From Anaerolineales bacterium (lineage in GTDB: Bacteria > Chloroflexota > Anaerolineae > Anaerolineales > Villigracilaceae), in NCBI GenBank assembly GCA_020060625.1, contig JAGUZU010000051.1, positions 1 through 64,000 on the forward strand: a stretch of 64,000 bases of DNA. Direction: 5' to 3'. The position numbers were made by a program, and so were the translations under genes. This document shows positions 1 to 64,000 of this stretch, piece after piece. The notes beneath the pieces are model-generated. The model did not search any database and was not told the DNA's origin. It saw only the letters and a list, made by a program, of their open reading frames with translations. The stretch's first letter is position 1, and each line of letters opens with the position of its first letter.

Positions 1-1496
1 GTGTTTAAGGGGTGTTTAAAAGAGTTTAAATCACTCCCATTTGCGTCCACCATATGACTCCCATTTGCGTCTGCTAATGCTCCCATTTGCGTCCAGCTAT
101 TACTCCCATCTGCGTCTGCCATATGACTCCCATTTGCGTCCACCTTATTCCTCCCATCTGCGTCCAGCGGTTCGTCCAGCAATACCCGAAAGGCACGCGA
201 CATCGACTCCACGCGCAGGTCGGCGTAGGTCTTTGAATCAGGCAGGTCGATTTCCTGCAGAAAGCGGGAGAGGTTGCCCCCGCGTTGTTGCGAAGTCCAA
301 TGCAGATGGAGCCAGGCTTGCACGGTCTTGTAACGGGTGGAGCCGATCAACTCCGCCATCTCCTGATACCCGCGTTTGAACGTCACCACATCCCGGCGTT
401 CGCCGGTGCGGGCATTGATGAATGCCATATCGCGCGCGACCGTGATCAACCAGGCCTGCGCGGGCGTCAGGTTGTAGCGGTGGATGGTTTCCGTGATGAA
501 GTAGTGCGGGATGTGGATGTCACCGAGGCAGTTGATGATCCTGCGATGCAGTTCCTGCGCCAGACGCTCGATTTCAGGTGAAAAGTTTTCACCTGAAAAC
601 TTTTCACCTGTTTCCAGCTTCACCATATCCATCACCGTGTTCAATGGGGGATGGGATAACTTCACGTCCAACGGATCGAGGAGTTCCATGACATCTTCGA
701 CTGCCAGCATTTCCTGTAAGGCGCTGGTGGTGGAACTGTGTTTTTCGATCAAGGCTTTCAATCGCAGATGCACCGCCGTGGCGTCAGCGCGTGTCAGGCG
801 CGGGGTCATGCAGACCTGGTAACGGATCGGTGCGCGATGCGGGCGTCCGTCCCGTCCACGCCGGAAGCGGCGCGCATCCTGTGAATCGACCCGTTGCACG
901 AGTCCGGTCAGGTGTGCTTGAATGCCGGCGTGTTTCAACAATCGCCAGAAGGCACCGTTGCTCATGGCGCTGAAACGCATCACCTCACGGCTGTATAGCG
1001 GCTTTCCAGATGGACCATTCTGATCCTGCACCCGCCATGCCGCTTGATGGAAGCCAACATACAACCAGACCGCCTTCGGTCCGATCTCCATCCCCAGTCT
1101 TCGCAGATAGCCTTTCACCACGACCTGCTTGTGCGGCTGGACGATGCGGTCGTAATCCAGCCACTGCACAGGCTCGATGTTTAATTCCGATTCTTCCATC
1201 TCATCCGCTTCGGTTTCCATCTCCATCTCTTCCTGTGACTCATCGCCAACAACGAACTTCACAGAGACGGAACGATTCAAAATCCCAACCAGCAATCGTT
1301 GGACTGTGCTGGTCAGACGCGACTCCAACCAGTCACGGGCATAGGCATTGCGTGTGGAAACAAGCAGCACATCGTTTTTCAATTCCAGGGCTTGCGTGCC
1401 GAGCACCCAGGTTTCATACGAGGCGCGCGGCATGTCCAACTGCAATTGAGCCAGCACGGAACTCCAGGCTTGTTGAAGATCGCTCATGCCGAACAT
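1..1496 (-). CDS. Rep-like protein with N-terminal DnaA domain I; 3' end truncated by window edge
   Basis: Hand translation of the minus strand from ATG 1496 (alternative ATG 1487) is open to base 1, so the ORF track omits it. N-term MSDLQQAWSSVLAQLQLDMPRASYETWVLGTQALELKNDVLLVSTRNAYARDWLESRL closely matches the chromosomal DnaA N-term at 26837 (about 63% identity over about 76 aa by hand count). The remainder is Rep-like, with no AAA+ motifs seen. Confidence 0.85.
   Translation of the reverse strand, partial: MFGMSDLQQAWSSVLAQLQLDMPRASYETWVLGTQALELKNDVLLVSTRNAYARDWLESRLTSTVQRLLVGILNRSVSVKFVVGDESQEEMEMETEADEMEESELNIEPVQWLDYDRIVQPHKQVVVKGYLRRLGMEIGPKAVWLYVGFHQAAWRVQDQNGPSGKPLYSREVMRFSAMSNGAFWRLLKHAGIQAHLTGLVQRVDSQDARRFRRGRDGRPHRAPIRYQVCMTPRLTRADATAVHLRLKALIEKHSSTTSALQEMLAVEDVMELLDPLDVKLSHPPLNTVMDMVKLETGEKFSGENFSPEIERLAQELHRRIINCLGDIHIPHYFITETIHRYNLTPAQAWLITVARDMAFINARTGERRDVVTFKRGYQEMAELIGSTRYKTVQAWLHLHWTSQQRGGNLSRFLQEIDLPDSKTYADLRVESMSRAFRVLLDEPLDADGRNKVDANGSHMADADGSNSWTQMGALADANGSHMVDANGSDLNSFKHPLN
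34..166. repeat. Six iteron-like direct repeats, core CTCCCATYTGCGTCY, starts at 34, 58, 80, 103, 127, 151
   Basis: Direct reading; spacings 24, 22, 23, 24, 24 bp; AT-rich TTTAA repeats flank at 1-32. Confidence 0.85.
575..610. repeat. 36-bp inverted repeat, 17-bp perfect arms, 2-nt centre
   Basis: CAGGTGAAAAGTTTTCA-CC-TGAAAACTTTTCACCTG inside the rep coding sequence. Confidence 0.9.
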
Positions 1497-1695
1497 CCCC
1501 GTAAAACAAGCCTGGGTCTCCCAGACCGTTCATGGTGGATTTCTTTCGCCTCAGCCCTTCCTGAGCGTTCGACGTAGGCGGCAGTGCAGGCGGATGTGTG
1601 GGCGGCGCGTGGACAGGATGCAGGCGGCACGTTGTCCATGCCGCCTGCGTCCCTCATCTCATTCCATTGAAAAAGTTTTTTTTGGTGGAACTTCA

Positions 1696-2298
1696 TCATT
1701 TGCCTTTGTGCGCTAAAGTGAATGTGGTGGATTTCGGTTTGGGTTCCAGCCTCAACAATCCTGTTTCATAGGCTTTCAGACCAAAGCGCAGCAGGGCTGT
1801 GATCAATTCCCCGATGGGTACATGCAAGCCATCCTCGGAGGCCAGCGCCGCCAGTTCCTGTTTGAGTTCGGGCGGGAAGCCGCGCCAGGTGGTGATGACC
1901 TTCCACAAGGCCTCCGGTCGTTTATGTTTGGCAGTACGTTGAGGTCTGTTGAACGAATGTGAGGAGTCGCTTCGTGGGAAGAGAGTCATGCGCATGCGTT
2001 CCGGATTGGGTCGGGGATGGAGATCGAAATCCCCGCGTTCATAGGAACGCAGGGCGTAGTCGAGCACCACACACGCCACCTCACCTGAGGGAACCAGCAG
2101 GTCGTCGGCTATTGCCTTGACTTTCAATGCCAGTTTGGGATCGATGCCGCGATAGACCACCTTGCGGCTCTGTTGCTGTTTTTCCCACTGACGGTTGCGC
2201 TTGCGCGGCGCTGCCACACGCAGCGAGTCATAGAGGCTGGGTGGTTGAACGGGGTTGGGTGTTTCGGTCTTGTCAAAGGGGTCGCGTCTTCCGGTCAT
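1696..2298 (-). CDS. ParB-like / partition accessory DNA-binding protein with two tandem related domains
   Basis: Directly downstream of parA; ATG 2298 preceded by GGAGTGG; internal repeat (DPKLALKVKAIADDLLVPSGEV.. vs PPELKQELAALASEDGLHVPIGEL..). Confidence 0.55.
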   Translation of the reverse strand: MTGRRDPFDKTETPNPVQPPSLYDSLRVAAPRKRNRQWEKQQQSRKVVYRGIDPKLALKVKAIADDLLVPSGEVACVVLDYALRSYERGDFDLHPRPNPERMRMTLFPRSDSSHSFNRPQRTAKHKRPEALWKVITTWRGFPPELKQELAALASEDGLHVPIGELITALLRFGLKAYETGLLRLEPKPKSTTFTLAHKGK

Positions 2299-2306
2299 AT
2301 CCACTC

Positions 2307-3077
2307 CTAGAACTTCATCACATGCTGGGTCAGCGCCTGATACTGCTTCGCGGCGCGACATAGTTCGTCCATTTCAAAGATCGTCTTGCCTTCGGCGGCG
2401 CATTCTCTGAGCAGTGTGGAGCGATGGATGGGCGGCAGGACACTCGTATCAAACCGTTCCATTAGGGTTTCCATTGTGGCTTTGCTCTCGCGGGTTTGTT
2501 CGTCGAAGAAGGTCGGCAGGATGCCCAATAGATTTCCGCGCCAGTTTTTCTTTTCCTGAAGCACACTCATTATGAGCAGCACCTTCGAGACGCCGTCTGC
2601 AGAAAGGAACTCGGTGGCAGTTGGCACGATCACCAGGTCAGAGGCCCAGACCGCACGTTCCTGGATACCGCCCACACTGGGCGCCGTATCGAAGAGGATG
2701 TAATGAAGTCCATCCTTGAAGAAGCGTTGGATCGATTGGCGGATGGCGGAGATGGGTTTATCCTGCGCGTTGAGCACGGTCTGGGCTGCCATTGTCTGCT
2801 GGTCACCCGGTAATAAATACAATCCCTCCCGTCCGGAAAAACGCACCCACGACTGCACAAAGGTGGTCTCCTGGGGGGTGCTTCCCATTGTGAGCAGATA
2901 AAACGCGCCGGGCTCGGGGTTGCGTCCCAGGGCGGTGGCGGATTGTCCCTGTGGGTCCAGATCGATCAGCAGAACGCGCCGGCCCTTTTGGGAAAGACCG
3001 TGGGCAAGGGAAACGGCGGTGGTGGTTTTGCCGACCCCGCCCTTTTGATTGGCAATGCAAATAACTTTGGTGGACAT
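2307..3077 (-). CDS. parA: ParA family partition ATPase
   Basis: Deviant Walker A KGGVGKTTT, LLIDLDPQGQSATALG, DTAPS motifs. Confidence 0.95.
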   Translation of the reverse strand: MSTKVICIANQKGGVGKTTTAVSLAHGLSQKGRRVLLIDLDPQGQSATALGRNPEPGAFYLLTMGSTPQETTFVQSWVRFSGREGLYLLPGDQQTMAAQTVLNAQDKPISAIRQSIQRFFKDGLHYILFDTAPSVGGIQERAVWASDLVIVPTATEFLSADGVSKVLLIMSVLQEKKNWRGNLLGILPTFFDEQTRESKATMETLMERFDTSVLPPIHRSTLLRECAAEGKTIFEMDELCRAAKQYQALTQHVMKF

Positions 3078-3106
3078 AAGATGGATTTCCTCGAATGGGT
3101 TATGGA

Positions 3107-3202
3107 TTAGCGGAGAAACGCGATCACCAGCAGAACGATGATCAGCCCCACTGCGATAGGGCCGAAGCAGGTTGCCACACCGGAAAGAATTCCTGCAATC
3201 AT
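3107..3202 (-). CDS. 31-aa hydrophobic single-TM peptide MIAGILSGVATCFGPIAVGLIIVLLVIAFLR
   Basis: ATG 3202 preceded by GGAGGG; start lies just after the upstream gene's stop; below ORF-track size cutoff. Confidence 0.55.
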   Translation of the reverse strand: MIAGILSGVATCFGPIAVGLIIVLLVIAFLR

Positions 3203-3205
3203 GAT

Positions 3206-3427
3206 TTACCCTCCTTTCATTTCCAACTGGTTTGGTTCATCCACAGGGTGGATGTCGGATTGGGTTGGAATGGGTGTTTCGACCGGGATCATGCCCAGCT
3301 TTTGCAGTTCCCTGCGGATGATCAAGGCTGCCTGAGCCTTGGGAGCGCGGTACTCACGCTGCGCCAGATCGTTCAGCGCGGTCAGTTCGTAATCCCGCAA
3401 ATGGATGATGACTTTCGCCATGTTCAC
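3206..3427 (-). CDS. Small ribbon-helix-helix-like DNA-binding protein
   Basis: MAKVIIHLRDYELTALNDLAQREYRAPKAQAALIIRRELQK; GTG 3427 or ATG 3421 with GAGGTG. Confidence 0.6.
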   Translation of the reverse strand: MNMAKVIIHLRDYELTALNDLAQREYRAPKAQAALIIRRELQKLGMIPVETPIPTQSDIHPVDEPNQLEMKGG

Positions 3428-3443
3428 CTCGTGTGAAAAAAAT

Positions 3444-3471
3444 AAAAGAGCCGTACAGTGACGGCTCTTTT
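3444..3471. terminator. Bidirectional intrinsic terminator-like hairpin
   Basis: AAAAGAGCCGT-acagtg-ACGGCTCTTTT, 11-bp perfect stem. Confidence 0.75.
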
Positions 3472-3694
3472 ATCAGGCGTGAGTCAAGGAATTACCCAGT
3501 TTGATTTATGGGAATTCTACGGAAATTCATAAATGCAAAAATTAAATGGTTGAGTGGCGTGAATCGCCAATGTGACTGGTTGTATTGTTTTGGAAAATTT
3601 GAATCCAAAATGATTGGAAACGCTTTTCAGGAAATATCCTGACGTATGGGTTCCAGTTTGCTTCCTCCCTGAATTGAACTTGCAGTTGCCTTGC

Positions 3695-4363
3695 TTACGC
3701 GATTTCTTTTTCGCGCTCCTGTATGCGGGCGGACTTTTTCGCCTTTGCCCGGCGGCGGATTTCATCAATCGCGCGCTGCCGCCAGACACTGTAGTAGGTT
3801 TGTTCGGAGACAATCGGGGAGCCGTCTGAATTGGTTCCCAGATGCTCGGCGATCAATTCCCCAAGCGTGAAGGCATCGCGCATCGGGTCGCGATTTTCCC
3901 ACTTCATGGCAATGGGGAGCCAGCGCTCCAGGGGAAAAGTGGGTTTGCGACCGCGTCGAGCCGGCATGTTGAAGAGGTCAAAGGGTTCGATCATCTGTGG
4001 TTCAGGGGGAGTGGTTTGGATTTGCACCACTTCCTTTTCCTTCAATTCATAGCCCCACAGATTCATGAACGCCTCGGTCCAGCTTCCTTTTTGCGGATGA
4101 TGGAAGATGGATTTCTTCAAACGGATCAACTGGTCGATCCAAAGACCGAGACCAACTCCAACCGTGACCAATATCATCAGCAGGACCACATGATACATGA
4201 TGGCGACTTGCGCCATTGCGGTGCCCAGCCCGGTTTCGAGGTTGTCATAAGACCAGGTGATATGCAGCAAAATACCTATGAGGGCAATCTTGAGCAGGAC
4301 AATCAGGATCATTTTTTTGGGTGAACCATATTTATTGGCTCGAATCAAGGAATAAAGTTTCAT
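3695..4363 (-). CDS. Hypothetical membrane protein of the integrated element
   Basis: Two N-terminal TM stretches, charged C-terminus. Confidence 0.6.
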   Translation of the reverse strand: MKLYSLIRANKYGSPKKMILIVLLKIALIGILLHITWSYDNLETGLGTAMAQVAIMYHVVLLMILVTVGVGLGLWIDQLIRLKKSIFHHPQKGSWTEAFMNLWGYELKEKEVVQIQTTPPEPQMIEPFDLFNMPARRGRKPTFPLERWLPIAMKWENRDPMRDAFTLGELIAEHLGTNSDGSPIVSEQTYYSVWRQRAIDEIRRRAKAKKSARIQEREKEIA

Positions 4364-4642
4364 GGGGCGAGGATTCTACCTGAGATAAATTTCACAAAGA
4401 AGATAAAAATTGCTTACATTTTTGAAATTCGATAAATAGGACATTATTTATAGGAAATAGATGCTCCGATGGTTAATCGCATTTGATTTTGACAGTGGAT
4501 CTGAATTTTCATAATCAAATTATCAAACATACTGAACTCAAACTTGACTCTCGCCTTGTAAAACAGTGGGGAAGTACAACATTGAATGAAGAGGAAGTAA
4601 TGTGATGATGAAAATGAAAATAAATATGCGGGAGGACTGATC

Positions 4643-4840
4643 TTGGAAAACACTCCTCCATTGGATGCAGATCGCATTGCCCTGCGACTGATGTTCAGGG
4701 CAATCGCAGAGTATGGTCGAAAAGTTCGATTGCGCCGGCAGGCTGCGGATGAAAAGACGGAACCGCTGGATCCAAAACCGGATCAGCAGGTTCATCAACC
4801 ACGAAAAAAGAAGAAGGCTGTTGTACGTCGCGATGAATAG
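4643..4840 (+). CDS. Small hypothetical protein (TTG start)
   Basis: GGGAGGA 7 nt upstream of TTG; basic C-terminus. Confidence 0.4.
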   Translation: MENTPPLDADRIALRLMFRAIAEYGRKVRLRRQAADEKTEPLDPKPDQQVHQPRKKKKAVVRRDE

Positions 4841-4952
4841 CGAATGATAATGATTGGAGGCTTTGCATGGTTTGTCTCAATTGAAAATTTAATACACTGG
4901 GCGTATCCCTCGCTGTGAACGACAGGTATAATTCCCTGTTGGAGCGCAAATA

Positions 4953-5165
4953 ATGACTGATGACGAATGGCTGACAATCCAACAGGCGGCGAAAGTAAGC
5001 GGTTATCATGCCGAATATCTGCGCATCATTGTTCGAGCGGGGAAGGTGGTTGCCCATAAATTTGGTCCGGTCTGGGCAATCAGCAAAAAGTCCCTGCTGT
5101 CCTATCTGAAAACTGCGGAAAAATCCGACGATAGGCGGCATGGTCCCAAAGTGATCAAAAAATAA
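4953..5165 (+). CDS. Excisionase/HTH_17-like protein
   Basis: WLTIQQAAKVSGYHAEYLRIIVRAGKVVAHKFGPVWAISKKSLLSYL. Confidence 0.75.
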   Translation: MTDDEWLTIQQAAKVSGYHAEYLRIIVRAGKVVAHKFGPVWAISKKSLLSYLKTAEKSDDRRHGPKVIKK

Positions 5166-5192
5166 ATCCTTTTTACACGATCCGTTGTTTGC

Positions 5193-5227
5193 TTGTTAAA
5201 AATACATTTTACTGGTAAAATGTATTT
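5193..5227 (+). promoter_or_regulatory. Promoter TTGTTA-17-TAAAAT overlapped by palindrome AAATACATTTTAC-TG-GTAAAATGTATTT
   Basis: Direct reading; 13-bp perfect arms at 5200-5212 and 5215-5227. Confidence 0.6.
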
Positions 5228-5328
5228 GCACCGAATAACGGGCGCGTAAAGTGCTGGAACACGATACACGCCCTGACCCAACCCACCGATATCAGCGGTA
5301 GGCGGGCTATTCGTATTATAGCCTCTGC

Positions 5329-5390
5329 AAACGCCCTGGTGGGATTCCATCGGGGCGTTTTGCTTTCCGGCTGGGGGAAGTGAAACGCCC
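5329..5390 (+). promoter_or_regulatory. Structured 5' leader with mutually exclusive stems
   Basis: AAACGCCC 5329-5336, GGGCGTTT 5353-5360, AAACGCCC 5383-5390. Confidence 0.5.
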
Positions 5391-5407
5391 AAACAAGGAG
5401 ACAACCT

Positions 5408-5662
5408 ATGGATGTTCAATTTTTGACTCGTAAAGCCGCCCGGGTGGTCATGCCAGACCGGGCGTCAACTCTCGCAAATCTCTCCGTGCTGCGCCAGGAA
5501 TGGGAGCAGGCTGCGGAAGGGGACAGCCTGATCAATGTTCCCGCCTCGGTTGGGCTGCTTCTTTTTGATGTCACTGCCAGATTGGGGTTGACCCGGGAGG
5601 AGCAGGCCCAGGTGTTGGGCGACCAGCTTTTCCGGGAGGCATTGGTCAAGTTGCAACTGTAG
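5408..5662 (+). CDS. Hypothetical protein (84 aa) upstream of the recombinases
   Basis: Good RBS AAGGAG, intact ORF. Confidence 0.6.
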   Translation: MDVQFLTRKAARVVMPDRASTLANLSVLRQEWEQAAEGDSLINVPASVGLLLFDVTARLGLTREEQAQVLGDQLFREALVKLQL

Positions 5663-5752
5663 CAGTTCAGGAATGACCTGAAGGGATCCAGCCAGCCATG
5701 ATCCCTTCAGGTATCGAAACAAAACAAATAACAAAACTTTTTGGAGTTTTCT

Positions 5753-7459
5753 ATGGGTAAAAGAGCAGTGATTTATGTCCGTACATCATCCGAACAACAG
5801 GGCGAAAAATGCAGCCCTGCCGAACAGGAATCGGATTGCCGGAAGTTTGCCGCACAACAGGGGCTGGTGGTTGTCAATGTATATCGCGATACCGAACGGT
5901 ATCGTGTCAAAAACAAATGGGTGGAACCCTCCGGGACACGCTATGACCGCCCTGCGATGCTGGCAATGCTTCGCGATGCCGCTGACGATCAGTTCGATGT
6001 CATTCTCGCATGGCGGGAGGACAGGCTTTATCGCGGCATGCGGGCAATGCTGTTGATCCTTGAAACGATCCAACAGCACAACCTGACCATCATGCTGGCG
6101 CTGGAAACCTTTGATCCGGCAACGGCTCCCTTGAAAGCCTGGCTCGCCCAGGTGGAACTGGAGAATATCAAGGAACGCATGACGATGGGGGTGAAGGCGC
6201 GTCTCAAGGCTGGCAAGGCGAATTCGGGTCAGGATCGGTATGGCTATCGCCGTGTGGGGGAACAGATCGAAGTGGTTCCGGAGGAGGCGAAATGGGTCCA
6301 GCAGATATTTGCTTGGTATATCGCCGGCGTTTCGATGCGCGAGATGCGCAGACGCTTGATCGCGGCAAATGCCCCTCAAAAGGATACGACGGCTATTCGT
6401 CGAATCCCGTGGTCTTTCAACAGCCTTAAGGGAATTCTGCACGGCGCCGGCGACTATGCCAGGGGTGTCAAAACTCAGAGTCGAGAAGGGGAACAATTTC
6501 AAATGAAGCTTATTCCCATTCTGGATATGGATACCTATCGAAAATTCATGGAGTTGAGGGAGAGTTATATCCATCCGGCGCAACAGGTTCCAAAAATTGA
6601 TTTTCTGATCCGGGGTTTACTGTACTGTCCATGCGGTTACAAGATGGGAATTCGCATCTCGAAATCATCCCGCGATCAATGGGATGGCGAATGGGAAGTC
6701 GGCAGGATCCGGGGCAATTACACCTGTGTTTGCAAGCACGACGAACTTATATCCCCTGATTGTCCGCGTTACGTAAAAAACGCCGAGGCGGATCGAAATG
6801 TCTGGCGGCAGGTTTGCAATGCCATCAATCACCCCGAACTTCTCCTGGAACAGGCGAAGCTTCTGGTCGATGAGTTGAAAACGGATGCATTGATAAGCGG
6901 GAACGACAAGGAACTCATTGAGAAGGAATTGGACAACCTGGTCGTGGGCCGGCAATGGGTGATCACCCAGGCGAGGAAGGGGGTTATCTCCGAGGCTGAC
7001 ATGGATCAACATTTGATGGATATGTCCATAAGAGAGGTGGACCTAAAGAAGCAACTGAATGCCATCCAGGATGCGGTTGATGCTCAATTGTTGGTTGATT
7101 GGGAGGGAAAGGTTCAGCAATATCTTGCTGATTTGAAGGAGGGCATTCAGGCATTGCATCGCATGCCTGAAGCTCCCGCTGAACAGCGAAGAGTCGTTGA
7201 GTTGAAACGCCAGATTATTGAAACCCTTGTGGAAAAAGTTTCCGTTGACCGGGATCACCAGTTCACCGTGACGATTCGCCTGCATCTGCTGGGCATTTTG
7301 GAGAATACAACCGGCAATGGCGGCAGTTCCAGCAATGGTGGACAGTGGCCGACGGGCGGAACTGGAAATCGATCAAATCCTTCCATTAGAACAACAGGAT
7401 TCAAATCGCGGATAGGTCATATCCGGGTGAGCGCCAATTGGATCATGCAGGGCATGTAA
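5753..7459 (+). CDS. Large serine recombinase 1
   Basis: RAVIYVRTSSEQQGEK resolvase N-term, DRLYRG, Zn-ribbon cysteines, coiled-coil C-term. Confidence 0.9.
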   Translation: MGKRAVIYVRTSSEQQGEKCSPAEQESDCRKFAAQQGLVVVNVYRDTERYRVKNKWVEPSGTRYDRPAMLAMLRDAADDQFDVILAWREDRLYRGMRAMLLILETIQQHNLTIMLALETFDPATAPLKAWLAQVELENIKERMTMGVKARLKAGKANSGQDRYGYRRVGEQIEVVPEEAKWVQQIFAWYIAGVSMREMRRRLIAANAPQKDTTAIRRIPWSFNSLKGILHGAGDYARGVKTQSREGEQFQMKLIPILDMDTYRKFMELRESYIHPAQQVPKIDFLIRGLLYCPCGYKMGIRISKSSRDQWDGEWEVGRIRGNYTCVCKHDELISPDCPRYVKNAEADRNVWRQVCNAINHPELLLEQAKLLVDELKTDALISGNDKELIEKELDNLVVGRQWVITQARKGVISEADMDQHLMDMSIREVDLKKQLNAIQDAVDAQLLVDWEGKVQQYLADLKEGIQALHRMPEAPAEQRRVVELKRQIIETLVEKVSVDRDHQFTVTIRLHLLGILENTTGNGGSSSNGGQWPTGGTGNRSNPSIRTTGFKSRIGHIRVSANWIMQGM

Positions 7460-7472
7460 TCTGGAGATAACA

Positions 7473-9140
7473 ATGAAACCACGTGCAGTGATTTATGTTC
7501 GCACATCTTCTGAACATCAAGGTGAGAAATCAAGTCCGGCGGAGCAGGAAGCGGATTGTCGGAAATTGGCTGCTGATCAAGGATTGAAGATAGTCGGAGT
7601 GTATCGGGATATTGAAAAATATCGTGTCCGGAATAAATTGGTGGAGCCATCCGGCACGCGATCCGACCGCCCCGGGTTGTTGTCCATGCTTAGAGACGCA
7701 TCCAAGGGTGAATTTGACATCATTCTTGCATGGCGTGAAGATCGTCTTTACCGGGGTATGCGTTCCATGCTTCTGGTGTTGGAGACCATTCAGGAACACA
7801 AGATACAGATCATGCTTGCCAGGGAAACTTTTGATCCCAAGATTGCTCCGCTTCGTGCGTGGGTTGCACAAATGGAGCTGGATGGGATGAAGGAACGCAT
7901 GACGATGGGTGTAAAAGCCCGTCTTAAATCAGGCAAGGCAAATACCGGGCAGGACCGCTACGGCTATATGCGGGTTGGGGATGCCATCGAAGTGGTTGAG
8001 GATGAAGCATTTTGGGTCAGGCAGATCTTTGCCTGGTATGTGGAGGGGGTGCCGATTTTGGAAATTCGCAAGCGGTTGATTGCGGCGAACGCGCCTCAAA
8101 AGGGCAGCAGCATCCCAAGGAGAATGCAATGGGCAAGGTCAAGTATTCAGGCAGTATTGATTGCCGCCAAGGAATATGCCTATGGCATTAAGATTCAAAC
8201 TCGCAAGGGTGAATCCTTCCAGATCCCGGTTCAACCCATTATTGATACAGTAACGTATGAAAGGTATCTTCGTGTACGGGAGAGCAAAAAGACACATCCG
8301 ATTAGAAGCATCAAATATGATTACCTGATCGGCGGTAAGCTTTTTTGTGATTGCAATTACAAGTGGGGTGCAAGAACCAACAAGTCCAAGAGGAATAGAA
8401 AGGGTGAGTTGATCAGGCGAAAAACACCCGTTCGAGTCTATTATTGTGGACAATCACATAAGGACCAGGTTTCACCAAATTGCCCGCGGCACATAGGCGC
8501 CAAAAAGGCGGAGGATATTGTCTGGCAAAAGGTTTGTGCTGCGATGGACAAACCTGATTACCTGCTCGGTCAGGCGCGACAGATAGTTAATCAAATCAGG
8601 GAAAGCCAGGGCACATTGGAGCAGGATCGGATAAGAATTGAGAATCAGTTGGAAGCGGTACTGACAGAGCGGCAATGGGTTATTACCCAGGCACGCAAAG
8701 GTGCTTTTACCACCAATGACATGGAATATCAGCTGAGCCAGCTTACCTTTCAGGAGGTAACTCTTAAGCAGGAACTTGCCACGCTTGGAGAAACCATCAA
8801 TATTAATGCCTTGAATAATTGGGAGGAGAATGTGGTCGAATTCTTGGCTGACCTGAGAGCCGGCGTTGAGGAGTTAAAACTTGTTGCTCCCCAGACGCCT
8901 GAGGAGCAACATGATATTTTTGTGCTTAAGAAACGGGTTGTTGATACTTTGGTTGAGCGTGTTGATATCGATATAGACCGAAATCTTTTTGTACAGATCC
9001 GACTGAATCTTCTCGATATTCTACGAAAAGATGCTGAGTCCGGAGGCTCTACTGCTGGGGTACAAAATTTTGAGGTCGGAACTTATACCCGTATACAATC
9101 AGCCCGCGCTCATCGCCGTCGTTTCGCATCTTCCTCGTGA
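7473..9140 (+). CDS. Large serine recombinase 2, paralogous to recombinase 1
   Basis: RAVIYVRTSSEHQGEKSSPAEQEADCRK; same architecture; 3' end overlaps the DUF35 gene in antisense. Confidence 0.9.
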   Translation: MKPRAVIYVRTSSEHQGEKSSPAEQEADCRKLAADQGLKIVGVYRDIEKYRVRNKLVEPSGTRSDRPGLLSMLRDASKGEFDIILAWREDRLYRGMRSMLLVLETIQEHKIQIMLARETFDPKIAPLRAWVAQMELDGMKERMTMGVKARLKSGKANTGQDRYGYMRVGDAIEVVEDEAFWVRQIFAWYVEGVPILEIRKRLIAANAPQKGSSIPRRMQWARSSIQAVLIAAKEYAYGIKIQTRKGESFQIPVQPIIDTVTYERYLRVRESKKTHPIRSIKYDYLIGGKLFCDCNYKWGARTNKSKRNRKGELIRRKTPVRVYYCGQSHKDQVSPNCPRHIGAKKAEDIVWQKVCAAMDKPDYLLGQARQIVNQIRESQGTLEQDRIRIENQLEAVLTERQWVITQARKGAFTTNDMEYQLSQLTFQEVTLKQELATLGETININALNNWEENVVEFLADLRAGVEELKLVAPQTPEEQHDIFVLKKRVVDTLVERVDIDIDRNLFVQIRLNLLDILRKDAESGGSTAGVQNFEVGTYTRIQSARAHRRRFASSS

Positions 9141-9459
9141 CCATTTCCACGGGCATGCCGATCTGAACTTCATCGTTGTCCACATCGGTCAACTGCGCAG
9201 TGAGCATGGGACCTTCTTCCAGTTTGACCAACGCCACCGTGTACGGAGCTTGCGCTTCATAGCCAGCCGGGGCTTCATAAATGGTGGTGTAGGAATACAC
9301 TTCGCCTTTTCCGCTGAAAGTAAACAAGTCCTTGGCTTCGTCGCCGCAGTTTGGGCAGACATCGCGCGGGGGGAAAATCTTTGAATCGCAGTGAGGACAA
9401 ACCTCACCGATAAGTCCGTATCGTTGTTTTTTGAGACGCCAGTGTCTTGGGATTTCCAT
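9049..9459 (-). CDS. DUF35 / Zn-ribbon OB-fold protein of the thiolase-HMGCS type
   Basis: CPHCDSKIFPPRDVCPNCG zinc ribbon, OB-fold region, YGYKFRP C-term. Confidence 0.9.
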   Translation of the reverse strand: MEIPRHWRLKKQRYGLIGEVCPHCDSKIFPPRDVCPNCGDEAKDLFTFSGKGEVYSYTTIYEAPAGYEAQAPYTVALVKLEEGPMLTAQLTDVDNDEVQIGMPVEMVTRKMRNDGDERGLIVYGYKFRPQNFVPQQ

Positions 9460-9658
9460 TTTTTATAATTCCTTTCTTCAAGTTTGATTCTATGCAGGCA
9501 GACTCTCAAAGACTATCAGAGTTTCGCTTCTGCGCGTAGTCAAATATGCAATTGCGATGGCTTTCAATTCACGCTTGCGAGAAAAAAACAGACCAAGCGA
9601 GCCCAACTACTCACCACTCACTATTCACTATCCTTCAAATGCTATAATCCTCCATCGC

Positions 9659-10888
9659 ATGAAGATACTACTCATCAACCAAGTCTTTGTCTCACCCGAA
9701 GAACCGGGGCATACCCGTCACTTTGAAATGGGGAAGTACCTCAAAGAACGCGGACACGAACTCATCATCGTCGCCAGTGACCTGAATTACCAGACCGGTC
9801 AGCGCATCGTCGAGCGGCGCGGACTCTACGCCGAACAGATATTCGATGGTGTGCGCGTTCTACGTTCATACATTTACCCCGCCATTCACCGCAGTTACTT
9901 CTGGAGAGTGATCGCCTTCTTCAGTTTCATGTTTTCTTCCATTTTGACCGCGCTACGCCTCAAAGGCTTGGACCTCGTGCTGGGCACCACACCCCCGATC
10001 TTTCAAGCCGTTTCAGCCTGGGTGGTGGCAGCCTTGCGCCGTAAGCCTTTCCTGCTTGAAGTGCGTGACCTGTGGCCCGAGTTCGGCATCAGCATGGGTG
10101 TGTTGAAGAATCCGCTCATCATTGCGCTTTCACGCTGGCTGGAAAACTTTTTGTATAAACGCGCGGATCACATTTTGGTGAACTCGCCCGCTTACCGTGA
10201 TTACATGCTCGCCAAAGGCGTGCCTGAAAACAAAGTGACCTACATCGCCTACGGCGCCGATGTGGACATGTTCGATCCGTCCATCGATGGCTCCTCCATT
10301 CGCAGGGAACTCAACGTCGAAGATAAATTCGTGGTTTTGTACGCGGGTGCGCTCGGTCAAGCCAACAACATTGACACGCTTCTCCGTGCCGCAGAAAGAT
10401 TGAAGAAAGAAGAAAGAATCAGCATTGTGTTGTTTGGGGATGGCAAGGAACGGGCTCGGTTGGAGTCCGAGGCGAAGCGCATGAATTTACGCAACATCAT
10501 CTTCGCGGGCACGCGTCCCAAAAAGGATATGCCGCTCATCGTCGCATCCGCAGACGTCTGCCTTGCCATCTTGCAGGACATTCCCGCCTTCCGCACCACC
10601 TACCCGAACAAGGTTTTCGATTACATGGCGGCGGGACGCGCCAGCATCATCGTCATCGATGGCATCACGCGCGAGCTGATCGAGTCGTCGCAGGGTGGCG
10701 TGTATGTTCACCCGGCGGATGATGCCATGCTCGCGCAGAAGATCCTCGAACTGTCGCAGAACCCCGCGCAGGTCAAAGTGATGGGCACGAATGCCCGCGA
10801 GTATTTGGTCAAGAATTTGGATCGCCGCGATAAGTTGAATGAAACTTTGAGTTTGCTTGAAAGTCTGGTAAAGCAAATGTCACCCTGA
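9659..10888 (+). CDS. Glycosyltransferase family 4 (WcaI-like)
   Basis: MKILLINQVFVSPEEPGHTRHFEMGKYLKERGHELIIVAS; GT4 C-terminal motifs. Confidence 0.85.
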   Translation: MKILLINQVFVSPEEPGHTRHFEMGKYLKERGHELIIVASDLNYQTGQRIVERRGLYAEQIFDGVRVLRSYIYPAIHRSYFWRVIAFFSFMFSSILTALRLKGLDLVLGTTPPIFQAVSAWVVAALRRKPFLLEVRDLWPEFGISMGVLKNPLIIALSRWLENFLYKRADHILVNSPAYRDYMLAKGVPENKVTYIAYGADVDMFDPSIDGSSIRRELNVEDKFVVLYAGALGQANNIDTLLRAAERLKKEERISIVLFGDGKERARLESEAKRMNLRNIIFAGTRPKKDMPLIVASADVCLAILQDIPAFRTTYPNKVFDYMAAGRASIIVIDGITRELIESSQGGVYVHPADDAMLAQKILELSQNPAQVKVMGTNAREYLVKNLDRRDKLNETLSLLESLVKQMSP

Positions 10889-10948
10889 GCGACAGCGAAG
10901 GGTCTCTTAGATAATTGTAGAGATGCTTCGCTATCGCTCAGCATGACA
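10878..10948. repeat. 71-bp palindromic REP/MITE-like repeat
   Basis: TGTCACCCTGAGCGACAGCGAAGGGTCTCT...AGAGATGCTTCGCTATCGCTCAGCATGACA. Confidence 0.85.
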
Positions 10949-10962
10949 ACAAATAGGAGCTT

Positions 10963-11832
10963 ATGAAAGTCCTCGTTACAGGCGCAACTGGATTTACCGG
11001 CTCACGCCTTGTCCCTCTCCTCCTCAAAAGCGGATTCCAAGTCCGCGCCTTTGTGCGCCCCACCAGTGACCGCTCGCCTCTTTCCACGCTGACAGTGGAG
11101 TGGGTGACCGGTGACTTATCCAACCCTGAAACATTGACCGCCGCCCTGCGCGGCGTGGACGCTCTTGTCAACATCGCATCACTCGGCTTCGGGCACGTAG
11201 ACTCAATTCTGAGGTCCGCAAAAGAGGCGGGTGTGAAGCGCGGAATCTTCATCAGCACCACCGCCATCTTCACCCGGTTGAATGCGGGCAGCAAATCCAT
11301 CCGCCTTGCCGCAGAAGAAGCCATCCAAGCCAGCGGACTGGACTACACCATCCTGCGCCCGACCATGATCTATGGCAGTCCACGCGACCGCAACATGTGG
11401 CGGCTGATTCGCTTCCTGCGATACTCGCCCGTCATCCCGATCTTTGGGGACGGTGAGTCCCTGCAACAGTCCATCTTCGTGGACGATGTTGCTCAAGCTG
11501 TGCTTTTGGCTTTGCAAAACGATGCGACCATTCGCAAGAGTTACAACATCGCAGGCAAAGCCCCGCTGACCTATAACCAGGTCATAGACACGGTGTCATC
11601 CGCCCTCGGCAGGCGCGTTTGGAAACTACATATCCCTTACATGCCTATTGTCCGTTTCCTGCAATTTACCGAGAAGATACGCCTGCGTTTGCCCATCAAA
11701 GCCGAGCAGGTGCTGAGACTTAACGAGGATAAGGCGTTCTCTTATCAGGAAGCCCAAAAGGACTTAGGCTTCAGCCCGCGCAGTTTTGAGGAAGGGATTG
11801 GGATGGAGATAAATTCAACGGTGTATAATTGA
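10963..11832 (+). CDS. NAD-dependent epimerase/dehydratase (SDR)
   Basis: MKVLVTGATGFTGSRLVPLLL. Confidence 0.85.
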   Translation: MKVLVTGATGFTGSRLVPLLLKSGFQVRAFVRPTSDRSPLSTLTVEWVTGDLSNPETLTAALRGVDALVNIASLGFGHVDSILRSAKEAGVKRGIFISTTAIFTRLNAGSKSIRLAAEEAIQASGLDYTILRPTMIYGSPRDRNMWRLIRFLRYSPVIPIFGDGESLQQSIFVDDVAQAVLLALQNDATIRKSYNIAGKAPLTYNQVIDTVSSALGRRVWKLHIPYMPIVRFLQFTEKIRLRLPIKAEQVLRLNEDKAFSYQEAQKDLGFSPRSFEEGIGMEINSTVYN

Positions 11833-11847
11833 CCTGTGAGGTGATTT

Positions 11848-12072
11848 ATGGTTACACCGACAACTTCTGATGTTCTAAAATTGCTTCGTCAACTCCCGCC
11901 AAGTGAGCAGTTGCGGATTATTTCGCTTGCCCTGCCTGAAATAGAGAAAAGTTTGGGCAAACAGGTTCGTGTGCGTAAATCCCTGCGTGGATTGTGGACT
12001 GGCGCTGGCATTAATTCAAAAGATATTTCCGAGGCACGCAAGGGGATGATGGGTAGTTTTTTCGCAAAATAA
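11848..12072 (+). CDS. Small hypothetical protein, antitoxin-like
   Basis: 74 aa upstream of the R-M gene; helical, basic C-term. Confidence 0.4.
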   Translation: MVTPTTSDVLKLLRQLPPSEQLRIISLALPEIEKSLGKQVRVRKSLRGLWTGAGINSKDISEARKGMMGSFFAK

Positions 12073-12210
12073 TTGCTACAACTACATATACCCAACGGCG
12101 AGACGAATTTGGGCGTCGCTTACTCGGATTTGCAGGTGAGAGAAGTTGTGAGGTAGTCGAAGATTTCGGTTTCAATCTGAGAAGGTTTGGGGGAAGGTAT
12201 AATTCAATCA

Positions 12211-14742
12211 ATGGACTTTACTGATTTAGTTTCTCTCAGCTATGAACGGGGAAAACGTATCCTTGAAAGGCGGAATGCGGATATTCTCAAGGAAAACGGG
12301 CAATTTTTCACGCCCCCATCTGTTGCTCGTCATATGGCAAAGCAGTTGGGGCAAATTCAGAATGGTGCGTCACTACTTGAGCCTGCAATTGGCTCTGGGG
12401 TATTGGTTTGTGCAGTAATTGAGCGACTAATTGCGGAGAAACGCTCACTTGAAATATCAATTACGGCTTACGAAACAGACAATGAACTGTGTGAATTAAG
12501 TCGGGAAATTTTGAAGTTCGCGAGCAAGGAAGCTTATAAGGTCGGAATAAAAATTAATTGGCAAGTGTTTCAGGAAGATTTTGTGCTTGCATGTATTCCT
12601 GACGATCAACCCTCCTTGTTCGATTCGAGTAAATCAAGAAAAAAAACGTTTACCCATGTTATTAGTAATCCACCTTATTTCAAACTCAATGCAGAAGATA
12701 GACGCGTAAAAGCTGTTTACGGAAAATTAAACGGACATACAAACATCTATACATTGTTCATGGCTCTTTCTGCAAAGTTGCTTTTGCCAGAAGGAAAAGC
12801 AACTTTTATTGTTCCGCGTAGTTTCTGCTCAGGTGTTTATTTCTCAGAATTTCGCCGTGACCTACTTAAGGAGGTCACTCCATTCTCTCTTCATGTCTTT
12901 CAATCCCGTAATGATGTTTTCAAAAAAGATGCAGTTCTGCAGGAAAATGTAATTTTTTCTTTTGAGAAATTATCTCAGCCGCAAGAGAACCGATATTGGG
13001 CTGGCTATATAAATATTTCATCGTCTAATGACGATAAAAATTTGGAGGAGGGAATTATCTCTCGTCAGGTTTCTTATAAACATTTTTTAAGTGACCACAA
13101 TGGGCTTCTCCAATTCCGATTGCCGACTGGGATGCTTGATGAGCAAATCTTGGATACTGTTGATAAGTGGAAAGACACGCTTGAAAAGCTTGGTTTTCAA
13201 GTTTCAACAGGTCGAGTTGTACCCTTTCGAGCAAAGCGGCTACTAAAAGAGCGAGTTAAGGCAGGAAATGGAACTGCACCTTTGCTGTGGATGCAAAATG
13301 TTAAATCTTATCAGGTTGAATATCCGCTTGAAGGCTTTGAGAAACCACAAGCGGTTTCAGTAAATGACCCTTCCTTGCTTGTTCCAAATGCAAATTATGT
13401 TTTGTTACGTCGTTTTAGCGCAAAGGAAGACCGCCGTCGCCTGATTTCCGCTCCGTTCATTGGTGAAGAGTTTGAATTTGAACAAATCGGTTTCGAGAAT
13501 CACTTGAATGTGATATTTAGAAAAACAGGGACACTTTCTACTTCTGAGACTATTGGTCTTTCTGCTATCTTGAATAGCGCAATCATTGATCGTTACTTTC
13601 GAATTGTGAATGGTAATACTCAAGTTAATGCAGCAGAGTTAAGGATATTGCCTATTCCCCCGTTGGAAGTAGTAAAGAATATTGGCGAGAAAATTCAAAC
13701 AACTCAGGCAGATACACCAGAAAAAATTGAGAATATTATTTTCTCCATCCTTTCGACGTCAAAATTGCTTTCAGAAGACTTTCCAATGATACAGGAGACA
13801 AGAATCACAATGGGAAAAATCGAACAGGCTCAGGAAATTTTGGAGGCGCTTGGCTTGCCTTCTGCGCAACAGAATGAAGTGTCTGCTTTGACAATATTAT
13901 CTTTGGCGCAATTGTCTGAGCGTACGCAATGGCGGGAGGCAACAAATCCAATGCTGCGCGTTCATGATATTCTGGTTGAGATAAAACGGAGATATGGACG
14001 GGAGTATGCAGAAAACAGCCGCGAAACCATTCGTCGTAAGGTACTGCATCAGTTTGAACAGGCTGGACTTGTGCTTCGGAATGAAGATGATCCTGCCCGC
14101 CCGACAAATAGCGGATTAACAAACTATAAATTATCCGAAGCCGCTTTAGCGGTGATTCGTTCCTACGGTAGCCCCAAATGGCAATCTCAACTCAAAAGAT
14201 TTATTGAGCAACAAGGAAAATTGCTAGATGTTTATCAAAAAGCTAAAGAACACAACAAAATTCCTCTGCATGTTGCGGAAGGAATTGAATATAAACTTTC
14301 CCCCGGAAAGCATAACAAGTTAGAAGTGGCAATTGTCGAAGAATTTGGTCCGCGCTTTGCCCCAGGCGCAAAACTAATTTATCTGGGCGATACCGCAAAG
14401 AAAACGTTAATTCTCGATGAAATTGTTTTTAAGAAACTGGGAATTCCTTCGTCTGAACACGGAAAATTCCCTGATGTGATTTTGTATGATGCAAAACGTA
14501 AATGGCTGTTTCTGATTGAAGCAGTAACAGCTCATGGTCCAGTCTCGCCTAAAAGGCATGTTGAACTTGAAAAACTTTTCGAGAATTGCAAAGCGGGAAA
14601 AATCTACGTGACAGCTTTCTTGGATTTCGCAACATACAAAAAATATTCAAGCGACATTGCCTGGGAGACTGAAGTTTGGATTGCAGAAATGCCTTCTCAT
14701 ATGATTCACCTCAATGGGGATAATTTTTTGGGTCCGCGATAA
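12211..14742 (+). CDS. N6-adenine methylase fused to a BsuBI/PstI-type restriction endonuclease
   Basis: GQFFTPPSVARHMAKQL, NPPYF motif; C-term KLIYLGDTAKKTLILDE..FPDVILYDAKRKWLFLIEAVTAHGPVSPKR. Confidence 0.85.
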   Translation: MDFTDLVSLSYERGKRILERRNADILKENGQFFTPPSVARHMAKQLGQIQNGASLLEPAIGSGVLVCAVIERLIAEKRSLEISITAYETDNELCELSREILKFASKEAYKVGIKINWQVFQEDFVLACIPDDQPSLFDSSKSRKKTFTHVISNPPYFKLNAEDRRVKAVYGKLNGHTNIYTLFMALSAKLLLPEGKATFIVPRSFCSGVYFSEFRRDLLKEVTPFSLHVFQSRNDVFKKDAVLQENVIFSFEKLSQPQENRYWAGYINISSSNDDKNLEEGIISRQVSYKHFLSDHNGLLQFRLPTGMLDEQILDTVDKWKDTLEKLGFQVSTGRVVPFRAKRLLKERVKAGNGTAPLLWMQNVKSYQVEYPLEGFEKPQAVSVNDPSLLVPNANYVLLRRFSAKEDRRRLISAPFIGEEFEFEQIGFENHLNVIFRKTGTLSTSETIGLSAILNSAIIDRYFRIVNGNTQVNAAELRILPIPPLEVVKNIGEKIQTTQADTPEKIENIIFSILSTSKLLSEDFPMIQETRITMGKIEQAQEILEALGLPSAQQNEVSALTILSLAQLSERTQWREATNPMLRVHDILVEIKRRYGREYAENSRETIRRKVLHQFEQAGLVLRNEDDPARPTNSGLTNYKLSEAALAVIRSYGSPKWQSQLKRFIEQQGKLLDVYQKAKEHNKIPLHVAEGIEYKLSPGKHNKLEVAIVEEFGPRFAPGAKLIYLGDTAKKTLILDEIVFKKLGIPSSEHGKFPDVILYDAKRKWLFLIEAVTAHGPVSPKRHVELEKLFENCKAGKIYVTAFLDFATYKKYSSDIAWETEVWIAEMPSHMIHLNGDNFLGPR

Positions 14743-14754
14743 ACAGAAATTGCC

Positions 14755-15771
14755 GTGACCTCCATTCTCACCTTCGCACTCCTCACCATCCTCTCCACCC
14801 TTGGCGTGTGGATCATCCGTCAATACGCCGAACGCCGCCGCATCATTGACCATCCCAACGAACGCAGTTCCCATTCTGCGCCCACGCCTAGAGGTGGGGG
14901 ACTTGCCATCGTCATCGTCGTCCTCGCGGCGGGATGTGTCGCCGCCTTTCAAGCCAATCTCACGCAAAGCCTCATCTACCTTATCTGCGGCGCGGTCATT
15001 GCCTACCTCGGCTGGCGAGATGACGTCCATTCGCTCAGTCCGCGTGTGCGTTTTGCCGTGCAAGGACTGGTCGCACTCGCGTCCGTGCTCGGCATGGGCT
15101 ATTTCAAATCCGTCACCATTCCGCTCTTCGGACAACTGCAACTCGGCGCAGTCGGTTTCATCATCACCCTCCTGTGGATCGTCGGTCTCACCAACGCCTA
15201 CAACTTCATGGACGGCATCGACGGCATCGCGGGCGGTGTCGCCCTCTCCGCCGCCCTCGGCTGGATGTTCCTTGCCACGCGCACGGACAATCACTTTGTC
15301 TATTGGGTCGCGCTCGCCATCGCCGCGGGCAGCCTCGGCTTTCTCTTTCACAACTGGTCACCCGCCAAAATTTTCATGGGCGATGCAGGCAGCACCTTCC
15401 TCGGTTACACTTTCGCGGTTCTCCCATTGCTCTCCGCCGATGAAGGCGGCGACGCCCTCATGCTCGGCACCCTCCTGATGTGGACCTTCATCATGGACGC
15501 GGGCGTCACCTTCATCCGCCGTGTCCTCAAACGTGAAAATGTCTTTTCCGCGCACCGCGATCATCTCTATCAACGTCTCATCATCGGCGGCTACAAACAC
15601 GCCCGAGTCAGCGCGATGTATATTCTGCTCACCCTCCTCGCTGCCGCCCTCGCCTACGCCTGGTCCTGGGGACAACCCTACGCCCCACCCTTAATTATTA
15701 TTGGACTTCCGCTTATCTGGCTTTTCCTCTCTCGATACGCCAAAAAATTGGACGCTGATAAACGCGGATGA
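14755..15771 (+). CDS. MraY/WecA-like glycosyl-1-phosphate transferase (GTG start)
   Basis: PTPRGGGLAIV, NAYNFMDGIDGIAGG, IFMGDAGSTFLGY. Confidence 0.9.
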   Translation: MTSILTFALLTILSTLGVWIIRQYAERRRIIDHPNERSSHSAPTPRGGGLAIVIVVLAAGCVAAFQANLTQSLIYLICGAVIAYLGWRDDVHSLSPRVRFAVQGLVALASVLGMGYFKSVTIPLFGQLQLGAVGFIITLLWIVGLTNAYNFMDGIDGIAGGVALSAALGWMFLATRTDNHFVYWVALAIAAGSLGFLFHNWSPAKIFMGDAGSTFLGYTFAVLPLLSADEGGDALMLGTLLMWTFIMDAGVTFIRRVLKRENVFSAHRDHLYQRLIIGGYKHARVSAMYILLTLLAAALAYAWSWGQPYAPPLIIIGLPLIWLFLSRYAKKLDADKRG

Positions 15772-15794
15772 ACGCTGATTTTTTATCCGCGTTT
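15760..15794. repeat. Inverted repeat AAACGCGGAT...ATCCGCGTTT overlapping the stop of the upstream gene
   Basis: Direct reading; 10-bp perfect arms. Confidence 0.7.
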
Positions 15795-15823
15795 TCCGCG
15801 CTCGTCCGCGTCCCATAAACCTC

Positions 15824-17950
15824 ATGCTCAATCGGATAAAAACCCTCGCCTCTCTCTTTCTCGAACTTGGTCCACGTTGGTCAGCCTTTCGCCTCGCCTA
15901 CGCCTTCCGCCTCCGCACCGGACTCATCCGACTGCAAACCCCACAATACGCCTGGGCAGACCGTCCGCTCAAGCATTGGCTCAAACCGGACATCCCCTCC
16001 GAACCCAACACTTACGCCGCATGGCGGAAACAAAACGCCCCAAAATTTTTCTTTGACTCACCGTACCGCAACATTCATGTTGCGACTCGCAAGATAAATC
16101 TTGCGGTACAGGAAGCGGACCGCCTCCTCAACGGCGAACTCAAATACTTCTCCCACGAATATCGCCAAACAGGTTTCCCCCCTGCATGGCATGATGGAAA
16201 TCAAAAACACTGGTCCCAAATCTCCGATGATCATGTCATTGCGAGGAGGGCTCTTGCACTTCCCGACGAAGCAATCTCCACCAATATGGGGGCTGCTTCG
16301 GCAACGAACGCCTCGCAGCGACATGATGACATCAAATTCATCTGGGAACCAAACCGCTTCGCCTTCGTCTTCACCCTCGTCCGCGCCTACGCCGCCAGCG
16401 GGGACGAAAAATATCCCCAAGCCTTCTGGCAATTGATCCAAGACTGGGCGGAACACAATCCCCCCAACACCGGCGCCAACTGGAAAGACGGACAAGAAAT
16501 CGCCCTCCGTCTCATGGCATGGACCTTCGGCTTTTATGCCTTCATCCACTCCCCATCTACAACCAACCTACAAATTTCCAAATTTACCAATTATGTAGCC
16601 GCTCAAGCGGAACACATCCACAAAAACATCGCCTACGCCATCTCCACCCGCAGCAACCACACCATCAGCGAAGCCTTCGGTCTATGGATGGTCGGTCTAC
16701 TTTTCCCCGAACTCAAACACGCCGAAACATATTTCAACATTGGCAGAAAAATCCTCGAAGAAGAAGCAACCAAGCAAATCTTTCCCGATGGCAGTTACGC
16801 CATGTACTCCCTCAATTACCATCGCTTCATTTTGCATTTATATCTCTACGCCATCCAACTCGGCGAACTCAACCACTTTCCACTTTCCGCTCAACTCAAA
16901 ACCTCCATCAAAAATTCCATCTCGTACCTCTCCCACCTCATTGACCCCGCCACAGGGCAGATGCCCATCTACGGCTCCAACGACGGTGCATTAGTCCTTC
17001 CGCTCAACAACTGCGACTTCACCGATTATCGTCCGCTTTTGCAATTAGGCTCTGTCATCACCACAGGTCAACCCATGTTTGAAGCGGGCGAATGGGATGA
17101 AGATGTCTATTGGTTATGTGGAGAACAAACCCTCATCCCCAACCCTTCTCCCATTGGGAGAAGGGAGTCAGAGTCCCCCTCTCCTAACGGGAGAGGGGTT
17201 AGGGGTGAGGGAGAAATTTCCTTCCCACACGGCGGAACCTACATCCTTCGCAACGACAACTCCCGCGCCTTCCTCCGCTGCACAAACTTCACCTCCCGCC
17301 CCTCCCACGCCGACCAACTCCACATGGATTTATGGGTGGGCAGTCACAACATCGCCATTGACGCGGGAACCTACCTCTACAGCGGCGAAGGTCGAAGATG
17401 GCGCAACGGACTCGCCCGCACTTCCGCGCACAATACCGTAACTGTAGACGACAAAGACCAAATGACCCTCATTAGCCGTTTCACATGGACAAATTGGGCG
17501 AAGGGCAACGTTCTCAAGCACACCGATAATCTCTGGCAGGGTGAACACGACGGCTACAAACCCGTCCGCCACAAACGCACCGTCATGGCGCTCGAAGGGG
17601 ATAGGTGGCTGGTGGTTGATGACCTTGAAGCAAACGAGCCTCATCATTACGCCTTGCATTGGTTGTTGAATGATGTGCCATTCGTAAAAAACAAAAACTC
17701 GATTCACCTGAATTATGAATCGAGTATATACAAAATCCAAACCGGCTTGACAAATGGTGAAGGAAAATTCTCCATCCTCCGCGCCGACCCCAACTCCACG
17801 CGCGGATGGCGTTCGCGCTATTATGGTCACAAAGAACCCGCGATTTCACTTTTGCTTGAAACCGATCAACGCACCGTTCGTTTCTACACTTTCTTCGGTT
17901 TTGAAAATGACTCCGCAAACCAATATCTCAAAACCGCTCAAATAAAATGA
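15824..17950 (+). CDS. Heparinase II/III-like family protein
   Basis: Heparinase II/III-like N-term and C-term (SRAFLRCTNF.SRPSHADQLHMDLWVGSHNIAIDAGTYLYSG); contains three in-frame palindromic repeats. Confidence 0.8.
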   Translation: MLNRIKTLASLFLELGPRWSAFRLAYAFRLRTGLIRLQTPQYAWADRPLKHWLKPDIPSEPNTYAAWRKQNAPKFFFDSPYRNIHVATRKINLAVQEADRLLNGELKYFSHEYRQTGFPPAWHDGNQKHWSQISDDHVIARRALALPDEAISTNMGAASATNASQRHDDIKFIWEPNRFAFVFTLVRAYAASGDEKYPQAFWQLIQDWAEHNPPNTGANWKDGQEIALRLMAWTFGFYAFIHSPSTTNLQISKFTNYVAAQAEHIHKNIAYAISTRSNHTISEAFGLWMVGLLFPELKHAETYFNIGRKILEEEATKQIFPDGSYAMYSLNYHRFILHLYLYAIQLGELNHFPLSAQLKTSIKNSISYLSHLIDPATGQMPIYGSNDGALVLPLNNCDFTDYRPLLQLGSVITTGQPMFEAGEWDEDVYWLCGEQTLIPNPSPIGRRESESPSPNGRGVRGEGEISFPHGGTYILRNDNSRAFLRCTNFTSRPSHADQLHMDLWVGSHNIAIDAGTYLYSGEGRRWRNGLARTSAHNTVTVDDKDQMTLISRFTWTNWAKGNVLKHTDNLWQGEHDGYKPVRHKRTVMALEGDRWLVVDDLEANEPHHYALHWLLNDVPFVKNKNSIHLNYESSIYKIQTGLTNGEGKFSILRADPNSTRGWRSRYYGHKEPAISLLLETDQRTVRFYTFFGFENDSANQYLKTAQIK
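16063..16109. repeat. 47-bp palindromic repeat inside the heparinase ORF
   Basis: GTACCGCAA...TTGCGGTAC terminal inverted repeat plus two inner hairpins. Confidence 0.8.
16230..16327. repeat. 98-bp palindromic repeat (family A copy 1) inside the heparinase ORF
   Basis: ATCATGTCATTGCGAGG...CCTCGCAGCGACATGAT; shared with 19198-19293. Confidence 0.85.
17130..17211. repeat. 82-bp palindromic repeat inside the heparinase ORF
   Basis: CCCTCATCCCCAACCC...GGGGTTAGGGGTGAGGG. Confidence 0.85.
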
Positions 17951-17973
17951 CCGCGGAGTGATTATCGTCCACG

Positions 17974-18022
17974 GTCAATCGTCAATCGTCAATCGTCAAT
18001 CGTCAATCGTCAATCGTCAATC
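17974..18022. repeat. Tandem heptamer GTCAATC x7
   Basis: Direct reading; seven perfect units. Confidence 0.97.
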
Positions 18023-18024
18023 GA

Positions 18025-19185
18025 CTAATCCAACCTTTGCAGGATGTGACTGACTGCTGTGGATGCCGGTCCGCCCAGCGACTGGATCAACCCGAACTTT
18101 GCATCCTTAACCTGGTTCGCCTCAGCCTGACCTCGTAACTGGATCGCCGCTTCGACGGCTTGATACACACCGGCGCCGCCGCCGGGGAATCCGCGCGCTT
18201 TCATGCCGCCCATCGTCGCGCAGGGGATTTTTCCCGTCCTGCTGATCTCGCCGTCCTCGGCGAGACGCCATCCCTTACCTTTGATCGCAAACCCAACCGC
18301 TTCGAGTTGCATTGCAGCATAGATGCTGAAGGTATCGTGATACTCGAAGAAGTCAATGCCATCCAGCGTCAAGCCGACTTGCTTTATCGCCTTGCCTGCG
18401 GAGAGTTGCGCCGTGTCGAAGTACAACATGTCCTTGCGGTCGTGCAGCGCCAACGTATCGGACGACGCCCCGGAGCCAGCAATCTTCACGAGTGGATTCG
18501 TAAAACTGGACGGGAGCAGCTCGCGGCGAGTCAGAACGAGCGCGGCAGCGCCATCCGCATTGGGAGCCATGTCGAACATGTTGAGCGGGTCACTGATCAT
18601 CTCGGCTTTGGCATAAACCTCTGGCTTGATGGCTTTGCGGAACATGGCATGTTTGTTGCGCGCTCCGTTTTCGTGGGCGGTTAATGCGAATCCCGCGAAC
18701 CCGTCTTTGGGGACTTCGTACTCGTGCATGTAACGCTTCATCAACAGCGCGGCTTGGGCGGCGGGAGTCATGCCTTGTACCGCTTCAAAATCCGAATCGG
18801 ATTGGGTTGCAAGCGCCTCATCCACTGCCGCACCGACCTTGTCGGTGAACTTTTCCACGCCGACGACCAGTGCCACATCTACAAATCCGCTGGCGACGGC
18901 AAGATAACCCTGTCGAAGCGCCGCCCCGCCCGAAGCCCCTGCCGCTTCGACGGTCACCGCTTCGATGCCGTTCAGTCCGGCAAAGTCCGCGAGCAGCGCG
19001 CCGACGTGTGCCTGACGCGAAAGGTTGGGTGCGAGCATATTGCCCACGAATAGCGACTGCGGCTTGAGCCCGCCCGCGTCCCTGATCGCGTCCTGAATGG
19101 CGGCAAAAGCAAGGTCACGCAGACTAAGTTCCCAATGCTCGCCGACTTCAGTTTGTCCAATTCCTGCAATAACGACGTCTGTCAT
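18025..19185 (-). CDS. Thiolase-family acyltransferase (mevalonate type)
   Basis: MTDVVIAGIGQTEVGEHWELSLRDLAFAAI; thiolase motifs. Confidence 0.9.
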   Translation of the reverse strand: MTDVVIAGIGQTEVGEHWELSLRDLAFAAIQDAIRDAGGLKPQSLFVGNMLAPNLSRQAHVGALLADFAGLNGIEAVTVEAAGASGGAALRQGYLAVASGFVDVALVVGVEKFTDKVGAAVDEALATQSDSDFEAVQGMTPAAQAALLMKRYMHEYEVPKDGFAGFALTAHENGARNKHAMFRKAIKPEVYAKAEMISDPLNMFDMAPNADGAAALVLTRRELLPSSFTNPLVKIAGSGASSDTLALHDRKDMLYFDTAQLSAGKAIKQVGLTLDGIDFFEYHDTFSIYAAMQLEAVGFAIKGKGWRLAEDGEISRTGKIPCATMGGMKARGFPGGGAGVYQAVEAAIQLRGQAEANQVKDAKFGLIQSLGGPASTAVSHILQRLD

Positions 19186-19197
19186 GTACTCACCTTT

Positions 19198-19293
19198 TGT
19201 CATTGCGAGGAGGGCGCCAGCCCGACGAAGCAATCTCGCTCGTTGAGTTGGAGATTGCTTCGGGCAAAAAGCAAGAACGCCCTCGCAATGACA
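19198..19293. repeat. 96-bp palindromic repeat (family A copy 2)
   Basis: TGTCATTGCGAGG...CCTCGCAATGACA perfect 13-bp termini. Confidence 0.9.
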
Positions 19294-19300
19294 GGATAAT

Positions 19301-20380
19301 TTACTTCAGCGCCAACTTGCCGCGGAAGCGGACATACGTGGCGTAATCGATCTCTGTCCGCCGCGCAATGTATTCCTGAGTCTTCGTGGCAAGGTTTTGC
19401 CTGGCAGTCACTTTATCAGTGACGGTAATGTCGAAGGCGTCGGAGCCAGCCCCGGAGCCGAAAGAGACGACGAGGATTCGGTCACCGGGTTGGGCGATGT
19501 CGAGAGTCGCAGTCAGCCCGATCATCGCTGCGCCCGCGTATGTATTTCCGATCGTGCCGACGAGCAAGCCGGGTTCGATCTGTTCGGCGGAGAATCCAAG
19601 TTGTCCCGCCACGCGCTGCGGAAACTTGACGTTCGGCTGGTGGAAGATCGCCCACTTGTAATCCTTGGCAGTGGAGCCCATCGCTTCCATCAAATGCGTG
19701 GCGGCTTCGGTGATGTGCTTGAAGTAGGCGGGTTCGCCCGTGAAGCGCATGCCGTGTTCGGGATATTTCTGATATTCGCGCCGCCAGAAATCGGGCGTGT
19801 CGGTGACGTAGGAATACGAGGCGTTGATGACCGCCAACGACTCTTCGGCGGGACCGAGGATGTACGCGCCGCCGCCCGCGCCCGCGGTGTATTCGAGCGC
19901 GTCGCCAGGCTTGCCCTGCGCGGTGTCCATGCCGATTGCCATGGCATAGTGACCCATGCCCGAGCCGACCAGACCCATCGCGGCGACGAGCGCCTCAGTA
20001 CCAGCCTTGCAGGCGAATTCCCAGTCCGCGGCTTGCGTGTTGGGAACGGCGCCAATCGCTTCAGCGACCAAAGTGGAAGTTGGTTTCACCGCATAAGGGT
20101 GCGACTCTGATCCGACCCAGACCGCCCGCAATTCGGTCGGGTCGATCTGCGCCCGTTTCATGGCGTTGCGCGCCGCTTCAATGGACATGGTGATCACGTC
20201 TTCATCCAGCCCAGGGACGGCTTTCTCCTTGATGGGGAGTCCGCCTTTGCCGCCCGTCCATACGCGTGCGACTTCCTTGGCGGGCAGGCGATAGCGCGGC
20301 ACGTACGCGCCATAGCCAATGATGCCAACGGGCTTGGCAGGTTTGAGGAGGGTGGGGGAGTGGGGGTGAGGGGTTGTCAT
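19301..20380 (-). CDS. Hydroxymethylglutaryl-CoA synthase (archaeal-type)
   Basis: [41 protein letters not shown]. Confidence 0.93.
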
Positions 20381-20405
20381 TTAAACCTTTTATTGCAAGC
20401 GGCGT

Positions 20406-21149
20406 TTAATCAGGCTTGTAATTGCCGCTATTGAATTGGACAAGTTTAACCCAGTCAATATAACCATTCGATGGGTTACAAAACTTTGGAATAAACTCCA
20501 TCGCAAACATGTTGACTATTCCCGCCTTCTTTTTTGCAAAATCTTCATTGTGTTCTCTTGCTCTATATCCAATTGGTTCAACGATGTCTGTATATAGATT
20601 TGGATTCTCGCTAATCAAATACCAGAAATTTTGACCAACAATTTTCATGTAACCCCGCAAGAACGTAGTTCTTGTTTTCCCGTAACAAATTCCCAAAACT
20701 GGTTGAATGTTTGAAGAACGCTTTGATTGCTTCAATCTTGCAACGGCTGTTTTTAAGTCTTGTTCCAATTTATCTTGTTGAGAACTGTTGCCCCAATTTG
20801 GTCCAGATTTTATTGAGACAATGTAATGTGTGTCGTTGTTGAAGAACTCCAAATCTACACCTTGAGCCGTAGACTTATGACCCCCACAAGTTTTTTGAGC
20901 GACAAACACAGCCAACCCTTCAAGAAAGTCACCAAACAATTTTTCTTCGGATGAAGATAAAAAGGCGGACAACAAATCTTCGATGAGAGCGTTGGCAGTT
21001 AATAGATTTTTTGCTTTGAAAAGATATGGATTCTTTGTCAATAATTTTTCAAGCCTCAATTCCTCAAGCGATTTCAAGCGCCGTTGATGGAAATCAACAA
21101 TATTCTCGTTTACATAATCTCTCACATCGTTCAAGTTTATTGAATTCAT
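20406..21149 (-). CDS. Type II restriction endonuclease (PmeII-like)
   Basis: VDLEFFNNDTHYIVSIKSGPNWGNSSQ nuclease-like core, adjacent to methyltransferase. Confidence 0.75.
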   Translation of the reverse strand: MNSINLNDVRDYVNENIVDFHQRRLKSLEELRLEKLLTKNPYLFKAKNLLTANALIEDLLSAFLSSSEEKLFGDFLEGLAVFVAQKTCGGHKSTAQGVDLEFFNNDTHYIVSIKSGPNWGNSSQQDKLEQDLKTAVARLKQSKRSSNIQPVLGICYGKTRTTFLRGYMKIVGQNFWYLISENPNLYTDIVEPIGYRAREHNEDFAKKKAGIVNMFAMEFIPKFCNPSNGYIDWVKLVQFNSGNYKPD

Positions 21150-22036
21150 TTTTTGTGTCTCTTTCCATTTTTAGAAACAGAATATTTTGCCTTTTTCTCG
21201 GCAATTGTCGGTAACCGAAGTTGAGTTTCTAAAAGCCGTTGGTTTGATATCTCAACATATTCAGGACTAATATCAATTCCAACAAAATGCCGTCCCAGCT
21301 TTATAGCGGCTAATGCGGTTGTCCCTGAACCGACAAACGGATCTAAAACAACGTCTCCTGGCTTGGTAAACAATTTAATAAACCATTGTGGTAAATCAAG
21401 CGGAAATACCGCGCTATGATTTTTGTTGCCAGTTTCCGTTGCCATATGTAAAACATTGGTCGGATAAACCATATCTCTTCCAATCCAATTAGAAACATTT
21501 TTCCCGAAACCGCTGCCAGCCCTTGACTCGTCGCGTATTTTGTCGGTTTCGCTTAAATTTGCCAAACGGTCTTTTGCCCAATCGCCAATTGGAACCATAA
21601 CGGCTTCTTGGTACATAGCAAAAGCTTTCGCTTTGTTGAATTGAATAAGCCTTTCCCAATTGTCGCGAAAACGATTCGGCCATTTTCCTGGATAGGAATT
21701 TTTTTTGTGCCACATGAATTCTTCCGTCCAAAGCCACCCTTGTTCGCGCATTTTTAAAATTAAATCTATTACGTAAGTGTGGCGCTCACCGTCTACGACT
21801 CTTTCCTTGATATTTAAAATGAATGTTCCACTGGGTTTTAGAATGCGCTTAAATTCTGCGGCCTTAGGTAAAAACCATTCAACATAGTTATCTGGTTTGA
21901 TACCCCCATACGTTTTTGCGCGTTGGTCTGCGTAGGGGGGGGAAGTGAAAATTAAATCAATACAATTGTCGGGAAAATCTTGAAGAATTTTCTCGCAATC
22001 GCCTTGAAAGATTTTGTCAAAAATGTCTTTTGTCAT
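21146..22036 (-). CDS. Site-specific DNA methyltransferase (N4/N6)
   Basis: TSPPYADQR; DPFVGSGTTALAAIKLGRHFVGIDIS. Confidence 0.93.
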   Translation of the reverse strand: MTKDIFDKIFQGDCEKILQDFPDNCIDLIFTSPPYADQRAKTYGGIKPDNYVEWFLPKAAEFKRILKPSGTFILNIKERVVDGERHTYVIDLILKMREQGWLWTEEFMWHKKNSYPGKWPNRFRDNWERLIQFNKAKAFAMYQEAVMVPIGDWAKDRLANLSETDKIRDESRAGSGFGKNVSNWIGRDMVYPTNVLHMATETGNKNHSAVFPLDLPQWFIKLFTKPGDVVLDPFVGSGTTALAAIKLGRHFVGIDISPEYVEISNQRLLETQLRLPTIAEKKAKYSVSKNGKRHKK

Positions 22037-22103
22037 TTTTTTATTCTAACTGAAAAACTATTCTCTTTGAAAGAGCGCAAATATCAAATTATCGAATTTC
22101 AAG

Positions 22104-22165
22104 CCTTTTCACGATCTCTTCTTCTCAGTCAATCTGTACCGCTTTCTCCTCCACAATCTGCGAGG
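22104..22165 (-). pseudogene. Decayed copy of the HMG-CoA reductase C-terminal end
   Basis: Minus translation ASQIVEEKAVQID*EEEIVKR vs intact ASQMVAEKVVRIDRAEEILKG at 23290-23350. Confidence 0.6.
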
Positions 22166-22307
22166 CGCATTTCAGGGCTGGATTACACATACCAAAACTT
22201 TGACTTCAATCCTGCGTGCGGTTTTCAACGGATTGCTCCGCAGAGCGGATGCGCGGATGGTTGCACAACGGACTTTGACGCGGACTCGCGGGCTGAAACG
22301 GGTTTAT

Positions 22308-23041
22308 TCACCACTTGCGCGGCGTGTCCCCTTTTTCGATTTCATTTCTTGCTTTTGCAAGGGTTTTTAGCCACATGTCGAGGGTCTCTGGTCCGATGCG
22401 GGCGGCGTGTTCGGCAACTTCTTCTATATCAATCTGGTATTTACTGTATCCGCGCAGGCAAAAAAATAAAATGGCGAAAATGTCGTCGGGGTGTTTGTTT
22501 GACCTGCCTTCATTCCATGCTTGTAATTTTCCGATAATGATGTCCGTCGGTTGCGCAACCCACGCCTCAAATGGTTCTTCATTTTCATCGGTGAAGGTCT
22601 CGCGTATGCGGCGATCAAAGGCATGTTGATAATCAGGCTCGCGTTTCAAAGGAACGAGGTCTGCTTTTATGCCCTCACTCGAATCAATGATATTGAACAT
22701 AATTCCCATTTCAACAGAATTCTTCATCATTTCAGGGTCGGCATAGTAACGCGGGAGAGGGAATTTTTGGGAGAGGGCTTCATAATCGGTTTCACGTAGA
22801 TCTACAATGATGTCAATATCATGAGTGGCGCGGGTGATTCCATAGCGCGGCAAGCCGCAGCCAAAGTAAGTCGGATTGGCAATCCGACCTACGCGCAAAA
22901 TCTTCGCGGTAGGCGTAGTTTTTGCAGAGCAATACTATAGATTGTGCCGCCAAACGCTCCGACAATCATATAGGGCGCGCTGATTTCGTCCAATGCTTTC
23001 ACAGCACGGATGTAAAAATCAAGCATGTCCATATTTGCCAT
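22308..23041 (-). pseudogene. Nucleotidyltransferase (AbiEii-like) gene interrupted by a 95-bp palindromic insertion
   Basis: MANMDMLDFYIRAVKALDEISAPYMIVGAFGGTIY joins GITRATHDIDIIVDLRE when 22845-22939 is removed. Confidence 0.75.
22845..22939. mobile_element. 95-bp palindrome-containing insertion flanked by ATA direct repeats
   Basis: Contains TCGGATTGGCAATCCGA and GCGCGGCAAGCCGC; removal restores the ORF. Confidence 0.65.
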
Positions 23042-23282
23042 CCATGAAAATCAGATAATCCAGAATTTTCATGTTGATTTCCGATAACGAAAGGTTAGGG
23101 AACTTTCTTTTAAATGCAGTTCGCAAACCAGCGCGTATCATGGCGCTGGCGCGCAAGCTGGGATAAATTCTTTTTCCAGGCGGCATTTTTGCAAGTAACT
23201 CCATCTGTGCATGGTCAATTGTATTAAGTCCATCCACAATCGCGGAGATTTCTTCGGAGGTGAGAACGCGTTTTACATCCAT
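23019..23282 (-). CDS. Small hypothetical partner of the nucleotidyltransferase
   Basis: 87 aa; 3' end overlaps the nucleotidyltransferase start. Confidence 0.6.
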   Translation of the reverse strand: MDVKRVLTSEEISAIVDGLNTIDHAQMELLAKMPPGKRIYPSLRASAMIRAGLRTAFKRKFPNLSLSEINMKILDYLIFMDGKYGHA

Positions 23283-23286
23283 AAAC

Positions 23287-24612
23287 CTATTTTATCCCTT
23301 TCAAAATCTCTTCTGCCCTATCAATCCTCACCACCTTCTCCGCCACCATCTGACTGGCGACCTTTTCCACCAGTTCGCCTGTCGCGCCAGCGGCAATGGC
23401 AACCTGCCTTGCGTGCAGCGACATGTGTCCGCGTTGGATGCCTTCGGTGGCGAGGGCGCGCAGTGCCGCCATGTTTTGTGCGAGTCCCACCGAGACGATG
23501 ATCTCCGCCAGTTCGTTGGCGGTTTTCACGCCCATGAGTTTGACCGCCGCTTGCGCCGCCGGGTGAACCTTGGTCGCGCCGCCGACGATGCCCACCGCCA
23601 TCGGCATCTCAAGCGTGCCGACGAGGTTTCCGTCCGCGTCTTTGCCCCAAGTGGAGAGGGAGGCGTACCTGCCTGTCCGTGCCGCGTAGGCGTGCGCTCC
23701 CGCTTCGATGGCGCGCCAATCGTTGCCTGTGGCGATGACCACCGAGTCCACGCCGTTCATGATGCCCTTGTTGTGAGTGGCGGCGCGGTACGGGTCCACG
23801 GCGGCGAAGGCGTAGGCGGCGATGATGCCGTCGCGGACTTCCTCGCCACTGTAAGACAAATTTCCAATTTGTCCATTCGGCAAGTTGGAAACTTGCCCCA
23901 CGGATTCAAATGCCAGCGATTTGACAGGGATCGTACAGCGCGCGCGGGCGATTCTTCGGTCTGCCAGATTGGACAAAATCCGCAAATGGACTTTGCCGCC
24001 TGTGATCGCCTCAATTCTTGGCGCAAGTCTTTCGCATGCCGTATTGACAGCGTTTGCGCCCATCGCATCGCGCACATCATAGATCAGGTGAACAACCAAA
24101 AAGCCTCCGATTGGCGAATTATCGAATATTCGAACCTCGAGGTCTCTTGCGCCGCCGCCGAATTTTTTGAGGATGGGGTCGATGGAGTCTGCTTCGGCGA
24201 GGAGTTCTGCTTTATGCTCGTATAACTTGAGCTTCGCTTCATCTAAATTGGTGACATTGATGACCTGCATCTGCCCGATCATGAGCGGGTCGGTGGTTGT
24301 GGCGTGGAATCCGCCGCCTGCCCGGACGAGTTTCGCCATGAACGACGCGCCTGCCACGACGGATGGTTCCTCGATTGCCATTGGAACAAGCACGTCGCGT
24401 CCGTTGACCATGAAGTTGAGCGCAATTCCAAGCGGCAGGCTGTGCAAGCCGATCACGTTTTCGATCATGTGGTCGGCGGCTTCGGCGGAGAGTCCGCCTG
24501 AGGTCCATGCGGCAAGTTCGGGCGGAGTCGAAGAGGCGGGCGCGTCTGCTAGTTTGGCGCGGCGCTCGTCCAACGTCATATTGTAAAAACCGGAGATGCG
24601 GGAGGTTGTCAT
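23287..24612 (-). CDS. Hydroxymethylglutaryl-CoA reductase, class II-like
   Basis: DPYRAATHNKGIMNGVDSVVIATGNDWRAIEAGAHAYAARTGRYASLSTW. Confidence 0.95.
   Translation of the reverse strand: MTTSRISGFYNMTLDERRAKLADAPASSTPPELAAWTSGGLSAEAADHMIENVIGLHSLPLGIALNFMVNGRDVLVPMAIEEPSVVAGASFMAKLVRAGGGFHATTTDPLMIGQMQVINVTNLDEAKLKLYEHKAELLAEADSIDPILKKFGGGARDLEVRIFDNSPIGGFLVVHLIYDVRDAMGANAVNTACERLAPRIEAITGGKVHLRILSNLADRRIARARCTIPVKSLAFESVGQVSNLPNGQIGNLSYSGEEVRDGIIAAYAFAAVDPYRAATHNKGIMNGVDSVVIATGNDWRAIEAGAHAYAARTGRYASLSTWGKDADGNLVGTLEMPMAVGIVGGATKVHPAAQAAVKLMGVKTANELAEIIVSVGLAQNMAALRALATEGIQRGHMSLHARQVAIAAGATGELVEKVASQMVAEKVVRIDRAEEILKGIK
23855..23897. repeat. Twin-palindrome repeat inside the HMG-CoA reductase ORF
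   Basis: GACAAATTTCCAATTTGTC and GGCAAGTTGGAAACTTGCC, both 8+3+8 perfect. Confidence 0.9.
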
Positions 24613-24684
24613 AAGTTGTCCAAGTATAGGGTTGGGGTTCTTTCAAATTCTATCAAAATACGCCTGATTGATTATAATGTCTGT

Positions 24685-26361
24685 ATGCTTCTAACCCGTG
24701 AACAATTGCAGGAGCGTCTGTTTGCGCTTCATGCCGCCAGCATGGAACTGGTGAAGGATGTTTCGCTCGAAACGCTGCTGGAGCGGATCGCATCCACGGC
24801 ATGCGAGCAGGCGGGCGCGCGGTACGCCGCGCTGGGCGTGTTGGATGAGGTGGGGAAACTCAAAAAGTTCATCGCTGTCGGAATGACCGAGAAGGAGATC
24901 AAAAAAATCGCGCATCCGCCGGTGGGGCAAGGTTTGATCGGCGAGTTGATGAACACGACCATCCCCCTGCGGGTTCCCGTGCTTCAGGAGCATCCGCGTT
25001 CGGTTGGCTTCCCCGATCATCACCCGTACATGGTGTCGTTTTTGGGCGTGCCGATCCGCTCGTCCGAAAGGCAGTTGGGGCAGATCTATCTCACCGAGAA
25101 GTTGGACGCGCCCGAATTTACCTCGGATGACGAGATGATCATCCAGATGCTTGCCACCTACGCCTCGATTGCCATCACGAACGCGCAGTTATATGAAGAG
25201 ATGCGGGAGCGCGACCTGGCGTTGACGCGCCGCCATGTGGATATGTCCCTCCTGAACGGCATCGCCTCGACTCTGACCTCGAGCCTGGAACTCGACGAGA
25301 TACTTAATAAAACGCTGGCGCTTGTGATGAACTACATGAAGGTGGAGGCGGGCGAGATATTCCTTCTCGAAGAGGATAAATCCACGCTTCGCATGGTTCT
25401 GCATCGCGGTCAAGCCGCGGAAGCGTTCTGGACGAGAAATTCCTTTAATCTGGGAGATGGCTTCATCGGGATGGTTGCGAAAAACCGCCAGCCATTGATC
25501 AGCAATACCCTGCAAACGGATACAACCTTTCTGCGCGATGCAGTTGTGCAGGCTGGCTTTCAACAAATTGCGTGTATCCCCATGGTTTCGGGTGAAAATT
25601 TGATGGGCGTTATGAGCGTTGCCACGCGCGCGAAGGAGCCTTTCGAAGAACGGAGCATTCAAATGCTTCGCGCAGTCGGCGCGTGGGCGGGGCTTGCCAT
25701 CGAAAACGCCCGTTTGCATGCCAACGCGCGGCGTTTGGCAGTGTTGGAGGAACGCAATCGCATCGGCATGGACCTGCACGACGGCATAATCCAGTCCATT
25801 TACGGCGTTGGGCTGGCATTGGAAGGCGTCCAGCACACGTTGAATGAAGACCCGCAAGCCGCAAAGGAGCAGATCAGTCATGCCATCAGCGGTTTGAATC
25901 AGGCGATCCGCGACATCCGCGCCTATATTCTCGACTTGAGACCGCGTCAACTCGGCAACGACGGCTTAATAAGCGGCATAAAACGCCTGATCGCCGAATA
26001 TCGCGCCAATACATTCTCCGATGTTGTCTTCACCATGCCCGATTCCGACCTGAAGGAACTGACCCAGCCGCAATCCATGGTGTTGTTCCATATATGCCAG
26101 GAGGCGTTAGCCAATGCCGCCAAGCATGCGAAGGCAAAAACCGTCCAAATTTCCCTTTGGACCACCGACGAACGCGCCTTGATGGAAATCCGCGACGACG
26201 GTAAAGGCTTCGACGCCTCTACCATGCAGTCATCCATCGGTCATGGACTGGCGAACATGCAAACGCGCGTGCATTCCGTGGGCGGTGAGACCGATATTAC
26301 ATCCACTGTGGGGGAAGGAACGACGGTTTTTGTATGGGTTCCACGCGGAATAAAAAGTTAA
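24685..26361 (+). CDS. GAF-domain sensor histidine kinase (NarX/HisKA_3-like)
   Basis: LEERNRIGMDLHDGIIQSIYGVGLALEG; HATPase motif. Confidence 0.9.
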   Translation: MLLTREQLQERLFALHAASMELVKDVSLETLLERIASTACEQAGARYAALGVLDEVGKLKKFIAVGMTEKEIKKIAHPPVGQGLIGELMNTTIPLRVPVLQEHPRSVGFPDHHPYMVSFLGVPIRSSERQLGQIYLTEKLDAPEFTSDDEMIIQMLATYASIAITNAQLYEEMRERDLALTRRHVDMSLLNGIASTLTSSLELDEILNKTLALVMNYMKVEAGEIFLLEEDKSTLRMVLHRGQAAEAFWTRNSFNLGDGFIGMVAKNRQPLISNTLQTDTTFLRDAVVQAGFQQIACIPMVSGENLMGVMSVATRAKEPFEERSIQMLRAVGAWAGLAIENARLHANARRLAVLEERNRIGMDLHDGIIQSIYGVGLALEGVQHTLNEDPQAAKEQISHAISGLNQAIRDIRAYILDLRPRQLGNDGLISGIKRLIAEYRANTFSDVVFTMPDSDLKELTQPQSMVLFHICQEALANAAKHAKAKTVQISLWTTDERALMEIRDDGKGFDASTMQSSIGHGLANMQTRVHSVGGETDITSTVGEGTTVFVWVPRGIKS

Positions 26362-26836
26362 ATCACGGATTCAACATACGATTACAAAATGAGTCACGGG
26401 AATTCGAGTCTCATACAAGGCAAATCGGAAAAGTTTCACCTTATGTTTTTTTAACATGGATATGCCTTCCCTGCCGAAAAAAAGCCCCAAACACCCATAT
26501 ATGGGGGGTAACTGCGGGTCGATAGGCGTTGTTGGCTGAAACGTCTGTTCTACTACAACGCATCATTGTCCATGAATACGGAGCGATTCTTTAACATAAA
26601 GCAACCTTAAAAAAACAAATCTTTTTAACTTAACGTAGGTCTTTCGCCTGTTATCATTTCAAAGGTTCTGCTAGAATAGGGACACGCTGATATAAAGGAT
26701 GTCTGTCTTCGACGTCCGAGTCCCGGTAACACATTCGACAGTAAAAAACAATAACCATCTTCCAAAAGCCGCTGAAGGGCGGACTTGTTCAATGCGCGTA
26801 AAAACAAACTTAACAACCACACATTGAGGAACATTT

Positions 26837-28186
26837 ATGAACGCAGAGCAGGCTTGGCAATCGGTACTTGCACAACTTCAAATGGATATGCCCCGCGCCT
26901 CCTTCGACACCTGGGTGCGCGATACGCGCCCTTTGGCGTATGAAAACGGGATTCTCACCGTTGGCGTTCGCAACGCCTATGCGCGCGACTGGCTCGAAAG
27001 CCGTCTTGCGACCAATGTCACCCGCCTCCTGATCGAAATTCTCAATTCGAACGTCTCCATCAACTTTATCGTCTCGCAAGCGGAGGAATCCGCCTCCACC
27101 CCGGACCCCGAACCTGCTCCTTCCTCCATTGAGATTACCCCGCCCGAGCCGAAACCCCGCCATGTCACCCTCAATCCGCGCTACACCTTCGACACGTTCG
27201 TCGTTGGGTCGGGCAACCGGCTGGCTCATGCGGCTTGTCAGGCTGTGGCGGACAAGCCTGCAAGGGCATACAACCCCCTCTTCCTGTACGGAGGCGTGGG
27301 ACTCGGCAAAACCCACCTCCTGCACGCCATCGGGAACGCCTGTTATGCGGGCGGGCTGAACGTCTTGTACGTCTCTTCGGAAGAATTCACGAATGACATG
27401 ATCAATGCCATTCGCACCCACACCACACAGGCATTCCGCGAGAAATATCGCTCTGCGGATGTTTTGCTCGTGGACGACATCCAGTTCATCGCGGGCAAGG
27501 AATCCACGCAGGAGGAATTTTTCCACACCTTCAACACCCTGCATGGACAGGACAAGCAGATCATCGTTTCGTCCGACCGCCCGCCCAAGTCGCTGGTTAC
27601 GCTGGAAGAACGCCTGCGCTCCCGCTTTGAATGGGGCTTGACTGCCGACATCCAGGCGCCCGATTTTGAAACCCGCCTCGCCATCCTGCGCTCCAAAGCC
27701 GAGCGGACGGGCAGGCACATTTCAGATGAAATTCTCGAAGGCGTTGCCAAACAAGTGCAGTCCAACATCCGCGAACTCGAAGGCGCGTTGAACCGCATCA
27801 TCGCCTATGCGGATTTGAGCGGCTCGTCCCTGACGCCCGATCTGGTTGAGGTGGCTCTGGCGGACTTAATGCCTTCGCGCGGCGACATCGAGCCGAACCA
27901 TGTTATAGATTTGGTCGCCCGCAAATTCGGTCTGACCTCCGAAAAACTCCTCGGTCGTGACCGCACAAAGGATGTGGCGCTTCCGCGGCAGATTGCCATG
28001 TATCTCCTGCGCGAAGAAGCGAAGATTTCCTTCCCGCAGATTGGCGAAGTCCTCGGCGGACGCGATCATTCCACCGTCATGTCCGCGTATGAGAAGATCA
28101 AGGAACAAATCCACGCCGACCGCAAACTGGAGCAGGACATCGTTTCCATCAAACAACAGATGTACGACCAGGCAGTGGCGATGTAA
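26837..28186 (+). CDS. dnaA: Chromosomal replication initiator DnaA
   Basis: Domain I, Walker A GGVGLGKTHLLHAIG, domain IV LGGRDHSTVMSA. Confidence 0.98.
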   Translation: MNAEQAWQSVLAQLQMDMPRASFDTWVRDTRPLAYENGILTVGVRNAYARDWLESRLATNVTRLLIEILNSNVSINFIVSQAEESASTPDPEPAPSSIEITPPEPKPRHVTLNPRYTFDTFVVGSGNRLAHAACQAVADKPARAYNPLFLYGGVGLGKTHLLHAIGNACYAGGLNVLYVSSEEFTNDMINAIRTHTTQAFREKYRSADVLLVDDIQFIAGKESTQEEFFHTFNTLHGQDKQIIVSSDRPPKSLVTLEERLRSRFEWGLTADIQAPDFETRLAILRSKAERTGRHISDEILEGVAKQVQSNIRELEGALNRIIAYADLSGSSLTPDLVEVALADLMPSRGDIEPNHVIDLVARKFGLTSEKLLGRDRTKDVALPRQIAMYLLREEAKISFPQIGEVLGGRDHSTVMSAYEKIKEQIHADRKLEQDIVSIKQQMYDQAVAM

Positions 28187-28204
28187 TTAACGTTTGAACG
28201 TTCA

Positions 28205-28238
28205 ACAGGCGCATCAAAAATGATGCGCCTGTTTTATT
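28205..28238 (+). terminator. Intrinsic terminator after dnaA
   Basis: ACAGGCGCATCA-aaaa-TGATGCGCCTGT followed by TTTATTTT. Confidence 0.9.
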
Positions 28239-28379
28239 TTAATGGCGCGCGGGGCAAGTGCATTTCATCACAAGTAAGTTGAAAATCCCTCCTTCAGTAT
28301 TGATTTTTAGAACAAATTTTCTGCTATAATGTTCATCAGATTGGCGCGCGCCAATCACACTTATCAATAGGAGGCTGAA

Positions 28380-28790
28380 ATGGACTTTAGTACGATCAAT
28401 TGGCTGGCTGTTATTGTCTGTGTTGTCATCAGCATGGTCAGCGGGGCGCTCTGGTACAACCCCAAGACCTTCTTCAACGCATGGTGGCAGGTTGTGGGGG
28501 GCGGGAGGGAACAACCCGGCACGGAGAATATGGGCGTCACATGGGGTTTGACCATCCTCTCCTCTTTTGTCCAGGCGGTTGCCGTGACGTTTATGATCAA
28601 CGCCATGGGCAGCGCCACGGCGGGTTCCGGCGCGTTGACCGGCTTCATGCTCTGGCTTGGGTTCATTGCCCCCACGTTTCTGGTCAACAAACTCTTTGCC
28701 GGGCATGGCTTCAAAATTTGGGCGATTGAAGCGGGCAACCACCTGATTAATTTCCTGTTATTCGGCGCCATTTTGGCGGTCTGGCGTTGA
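28380..28790 (+). CDS. DUF1761-like membrane protein
   Basis: NWLAVIVCVVISMVSGALWYNPKTF. Confidence 0.75.
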   Translation: MDFSTINWLAVIVCVVISMVSGALWYNPKTFFNAWWQVVGGGREQPGTENMGVTWGLTILSSFVQAVAVTFMINAMGSATAGSGALTGFMLWLGFIAPTFLVNKLFAGHGFKIWAIEAGNHLINFLLFGAILAVWR

Positions 28791-28813
28791 CCGAAGCCCT
28801 TTAACTTTACGAT

Positions 28814-28853
28814 ACAATAAGCGGACGATTTATTTTGTCCGCTTATTGTTTTT
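28814..28853 (+). terminator. Intrinsic terminator-like hairpin before the YciI gene
   Basis: ACAATAAGCGGAC...GTCCGCTTATTGT then TTTT. Confidence 0.75.
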
Positions 28854-28864
28854 AAGGAGAAGTA

Positions 28865-29224
28865 ATGACGTACGATGATCGGAAAGCCTGGCGCGACGCT
28901 GAAGAAATGGGCATGTCCATCTACTACATGTTCATCTTGAAAAAAGGACCGATTTGGTCGCCCGACTCCACGCCGGAGATCGAAGAATTGCAGGCGGCGC
29001 ACTTGGCGAATTACTACAGATTGAAAGAAGAGGGAAAGTTGATGGTCACAGGTCCCTTCCTTGACTCGTTTCAAATCAGCGGCGAGATGCGAGGCGCAGG
29101 CATCCTGAAAGCGAAATCGTACAACGAAGCATACGAATGGGTCGACACAGATCCAATGGTAAAAGTCGGACGCCTCGTATTTGTACTGCACACATGGATG
29201 ATCGGAAAGGACGTTTTCGCTTGA
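28865..29224 (+). CDS. YciI-like protein
   Basis: MYYMFILKKGP..-type start, LANYYRLKEEGKLMVTGPF. Confidence 0.75.
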   Translation: MTYDDRKAWRDAEEMGMSIYYMFILKKGPIWSPDSTPEIEELQAAHLANYYRLKEEGKLMVTGPFLDSFQISGEMRGAGILKAKSYNEAYEWVDTDPMVKVGRLVFVLHTWMIGKDVFA

Positions 29225-29664
29225 TCCGCCTCTATCGAGACGATGATTTTGAAACGGTGACCCAATTCTGGTTCCACGCGATGGATGCCGCCATGCCCGG
29301 TTTGCAAACCCGGCTTGGGCACACGCTGGAAGGCGCGCGCGAATTTTTCAAAAACGTTGTCGCAGTGGAAAATCAATTGTGGGTCTATGAATTAGAATCA
29401 AAGCCGGTTGGATTTTTGGGCATCCATCACAACTTCATTGACAGGTTGTATGTAGACCCCGCATATCACCGTCGGGGAATCGGTCAGGCGCTGCTCGACC
29501 ATGCGCGAACGCTTTCCACCGATCACCTTTGGCTTTACACGCACGCTTCCAACAAAATGGCAAGGTCCTTTTATGAAAAGAACAGATTTGTGGCGGAGAA
29601 ATTCGGCGTCAGCCCGCCGCCCGAATCCGAACCGGATGTGGAATATCACTGGCGAAGAAAATGA
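29221..29664 (+). CDS. GNAT acetyltransferase (TTG start)
   Basis: LYVDPAYHRRGIGQALLDHA. Confidence 0.85.
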   Translation: MIRLYRDDDFETVTQFWFHAMDAAMPGLQTRLGHTLEGAREFFKNVVAVENQLWVYELESKPVGFLGIHHNFIDRLYVDPAYHRRGIGQALLDHARTLSTDHLWLYTHASNKMARSFYEKNRFVAEKFGVSPPPESEPDVEYHWRRK

Positions 29665-30764
29665 GACCAACCTATCTCGAAGTCAACCTTACGCAGTTGA
29701 AAAAAAATGTCGAAGCCATTCGCGCGCATGTTTCGCCTGCAAGAATCATGCCGATGGTAAAAGCCAACGCCTATGGTCACGGCGTGGACGGCGTCGCGCC
29801 GTTCATCGAACCGTATGTGGATATGCTTGGCGTTGCATTGGTGGAGGAGGGGATTCAACTCCGCCAACTAGGAATCAGGAAACCGATTCTGGTTGCCGGT
29901 GGGACTTTAATTGAACAGTTGCCATTGTTCTTTAAATATGACTTGACCCTCACCGCCTCATCCCCAGACCTGCTAACTGCCGCCGACCATCTGGCAGAAT
30001 CCACCCGCAAACGGATGAAAGTCCACCTGAAGATGGATACCGGAATGGAGCGGGTGGGCGTCCATGAATACGAAGCGGAAGGATTTCTGGATCTCTCGCT
30101 TGCCTGCAAGCATGTGGATGTGGAAGGAATCTACACTCATCTTGCAAACTCTGAGGCGGCAGACAAGAAGTATTCACTTCTACAATTAGAGAGGTTTCAG
30201 GAAGTTTTGCGCTTTTATGAAAAGCGCAGCCTGCCGGTTCCCATGCGGCATGTTTGCAATTCGGGCGGAATTTTGAACCTGCCCGAAGCGCATTTCGACA
30301 TGGTTCGTCCCGGCGTGTTGTTCTACGGTATATATCCCGCGCGGGATATGGAAAGAAAAATTGACGTGAAACCTGCGGCTGTATGGAAATCAAAGGTGGC
30401 ATACAGCAAGATCACTCAGCCCGGGCGTCCGGTCAGTTATGGGTCGTTGTGGCAGGCGGAGGGGAGTCCGAGGCGGATTGTCACCATCCCGTGCGGCTAT
30501 GCGGATGGATACTTCCGCCGTATGACGAATCAGGCGCGGGTCATCATCCATGGGAAATCCCATCCGCAGGTGGGGCGCATCTGCATGGATCAGTTCATGG
30601 TGGATGCGGGTGATGATGACATCAGGATAGGTGATGACGTGATTTTGCTCGGCGGGGGAATCACCCCTGAAGACCTTGCAGACTGGGCTGGCACGAATGA
30701 GTACGAGGTGATGACGAATATCAGCGCGCGCGTGCCGAGGGTATTTGTGGGTGAGGTACAATAA
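29661..30764 (+). CDS. alr: Alanine racemase
   Basis: PMVKANAYGHG, C-terminal CMDQFMVD. Confidence 0.95.
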   Translation: MRPTYLEVNLTQLKKNVEAIRAHVSPARIMPMVKANAYGHGVDGVAPFIEPYVDMLGVALVEEGIQLRQLGIRKPILVAGGTLIEQLPLFFKYDLTLTASSPDLLTAADHLAESTRKRMKVHLKMDTGMERVGVHEYEAEGFLDLSLACKHVDVEGIYTHLANSEAADKKYSLLQLERFQEVLRFYEKRSLPVPMRHVCNSGGILNLPEAHFDMVRPGVLFYGIYPARDMERKIDVKPAAVWKSKVAYSKITQPGRPVSYGSLWQAEGSPRRIVTIPCGYADGYFRRMTNQARVIIHGKSHPQVGRICMDQFMVDAGDDDIRIGDDVILLGGGITPEDLADWAGTNEYEVMTNISARVPRVFVGEVQ

Positions 30765-30781
30765 GGCGCATTATTTTCAAA

Positions 30782-31330
30782 TTGAGGTGTGTATTGAATT
30801 CGAAGATTAAAGATTATCTGGTGTTGCTCGGCGTTTCGGGCGTTGTGATTGGTTTGGATCAATGGACGAAGTGGCTGGTGCGCGAGAACATCGAGTTTGG
30901 CGGACAGTGGCTTCCCGCATGGCTGGAATGGCTCAGCCCGTATGCGCGGTTTGTGCATTGGCATAACAGCGGCGCGGCGTTTGGCATGTTCCAAAACGGG
31001 AATCTGGTCTTTACGATCCTGGCGTTCATTGTGACCGCTGCAATTATCTACTACTATCCCCAGGTGGACGCGGCGGATTGGACGCTGAAACTTGCGATGG
31101 GCTTGCAGCTCGGCGGCGCAGTCGGCAATTTGATTGACCGCCTGACGATGGGCAAGGTCACTGATTTTATTTCGGTTGGGACATTCCCCGTTTTCAATGT
31201 TGCGGATTCATCCATCACCATTGGCGTCATTGTGCTGTTGATTGGCGTTTGGATCAAGGAACGAAACGAGAAACAGAACGCCCAACTGACGGGGGGCAAT
31301 GAACAGGGAGCGGTATCCAACGAGCAATAG
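30782..31330 (+). CDS. lspA: Lipoprotein signal peptidase
   Basis: HNSGAAFGMF, GGAVGNLIDRL, FNVADSSI. Confidence 0.95.
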   Translation: MRCVLNSKIKDYLVLLGVSGVVIGLDQWTKWLVRENIEFGGQWLPAWLEWLSPYARFVHWHNSGAAFGMFQNGNLVFTILAFIVTAAIIYYYPQVDAADWTLKLAMGLQLGGAVGNLIDRLTMGKVTDFISVGTFPVFNVADSSITIGVIVLLIGVWIKERNEKQNAQLTGGNEQGAVSNEQ

Positions 31331-31344
31331 GTTGAATATCGCGG

Positions 31345-32289
31345 TTGGATTTCCCACTCATGAGTGACCGAATCGAAATATTTCATTACAAAGGGCAGAA
31401 AGCGGAGCGCCTCGACAAGTTCCTTGTGACATGCCTGCCGGAGTTTTCGCGCGCGCGTTTGCAAGGCTTGGTGGCGGACGGATTTGTTTTAGTGAACGGT
31501 GTTCCGGCGAAGAAATCCGGTCAGATGATCGAAGACGGGTTTGGGGTTGAAGTGCGTGTTCCGCCGCCCGTTCCGAGCGGACTTGTGGCGGAGGATATTC
31601 CGCTCGATATCATCTTTGAAAACGACGATTTGATCGTAGTCAACAAGCCTGCTGGCATGGTGGTTCATCCCGCGGCGGGACATGCCAGCGGCACGCTGGT
31701 CAATGCGGTGCTGGGATACGACCCCGATATGGAAGGCATTGGCGGCGAAGAACGCCCCGGTTTGGTCCACCGCCTCGATAAAGAGACCTCGGGCTTGATC
31801 GTACTGGCGAAGAATGAACAAGCCCACAACTGGCTGCAAGCTCAATTTCGCTTGCGGGAGGTGGAGAAGACCTATCTTGCACTGGTGGATGGAAAGCCGC
31901 CCACCCCGGCAGGTCGCGTGGAGGCTCCCATCGGGCGCGATCCAAGTCATCGAAAAAAGATGGCAATCGTCCATCCGGGCAAAGGACGCGAGGCGGTCAG
32001 TGAATATAAAACGGTCGAATCGTTCAGCGCGCATACGCTCTTGGAGTTTCATCCTCACACGGGGCGCACCCATCAGATACGATTGCATTGTCAGTTTCTG
32101 GGCTGTCCCATTGTAGGGGACACGGTGTATGGCAGGCGGAATCCAAGCGTGGACATAAGCCGTCATTTTTTGCACGCGTTTCGTTTGAAGATCATCCTGC
32201 CGGGTGAAACAAAGCCGCGTACCTTTGAAGCAGAATTGCCGGACGAATTGAAACAAGTCTTGGAGGAACTGAAACAACATGGCGCATGA
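31345..32289 (+). CDS. rluD: RluD-like pseudouridine synthase
   Basis: S4-like N-term, [19 protein letters not shown]. Confidence 0.93.
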
Positions 32290-33328
32290 AACGACGGATT
32301 ATGTGGATCTTCGTTCAGACACCGTCACCAAGCCCACGCCTGAAATGCGCGAAGCGATGGCGGAAGCCGATGTCGGCGATGACGTGTACATGGATGATCC
32401 CACTGTCAATAAATTACAGGAGAAAGCTGCCGACATGCTCGGCAAGGAAGACTCACTGTTTGTGCCTTCGGGGACGATGGGCAATTTGCTTGCCTTGCTG
32501 GTTCACTGTCAGCGCGGGGATGAGGTGATCGTCGGCGATCAATCACACATTTACATTAATGAAGCGGGCGGGATGTCTGCGCTGGGCGGGATTCATCCGC
32601 GCCCGATAGCGAATCAACGCGATGGAACGCTTCTGCTCGATGACATTCGCGCCTCGATCCAGACCGAGGACGTGCATCACACCATTACGCGACTCGTCTG
32701 CCTCGAGAACACGCAGAACGTCTGCGGCGGCGTTCCGCTGACGGTTGAATATACGCGGGAGGTGGGACGTATTGCAAAGGAGAACGGTCTGCTTTTGCAT
32801 ATAGACGGCGCGCGTATTTTCAATGCGGCGGCGGCTTTGGATGCGGATGTGAAGGAACTGGTGCAGCCTGCCGATTCAGTGATGTTTTGTTTAAGCAAGG
32901 GGTTGGCCGCGCCGGTCGGTTCGATGCTGGCGGGATCGAAAAAGTTCATCGCGCGGGCGCGTCACCTGCGGAAGATGTTGGGCGGGGGGATGCGGCAGGC
33001 GGGCGTGTTGGCGGCGGCGGGGTTGATCTCGCTGGAGAAGATGACGGGACGCCTTAAGCAGGATCATGCCCGGGCGAAGAGTCTGTATGAGGGGTTGAAG
33101 CAGGTTGGGGGCGTGAGGTTGGATGCGGCGCCTTCATCCAACATGGTGTATTTCGATCTTGCGGAGCATGTCTCATCGAGCGAGGATCAGATCGTCGCTC
33201 AAATGAAAAAACGCGGCGTGCTGGTGGATTGGGCGGGCCCGCGGCGCTTTCGCCTGGTGACGCATTATTGGGTGGACGATGCGGGGGTGAGCAAGTCTGT
33301 GGGGGCGTTTGCGGATATTTTGAAGTAG
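32279..33328 (+). CDS. Low-specificity L-threonine aldolase
   Basis: [30 protein letters not shown]. Confidence 0.92.
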
Positions 33329-33330
33329 GG

Positions 33331-34869
33331 TTATTGCGCGGGCGCGGGTTCGACCTGGTCGCGTCCGCGTTCTTTGGCGATATAGAGTCGTTTGTCGGCG
33401 AGGTCTATCAGTTTTGTGACGTTGTCCGTTTCATCGGGAAATACGGCGATGCCCATGCTGATGGTGGGGACGGGAATGCCGGCGTGGTTGTCTTCGCTGA
33501 ATTTGAAGGATGCCAATGTTTCCCGGATGCGCTGCGCGGCGAGCAGCGCCTGCGCCGCGTCTGTTTTCGGAAGCGAGATGGCGAATTCCTCGCCGCCCCA
33601 GCGTCCGACCGCGTCCGCCTGTTTGATGTGTTTGCGAATGATGGCGCAAAGATTTACCAGGATTTTATCCCCGGTTGGATGCCCGAATGAATCGTTGTAT
33701 TGTTTGAAGTGGTCGATGTCGAGCATGATGAGGCTGAGTTTTTGATTTAGTGACTGGCAGGTTTCGGCTTGCTGATGCAGGGTCTGGATGAAGTAGCTGT
33801 GGTTGTAAACGCGGGTGAGGCTGTCCAGCCGGGCTTGCTCCTCCACCCAGGCGTGGTGGTAGGTGTTATCGAGCGCGAGCGCGGCGCGCTGCGCGATGTT
33901 CGAGAGCAATTCAAAGTCGCTGCGGTTGAAGGCGTTGGGGCGGTAGGATGCGATGGCGATGATCCCGTTTACATGACTGCCTTTCATGGGGACGCCCATC
34001 CAGGAGAGCGAGTCTTTGGGCTTGCCAATGGTGACGAGGATGACCCCTTCGGGGTCCGCGGCTTTTCTAAGGTCGGGCAGGAAGAGGGATTTTTGGTTTT
34101 TGATGACCCAGCCGGAGAGCGAGCCTTTCATGGCAAAACAGATGTCGTTGAAGTATTCGCCGTCGTCGTAGAAGAGTTGGGTGCGGATTTCGTCCCCATT
34201 TTGAATTCCGATGAAGTACGTGTCGGCGTTCAATGCGTTTTGGAGGGCGGCATCCAGGAGGGAGATCAATTGCTTCGTTTCGATGGTCGAGACAATTTGT
34301 TTGCTGATCTCGTTGACCGTTTCGAGCCGGTTCATCTGTCTCTTTGAAATGATCTTCAACTGTTGTATGGTCTCCGCTGTGATGACGGAGCCGATGATGA
34401 ACCCGGCGTGGATGATCCAATTGCTTAGGGGGATGTCGTCAATGATGTGTCTTGCGAAGTTGGTGGTGTAAACGATGGCGATCAACGTATAAGCAGGACC
34501 GCGGTCCGAAATGACCGCCGCCGACAACGTGGCGATGAATACCAGGGTGAAGACCAGATATTCGAGCTCATGCCCGACAAATGCCGAGAGCGCCCCAATG
34601 CCGATGCCGCCGATGACGGCGTTGAGCCATGTATATAGCAATTTGTCTGGAAAGGTATTGTAGACCCAATAATAAAAGCCAATGTATGCGCAGCCGCCGA
34701 TGCCATAGGCGAAGAGGATGGACTTGAAGATCAGATTCGATTCGGGGTAGGTCAGGAGCGCTGCGGCAACGATCAACAGCAAATTGATCATCCCGGCAAT
34801 CAGCGCCGGAAAGATGGATACGATATTTTCCTGGGGATCATACCCGAAGCGATTCGAATCCTTGTTCAT
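33331..34869 (-). CDS. GAF-GGDEF diguanylate cyclase
   Basis: GRWGGEEFAISLP (GGEEF), GAF domain, N-term TM helices. Confidence 0.92.
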   Translation of the reverse strand: MNKDSNRFGYDPQENIVSIFPALIAGMINLLLIVAAALLTYPESNLIFKSILFAYGIGGCAYIGFYYWVYNTFPDKLLYTWLNAVIGGIGIGALSAFVGHELEYLVFTLVFIATLSAAVISDRGPAYTLIAIVYTTNFARHIIDDIPLSNWIIHAGFIIGSVITAETIQQLKIISKRQMNRLETVNEISKQIVSTIETKQLISLLDAALQNALNADTYFIGIQNGDEIRTQLFYDDGEYFNDICFAMKGSLSGWVIKNQKSLFLPDLRKAADPEGVILVTIGKPKDSLSWMGVPMKGSHVNGIIAIASYRPNAFNRSDFELLSNIAQRAALALDNTYHHAWVEEQARLDSLTRVYNHSYFIQTLHQQAETCQSLNQKLSLIMLDIDHFKQYNDSFGHPTGDKILVNLCAIIRKHIKQADAVGRWGGEEFAISLPKTDAAQALLAAQRIRETLASFKFSEDNHAGIPVPTISMGIAVFPDETDNVTKLIDLADKRLYIAKERGRDQVEPAPAQ

Positions 34870-34871
34870 GG

Positions 34872-37800
34872 TTATTCTTGAATCAACATGCCGGTTTTAT
34901 CTTCCGCGATCATTTTTTCAAAGGTGTTGACAATGTTCGGGTCGAACAATATCCCGGCTTGTTCGCGGATGTATTGAAGCGCTTCATCAACCGATACTTT
35001 TTTCCGATAGGGACGATCGCTAATGAGCGCGTCGAAGGCATCCACCACGGCGAACACGCGGGCTAGAATGGGGATTTGTTCATTTTGCAGTCCTTCGGGA
35101 TACCCTGAACCGTCCCAGCGTTCCTGGTGATAGCGAATGAGGGGGATCGTATCCTCCAGGAACGGAATCCCTTCCACTATTTTCGCCCCGATATTCGGAT
35201 GCAACTTCATGATTTCCCATTCCGCCCCGCTGAGGGGACCCGGTTTATGGAGAATGGAATCGCTTATGCCTATTTTGCCGATGTCGTGCAGGAGCGAGCC
35301 GCGTTCCAATACCTTTAGCTGCTCTTGCGAGTAGCCGAGGGTTTCGCCGAGTTTCACTGCAAGCTGGCTAACGCGGATGCTGTGTCCCTCTGTTTCGCGG
35401 TCGCGGGCATCCAGTGCGGAGATAAGCGATGCAAGCGTTTGGTCGTAGGTCGCCTCCAAGGTGTTGTACGCGGTCTTGAGTTCCGCGGCTTGACGGCGCG
35501 ATTCCACAAGCAGGAGAGACCTTTCAAGCGCAATGGCAGCCTGATTAACCAGCGCCTGCAAATCGCTTGGGTTCGTGGCGGTGTTGCCTTTTGGATCATC
35601 CGGCGTGTCCATCCAAATTGCGCCGTACTTGCGGAAGGGGGTCTGGATCGGCAGGCAGGTTCTGATGGCGGATTGTCCCTGTGAAAGATAGATCATCTGC
35701 CCCGTTTCCATTGCGTCTTCGATAAGTTTCATGGGATGTTCGGTTTCGGTATTCCCGCCGATCCCGTTCACCTTTACATCGGCGGCAATGATCCCATTTG
35801 TATCGAAGAGCATGATGCCAGTGACGGCGCTTTTTGCCAGTTTATGGGCGGTCTGCGCGATGTCGGTTGCGGCTTCCTCCAAATTTTCAGCTTGGATGAT
35901 CTGGTTGCTAAGGCGGTAGAGCAGGGACGTGATCCGCAGGGAGGCGCGTAGTTCCTGTTGAAGCCAGGTGCTTTCGAACGCGCCCGCAGTCTGGATGGAC
36001 AATAATTCCGCCAGGGACTCGTCGTTTTCCGTGAAAAAGACCTCGCTTTGTTTTCCAAACGCAAAAATTGCGCCAATATTCATGTTGTGCCAGCGGATCG
36101 GTATCACAAGCATGCTTCGGAGACCTGCGTTGTCTATCATCAAATGGGAGGTGGTTGCGTATTTTCTGACATCCCTTACGCGAAAGGGTTTTGCGGCATG
36201 GAGCGCCATCGCCAGCAATGCCGCGGAATTTGTGGAACGCTCCAGCGATTCCATGAGGTGGGGAGCATTGCCGGATGACGAACTTTGGGTGAAATTCCTT
36301 TCCTGCCCCAGTTGAATGTGTACGTATGTGAAGCGGGCTCTTAGGATCTCCCGCGCAATCGAAGCGACTTCCTGCGCGGTGGATTCCGGCTCCACCATGG
36401 ATGAAAGTTGACTGCCCGCCTGGATGAGATCCATCAGCCTTTGCTGATAACCGGAGCGTTCCCAGGCGCGGGTTAATTCCGCCGCCGCCGCCTCCGCCAG
36501 TCCAATATCGATGCTGCTAAAGGCGTTTGGGTCTTCCTTGTTGAGAACAATCGCGCCGTTGACATGCCCGTTGAAGATCAGGGGGATGACAACGGCGGAT
36601 CGGTTGTTTTCGCCTTTGAATAGGATGTAATCGGCGTCCAGTTTGATGTCGTTGACGATTTGTGTTTTTCTCTGGCGGAACGCTCGTCCGATCATGCCAT
36701 CCGAAGCCTTTTGCCGGTATCCGGCAGGAATCAGCCCGGTCTGGTTTCCCGCAGCCGTGAGAAGCATGAACTCTTTTTTCTCCGGTTCATGCACGTAAAT
36801 GCAGGCAAGGGAACAATTCAAGGCGCGTTCCAGCGTGTTGACTGCCAGCTGCGCCGAGACGGGCTGGTCCAATTGGTTTTCCAACTGTTGGCTTAATTCC
36901 ATGAGAAGGGTCAATTGAGCGTTGCGTTTTTTTTCATTCGTCAACTGCCGTTCGAGCGCTTCAATCTGGTCTTCCTGCGCGATCAGGCGTATGCGGATGC
37001 CCTCGCGCGTCATCGTAAAGGGCTTTAAGTACCTTGCCAGCCTCGCGCTCCAGGGGGATGGATGACCGCTCTCTTCCGAACCTGCCGTCTTTTCGACCTC
37101 TTCGCCGGTATCGGTCAATTCCTGCATCAGACCGTTGACGGTCATCACAATCGTGATGACCTCGTAATAGATTACCGATGTTACAAAAGTAAAGAACAAA
37201 AATGTTGCCTGCCGCGCGGCTTGGATCGCGGGCGCTTCGTCCACAAGCAGGTTCTCGGCTGCAAACAGCAAAAAACTCAGAAAAACCAGCAGGGCGACCT
37301 CGATGGTGGTGGCGACCATGATCGCCCTGCGCCCCAAAATATCGCCTTCCGGCAGCCGCAGGCGGTTCCAGGGAAGAAAGTCATTTAAAAGAACCATCAC
37401 AATCACTGCGAGCGGCGCGATGAGGTTGGCGCCATAGTCGGATGGGATGAAAACAAAACACCATGCCGCCCAGGGAAGGGCTTGCAGCCGCAACAGGGTT
37501 TTTCCATACCTGACCGATGGAACGATGGTGATGCTTGCGCCAATGAAAGCAAATAGGAGAAACCCAATCGAAAGATAGGGGACATAGGCGGCTAAGGGAA
37601 CTTGTTCAAGACCGATGGTTGAAACCGCCAGATGGATTCCGACAGAAAAACCGATCAGGGAAAATGTCAGGTTAAGCAGGTCAACATGTTTGAACCGGTT
37701 TACAGGCGATAAAATGAACGCCAGCTGCATCACCCCTGTAAATAAAAGAATAGCCCCTTCCATGAAATATTCGTTTTGTTGATAGACTCTTGCCAAAACG

Positions 37801-38111
37801 ATCAACAGCAGGATGGAAAGCCCCTGTACGAGACGCACCCGCTTTTGAGAAACACGCATCACCGAGACGATTTGTAAAGACAACGCAGCCGCAAAGCAGG
37901 CTCCCCCAAGAAGGATAAAAACCCAATTCACCGGGTTTGTTATTGAAATTTGAAGATGGGCGGGAACCAGCAGAAGATTTGCCCCAATCCCCCCCAAGAG
38001 CAGCGACGCGAACACGTTTAAGTTGTTCTCAGAAGGATGCTTCATTTGAGTCGAAGGATAGCATAAGAGCCGATTTTTATCTACCTCTCCGGATTTACAG
38101 ATTGGGAGCAT
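34872..38111 (-). CDS. Membrane GAF-HD-GYP protein; true start may be internal
   Basis: GSLLHDIGKIGISDSILHK and HQERWDGSGYPEG. Confidence 0.92.
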   Translation of the reverse strand: MLPICKSGEVDKNRLLCYPSTQMKHPSENNLNVFASLLLGGIGANLLLVPAHLQISITNPVNWVFILLGGACFAAALSLQIVSVMRVSQKRVRLVQGLSILLLIVLARVYQQNEYFMEGAILLFTGVMQLAFILSPVNRFKHVDLLNLTFSLIGFSVGIHLAVSTIGLEQVPLAAYVPYLSIGFLLFAFIGASITIVPSVRYGKTLLRLQALPWAAWCFVFIPSDYGANLIAPLAVIVMVLLNDFLPWNRLRLPEGDILGRRAIMVATTIEVALLVFLSFLLFAAENLLVDEAPAIQAARQATFLFFTFVTSVIYYEVITIVMTVNGLMQELTDTGEEVEKTAGSEESGHPSPWSARLARYLKPFTMTREGIRIRLIAQEDQIEALERQLTNEKKRNAQLTLLMELSQQLENQLDQPVSAQLAVNTLERALNCSLACIYVHEPEKKEFMLLTAAGNQTGLIPAGYRQKASDGMIGRAFRQRKTQIVNDIKLDADYILFKGENNRSAVVIPLIFNGHVNGAIVLNKEDPNAFSSIDIGLAEAAAAELTRAWERSGYQQRLMDLIQAGSQLSSMVEPESTAQEVASIAREILRARFTYVHIQLGQERNFTQSSSSGNAPHLMESLERSTNSAALLAMALHAAKPFRVRDVRKYATTSHLMIDNAGLRSMLVIPIRWHNMNIGAIFAFGKQSEVFFTENDESLAELLSIQTAGAFESTWLQQELRASLRITSLLYRLSNQIIQAENLEEAATDIAQTAHKLAKSAVTGIMLFDTNGIIAADVKVNGIGGNTETEHPMKLIEDAMETGQMIYLSQGQSAIRTCLPIQTPFRKYGAIWMDTPDDPKGNTATNPSDLQALVNQAAIALERSLLLVESRRQAAELKTAYNTLEATYDQTLASLISALDARDRETEGHSIRVSQLAVKLGETLGYSQEQLKVLERGSLLHDIGKIGISDSILHKPGPLSGAEWEIMKLHPNIGAKIVEGIPFLEDTIPLIRYHQERWDGSGYPEGLQNEQIPILARVFAVVDAFDALISDRPYRKKVSVDEALQYIREQAGILFDPNIVNTFEKMIAEDKTGMLIQE

Positions 38112-38165
38112 TTAAATGTTGTAGATTCTTTCCCAAAATTCACTCTGTACAAATTTCCAAAATGA

Positions 38166-38229
38166 ACCGCCAAGTCGCCAAGAACGCGAAGAAAAAGAAG
38201 AAACTTGGCGGCTTGGCGTCCTTGGCGGT
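38166..38229. repeat. CGCCAAG-type inverted repeat
   Basis: ACCGCCAAGTCGCCAAG...CTTGGCGGCTTGGCGTCCTTGGCGGT. Confidence 0.8.
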
Positions 38230-38397
38230 AAAAAAACGAAAAATGTTCTGATAGGCGATTCTACAGAATCTGAATGCTCCCTACAGCTTTGACATCGCGT
38301 CGTAAAAGCGGTGATGATTTCTGATATAATCCCATCGCAAGTTGGCTTTTAATGGGGGAGCGGCCGGTTGCTAATAAAACGCTGACAGGTATTCACA

Positions 38398-39234
38398 ATG
38401 CAAAATTTTATTTCCCTTGCTCAAATTGACGAAATCGCCCAAAAGATCAGGAATCAAATCTCCATACAACCCATCGTGGGAATCACCCTCGGCTCCGGGC
38501 TTAACGATCTGGCTGATTCTGTCCAGAAAGCGATTCACGTCCCCTACAGCGACCTGCCCAACTTCCCGGTCTCGACGGTTCAGGGGCATGTGGGACGTTT
38601 TGTGATCGGCGAACTCGAAGGCAAACCCGTCCTCGTCATGCAGGGGCGGGTGCATTTCTACGAAGGTTATACGATGGGACAGGTCACCCTGCCTGTGCGG
38701 GTCATGCAAAGACTTGGCATCCAGAACTTCTTTGTCACAAACGCTGCTGGCGGCGTCAACCCCGATTTTGTCCCCGGCGACGTAATGCTCATTACCGACC
38801 AGTTGAACATCGCCGGCATGGCGGGCATGACCCCGCTCATGGGACCCAACCTGGATGAAATTGGTCCCCGTTTCCCCGACATGAGCCGCCCCTATGATTA
38901 TGAATATGGCGACCTTGCGGGCAAGGTCGCGCGTGAAAATGGAATCACCCTGCGCGAAGGCGTTTACGTTGGCTTGAGCGGACCTTCCTTCGAGTCGCCC
39001 GCTGATTTGCGCTTCCTGCGCATGGCTGGCGCGGACGCGGTGGGCATGTCCACCGTGCCGGAGGTGATCGTTGCGCGGCATGGCAATATGCGCGTGCTGG
39101 GTCTTTCCGGGATCAGCAACAAGGCAAACCTGGATGGTTCCACAATGACAACTCACGAAGAGGTGATTGAAGCGGGTAAGGTGATCACCCCCAAGATCGA
39201 AACCATCATCCGCGGCGTGTTGCGCAGTTTGTGA
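38398..39234 (+). CDS. Purine nucleoside phosphorylase
   Basis: GITLGSGLNDLAD, VTNAAGGVNPDFVPGDVMLITD. Confidence 0.95.
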   Translation: MQNFISLAQIDEIAQKIRNQISIQPIVGITLGSGLNDLADSVQKAIHVPYSDLPNFPVSTVQGHVGRFVIGELEGKPVLVMQGRVHFYEGYTMGQVTLPVRVMQRLGIQNFFVTNAAGGVNPDFVPGDVMLITDQLNIAGMAGMTPLMGPNLDEIGPRFPDMSRPYDYEYGDLAGKVARENGITLREGVYVGLSGPSFESPADLRFLRMAGADAVGMSTVPEVIVARHGNMRVLGLSGISNKANLDGSTMTTHEEVIEAGKVITPKIETIIRGVLRSL

Positions 39235-39246
39235 CCAAACTCCTGA

Positions 39247-39927
39247 ATGACGGAATTTTACAATTTCCTCGCCTCTTTTGAGGCGCTGATTTATATCGTC
39301 CTCGCAATCGGCGGGATGTTTGCCTTTCGCTGGTTATGGCGTTCCTGGCGTGAATGGCGGATCGCCGTATTCAGCCTGGAACGGGAATTCTCCGCCCGTC
39401 GTCTCGGGCATTCCATTGCAATCTCCGCCCTTATCGTCATTCTCTTTTGCGCCGAATTCTTCATGGCATCCTTTGTGATTCCCGGACTGCCGGCGGAATT
39501 TTTCATCGCCACGCCCACCTTGGATTTGATCTCCACGCCCACTGGAACGCTTTCAGCAGATGTCATGACCCAGTTTGCGGGCGTCGTCCCTGGAACGCCC
39601 CTTGCAAATTCGGGCGGTTGCGTCCCCGGGCAGGTTGCGTTGACGTTTCCCGAATCCGGCGACGAAATACGAGGCGCCATCGAACTCACCGGGACGGTGA
39701 ACATCGCAAATTTTGGCTTCTATAAATATGAAGTCGCTCCATCCGGCGGCGATGTTTGGGCGACGATTGCGGCGGGAGGCTCCGTGGTGGTCAATGGCTC
39801 TCTTGGGCGTTGGGATACGACCGCATTGACCCCCGGCGATTACCAATTACGGCTCGTGGTTGTGGATAACCAGGGCGTGGAACTGCCCGCGTGTATCGTT
39901 CCGGTGCGCGTAATACCCGTTCAATAG
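39247..39927 (+). CDS. Membrane protein with extracytoplasmic domain, unknown function
   Basis: Two TM helices plus Ig-like C-term. Confidence 0.6.
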   Translation: MTEFYNFLASFEALIYIVLAIGGMFAFRWLWRSWREWRIAVFSLEREFSARRLGHSIAISALIVILFCAEFFMASFVIPGLPAEFFIATPTLDLISTPTGTLSADVMTQFAGVVPGTPLANSGGCVPGQVALTFPESGDEIRGAIELTGTVNIANFGFYKYEVAPSGGDVWATIAAGGSVVVNGSLGRWDTTALTPGDYQLRLVVVDNQGVELPACIVPVRVIPVQ

Positions 39928-39944
39928 GATTCTTTGGATTTATC

Positions 39945-40484
39945 ATGTCTGAAATTCAGATTCGACCCACTGTTGCCACCGATCTTTCCCGATTGATGGC
40001 GTTCGATCATTCCACAAAAAGCGACGCCGTCTGGCAGTTGGAACTTCGCCGCGATGCCGGTCAGGTGAACGCCTCCTTTCGTGAAGTGCGTTTGCCGCGT
40101 TCGGTTTCGGTTGAGTATCCGCACAATCCTTTTGCGCTTGCCGATGATTGGGTGAGGAAGTCCATGATGTACACGGCTGTGATCGGCGGCGACCCGGTTG
40201 GGTACATCGGTCTGCTCGAACGTGGAGCCGCTTCGGTGGCGTGGATTACGGACCTCGTTGTGGACGTCTCGCATCGCCGCCGCGGCGTGGGATATGCCCT
40301 GGTGTCCGCCGGACAGGCTTGGGCGGAGTCCAGAGCGCATCATCGTCTTATCATGGAAACGCAGTCGAAAAACCTGCCTGCCATCCGTCTGGCGCAAAAA
40401 TTCGGTTTCGAGTTCTGCGGGTATAATGACCATTATTACGTCAATCGAGATGTCGCTTTGTTCTTTGCGAAAGCGTTGAAATGA
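39945..40484 (+). CDS. GNAT acetyltransferase
   Basis: VDVSHRRRGVGYALVSAGQAWAE. Confidence 0.85.
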   Translation: MSEIQIRPTVATDLSRLMAFDHSTKSDAVWQLELRRDAGQVNASFREVRLPRSVSVEYPHNPFALADDWVRKSMMYTAVIGGDPVGYIGLLERGAASVAWITDLVVDVSHRRRGVGYALVSAGQAWAESRAHHRLIMETQSKNLPAIRLAQKFGFEFCGYNDHYYVNRDVALFFAKALK

Positions 40485-40536
40485 GTTCATCGGCATTTAC
40501 TGCCTTGTTTTAAATCGTTTATTTGGAAGGGCTTGT

Positions 40537-42450
40537 ATGATTAACGGTTGGCCGGAAACATTTCTGGCGGGGATTCAGACGCTCAACCAGATTCTGACTG
40601 CGGGGATCGCCATCACGGCGTTTTCTCTATTTTTATACGCGCTTTCGTTCAACCTGCGCGATAGAGTGGCGCGTTCCTTTGCGATCATTCTGTTGTGCGT
40701 AGTCGTTGTGTTTACCGCCGAATCCTTGCAGGATAGCACGGTCTCCATTCGAACGCTCGACCTGTTGCTGCGCGCGCAGTGGTTTGGCATTATCTTTCTC
40801 CCCGCGGCATACCTGCATCTTTCAGACGCCCTGCTTGTAACAGCCGGACGCCCCTCGCGCGGACGCAGGCGGTTGGCTGTGCGCGCCATATACGCCGTCT
40901 CGGCGGGATTCATCATTTTGCTTGCCTTCGGATATTTGCTGGGACCGATCGTGCCGGACGGCAAGCCCGCCCCCTATCTTCAACGCACAGGTTGGACGGA
41001 AGTCTTTACCGCGTTCTACATTTCGGCGCTTGTGTGGGCGGGGATAAATTTTGCGCGCGCCTACAACCTCATGTTGACCCGCTCCGGACGCCGCCGCATG
41101 CTCTACCTGATGGCTGGCGCGACCGCCCCGGCTTTGGGTTCCTACCCCTACCTTTTATTTGGTTATAGTCTTGCCGCCCAGCATCAATATCTTTTTTGGA
41201 GCGCGGCGACCATTATCAATGCGCTGGTCGGCGCGCTGGTGATCGTCATGGCGTATGCGGTGGCTTTCTTCGGCGTCTCATGGCCCGACCGCGTCATCAA
41301 AAGCCGCCTTTTCAAATGGATCATGCGCGGACCTGTAACCGCTTCCGCCGCCCTTGCATTGATGACGGTTGTGCGCCGGGGGGGCGAGTTGCTTGGCGTT
41401 CCTTACAGCGCTTTTGTCCCCTTTACAATGGTTGCCACCGTGTTGCTGATGGAACATACCATCACTTTCGCCGCGCCGGTTTGGGAACGCTGGCTTTTCT
41501 TCGGGCGCGACCGGAACGAGTTGGAACTGCTCCAAAACATCGAGGAGCGGCTGCTTACACAGAGCGACCTTCAACAATTTTTGGAAGCGGTTCTCGCCGC
41601 CGTGCGGGACCACTTGCAGTCGCCCGCCGCGTTTGTGGCGGCATTGGATGATGAAACCTTGTTTCCGATTGTTGTGGGGGGAAACCGCTCCCTGCTCGAC
41701 CAGGAAGGCTTGACGAAAGCGCTCGATCACGTGAACGGCGATACGCGCCGTGAGTTTCTTTGGGGAAACTTTTGGGTACTGCCCCTGCACCGCCAAAGAC
41801 GCCCCGATATGGACCGCGATGAACTGCCTCCTTTGCTGGGTCTGCTTGGCGTTGCGCGGCGTGACGAGAATCAGAGGATGGAAAACGACCAGCGAAATGC
41901 CCTGTGGCTCTTGGCAGACCGCGCCGCGGTTGCGCTGGAAGACCGTCAGCTGCAGCAGCGGGTCTTCCGCTCATTGGCGGATTTGCAGCCCCAGGTCGAG
42001 TTGATCCAACGGATGCGCGCGGCAGGACGGTACGACTCCCGCGCAAGCCTGCTGAACGAACCCCTGCCGCAGGAAGCGGATTTGGTGAACTGGGTCAGGG
42101 ATGCGCTCACGCATTATTGGGGCGGACCCAAGTTCATGAACAGTCCGCTGACGAAACTTCAGGTTGTGCGCGATTTGGCGGAGGATGAGGACGGGAATCT
42201 ATCCAACGCGCTGCGGATGTTACTCCGCCGTGCTGTGGATCAGGTCAAGCCGAAGGGCGACCGGAAGTTTACAACCGAGTGGATACTGTACAATATCCTT
42301 GAAATGAAATTCATCGAGGGTCGCAAAGTCCGTGATGTGGCGGCGCGCCTTGCCATGTCGGAGGCGGACTTGTACCGCAAACAGCGCGTGGCAATCGAGG
42401 CGGTGGCAAAAGCGATCCTCGAAATGGAAGTGAACCTGCTGGACCAATAA
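40537..42450 (+). CDS. Multi-TM protein with GAF-like region and C-terminal HTH-like region
   Basis: About 8 TM helices; C-term FIEGRKVRDVAARLAMSEADLYRKQRVAIEAVAKAI. Confidence 0.65.
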   Translation: MINGWPETFLAGIQTLNQILTAGIAITAFSLFLYALSFNLRDRVARSFAIILLCVVVVFTAESLQDSTVSIRTLDLLLRAQWFGIIFLPAAYLHLSDALLVTAGRPSRGRRRLAVRAIYAVSAGFIILLAFGYLLGPIVPDGKPAPYLQRTGWTEVFTAFYISALVWAGINFARAYNLMLTRSGRRRMLYLMAGATAPALGSYPYLLFGYSLAAQHQYLFWSAATIINALVGALVIVMAYAVAFFGVSWPDRVIKSRLFKWIMRGPVTASAALALMTVVRRGGELLGVPYSAFVPFTMVATVLLMEHTITFAAPVWERWLFFGRDRNELELLQNIEERLLTQSDLQQFLEAVLAAVRDHLQSPAAFVAALDDETLFPIVVGGNRSLLDQEGLTKALDHVNGDTRREFLWGNFWVLPLHRQRRPDMDRDELPPLLGLLGVARRDENQRMENDQRNALWLLADRAAVALEDRQLQQRVFRSLADLQPQVELIQRMRAAGRYDSRASLLNEPLPQEADLVNWVRDALTHYWGGPKFMNSPLTKLQVVRDLAEDEDGNLSNALRMLLRRAVDQVKPKGDRKFTTEWILYNILEMKFIEGRKVRDVAARLAMSEADLYRKQRVAIEAVAKAILEMEVNLLDQ

Positions 42451-42504
42451 CGGACCAGGCGCGCGCATTTATCGTGTATCGAGCGAGAGAAGAAGGAGCC
42501 TGTC

Positions 42505-43467
42505 ATGGCTGGCGAGAGATCAAAAAATTCAAAACCGATGCCCGAAATAGACGATGGTTGGTGGGAGTCTGTGCTGGCGGAGGAGAGTCGCTATTCGGCG
42601 TCTCCAAACCGTCTGGCGGGGAACAAACCCGAAGTCCGGGAGGAGGCGAAGCAGGAGCCAGAGGAGAAGAAACCCGTCGTCAATTGGAATCAGGTCAAGG
42701 ATCTGTATCTGAGCGACAAAATCGTCAACTTGATGGTGACGGGGCATAACCGCGGCGGTCTGCTTGTGGAGGGCGACGGGCTGTACGGCTTTGTCCCGTT
42801 TTCGCATTTGATTGAAATGGCGGGCAAGGTGGAAGTGGACCGCGATCACAATCTTGAATCGTATATGGGGCGGTTGCTGAATTTGAAGGTCATCGAGTGC
42901 GTGCCGGAAGACGGGCGCGTGGTCTTCTCTGAACGCGCCGCGCAGGCGGAGCCGGGCAAACGCGCGGAGTTGTTCCACTCGCTTCATTCGGGACAGAATG
43001 TCCAGGGTGTTGTCACCAACGTCACTGATTTCGGCGTGTTCGTTGACCTCGGCGGCGTGGAAGGACTGATCCATATTTCGGAACTTTCATGGGGACGCGT
43101 GACTCACCCTTCGCAGTTTGTGGAACTCGGTGAAACGATCGATGTGCAGGTTCTCGATCTTGCCCCCGAACGCTGCCGCGTCGCATTAAGCCTCAAACGG
43201 CTTCTCTCAAATCCCTGGTCCACCGCCGAAACGGATTTTCCAATTGGTTCGGTCAAACCCGCCACGGTCACAAGCGTGCTTTCGTATGGCGCGTTCGCGC
43301 GGCTGGACGATTTTGGCGTGGAGGGGTTGGTCCACATCTCCGAAATTCCAGAGGCGGAGGGCGTTCTGTTGAAGGAAGTCCTTCACGAAGGACAGTCTGT
43401 GCGGGTTCGCATCCTGCACCTCGACGCCCCGCATCAACGCATGGGGCTCAGCATGAGGCTTGAATAA
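42505..43467 (+). CDS. S1 RNA-binding domain protein (RpsA-like)
   Basis: GQNVQGVVTNVTDFGVFVDLGGVEGLIHISELSWGR. Confidence 0.9.
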   Translation: MAGERSKNSKPMPEIDDGWWESVLAEESRYSASPNRLAGNKPEVREEAKQEPEEKKPVVNWNQVKDLYLSDKIVNLMVTGHNRGGLLVEGDGLYGFVPFSHLIEMAGKVEVDRDHNLESYMGRLLNLKVIECVPEDGRVVFSERAAQAEPGKRAELFHSLHSGQNVQGVVTNVTDFGVFVDLGGVEGLIHISELSWGRVTHPSQFVELGETIDVQVLDLAPERCRVALSLKRLLSNPWSTAETDFPIGSVKPATVTSVLSYGAFARLDDFGVEGLVHISEIPEAEGVLLKEVLHEGQSVRVRILHLDAPHQRMGLSMRLE

Positions 43468-43471
43468 CCCC

Positions 43472-45658
43472 ATGCCGCAATCCCGGAGACAGTACAGGCA
43501 CGACACGCCGCCGGACGACTGGCTCGAACGCCTTGCCCGTTTCAACACCCAGTTTGGGCGCATGGCGCGCGATGCGGTCGGCGTCGTTCTGATCGCGTTC
43601 GCGATCATGTCCCTGCTGGCGGCGTGGGGTTTCACCGAAGGTTTTTTGCTCACCCCCTTCGCCTTTGCGCTTCGACGCTGGTTTGGCTGGGGAAGCGCGC
43701 TGATCTTCTTTGGGATCGGATATTTTGGATACTCGCTGATTCGGCGGGACGAAAGCAGCGTAAAGTGGGGACGCCTCATTTCGCTCGAACTCGCCTCTCT
43801 CCTGACGTTGGGCTTGTTCGCTGTTTTCGGAGGCAACGACCTCCTCCGCGCCGAAGGCGGCATGGACGGCGGGCGTTTGGGTTGGGGGCTTGTCACCTTG
43901 TTGTGGGGGTACTTGGGTAAAATCTTTGGGACGATCCTCCTGCTTCTCCTGTGGGCGCTTGCAGCCGCCACCGGTTTTGGCTTGTGGTCGAAACTGGAAA
44001 CGTGGCTGTTGAAGATCGCGGGCGAGGAGGCGCCGGTTGTTGCCACGCCGGTTCCTGTGGAAGAGGAAAAGTCAAAGGAACGAAAGACCAAATCCGACAC
44101 GCCTCGCAAGAAAACCCAGCCCCTGCCGCCGGAATTTCGCACGTCGCTGAAGTCTGCTGCAAAAAAGGAAGAGAAACCGCTCAAACCGCCGCCCCGTGAA
44201 GATCACCTGCCGCTGTTGAGCATCCTGCTCGGCGATTCCACCGTCCGCGCGGACGAGCGCACCATCAACCAGACAGCGGGCTTGATCATGAAGACCCTCT
44301 CCGAATTCGGCATTCCCGCCACCGTGATTGGCTATCGCGTCGGTCCGGCAGTGACTCAGTTTGCAGTCCAGCCTGGCTTTATCAAAAAACCAGGCTCGGA
44401 TGAGGAAGATGCGCAGCAAATGAAAGTGCGGGTCGCCCAGATCGCCGCTCTCGAAAAGGACCTCGCGCTGGCATTGTCCGCCCAGCGTCTGCGTATCGAA
44501 GCGCCGGTTCCGGGCAAGCCTTATGTCGGCATCGAAGTTCCCAACATCAACAGTTCAGTTGTACGCTTGAAAGCGCTGCTGGAAGCGGACGCATTTTACA
44601 AAGTCGGCGCGCCGCTTGCCATTGCGCTGGGGCGCGATGTATCCGGTAATCCGCTGGTCGCCGACCTGGCGCGTATGCCGCACTTGCTGATTGCCGGCGC
44701 GACGGGTTCGGGCAAATCCGTGTGCATCACGTCCATTGCCGCATGTCTTGCCATGAACAACACGCCCGAAGAACTGCGCATGGTGATGATCGATTCCAAG
44801 ATGGTGGAATTGATCCGCTTCAACGGTTTGCCGCATCTGTATGGCAAGGTCGAGACCAACCTGAATCGCATCATGGGCGTCTTGCGTTGGGTGGTGGTGG
44901 AAATGGAGCATCGCTACCGCCTGCTCGAAGCCGCGCATTCGCGTGATTTGAATTCCTATAACAAAAAGATGGCGCGCAAAGCGGATGGACAGCCCCTGCC
45001 GCGCATCGTTGTGATGATTGACGAACTCGCCGATCTGATGATGTCCGCGCCGGACCAGACCGAGCATAATCTCGTTCGCCTTGCACAGATGGCGCGCGCC
45101 ACGGGTATTCACCTCGTTGTTGCCACGCAGCGCCCATCCACCGATGTGGTGACGGGTCTCATCAAAGCCAACTTCCCGGCGCGCCTTGCGTTTGCGGTTG
45201 CTTCAGGAACGGACAGCCGCGTGATCCTCGATTACACCGGAGCCGAATCCCTGCTTGGGCGCGGCGACATGCTCTTCCTCAACCCGGAAGTCGGCAATCC
45301 CGTCCGCGCGCAAGGCGTGATGATCACCGACATGGAGATCGAGCGCATCATTGCCCATTGGCAGAAGAACAGCGACATCCCCGCGGAAGATGTTCCCCCT
45401 TGGGAGAAACTCTTGCAGGAACCCGGCGAAGACGAAGACGATGGCTTGATCGAACAGGCAGTCTCCATCGTCCGCCAGACTCAACGCGCTTCGGCGTCCC
45501 TGCTTCAACGCCGCCTGCGAATCGGGTATCCGCGCGCCGCGCGTTTGCTCGATCAGCTGGAAGAGATGGGGGTGGTTGGACCCTCTCAAGGCGGAGGCAG
45601 GGAGCGCGAAGTCCTGGTAAGCGAAGAAGACCCGACAGATGAGGAGAAGTCCGAATAA
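43472..45658 (+). CDS. ftsK: DNA translocase FtsK/SpoIIIE
   Basis: PHLLIAGATGSGKSVCI; gamma-like winged helix C-term. Confidence 0.95.
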   Translation: MPQSRRQYRHDTPPDDWLERLARFNTQFGRMARDAVGVVLIAFAIMSLLAAWGFTEGFLLTPFAFALRRWFGWGSALIFFGIGYFGYSLIRRDESSVKWGRLISLELASLLTLGLFAVFGGNDLLRAEGGMDGGRLGWGLVTLLWGYLGKIFGTILLLLLWALAAATGFGLWSKLETWLLKIAGEEAPVVATPVPVEEEKSKERKTKSDTPRKKTQPLPPEFRTSLKSAAKKEEKPLKPPPREDHLPLLSILLGDSTVRADERTINQTAGLIMKTLSEFGIPATVIGYRVGPAVTQFAVQPGFIKKPGSDEEDAQQMKVRVAQIAALEKDLALALSAQRLRIEAPVPGKPYVGIEVPNINSSVVRLKALLEADAFYKVGAPLAIALGRDVSGNPLVADLARMPHLLIAGATGSGKSVCITSIAACLAMNNTPEELRMVMIDSKMVELIRFNGLPHLYGKVETNLNRIMGVLRWVVVEMEHRYRLLEAAHSRDLNSYNKKMARKADGQPLPRIVVMIDELADLMMSAPDQTEHNLVRLAQMARATGIHLVVATQRPSTDVVTGLIKANFPARLAFAVASGTDSRVILDYTGAESLLGRGDMLFLNPEVGNPVRAQGVMITDMEIERIIAHWQKNSDIPAEDVPPWEKLLQEPGEDEDDGLIEQAVSIVRQTQRASASLLQRRLRIGYPRAARLLDQLEEMGVVGPSQGGGREREVLVSEEDPTDEEKSE

Positions 45659-45660
45659 AC

Positions 45661-46272
45661 ATGCAGTCACAGCCGACCTTCACAGATAGATTGCGAACCA
45701 TTTTCAAAAAAATTTTGGATTCCATTGGCGGGTTTCTCAATGGGCTTGGCTTGACCCCGAACAGCATCACCCTGCTTGGGCTGGCTGGCACAACTGTTGG
45801 CGCCTGGTTTATTTCGCAGGGCAAAATGACAACGGGGGCGTTCGTCCTGCTGGCTTTTGTCCTTGTGGATGCCTTCGACGGCACGATGGCGCGTCTGCGC
45901 GGCGAACCCAGCGACTTCGGCGGCTTTGTGGATTCCGTCAGTGACCGGTACGCCGAACTCATCACTTTCGGCGGACTCCTCTATCACTTTCTTTCACACG
46001 ACGACGCGCTTGGCGCAATGGTCACGTTTGCCGCGGCATCCGGCTCTGTGCTGGTTTCGTATGTCAAAGCCCGCGCGGAAGGGTTGGGCTTTACCGCGAA
46101 AGTGGGGCTTCTCACCCGCGTCGAACGGTACATCGTTTTAATTCCGTTGCTTGTGTTCAATCAGCCGTTCATTGCGGTCTGCGTCATTGCCGCGCTTGGC
46201 AACGTCACCGCGCTGCAGCGTATCTTTCACGTCCGCGCGCAGGGGCACGAACGCATGAACGCCAAAGGATAA
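45661..46272 (+). CDS. CDP-alcohol phosphatidyltransferase
   Basis: DAFDGTMARLRGEPSDFGGFVDSVSDR. Confidence 0.92.
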   Translation: MQSQPTFTDRLRTIFKKILDSIGGFLNGLGLTPNSITLLGLAGTTVGAWFISQGKMTTGAFVLLAFVLVDAFDGTMARLRGEPSDFGGFVDSVSDRYAELITFGGLLYHFLSHDDALGAMVTFAAASGSVLVSYVKARAEGLGFTAKVGLLTRVERYIVLIPLLVFNQPFIAVCVIAALGNVTALQRIFHVRAQGHERMNAKG

Positions 46273-46274
46273 AC

Positions 46275-47075
46275 GTGGCGGAAGGCATTTCACTCGGACC
46301 GTTGTTCCTGCGTTGGAACGGCGTGTTGATCGCCCTCGGCATTTCGGCAGGGGCGCTGCTTGCTGGTTATGAAACCAAACGCCGCGGCGGCGACCCGGAG
46401 ATCATCTATTACCTGCTTCCGCCTCTCATCGGATGGGGATTGATCGGCGCGCGTCTCTGGCACATCTTCACCCCGCCTCTTTCCTCTGTTCAACTTGGTC
46501 TGACAACCGGGCATTATCTTACACATCCGCTGGATATGCTCGCGCTATGGATCGGCGGCTTGGGAATCCCCGGCGCGCTTCTCGGCGGGACCTTCGGGCT
46601 GTTCCTGTTTTCCCGCAAGCATGAACTTCCCTTTTGGCAATTGACCGATCTGCTTGCTCCCGGGCTTGCGCTCGCCCAGACGATTGGGCGCGTGGGCAAT
46701 TACTTCAACCAGGAATTGTACGGTTTGCCGGCAAATGTCCCCTGGGCGATTCTCATCCAACCCGACCATCGGTTGATCGGCTATGAAGAAATCGAGTACT
46801 ATCATCCGCTGTTTGCCTACGAAGTATTAATGAATATAATGAATGTGGCGCTGTTGTTATGGCTCTCCCGGAAATTCTTTCATCAACTTCAGGCGGGCGA
46901 TCTCTTCCTTGCCTATCTTTTGTTTTACTCCGCCGTCCGCTTCCTGCTCGAATTCCTCCGGCTGGACGTTGCATTAATGGCGGGAGTTAACGCCAATCAG
47001 GCATTTTTTGCTGTCTTGTTTGTGATCGCCGGAGGCGTTCTATATCGGCGGCATCGGTTTGCGCGGGAACTGTAA
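46275..47075 (+). CDS. lgt: Prolipoprotein diacylglyceryl transferase (GTG start)
   Basis: GRVGNYFNQELYG, multi-TM. Confidence 0.92.
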   Translation: MAEGISLGPLFLRWNGVLIALGISAGALLAGYETKRRGGDPEIIYYLLPPLIGWGLIGARLWHIFTPPLSSVQLGLTTGHYLTHPLDMLALWIGGLGIPGALLGGTFGLFLFSRKHELPFWQLTDLLAPGLALAQTIGRVGNYFNQELYGLPANVPWAILIQPDHRLIGYEEIEYYHPLFAYEVLMNIMNVALLLWLSRKFFHQLQAGDLFLAYLLFYSAVRFLLEFLRLDVALMAGVNANQAFFAVLFVIAGGVLYRRHRFAREL

Positions 47076-47151
47076 GGACTTTGTGAAGGGGGTAAGGCAG
47101 GGCGGGTAATAAAATAAGCCTGTCTCGTTTCTGAATTTACAAGGAATATCC

Positions 47152-48087
47152 ATGATAGAAACTCACGATCTTAGCAAGCAATTTCACGATTTTATGGCTG
47201 TGGATGGCGTGGATCTCTCGGTGCAGGCGGGAGAGATTTTGGCGTTATTGGGGCAGAATGGCGCAGGCAAGACCACCACTGTCCGCATGTTGACAGCGTT
47301 ACTGCGCCCATCTCGCGGGTGGGCGCGCGTGGCAGGTCATGACGTAGTCAAGAACGGGCATGACGTGCGCGCCTCGGTGGGGGTGTTGACCGAACAGCAT
47401 GGGTTGTACATGCGCATGACCGCCATCGAATACCTCGATTTCTTTGGGGAGGTCTACGGACTCGGCGCCCCTGCGAGAAAAAAACGCAGTGACAACCTGC
47501 TGGAATATTTTGGTCTGGCGGAAGCGGCAAAGCGCAGAATCGGCGAATATTCAAAGGGGATGCGTCAAAAACTCGCATTGGCGCGCGCCATGATGCACGA
47601 CCCCGGAGTCTTGTTGTTGGACGAGCCGACTTCCGCGATGGACCCCGAATCCGCGCGGCTGGTGCGGGATGAGATCGCGCGCCTCAAATCCTCGCGGCGG
47701 ACGATTGTCATCTGCTCGCATAATCTTACCGAAGTTGAATCTTTGGCGGATAAGATCGCGATCATTTACCGCGGACGAATTTTGATTCAAGGCACGCTCG
47801 ACGATCTAAAGCGCAGGGTATTGGGCGCGCCGGAATATGCGGTCAATTTTGCGGAACCGCGCGACTTGAACGGGCTGGAACTGCCGCAGGGGATGCAAAT
47901 GCTCGAGAAAACAGCGAGCAGTTTGAAGGTCCGTGTGGAGGCGCCGGAGGAGTCGAATCCAAAACTGTTGGAGATTCTTTCGTCGAAGTCCGTTCCCGTT
48001 GTGACGTTTCAGGAGGAGGCTCGCACGCTGGAGCAGGTCTATTTGAAGGTGATGGCGGAAGCGCGGGGAGGCGGGCATGTTCACTAA
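47152..48087 (+). CDS. ABC transporter ATP-binding protein
   Basis: GQNGAGKTTTVRML, GEYSKGMRQKLALARAM. Confidence 0.95.
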   Translation: MIETHDLSKQFHDFMAVDGVDLSVQAGEILALLGQNGAGKTTTVRMLTALLRPSRGWARVAGHDVVKNGHDVRASVGVLTEQHGLYMRMTAIEYLDFFGEVYGLGAPARKKRSDNLLEYFGLAEAAKRRIGEYSKGMRQKLALARAMMHDPGVLLLDEPTSAMDPESARLVRDEIARLKSSRRTIVICSHNLTEVESLADKIAIIYRGRILIQGTLDDLKRRVLGAPEYAVNFAEPRDLNGLELPQGMQMLEKTASSLKVRVEAPEESNPKLLEILSSKSVPVVTFQEEARTLEQVYLKVMAEARGGGHVH

Positions 48088-49510
48088 ACTCGCTCCGGTC
48101 TGGCTGGTGGCGAAGCGCGAACTGCGCGATCAATTTCGCGATTGGCGCGTTTTGCTGCCGATGGCGATCCTGACGTTGTGTTTTCCGTTTTTGATGAACG
48201 AGTTTGCGAAACAGACGGTGGATTTTTTGAATCAGTACAACGCGAATTTGATCCTCGACCGCCTCGTTCCGTTTTCGATCATGATCATCGGCTTTTTCCC
48301 GATCACGGTTTCGCTGGTGGTGGCGCTCGAGTCGTTCGTGGGGGAGAAGGAGCGCGGGACCATCGAGCCGTTGTTGAGCGCGCCGTTCGACGACTGGCAG
48401 TTGTATTTTGGGAAGCTGCTGGTCGGCGCGGCGACGCCGTTGATCGCGAGTTATCTTTCCATTGGGTTGTACCTGATCATGGTTTCTCGTCAGAACCTCA
48501 ACCTGCCCTCTCCTTCCGTGATGTTGCAGTTGATGCTGCTTACCACTGCTCATGCAGTGTTGATGGTGAGCGCGGCAATCGTGATCTCGGTGCAGTCCAC
48601 GTCGGTGAAGGCGGCGAACCTGCTGGCATCGTTCATCGTAATCCCCGTAGCCATTTTGATGCAGGGGGAGGCGGTGATGCTTTTCTGGGGTAACGAGCAG
48701 GTGTTGTGGCTTGGCGTTGCCGGCGTGATGATCATTTCACTTCTGCTCATCCGCGTGGGGATCGCCCACTTCCAGCGCGAATACCTGCTTGGACGCGAGA
48801 TCGACACCCTGAATGTAAAATGGATGTGGCGCGCGTTCGCGTCGAATTTCATCGGCGGCGCAGTTTCGCTGAAGGATTGGTATGGGCGCGTGCTTGGCGC
48901 GGCGCTTCGCCGCATTGTGCCTGCTGTGTTCGTTGTTGTGCTGATCGCGGGCGTAAGTTTGTGGATGAGTTACGACTGGGTCATCCAGAATCTCTCCGAG
49001 ACGGTTGCGCTGGCATCGCCTGAAGATATTCAAAAACTGGAGGAACGCGTTCGGGAATTGCCCGATCTCTCGAACCTTCGGGACCATCTCAGCGCATCGT
49101 CCCTGTTTTTGAATAACACCCGCGCGGTCACGGTTATCTTCCTGGCGGGCATGGTCTCGTTTAGCGTGCTGGGCATTCTTTTTTACATGATCAACATCGG
49201 GTTGATCGGCGGGGTGTTCGCGTTGTTTCAACTGCTGGGGATCCAGCCCCTGCCGATCTTTCTCGCGGGAGTCGCGCCGCACGGCGTCTTCGAGATCCCG
49301 GCTTTGATGATCGGAAGCGCGGTGGTGCTGTACATCGGCGCGGCGTTGGTCACTCCGCAGGCGGGCAGGTCCATGGGCGAGGTGATCCTTGAACTGCTGG
49401 CGGATTGGGCGAAGATATTCCTCGGCTTGATCCTGCCGCTGCTGGCGGTTGCCGCGGTGGTCGAAGCATACATTACCCCGGGTCTGTTGTTGCGCGTCAT
49501 TGGAAATTAA
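48077..49510 (+). CDS. ABC-2 type transporter permease
   Basis: Multi-TM; overlaps ATPase gene. Confidence 0.85.
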   Translation: MFTKLAPVWLVAKRELRDQFRDWRVLLPMAILTLCFPFLMNEFAKQTVDFLNQYNANLILDRLVPFSIMIIGFFPITVSLVVALESFVGEKERGTIEPLLSAPFDDWQLYFGKLLVGAATPLIASYLSIGLYLIMVSRQNLNLPSPSVMLQLMLLTTAHAVLMVSAAIVISVQSTSVKAANLLASFIVIPVAILMQGEAVMLFWGNEQVLWLGVAGVMIISLLLIRVGIAHFQREYLLGREIDTLNVKWMWRAFASNFIGGAVSLKDWYGRVLGAALRRIVPAVFVVVLIAGVSLWMSYDWVIQNLSETVALASPEDIQKLEERVRELPDLSNLRDHLSASSLFLNNTRAVTVIFLAGMVSFSVLGILFYMINIGLIGGVFALFQLLGIQPLPIFLAGVAPHGVFEIPALMIGSAVVLYIGAALVTPQAGRSMGEVILELLADWAKIFLGLILPLLAVAAVVEAYITPGLLLRVIGN

Positions 49511-49516
49511 GAAATA

Positions 49517-49543
49517 AAACCCTCCTCCAGTTTTGGAGGAGGG
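49517..49543 (-). terminator. Intrinsic terminator for the HNH gene
   Basis: Minus strand GCCCTCCTCC-AAAACT-GGAGGAGGG then TTTTATTTC. Confidence 0.75.
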
Positions 49544-49560
49544 CGCAATGGATACGGGGC

Positions 49561-50064
49561 TTACCAGCCTTTAATGTAAGGCTCCCATTCGCCGTTTTCC
49601 GAGAGATGTTTCCCGAAAATATACGAAGCGTTCGCGGGCGGCTCCTTTGGAATGTGCAGGAGATTCATGTGCATTTCATGCGCTTTTCGCCCGCCCTTGC
49701 GATGATTGCACATGGAACATGCGGTGACGACGTTCGTCCAGGTGTGTTGTCCGCCCATGTGGCGCGGGATGACGTGATCAATCGTCAGGCTGCCTTCGCG
49801 TTTGCCGCAATACTGGCAGGTATAATTGTCGCGGCGGAATATTTCACGGCGCGTTAATTTCACGCGCGGACGCGGCCGGTGAACTTGCGATTCAAGCCGG
49901 ATGACCGAGGGCCGCGGAAGCAGTTGTGAGATTGTATGGATGTATCCGCGTCCGTTCACGATCATCCCGGCTTTTCCGGCAAGCAGCAAGCCGACCGCCC
50001 GTCGCGTCGAGCATACATGGATTGGCTCGAAATTTGCGTTGAGTACCAATACAGGTTCGTACAT
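49561..50064 (-). CDS. HNH endonuclease family protein
   Basis: MYEPVLVLNANFEPIHVCSTRRAVGLLLAGKA; CQYCGKREGSLTIDHVIPRHMGGQHTWTNVVTACSMCNHRKG. Confidence 0.93.
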   Translation of the reverse strand: MYEPVLVLNANFEPIHVCSTRRAVGLLLAGKAGMIVNGRGYIHTISQLLPRPSVIRLESQVHRPRPRVKLTRREIFRRDNYTCQYCGKREGSLTIDHVIPRHMGGQHTWTNVVTACSMCNHRKGGRKAHEMHMNLLHIPKEPPANASYIFGKHLSENGEWEPYIKGW

Positions 50065-50151
50065 GGTTCCTCGGCGACCTGCGTGATTATACATCCAGTT
50101 TGAAAAATTCGTAAAATCCATCGAGAACGATTCGTTGCAGGAGCGTTTGAA

Positions 50152-51045
50152 ATGAAGATCATGATTGCGGGAGGGTCGGGGTTCCTGGGCGGCGAGTTGA
50201 GCCGTTCCTTTCTCGCGGACCGACACCAGGTTTACATTCTCACACGCGGCTCGCGCGTTTGGGAAGGCGCGCAGGCTGTGAAGTGGGACGGGCAGACGAC
50301 GCAGGGTTGGGGGCGCCTCGTAGAAGAAATGGATGTGATCATTCACATGGCAGGGAAGACGCTCGCCTCCTGGCCCTGGACTGCCGCGACCAAACAAGCC
50401 TTCTACGACTCCCGCCTCATTCCCGGACGCGCGCTTGTTCAAGCCATCCAAACCGCGACCCGCCGCCCAAGCCTTTTCATCCAAGCCTCCGGCATAAATT
50501 ACTACGGATTGCATGGCGAACTTGCCGATGAAACCACGCCTCCGGGGGACGACTTCCTCGCGCGACTCGCCGTCGAATGGGAGCGGGCAACCGAGCCCGT
50601 GGAAGCATTGGGAGTTCGGCGCGTGGTTTTGCGCTCGGCGGTGGCGCTTTCCCGAAACGGCGGCTTGCTCGGTTTGATGGCGCTTCCCATCCGGCTGTTT
50701 GTCGGCGGTCCGTACGGCTCCGGCAAACATGCCATGCCATGGATCCACATCCGCGATTGGGTGGGGGCGGTGCGGCATTTGATCCAGAACGAGCAGGCTC
50801 GCGGAGTGTATAACCTGATCGCGCCCACACCCACATCGAATGCGGAGTTCAATCGGGCGCTTGCGAGCGCTTTACGCCGACCTTATTGGTTTCCAACGCC
50901 CGCATTTTTGTTGAGGACCTTTTTGGGGGAGATGAGCGTCCTTATCCTCGAAGGACGGTTTTCCCAGCCCAAACGGTTGACCGAGTCTGGGTTCGAGTTC
51001 CAGTTTCCGGGTCCGCGCGAGGCGCTGACCGATCTGTTTGGATAA
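50152..51045 (+). CDS. TIGR01777-type NAD-dependent epimerase
   Basis: MKIMIAGGSGFLGGELSRSFLADRH. Confidence 0.88.
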   Translation: MKIMIAGGSGFLGGELSRSFLADRHQVYILTRGSRVWEGAQAVKWDGQTTQGWGRLVEEMDVIIHMAGKTLASWPWTAATKQAFYDSRLIPGRALVQAIQTATRRPSLFIQASGINYYGLHGELADETTPPGDDFLARLAVEWERATEPVEALGVRRVVLRSAVALSRNGGLLGLMALPIRLFVGGPYGSGKHAMPWIHIRDWVGAVRHLIQNEQARGVYNLIAPTPTSNAEFNRALASALRRPYWFPTPAFLLRTFLGEMSVLILEGRFSQPKRLTESGFEFQFPGPREALTDLFG

Positions 51046-51061
51046 CGTCAAAGGAGAGTTA

Positions 51062-51745
51062 ATGTCCATGAAAAAGTTTATCGTGTTTTTACTGGTTTTC
51101 CTCACAGCCTGTTTGCCCGCCGCGCAGGAACCGCAGGTTGTCCTGCCGCAGTTTCTCCCGACGGCGACAGCGTATATCGATTCATCGTCGTATCCAACTG
51201 CGGAAGTGGCGCTGGCTGAACCGAATCAAACCGCAAGCGGAATTGACATCCGACTGGATCGCGTGTGGGTGGAAGGCAAGGATGTGAATGCCAACGTTTG
51301 TTTTTCGCTGCCCGATACGTCGGACTGGTCCATCTGGGCGGCGAGCCTGACCTACGGCGAGACGGTGTTGCAGGAATACGGCACGACGCTGGCAAGCCTG
51401 CAGGAGCCGGTGGATGGTCAGATCGGGGTGCGGTGCGATACGCTGACTTTTGTAGTGCCGCCCGATGCCGACCTTTCCAATGCGACGATTGTGATCGATT
51501 CCATTGCGGCGACTCCGCGCGAAGGCGATTATTGCGACCTTTACATGCCGAAGATCCAACAAGCGCTGCTCGAACGCGGCATCGGCATCATGCTGGAGTG
51601 CGTGGATGTGAACGGCGCGTTGACCATGCAGATCGTCAGCAAGCCGCCGGAGATGACGCAGGAGCAGGCGGAGCAGATCGTTTACAGCGACGAGTTCTTT
51701 TCGGTGGCGGGTCCGTGGACGTTTCCGTTCGATTTGGCGCAGTAA
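51062..51745 (+). CDS. Predicted lipoprotein, unknown function
   Basis: MSMKKFIVFLLVFLTACLP lipobox. Confidence 0.7.
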   Translation: MSMKKFIVFLLVFLTACLPAAQEPQVVLPQFLPTATAYIDSSSYPTAEVALAEPNQTASGIDIRLDRVWVEGKDVNANVCFSLPDTSDWSIWAASLTYGETVLQEYGTTLASLQEPVDGQIGVRCDTLTFVVPPDADLSNATIVIDSIAATPREGDYCDLYMPKIQQALLERGIGIMLECVDVNGALTMQIVSKPPEMTQEQAEQIVYSDEFFSVAGPWTFPFDLAQ

Positions 51746-51762
51746 AATTCTTGTTGTATAAT
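51734..51762 (+). promoter_or_regulatory. Promoter TTGGCG-17-TATAAT of the tyrS leader
   Basis: Direct reading. Confidence 0.7.
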
Positions 51763-51768
51763 TGCCGC

Positions 51769-51816
51769 ATGTCTGGAAAGACCCCCGACTGCAAATCCTA
51801 TTACGCGCGCCCGTAA
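51769..51816 (+). CDS. Candidate attenuation leader peptide MSGKTPDCKSYYARP
   Basis: ATG 7 nt after the -10 hexamer; tandem TAT TAC codons; intrinsic terminator downstream; upstream of tyrS. Confidence 0.65.
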   Translation: MSGKTPDCKSYYARP

Positions 51817-51840
51817 TTCCCATTGCGATGGTGTGCAACG

Positions 51841-51876
51841 AACGCGCCCCTCATCATCGTGGGCGCGTTTTTGTTT
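51841..51876 (+). terminator. Intrinsic terminator in the tyrS leader
   Basis: AACGCGCCC-ctcatcatcgt-GGGCGCGTT followed by TTTGTTT. Confidence 0.85.
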
Positions 51877-51936
51877 GGAAATCCATTTTCAGACCTTAAA
51901 GGCTTCAAAAAACCTTTAGGATCTTGGGAGCATGTT

Positions 51937-53148
51937 ATGAACATCGAAGAACAAGTTGAACTTTTGATGCAGGGCACGGATTACGGCGATGAAGATTTGA
52001 AGAAAGCCATGTCCGCTGAACTGCGCGAACGTCTCTTGCTTGCCCAAAAAGAGAAGCGACCTTTGCGTGTCTATTGTGGATACGATCCCACGTCCACAGA
52101 TTTGCATTTGGGACATACCATCTCCATGCGGAAACTGCGCCAGTTTCAGGATTTGGGACATGAAGTCACTTTTTTGATCGGGAGTTACACGGCGCTGGTT
52201 GGCGATCCTTCGGACAAGAACAAGGCGCGTCCTGTCCTGACCGAGGAGCAGGTTGCCGAAAACGCGAAGACATACGCCGAACAAGCCTTCCGCGTGCTGG
52301 ACCGCGACAAGACGAAGATTCGGTATAACGGTGAGTGGCTTTCCAAGTTGACGCTGGTGGATTTGATCCGCCTGGGGCAGAACTTTACCGTGCAGCAATT
52401 TCTGGCGCGTGAGAATTTTTCCAAACGCCTCGATAAAGGCGAACCGATCTACCTGCACGAGACCTTCTACGCTTTGATGCAGGGATACGACGCTGTCGCC
52501 ATGGAAACGGACATCCAGGTCGGCGGCTCGGATCAGCTATTCAATATCATTGTGGCGGGGCGCAAGTTGCAAGAGGCGCTTGGTCAAAAGCCGCTGGTGG
52601 GAATCATTACGGGCATCCTGCCGGGAACGGACGGCATGCAAAGAATGTCCAAGTCCACCGGAAACATTGTGCCGATCAACACGGGCGCGAACGACTTGTT
52701 TGGCAAGTTGATGTCTGTGCCGGATTCGGCGATGGGCGTTTATATGCGTCTGGTCACGCGCTGGAATCCGCATGACATTGCGAAGATCGAAAAGGATGTG
52801 GAATCCGGCGCGCTTCATCCGCGCGATGCGAAGATGAAGATGGCGAAGGAGATTACGAGTATTTTCTATGGCGATGACGAAGCAGAGTCCGCGCAGGAGG
52901 CTTTCGTCAAGACCTTTCAGCAAAAGGAAATTCCGGATGACATGCCGGAATATTCCCTGCAGGAGGGTCAGACCGTGGTGGATGTGATTCTGGGCGCAAA
53001 ACTTGCCGAGAGTAAAAATAAGGCTCGCGCGTTGATCGATCAAAAAGGCGTTCGTTTGGACGGCGAAGCGCTGGAGCGCGGCGATGCGCCCTTCCCGCAT
53101 CCCGGCATCTTGCAGGTTGGGAAGCGGCGGTTTGTAAGAGTGAAGTAG
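51937..53148 (+). CDS. tyrS: Tyrosyl-tRNA synthetase
   Basis: YCGYDPTSTDLHLGHTI, QVGGSDQLFNI, RMSKSTGN. Confidence 0.96.
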   Translation: MNIEEQVELLMQGTDYGDEDLKKAMSAELRERLLLAQKEKRPLRVYCGYDPTSTDLHLGHTISMRKLRQFQDLGHEVTFLIGSYTALVGDPSDKNKARPVLTEEQVAENAKTYAEQAFRVLDRDKTKIRYNGEWLSKLTLVDLIRLGQNFTVQQFLARENFSKRLDKGEPIYLHETFYALMQGYDAVAMETDIQVGGSDQLFNIIVAGRKLQEALGQKPLVGIITGILPGTDGMQRMSKSTGNIVPINTGANDLFGKLMSVPDSAMGVYMRLVTRWNPHDIAKIEKDVESGALHPRDAKMKMAKEITSIFYGDDEAESAQEAFVKTFQQKEIPDDMPEYSLQEGQTVVDVILGAKLAESKNKARALIDQKGVRLDGEALERGDAPFPHPGILQVGKRRFVRVK

Positions 53149-53152
53149 GCTG

Positions 53153-53191
53153 AAAAAAGCGCGGTGAGGTTTTCATCATCGCGCTTTTTTC
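53153..53191. terminator. Convergent terminator between tyrS and the GAF/HD-GYP gene
   Basis: AAAAAAGCGCG...CGCGCTTTTTT. Confidence 0.75.
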
Positions 53192-56100
53192 TTTTCGCCT
53201 TTGGTTGTTCCTTTTTTGGGAGGCGTTTTTTTACCGACGGACTTTTTCTTCTTGCGTGAAGGGTTTGAATGCGCGACCTTCGGTTTTGATTCCAACAATT
53301 GATGGAAGGCGCTCAGGATTTGTGGATCGAATTGTTTGCCGGAAAGATCGGCAATGTATTTCATCACATCCGGCTCCTCCCAGGCTTTGCGATAGGGGCG
53401 GTCTGAAAGCAGGGCATCCCAAACATCCACCACGGCAAAGATGCGGGCTGGCAGGGGGATTTCCCCGCCCTTCAATCCGCGGGGATAGCCGCTTCCGTTC
53501 CACCATTCGTGATGGCAGTAGGGGATGTCCAATGCGGGACGAAGGTAGGGGATGGAGGAAAGCAGGTCGTAGGCATACTGCGGATGTTTTCTCATCTCGA
53601 ACATTTCTTCGTCTGTGAGGGAGGTGGGTTTTCGGAGGATGCTGTCTGGAACGCCCATTTTGCCGATGTCGTGCAGCAGCGCGCCGCGGCGAATGTGAGT
53701 CAATTCGGCTTCGGGAATGCCCATTTGCCGCGCCAGTTCCATGGTCAGGTTTGTGACGCGCTGGGTATGTCCCTGGGTTTCCTTGTCGCGCAGCTCCAGC
53801 GCTTTTCCCCATCCTTCGAGGGTGGTGTCGTAGGCGAGGGAAAGTTCCTGGTTGGTGCGTTGCAGGTTTTCGAAGAGCTGGGCGTTGTCGATTGCGATGG
53901 TCGCCTGCCCGGCAAGGGTTTGCAGAAAATCCATCCAGTCATCATTGGGTGCGAACGGCTGTTTGAAATAGGTTTCAAGGATGCCTCTCGCGGCTCCTTT
54001 GCTGAAAAGCGGGATGGCGTAATAGCTTCTGAATTTTTCGCCGGCGAGCAGGTTGGTGTGGGGATAGTCGAATTCCTTTTCCAGGTCGGCGATGTGGACC
54101 GGTCTGCGATTAAGGAGAATTTGACCGGCAAAGCCGTCTCCAATACTAAGCGATGCGTTGTGCAGTTCCCTGTTTTGGAAGCCGCTGGCAGCGTAATAAT
54201 CCAGCATCTGGCTGTCCGGATTAAAGACAAGGATGGATGCGGCGCTGACGCCCATTTTCGAGATCAAATGTTCGGTGATGATATGCAGTGTGATGCGCAG
54301 ATCGAGGCTGGACGTGATCGCTGTGTCCATTTCGCGCAGCGCGGTTAACCTTCGAACCTGCTCGTCGCTTCTTTCATAAAGGTTGGAACGATGGATTGCA
54401 TTTCCCGCAATCTCCGCAATTGTGGTGATGAGGCGCGCGTAATGCGTTTCGATTTTTCGCGGCGTTTTCATCGCCACGACGATGACGCCAATGATTTCGG
54501 ACGTGGTGCGAATTGGAATTGCAATGCCGCTCCAGCCTTGTTCGAAGTAAAACGCATTTTCTGGAATGACTGCCATGTCGCTGGTGAGTTCCAGGCTGAT
54601 ATGCGATGTTCCGCTGGAGTAAACCTTTCCGACGACGCCTTCGTTGGGTTTGAAGGTGTTTTTTGGCATGTCTTTTAACTTCCCGCTAAGCACCTGCGGG
54701 ATCAACAGGTTGTCGCGGGGATCGTATAACCAAATGGCGGCGGAATCGGTTCCTGTGCTTGATTTGATTTCCTCCAAAAGAATCGGAAGCATTTCTTTCA
54801 TATCGCGCGCGGCGCGAAGCGCGTACGATACCCGGCTGACCATCTCCAATTCCTCCAACCTTTGGCTGGTCTCGGTATACAGCCTCACATTTTCGAGCGA
54901 AGCGGCGGCTTGCTGCGCAAACGTTTGCGCGGCGGTGGCGTCGTTCTGTGTGAAAGCGTTTGGAGCGCGGCTGTCCACCGTTATATATCCGATGACCTGT
55001 CCGCGCGAGATTAGTGGGACGCCCATCCAGCCGCGCACATGTTCCGAATCGCCCCATTTTTCGAAGCGCGGATCCTCCCTGCAATCATCAATGATCAGGG
55101 TCTGTCCGGTTTCATCGATGATTTTGCATAGGGCGTTGTCCGAAGAAAACGTTTGTCCCACTGCTTTTTCCGGGTTGGGCAACCCTCTGGTGGCTGTAAT
55201 ACGGACGCGATCCCCTTCTTCGATCTCCAAAACGGATGCGCTGTCGTAAGGCGCGATCTTATACAGCCATTCCAGGATGGCGCGGTGCAGGGAGGGAAGG
55301 TCCAATAGATTGGTAAGGGCGGTGGCAGCCTGCCTGACGGTTTCAGCGGTCTCCCGTCGTTTTTTCTCAAGTTCGAAGATGCGCGCTTTTTCAATGACGG
55401 TTGCGGCTTGATTGGCAAAGGTTTGCACCTGGGTTGCATGTTCCTCTGAATATCTCCCGGGGGTCATACTATCCAGGTTGAGAAAACCGATTAAAGTGTC
55501 CTGGGAGAACATGGCGGCGGACATCCAGCCTCGAATGTATTCAGTGCCGGTCCATTGTTCGAATACAACCTCTTTTTGGGCGTCTTCGATGATTAAAGGC
55601 TTGCGATTTTCAGCCACATGCCTCCATTTGTTAGTGATGGGAAATTCGCGTCCGATGTGATATTCCTCCGGCAGGTTCCGTTTTGCCGCGAGCCAGAGGT
55701 TATCTCCCTGATTCAACATGATGGACGCGCTGTCGAAGGGAGCCAGTTTTTGCAGCCAGTCGAGAATAATTTCATAAAGGTCGTTGATGTCCAGCGTTGC
55801 GGTCAGGGAGGATGTGGCGAGACTCAGTTGTTCCGCTTCCCTGCGGCGGCGTTGTTCAAGTTCGAATAGACGGGTGTTCTCGATTGCCACTGCCGCCTGA
55901 TTGGCAAATGTCTGCGCGATGGCGGCGTGTTCCTCGTTGAAGAAGCCGGGTATTCTGCTGTCCAGATTTAGAAAACCGATCAATTTATTTTGCGCGATGA
56001 GCGGGATTCCCATCCAGCCTCGGATGTAGTTCGTCGCCTCGAATTTGACGAAACGATCATCTGTTTGAACGTCATGGATGATCACAGGCTGGCGCAGTTT

Positions 56101-57960
56101 TTCCCTATCGCGCCATTTTTGGGGGTCGGTTTGGTACTTTATTCCAATCAGATTCCCGGCGATATTTCTGCCTGCAATGATTTCGGAATATCCCTTTTTG
56201 ATTATTTCAATCGAGGCGCTGTCGAAATAGATCAGCCTTTCAAGCGAGGTGAAGATATCTTCGAAGAGTTTCTCCCGTTCGAAAGAGGATGTCAATTCCG
56301 ATGTGACCTCGCGCAGGATTTCCGCCTGCTGGCGGCGCTTCTTTTCCAACTCGAAGAGCTGGATCCGCTCCAGGGCATTTGCCATCCCCCCTGCAATGGT
56401 GTTAAGCAGCCTTTCATCCCTCTCTGTGAACGCGTTTACCTTGCGACTTTCCACATTTAAAACGCCGAAAATCTTTGGTCCACTGATGATGGGCACGCAA
56501 AGTTCGGAGCGCGTGTCGCCGGTTACTTCGTAATAAGAAGGCTCGATTGAAACGTCATCCACCCGGATCGAGCGCCTTGTCGTTACAACCTTCCCGCTTA
56601 TGCCTTTTGTTACCGGCAGGCTCTCGCCAATTTTTTCAATGTCGCTGCCGCGATAGGAATAATGAGGCGTCAAGATGTCCTGTGTTTCGTTAAGTAATAG
56701 AACGCCGCAGTTATCCGAATATAACGTATTACCGATGACATCCGTGATCTGTTGAATCAACGCGTTTGCATTCAGCGAGGTGGACTCGATCAAGGCTGCG
56801 GTGTGGAGGACGCTTAATTCCCTTAATTGGTTTTGAAGGGCTTCCTCGTATTCCTTCCGGGATGTGATGTCCTGCGCCACGGCAATGATCACGTCCTGAC
56901 CGAAATACGCGCCTTTGAAAAGACGCACATCCTTTGGGAAAATCTCTCCATTGCTTCGTATTCCCCAGAACTCGAATTCCTGCGGCTTTCCCTCGAACGC
57001 GTCGCTGATGGCTTTTGATAATTTTGCCATATTGTTTTTATCGGGCGCGCTCAGGAATTCGGGAGTTTTTCCTATAAAGAATTCCCGGGGGTAACCATAC
57101 ATCTGCGCCGCGCCATCGTTGACGTCCAGGAAAACGCCGCGCCTGTCCTGGATATAAATCGCGTCCCGTACGGAGTTGAATAGACCTCGATAATCGACTT
57201 CGCTGTTGATTAGTGCATCCTCGGATTGTTTGCGCTCGATAGCCGGACCGAGTATGCCGGCGGCGGTCTGCATCGCCTCGATCTCCGCCTCTGACCATTC
57301 GCGTTTCATTTCACATTGATCGAATTCGATGAATCCCCACCAATCCATGCCTATTTGAATTGGGATGCAAACAATAGAAAAAACGCCCCCGCTTTGCAAA
57401 GGGACTCGCTCCGACGCAGGCAAATCCTTTACCTTTCCATATATCGGCATACCTTGATTGAACGATTCCACCCATCGCGTGTAATCAACCCCGACCAAGT
57501 TTGCGTGATTTAAGTGATCGTTTTGAACCTGTGTTGTTACGTCTTTTTTGCACCATTCATAAATGATCGAAATCGATACGCCCCCCCGGTCATTGACGGG
57601 TTCCTTTTTATACATAAAGACCCGACTCGCGTCCGATGCCTGTCCAAACCATGCAAGCACCTGCTCGATGTTTTTTTCCCAATGAGGAGATTTTAGGAAC
57701 AGCTCTGCGGAGAGACCAGCGGCTTTGGCGATTTCATCCGGACGTTGCGAGCCCCCCCTTATTTTTGCCTGCCAGTTCGTTATCAGAAAGTATAGAGTCA
57801 GCGCCCCTGCTGTTGAAACCAACCAATTTTGAATTGGAAGTCCCTCAATTTGGGGGAACAGCAGTGTCAGCGCTTTGTTGATTAACAGTATTGATAGAGC
57901 CCCTATCGCAAAATAGATAAGAGAGGTTTTTATGATCAGGGGGATATTCCGTTCCTTCAT
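53176..57960 (-). CDS. Giant PAS/multi-GAF HD-GYP protein (1594 aa)
   Basis: Repeated GAF modules (LFELEKKRR.. spacers), GALLHDIGKMGVPDSILRK, HHEWWNGSGYPRG. Confidence 0.92.
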   Translation of the reverse strand: MKERNIPLIIKTSLIYFAIGALSILLINKALTLLFPQIEGLPIQNWLVSTAGALTLYFLITNWQAKIRGGSQRPDEIAKAAGLSAELFLKSPHWEKNIEQVLAWFGQASDASRVFMYKKEPVNDRGGVSISIIYEWCKKDVTTQVQNDHLNHANLVGVDYTRWVESFNQGMPIYGKVKDLPASERVPLQSGGVFSIVCIPIQIGMDWWGFIEFDQCEMKREWSEAEIEAMQTAAGILGPAIERKQSEDALINSEVDYRGLFNSVRDAIYIQDRRGVFLDVNDGAAQMYGYPREFFIGKTPEFLSAPDKNNMAKLSKAISDAFEGKPQEFEFWGIRSNGEIFPKDVRLFKGAYFGQDVIIAVAQDITSRKEYEEALQNQLRELSVLHTAALIESTSLNANALIQQITDVIGNTLYSDNCGVLLLNETQDILTPHYSYRGSDIEKIGESLPVTKGISGKVVTTRRSIRVDDVSIEPSYYEVTGDTRSELCVPIISGPKIFGVLNVESRKVNAFTERDERLLNTIAGGMANALERIQLFELEKKRRQQAEILREVTSELTSSFEREKLFEDIFTSLERLIYFDSASIEIIKKGYSEIIAGRNIAGNLIGIKYQTDPQKWRDREKLRQPVIIHDVQTDDRFVKFEATNYIRGWMGIPLIAQNKLIGFLNLDSRIPGFFNEEHAAIAQTFANQAAVAIENTRLFELEQRRRREAEQLSLATSSLTATLDINDLYEIILDWLQKLAPFDSASIMLNQGDNLWLAAKRNLPEEYHIGREFPITNKWRHVAENRKPLIIEDAQKEVVFEQWTGTEYIRGWMSAAMFSQDTLIGFLNLDSMTPGRYSEEHATQVQTFANQAATVIEKARIFELEKKRRETAETVRQAATALTNLLDLPSLHRAILEWLYKIAPYDSASVLEIEEGDRVRITATRGLPNPEKAVGQTFSSDNALCKIIDETGQTLIIDDCREDPRFEKWGDSEHVRGWMGVPLISRGQVIGYITVDSRAPNAFTQNDATAAQTFAQQAAASLENVRLYTETSQRLEELEMVSRVSYALRAARDMKEMLPILLEEIKSSTGTDSAAIWLYDPRDNLLIPQVLSGKLKDMPKNTFKPNEGVVGKVYSSGTSHISLELTSDMAVIPENAFYFEQGWSGIAIPIRTTSEIIGVIVVAMKTPRKIETHYARLITTIAEIAGNAIHRSNLYERSDEQVRRLTALREMDTAITSSLDLRITLHIITEHLISKMGVSAASILVFNPDSQMLDYYAASGFQNRELHNASLSIGDGFAGQILLNRRPVHIADLEKEFDYPHTNLLAGEKFRSYYAIPLFSKGAARGILETYFKQPFAPNDDWMDFLQTLAGQATIAIDNAQLFENLQRTNQELSLAYDTTLEGWGKALELRDKETQGHTQRVTNLTMELARQMGIPEAELTHIRRGALLHDIGKMGVPDSILRKPTSLTDEEMFEMRKHPQYAYDLLSSIPYLRPALDIPYCHHEWWNGSGYPRGLKGGEIPLPARIFAVVDVWDALLSDRPYRKAWEEPDVMKYIADLSGKQFDPQILSAFHQLLESKPKVAHSNPSRKKKKSVGKKTPPKKGTTKGEKKKAR

Positions 57961-58095
57961 GATGTCGTAGGCCGCTGTATTGCGTTTATTATAGGCATTT
58001 TACTAAAAAATTTCATGCCGAATTGATTGTAATGCCTTGGGGAGATGTTTTTTGAGATTAAACGAAAACGAGCCCGTTTATGGACTCGTTTCATG

Positions 58096-58167
58096 AGGCG
58101 TCGACGGGATTTGAACCCGTGAATGAGGGTTTTGCAGACCCTTGCCTTACCACTTGGCCACGACGCC
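58096..58167 (-). tRNA. tRNA-Cys (GCA)
   Basis: Cloverleaf GGCGTCG...CGACGCC, anticodon GCA. Confidence 0.95.
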
Positions 58168-58223
58168 AATAAACAAAAGGATTGCCGACCGAAACTCCCT
58201 TCAATCTGCAATCCTCCGGTTTG

Positions 58224-58295
<72 letters not shown>

Positions 58296-58324
58296 ATGCT
58301 GCGACCTTTGCTTCCGGCCGAGAG

Positions 58325-58397
58325 TGCCGAGACCCAGGATCGAACTGGGGACACCGCGATTTTCAGTCGCGTGCTCTACCAACTGAGCTATCTCGGC
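58325..58397 (-). tRNA. tRNA-Phe (GAA)
   Basis: Cloverleaf GCCGAGA...TCTCGGCA, anticodon GAA. Confidence 0.95.
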
Positions 58398-58574
58398 CAA
58401 CGTATTGTTTTGTTAAGCGCCCGTGATTTTACACGTACTTATATGGATTGTCAAGAAAGGCATTGAACAGCGCGGTCATAATAATACTGGTTATTCCGCC
58501 TTTTGCATTAAAGTTTGCCAAACTTCTGCCGGAAATTCGGCTCATCGGGAATCGCCGTGATTAAAACCTTTTTG

Positions 58575-58666
58575 GACACGGATTACACGGGATAACACGG
58601 ATTTCTAAAGGCTTTTTCTGTGTGAATCCGTGAGACTTGTACTGAGCCTGTCGAAGTATCCGTGTC
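58575..58666. repeat. Composite dispersed repeat with nested element
   Basis: GACACGGAT...ATCCGTGTC enclosing ACTGAGCCTGTCGAAGT. Confidence 0.7.
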
Positions 58667-58749
58667 GTCTGTGTACAGAATCACGGCAAACCCTAAAGAG
58701 CCCGGAAATTCCCAAACAGGGTGACTTTGTTTTGTGTTATAATCCTGCC

Positions 58750-58823
58750 GTGGCGCCAAAAGCGCCACATATTTTGCCTGGGACGGGCAACAAGCGTCCC
58801 TGAGCGGGTAAACGACCCCCGCT
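58750..58823 (+). promoter_or_regulatory. Structured rpsB 5' leader with three tandem hairpins
   Basis: GTGGCGC/GCGCCAC, GGGACG/CGTCCC, AGCGGG/CCCGCT; extended -10 TGTTATAAT at 58735-58743. Confidence 0.6.
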
Positions 58824-58889
58824 AAACTTACTCCGCTCCTCATCAGGGATACAAGCCTGCATGTTGACAAGCGGAAACCAAGGAGAAAC

Positions 58890-59837
58890 ATGGCTACCAT
58901 TTCCATGAAAGCCCTGCTTGAGAGCGGCGTCCATTTTGGACATCGCACCAACAAGTGGGATCCTCGTATGCGTCCTTACATTTTCACGGAGCGCAACGGT
59001 ATTCACATTCTCGATTTGCAGCAGACCGTAAAACTGGCAAATCAGGCATATAACATCATCCGCGACACGGTTGCCAACGGTGGTACGATCCTTTTTGTCG
59101 GCACAAAACGCCAGGCGCAGGAAACTGTGGCGGAAGAGGCGACCCGCTGCGGCATGCCCTACGTCACTGAGCGCTGGATGGGCGGCATGCTGACCAACTG
59201 GTCCACCATCCATCAGCGTATTCAGGAGCTGGAACGGCTGGAGAAGATTCGCGACACGGATGAAATCAACCGCCTCACCAAGAAGGAAGGACTGCTTATC
59301 GAGCGTGAGATTACCCGCCTCCAGACTCGACTGTCTGGTACACGTTCCATGAAGCGGGTTCCAGACCTGCTCTTCATCGTGGATGTTGGGCGTGAGGATT
59401 CCGCCGTTCATGAAGCCAACCTGCTCAAGATTCCGATTGTTGCTCTGGTGGACACCAACTGCAATCCCCAGAGTATCGATTACGTGATTCCCTCCAATGA
59501 CGACGCCATTCGCGCCATCAAATTGCTTGTCTCCAAGATGGCAGACGCCGTTCTGGAAGGCAAAGCCATGCGCAAGGAAGAGGAACCCGAACAGCCTGAA
59601 GGGACAAAGTCCGACGCCAAGTCCAAATCACGTTCCGCCCGCCAGGCGATGGCAGCCGAAGAAGACGATAACGTTGGCGAGGATGAACTGCTCGGCGAGG
59701 CTACACTTGCAAAATTGAACGTTACCCGCAAAGCGGACGAAGAAACTTCCGATGAAGGTTCTACAGAACCCTCCGCAATTCAAAGTGAAGAGGAAAAGAA
59801 ACCTGCGGAAAAAACCGCCGGCGATGCAACGGAATGA
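58890..59837 (+). CDS. rpsB: 30S ribosomal protein S2
   Basis: MATISMKALLESGVHFGHRTNKWDPRM. Confidence 0.98.
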   Translation: MATISMKALLESGVHFGHRTNKWDPRMRPYIFTERNGIHILDLQQTVKLANQAYNIIRDTVANGGTILFVGTKRQAQETVAEEATRCGMPYVTERWMGGMLTNWSTIHQRIQELERLEKIRDTDEINRLTKKEGLLIEREITRLQTRLSGTRSMKRVPDLLFIVDVGREDSAVHEANLLKIPIVALVDTNCNPQSIDYVIPSNDDAIRAIKLLVSKMADAVLEGKAMRKEEEPEQPEGTKSDAKSKSRSARQAMAAEEDDNVGEDELLGEATLAKLNVTRKADEETSDEGSTEPSAIQSEEEKKPAEKTAGDATE

Positions 59838-59861
59838 TCGAAACCGTCAGAGGATTTTGAA

Positions 59862-60470
59862 ATGGAAATAACAACCGAAATGATCAAACAACTGCGCGCC
59901 GCGACCAACGCCCCAATGTTGGATTGTCGCAAGGCGTTGCAGGAAGCGGATGGAGATTTTAATAAGGCAGTGGACTGGCTTCGCGAAAAGGGCATGGCAA
60001 CCGCCGCAAAACGTGCTGACCGGGACGCCTCCAATGGCGTGGTTGAGTTATACGCTCACGGCAACGGACGCGTTGGCGTCATGGTCGAAGTCAACTGTGA
60101 GACGGATTTTGTGGCGCGCGCCGAACAGTTCCGCAATCTCGCTCATGAGATAGCCCTGCAAATTGCTGCAAGCGCGCCGAAGTACGTCGCCGCAGACGAT
60201 ATCCCTGCCGCGGAACTTGAACACGAAGCGGAGATCGCCCGCGCCCGCGCGAAAGAAGAGGGCAAGCCCGATAATGTGATGGAAAAGATTGTCGAAGGAC
60301 GTCTCGAGAAATACAAGGACGAAGTCTGCCTGATGCGTCAGGCATATATCCGCGATGAGTCGCTTACAATCGAAAATCTTATTTTGCAAAACGTCGCAGC
60401 CATTGGTGAAAATGTGATTGTGCGCCGCTTCCAACGTTGGGAGTTGGGTGAAAGCACATCTCAGGAATAA
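59862..60470 (+). CDS. tsf: Elongation factor Ts
   Basis: LRAATNAPMLDCRKALQEADGDFNKAVDWLREKG. Confidence 0.98.
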   Translation: MEITTEMIKQLRAATNAPMLDCRKALQEADGDFNKAVDWLREKGMATAAKRADRDASNGVVELYAHGNGRVGVMVEVNCETDFVARAEQFRNLAHEIALQIAASAPKYVAADDIPAAELEHEAEIARARAKEEGKPDNVMEKIVEGRLEKYKDEVCLMRQAYIRDESLTIENLILQNVAAIGENVIVRRFQRWELGESTSQE

Positions 60471-61256
<786 letters not shown>

Positions 61257-61429
61257 GCCTGCCAGTTTGATTTTGACAGAATTCCTTCTCCATGGGCATG
61301 ATGGGGGAGGAATTTTCCGTTTGATGGACTCTCAATATCTTGCACGGACTATCGCTTATTCCCGACCCCATAGCCTAAATTCTTGTTTTAAGGTATCCTT
61401 GTATCGTAATCATTTTTAGGAGGAAGATC

Positions 61430-61999
61430 GTGAGCACTGACGAAATAAAAGACCTGTTGAAAGACGCTGAATCCCGCATGAACGGTGCGATCCAATCCCT
61501 TACTGATGACCTCGCCGGCGTCCGCACGGGACGCGCCAGCCCCGCTCTTGTTGAAAAATTGTCCGTTGAATATTACGGCACGCCGACGCCGCTCATGCAA
61601 TTGGCGTCCATCAGCGTTCCCGAACCCCGTTCTTTGATGATCAAGCCTTTCGATGCGGGTTCCCTGAAGGATATTGAAAAGGCGATTCGCAATTCAGACC
61701 TTGGGCTGAATCCCAACAACGACGGAAAATCCATCCACCTCAACCTGCCTCCGCTTAACGAGGAACGCCGCCGCGACCTGGTCAAGCATGTGCATCATCG
61801 TCTCGAAGAGGCGCGCATCGCAGTCCGAAACATTCGCCGCGACCTGCATAACGACCTGCGCGAGTTCGAAAAGGAAAAGTTGATCACTGAGGACGATCTT
61901 AAGCGCGGAGAAGATGATCTGCAAAAGACTACGGATAAATTCATCGAGGAAATCAATAGGCTTGGACAGAATAAAGAAAAAGACATTATGGAAGTCTAG
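61430..61999 (+). CDS. frr: Ribosome recycling factor (GTG start)
   Basis: GRASPALVEKLSVEYYGTPTPLMQLASISVPEPR. Confidence 0.97.
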   Translation: MSTDEIKDLLKDAESRMNGAIQSLTDDLAGVRTGRASPALVEKLSVEYYGTPTPLMQLASISVPEPRSLMIKPFDAGSLKDIEKAIRNSDLGLNPNNDGKSIHLNLPPLNEERRRDLVKHVHHRLEEARIAVRNIRRDLHNDLREFEKEKLITEDDLKRGEDDLQKTTDKFIEEINRLGQNKEKDIMEV

Positions 62000-62048
62000 C
62001 CTGAATGTATTTTCAATGTCCGTAATGCGTTGAAAATAATGTTTTTAT

Positions 62049-62795
62049 ATGACTGAAATGCCCCTGAACATTCCCCTTGAAAAGATTCCCCGGCATGTCG
62101 CCATCATTATGGACGGTAATGGACGCTGGGCGATTCAACGCGGTTTGCCCCGTCTTGCCGGTCACAAAGCCGGGACGGAAAACCTGCGCCGCGTGATTCG
62201 CGCAACAGTTGAATTTGGGATCAAGTACCTGACCATCTATGCCTTTTCGACCGAAAACTGGGGACGCCCGCCCGAGGAAGTGCAGGGGCTGATGTTGATC
62301 TTGCAGGATGTGATCGACCGCGAACTGGGCGAATTGCACAAAGAGGGGGTACAGTTGCGTCACATCGGAAGGCTGGAAAGGCTGGATCCAAAAATTCAGA
62401 AAAAAGTGATCAAAGCCATCGAGCTTACAAAAAACAACGACAAGCTTGTCCTTAACGTCGCGTTCAATTATGGCGGGCGCGATGAAATTGTCTGCGCCAT
62501 TCAGAAGATCATCAATGACGGCATCCCCGCTTCCGATGTGACCGACGACCTGGTCAACAAATATCTTTTCACCGCAGGCGTCCCAGACCCCGACCTCATC
62601 ATCCGCACGTCGGGTGAATTGCGGGTAAGCAATTTTCTCATCTGGCAGGCGGCGTACTCGGAATGGTATATCACACCAACCTACTGGCCCGATTTCGACA
62701 AGGACGAATACCGCCGCGCCCTTGAAACGTTCGCGCACCGCGACAGACGCTATGGAAAGGTCTCTTCGGGGGAATTACAGGAATCGAATGCGTAG
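62049..62795 (+). CDS. uppS: Isoprenyl (undecaprenyl) diphosphate synthase
   Basis: HVAIIMDGNGRWA, RTSGELRVSNFLIWQAAYSE. Confidence 0.97.
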   Translation: MTEMPLNIPLEKIPRHVAIIMDGNGRWAIQRGLPRLAGHKAGTENLRRVIRATVEFGIKYLTIYAFSTENWGRPPEEVQGLMLILQDVIDRELGELHKEGVQLRHIGRLERLDPKIQKKVIKAIELTKNNDKLVLNVAFNYGGRDEIVCAIQKIINDGIPASDVTDDLVNKYLFTAGVPDPDLIIRTSGELRVSNFLIWQAAYSEWYITPTYWPDFDKDEYRRALETFAHRDRRYGKVSSGELQESNA

Positions 62796-63600
62796 AAGAT
62801 TACTGACAGCGCTTGGACTGGCTGCAATAGGATTGCCTTCCATTCTATTTGGCGGCACCCTTTATTATTTGTTAATGGGGATTTTTCTCGCCGGCGCGGC
62901 GTGGGAATATGTGCATCTGTTTCGCGCGGTGAAGTTCGACCCGAACATGATCGTTACAGTGGGAGGCGTGATAGTCGTGACCTTTGCCCGCATGTTCCTC
63001 CCCGAATATGCCCAGCCTGCCTTTGCCGTCGCCATTCTCGCGGCGATGGCTGTTCATTTGATCGCCTACGAGCGCGGACGTGACCAGTCCGCGCTCGATT
63101 TTGGCGTGACAGTTGGCGGCATTGTATATATCGGCTGGATCGGCGCCTACCTGCTCGACTTGCGCAATCTGCCCGAAGGCGGTTGGTGGTTCATGCTGGT
63201 CATGTTCTGCGTGTGGGCGGGGGATTCGGGCGCATATTCCATCGGCAGGGCGTACGGCAAACACAAATTGGCGCCGCGCCTCAGCCCCAGAAAGAGTTGG
63301 GAAGGCTATGCCGCCAGCGTGTTCACGGGAGCGGTCACCGGCGGTTTTTACGTTTGGGTATTTCAGACCTTCGGCGGGCATATCTACGATATCGCCATCT
63401 GGCAGGGCGCGGTCATGGGGCTTCTGCTTGGGGCATTACCCCCGTTGGGCGACCTCGGCGAAAGCATGATCAAACGCCAATCTGGCATCAAGGATTCAAG
63501 CGACATCATTCCCGGTCATGGCGGTTTCTTTGACCGCATTGATTCCTGGCTTTGGGGCGCGGTGATTGGTTATTATTTTATTGTTTGGTTTGTGTTATAG
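62788..63600 (+). CDS. cdsA: Phosphatidate cytidylyltransferase
   Basis: LSPRKSWEGYAAS, SDIIPGHGGFFDRIDSW. Confidence 0.95.
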   Translation: MRRRLLTALGLAAIGLPSILFGGTLYYLLMGIFLAGAAWEYVHLFRAVKFDPNMIVTVGGVIVVTFARMFLPEYAQPAFAVAILAAMAVHLIAYERGRDQSALDFGVTVGGIVYIGWIGAYLLDLRNLPEGGWWFMLVMFCVWAGDSGAYSIGRAYGKHKLAPRLSPRKSWEGYAASVFTGAVTGGFYVWVFQTFGGHIYDIAIWQGAVMGLLLGALPPLGDLGESMIKRQSGIKDSSDIIPGHGGFFDRIDSWLWGAVIGYYFIVWFVL

Positions 63601-63639
63601 AGAAGTTTGTAAGACGGAAAGACAATCAACCTGGAGGCA

Positions 63640-64000
63640 ATGATGGAAATTCTTGGCGCTACACCCACTCGCAATCTTGCGCTTGAGCTTGCGCGGGTGA
63701 CCGAAGCGGCGGCGATGATGGCAGGTCGCTTTATGGGGCGGGGCGATAAAGAAGGGGCGGACCAGGCTGCGGTGAATGCGATGCGTCTGATCCTCGGTAC
63801 GGTGGATATGAATGGAGTCATTGTCATCGGGGAAGGGGAGAAGGACAAGGCTCCCATGTTGTTCAATGGCGAGGTCGTGGGCAACGGCTCAAAACCGGAC
63901 GTGGATGTTGCTGTGGACCCCATTGATGGGACTCGCCCTTTGGCTTTTGGGCGTTCGAACTCTCTGGCGATGGTGGCGATTGCGCCGCGCGGAACAATGT
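63640..64000 (+). CDS. glpX: Class II fructose-1,6-bisphosphatase, partial at window end
   Basis: Hand translation [66 protein letters not shown]; not in the ORF track because it has no stop in the window. Confidence 0.9.

Follow-up and report, generated by a model that had tools for sequence, protein, structure and literature searches.

A predicted tyrosine attenuator with a putatively leaderless leader peptide upstream of tyrS in an Anaerolineales bacterium

A tyrS T-box riboswitch senses the charging of tRNA-Tyr upstream of tyrS. The tyrS leader examined here, within the 64,000-nt stretch of Anaerolineales DNA that was analysed (the window), would also sense tRNA-Tyr charging upstream of tyrS, but it has no T-box match. 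Rfam gives no family match at this leader, in agreement with the preliminary description of the locus, in which no T-box had been seen; the T-box that precedes pheS in this genome (RF00230, 104.8 bits; L351 2644-2907) serves as the positive control. Tyrosine genes are listed as T-box controlled (PMC1262725). The comparative evidence presented below indicates that the region contains a tyrosine attenuator of tyrS that is real, conserved and most likely functional.

Layout and conservation of the locus

The promoter, leader ORF, Tyr codons, terminator and competing pairing (Table 1) all occupy the coordinates assigned to them in the preliminary description. The TATAAT hexamer (51757-51762) is followed by 6 nt and then by the ATG at 51769, the T-rich tract behind the terminator arms runs to 51876, and GGGAG precedes the tyrS start at 51937. 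The attenuator element is present in a single copy in the genome. The upstream ORF (51038-51745) gave no match in a Pfam search. Between the terminator and tyrS lies a palindromic element, AGACCTTAAAGGCTT/AAACCTTTAGGATCT (51891-51924); similar sequences are dispersed in many genomes of the family, and this genome has a single copy of the exact form.

Table 1 Elements of the tyrS leader region, with coordinates as positions in the window.
Feature	Coordinates	Strand	Remarks
Upstream gene	51038-51745		ORF; small lipoprotein by appearance
-35 element TTGGCG	51734..51739	+	17 nt from TATAAT; overlaps last codons of the upstream lipoprotein-like gene
-10 element TATAAT	51757..51762	+	found in 60/60 relatives, with a 6-nt gap to the start codon in 59/60
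Leader peptide ORF MSGKTPDCKSYYARP and stop codon	51769..51816	+	predicted leaderless; an orthologous ORF in each of the 60 relatives
Tandem Tyr codons TAT TAC	51799..51804	+	putative sensor; 2-5 Tyr codons in every relative (60/60)
Segment 1, GCGCGCC	51805..51811	+	pairs with GGTGTGC (51830-51836) of segment 2, from the untranslated-leader fold and own-versus-cross duplex energies
Segment 2, GCGATGGTGTGC	51825..51836	+	predicted antiterminator 5' arm; starts 11 nt downstream of the stop codon's first base
Segment 3, CATCATCGT	51852..51860	+	terminator loop and predicted antiterminator 3' arm; 94.9% of cells paired, 58 sequences
Intrinsic terminator AACGCGCCC/GGGCGCGTT and T-rich tract	51841..51876	+	99.4% of cells paired, 58 sequences; arms at 51841-51849 and 51861-51869
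tyrS, tyrosine--tRNA ligase, 403 aa	51937..53148	+	putatively regulated gene; TIGR00234, 350 bits (cut-off 113.8)

Conservation was surveyed with a 207-nt region as query against 152 genomes of the same family. Almost every genome belonging to the same genus gave a strong match, with the region conserved at about 70-84%, and nearly all matches sit between the same upstream gene and tyrS. Sixty cleanly parsed loci constitute the set of relatives used here. Their leader ORFs comprise 14-17 codons and begin with ATG (58) or GTG (2), and tyrosine accounts for 21% of the leader codons (125 TAT and 71 TAC). The YY pair, whose lack of conservation in relatives would by the preliminary description have refuted its reading, is present in frame in 58/60 and in the other two frames in 0/60; shuffling the window leader yields YY in 0.5% of cases. 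The N-terminus of the peptide is poorly conserved, unlike the Tyr run and its spacing.

The 60 relatives were found by similarity to the leader and their uniformity is partly a product of this selection. A second set of loci, comprising 115 distinct upstream regions, was therefore assembled via the tyrS protein. The arrangement is present in 93 of the 115, with 76 stand-alone Tyr ORFs close behind a -10 element and 17 loci of a tail type described below; two more have YY ORFs without a -10 match, and about 20, many of them outside the family, are without the element. The automatic parse filed L131 as stand-alone, although by eye it is of the tail type, assigned the wrong start codon (spacing 5, some TTG) in about 10 loci that have a spacing of 6 by eye, and overlooked two degenerate leaders, those of L074 and L087, loci identical to L035 and L048 of the 60-relative set. 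A class-wide search for the pattern TATAAT..ATG..TATTAY gave matches outside the family that look like background. Two terminator-only matches (G028:C14 and G122:C20) were set aside because they had no tyrS match.

Several features bear on where the leader message starts. A TTGNCG-like -35 element at 17-nt spacing is found in most of 57 relatives, a conservation that may be partly due to the overlapping coding sequence. The distance from the -10 element to the ATG is 6 to 9 nt in distant members, which suggests a leaderless or almost leaderless ORF. Shine-Dalgarno-like sites stand before the leader in none of the 60 relatives and before tyrS in all 60. TATAAT-N5-7-ATG occurs at 127 sites in this genome compared with 17 for the reversed control, and leaderless genes thus appear to be common in it. 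From the spacing we infer that the leader message probably begins right at its start codon. No other leaderless amino-acid-rich leader was encountered in about 100 of the 127 sites with the strict TATAAT-N5-7-ATG pattern. A second leaderless-looking short ORF (MAPKAPHILPGTGNKRP), without an amino-acid run, lies at about 58738-58805 of the window before a gene starting MATISMKA. The upstream region of trpS in the same genome, read by eye, revealed no leader peptide; a cspA thermoregulator match (RF01766, 82.3 bits; L352 3554-3907) lies near trpS.

Competing pairings and the proposed switch

Part of segment 2, GCGATGGTG (51825-51833), is complementary to CATCATCG (51852-51859) in the terminator loop. 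The preliminary description had proposed this competing structure with CGATGGTG (51826-51833) as the 5' partner; the pairing is indeed present and its complementarity is kept in relatives. In several relatives the 2:3 pairing reaches into the beginning of the terminator's 3' arm, which makes antiterminator and terminator mutually exclusive. Calculated 2:3 duplex energies show that own pairings beat cross-species pairings, with 0/5000 permutations as good, and at 54 diverse loci the own duplex is stronger than those obtained after shuffling segment 2 (median z -3.0). The 1:2 pairing is predicted in the window and in many relatives; its duplex has a median z of -1.0 at 54 diverse loci and is weak in many distant clades. 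In other genera the segment sequences are replaced with retention of complementarity, for example GCGAGGG/CCCTCGC, and the further replaced 2/3 pairs CGCTGCGG/CCGCAGCG, CTGTGGAG/CTCCACAG and TTTTACGAC/GTCGTAAAA, all of these being read by eye. The best covariation within the genus is a three-way change from C-G-C to U-A-U in segments 1-2-3, restricted essentially to one clade. On the tyrS tree the segment-2 G-to-A change arose about two times; the within-genus covariation amounts to one or two events, too few for statistics. An ATTACG/CGTAAT hairpin previously suggested as a working part did not hold up: it is found in 1/60 relatives, is probably incidental, and is best replaced by the 1:2 pairing of GCGCGCC (51805-51811) with GGTGTGC (51830-51836).

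The distance from the last Tyr codon to the stop codon is 12 nt in 75/95 parsed loci, including 16/17 of the tail type, a spacing that fits ribosome-position sensing. Segment 2 begins 7-11 nt past the stop codon's first base (11 nt in the window) and 16-27 nt from the last Tyr codon. A ribosome covers about 12 nt ahead of its A site. With these spacings, a ribosome at the stop codon would mask the start of segment 2, and a ribosome stalled at the Tyr codons would not.

The following switch is proposed. Judging from the spacing, RNA polymerase would initiate on the A of the leader ATG or on a neighbouring base, and a ribosome would then be able to load on the 5' end of the RNA. When Tyr-tRNA(Tyr) is plentiful, the ribosome would reach the stop codon and mask the beginning of segment 2, whereupon the terminator would form. 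When Tyr-tRNA(Tyr) is scarce, the ribosome would stall on the Tyr run and cover segment 1, so that segment 2 could pair with segment 3 ahead of synthesis of the 3' terminator arm, with read-through into tyrS as the predicted outcome. In the absence of translation, segment 1 would pair with segment 2, making termination the default. Some members of the family have no separate leader, and there the attenuator would be fed by the Tyr-rich C-terminal end of a full-length gene upstream.

Folding predictions were made for three states of the window leader. The untranslated leader is predicted to form GCGCGCC/GGTGTGC and the terminator. The Tyr-stalled state is predicted to form the 2:3 antiterminator when the nascent end is at 51860 (-11.4 kcal/mol), and with a ribosome at the stop codon no full antiterminator is predicted, followed by the terminator. 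At full length the terminator is calculated to be the more stable structure in all three states; the switch must therefore be kinetic. The Tyr run, the distances, the terminator and the competing pairing lend comparative support to the Tyr-codon attenuator with a leaderless leader ORF that the preliminary description had put forward. Taken with the predicted folds, they suggest that a ribosome-mediated transcription attenuator very probably couples tyrS expression to charged tRNA-Tyr.

Loci with a tyrosine-rich tail in the upstream gene

About 18 loci, distributed over several genera, have no separate leader, and the upstream gene ends in YYxRx and a stop codon directly before the attenuator. 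The product of this tail gene is uncharacterised and about 165 aa long and probably contains a membrane segment; a Pfam search gave no match for it. The tail gene is often located just upstream of tyrS (L321-L350). YY is present in 17/17 homologues of the tail gene with the attenuator directly after them and in 0/11 homologues that are unlinked to tyrS in the sequence examined, that are accompanied by a separate leader or that lack an attenuator. Two tail-type exceptions (L337 and L340) keep YY with no visible terminator or attenuator. The association between YY and the attenuator (Fisher p of about 1e-6 ignoring kinship, with only 3-4 independent contrasts on the tree of the homologues) is suggestive.

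On this sequence evidence we lean towards the view that the sensor changed places between a leaderless leader ORF standing by itself and the C-terminal tail of the upstream membrane protein, whose last codons were remodelled to YYxRx and the stop codon. Translation of an ordinary protein would thereby report tRNA-Tyr charging to tyrS. In E. coli rph-pyrE, the end of a full-length upstream gene is the translated leader, and the coupling of ribosome and polymerase senses nucleotides. The tail-type loci are similar in that the end of a full-length gene would act as the leader and differ in that the tail contains tandem Tyr codons.

Known attenuators, alternative explanations and implications

The E. 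coli pheST attenuator employs the pheM leader. Like it and the predicted trpS and leuS attenuators of Streptomyces, the element described here has a short leader rich in the cognate residue, a putative antiterminator/terminator switch and a cognate synthetase gene; it differs in the residue, Tyr, in the phylum, Chloroflexota, and in a leader ORF that is predicted to be leaderless. Attenuators are known or predicted for the synthetase genes pheST, trpS and leuS (PMC1262725). The trpL of Sinorhizobium meliloti encodes a 14-aa attenuator leader peptide on an RNA that begins at the ATG (PMC7298713). Its leaderless nature was shown experimentally, whereas here it is predicted, and trpL controls Trp biosynthesis genes rather than a tRNA synthetase gene. 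Leaderless poly-Cys ORFs of mycobacteria are described as attenuators of operonic gene expression (Canestrari 2020, as cited in PMC13236596). Going by that citation, they too are short and leaderless and contain a run of a single residue, which is Cys; here it is Tyr and is combined with a conserved terminator/antiterminator pair. No conserved upstream hairpin was found for the mycobacterial cys operons (PMC1262725). No leader-peptide attenuator of tyrS or from Chloroflexi was found in the literature searched, a search that covered few subscription papers and is not proof of novelty.

The hairpin, a good intrinsic terminator lying about 95 nt past the stop codon of the upstream lipoprotein-like gene, could in principle terminate that gene, with the tyrS promoter located downstream and the short ORF incidental. 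However, the Tyr ORF, the start spacing and the terminator distance are kept where the upstream gene differs (L288, L291, L298 and L307), and the loop retains a conserved antiterminator partner, which renders this explanation very unlikely. A promoter and terminator so placed would also give a discrete RNA of about 107 nt, and trans-acting leader products have a precedent in S. meliloti (PMC7298713). That the locus encodes an independent small RNA, or a trans-acting peptide comparable to Sinorhizobium peTrpL, and exerts no cis control on tyrS is nevertheless extremely improbable in view of the tyrS linkage in nearly every match and, for a peptide, of an N-terminus that varies while the Tyr run and spacing are conserved. 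There may be an extra trans role beside cis control.

Control of tyrS translation or mRNA stability, instead of transcription, would find a parallel in the mycobacterial poly-Cys ORFs, which attenuate operonic gene expression according to the same citation (Canestrari 2020, in PMC13236596). It is hardly to be expected here, since a strong terminator with a T-tract is present in nearly every member, tyrS has its own Shine-Dalgarno site in 60/60 relatives, and the competing pairing is aimed at the terminator and not at that site.

As a transcription attenuator, the element would extend ribosome-mediated attenuation to tyrosine and tyrS, by means of a message predicted to be leaderless, in the phylum Chloroflexota, for which RNA regulation of this sort is all but absent from the papers searched. 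The T-box of pheS and the leader peptide of tyrS would constitute two unrelated sensors for two synthetases in one cell. The tail-type loci would show how an ordinary gene can take up a regulatory leader or set one free. If the attenuator works as predicted, transcription and translation would be closely coupled in these Anaerolineae, a property that is otherwise hard to test in organisms that are mostly uncultured.
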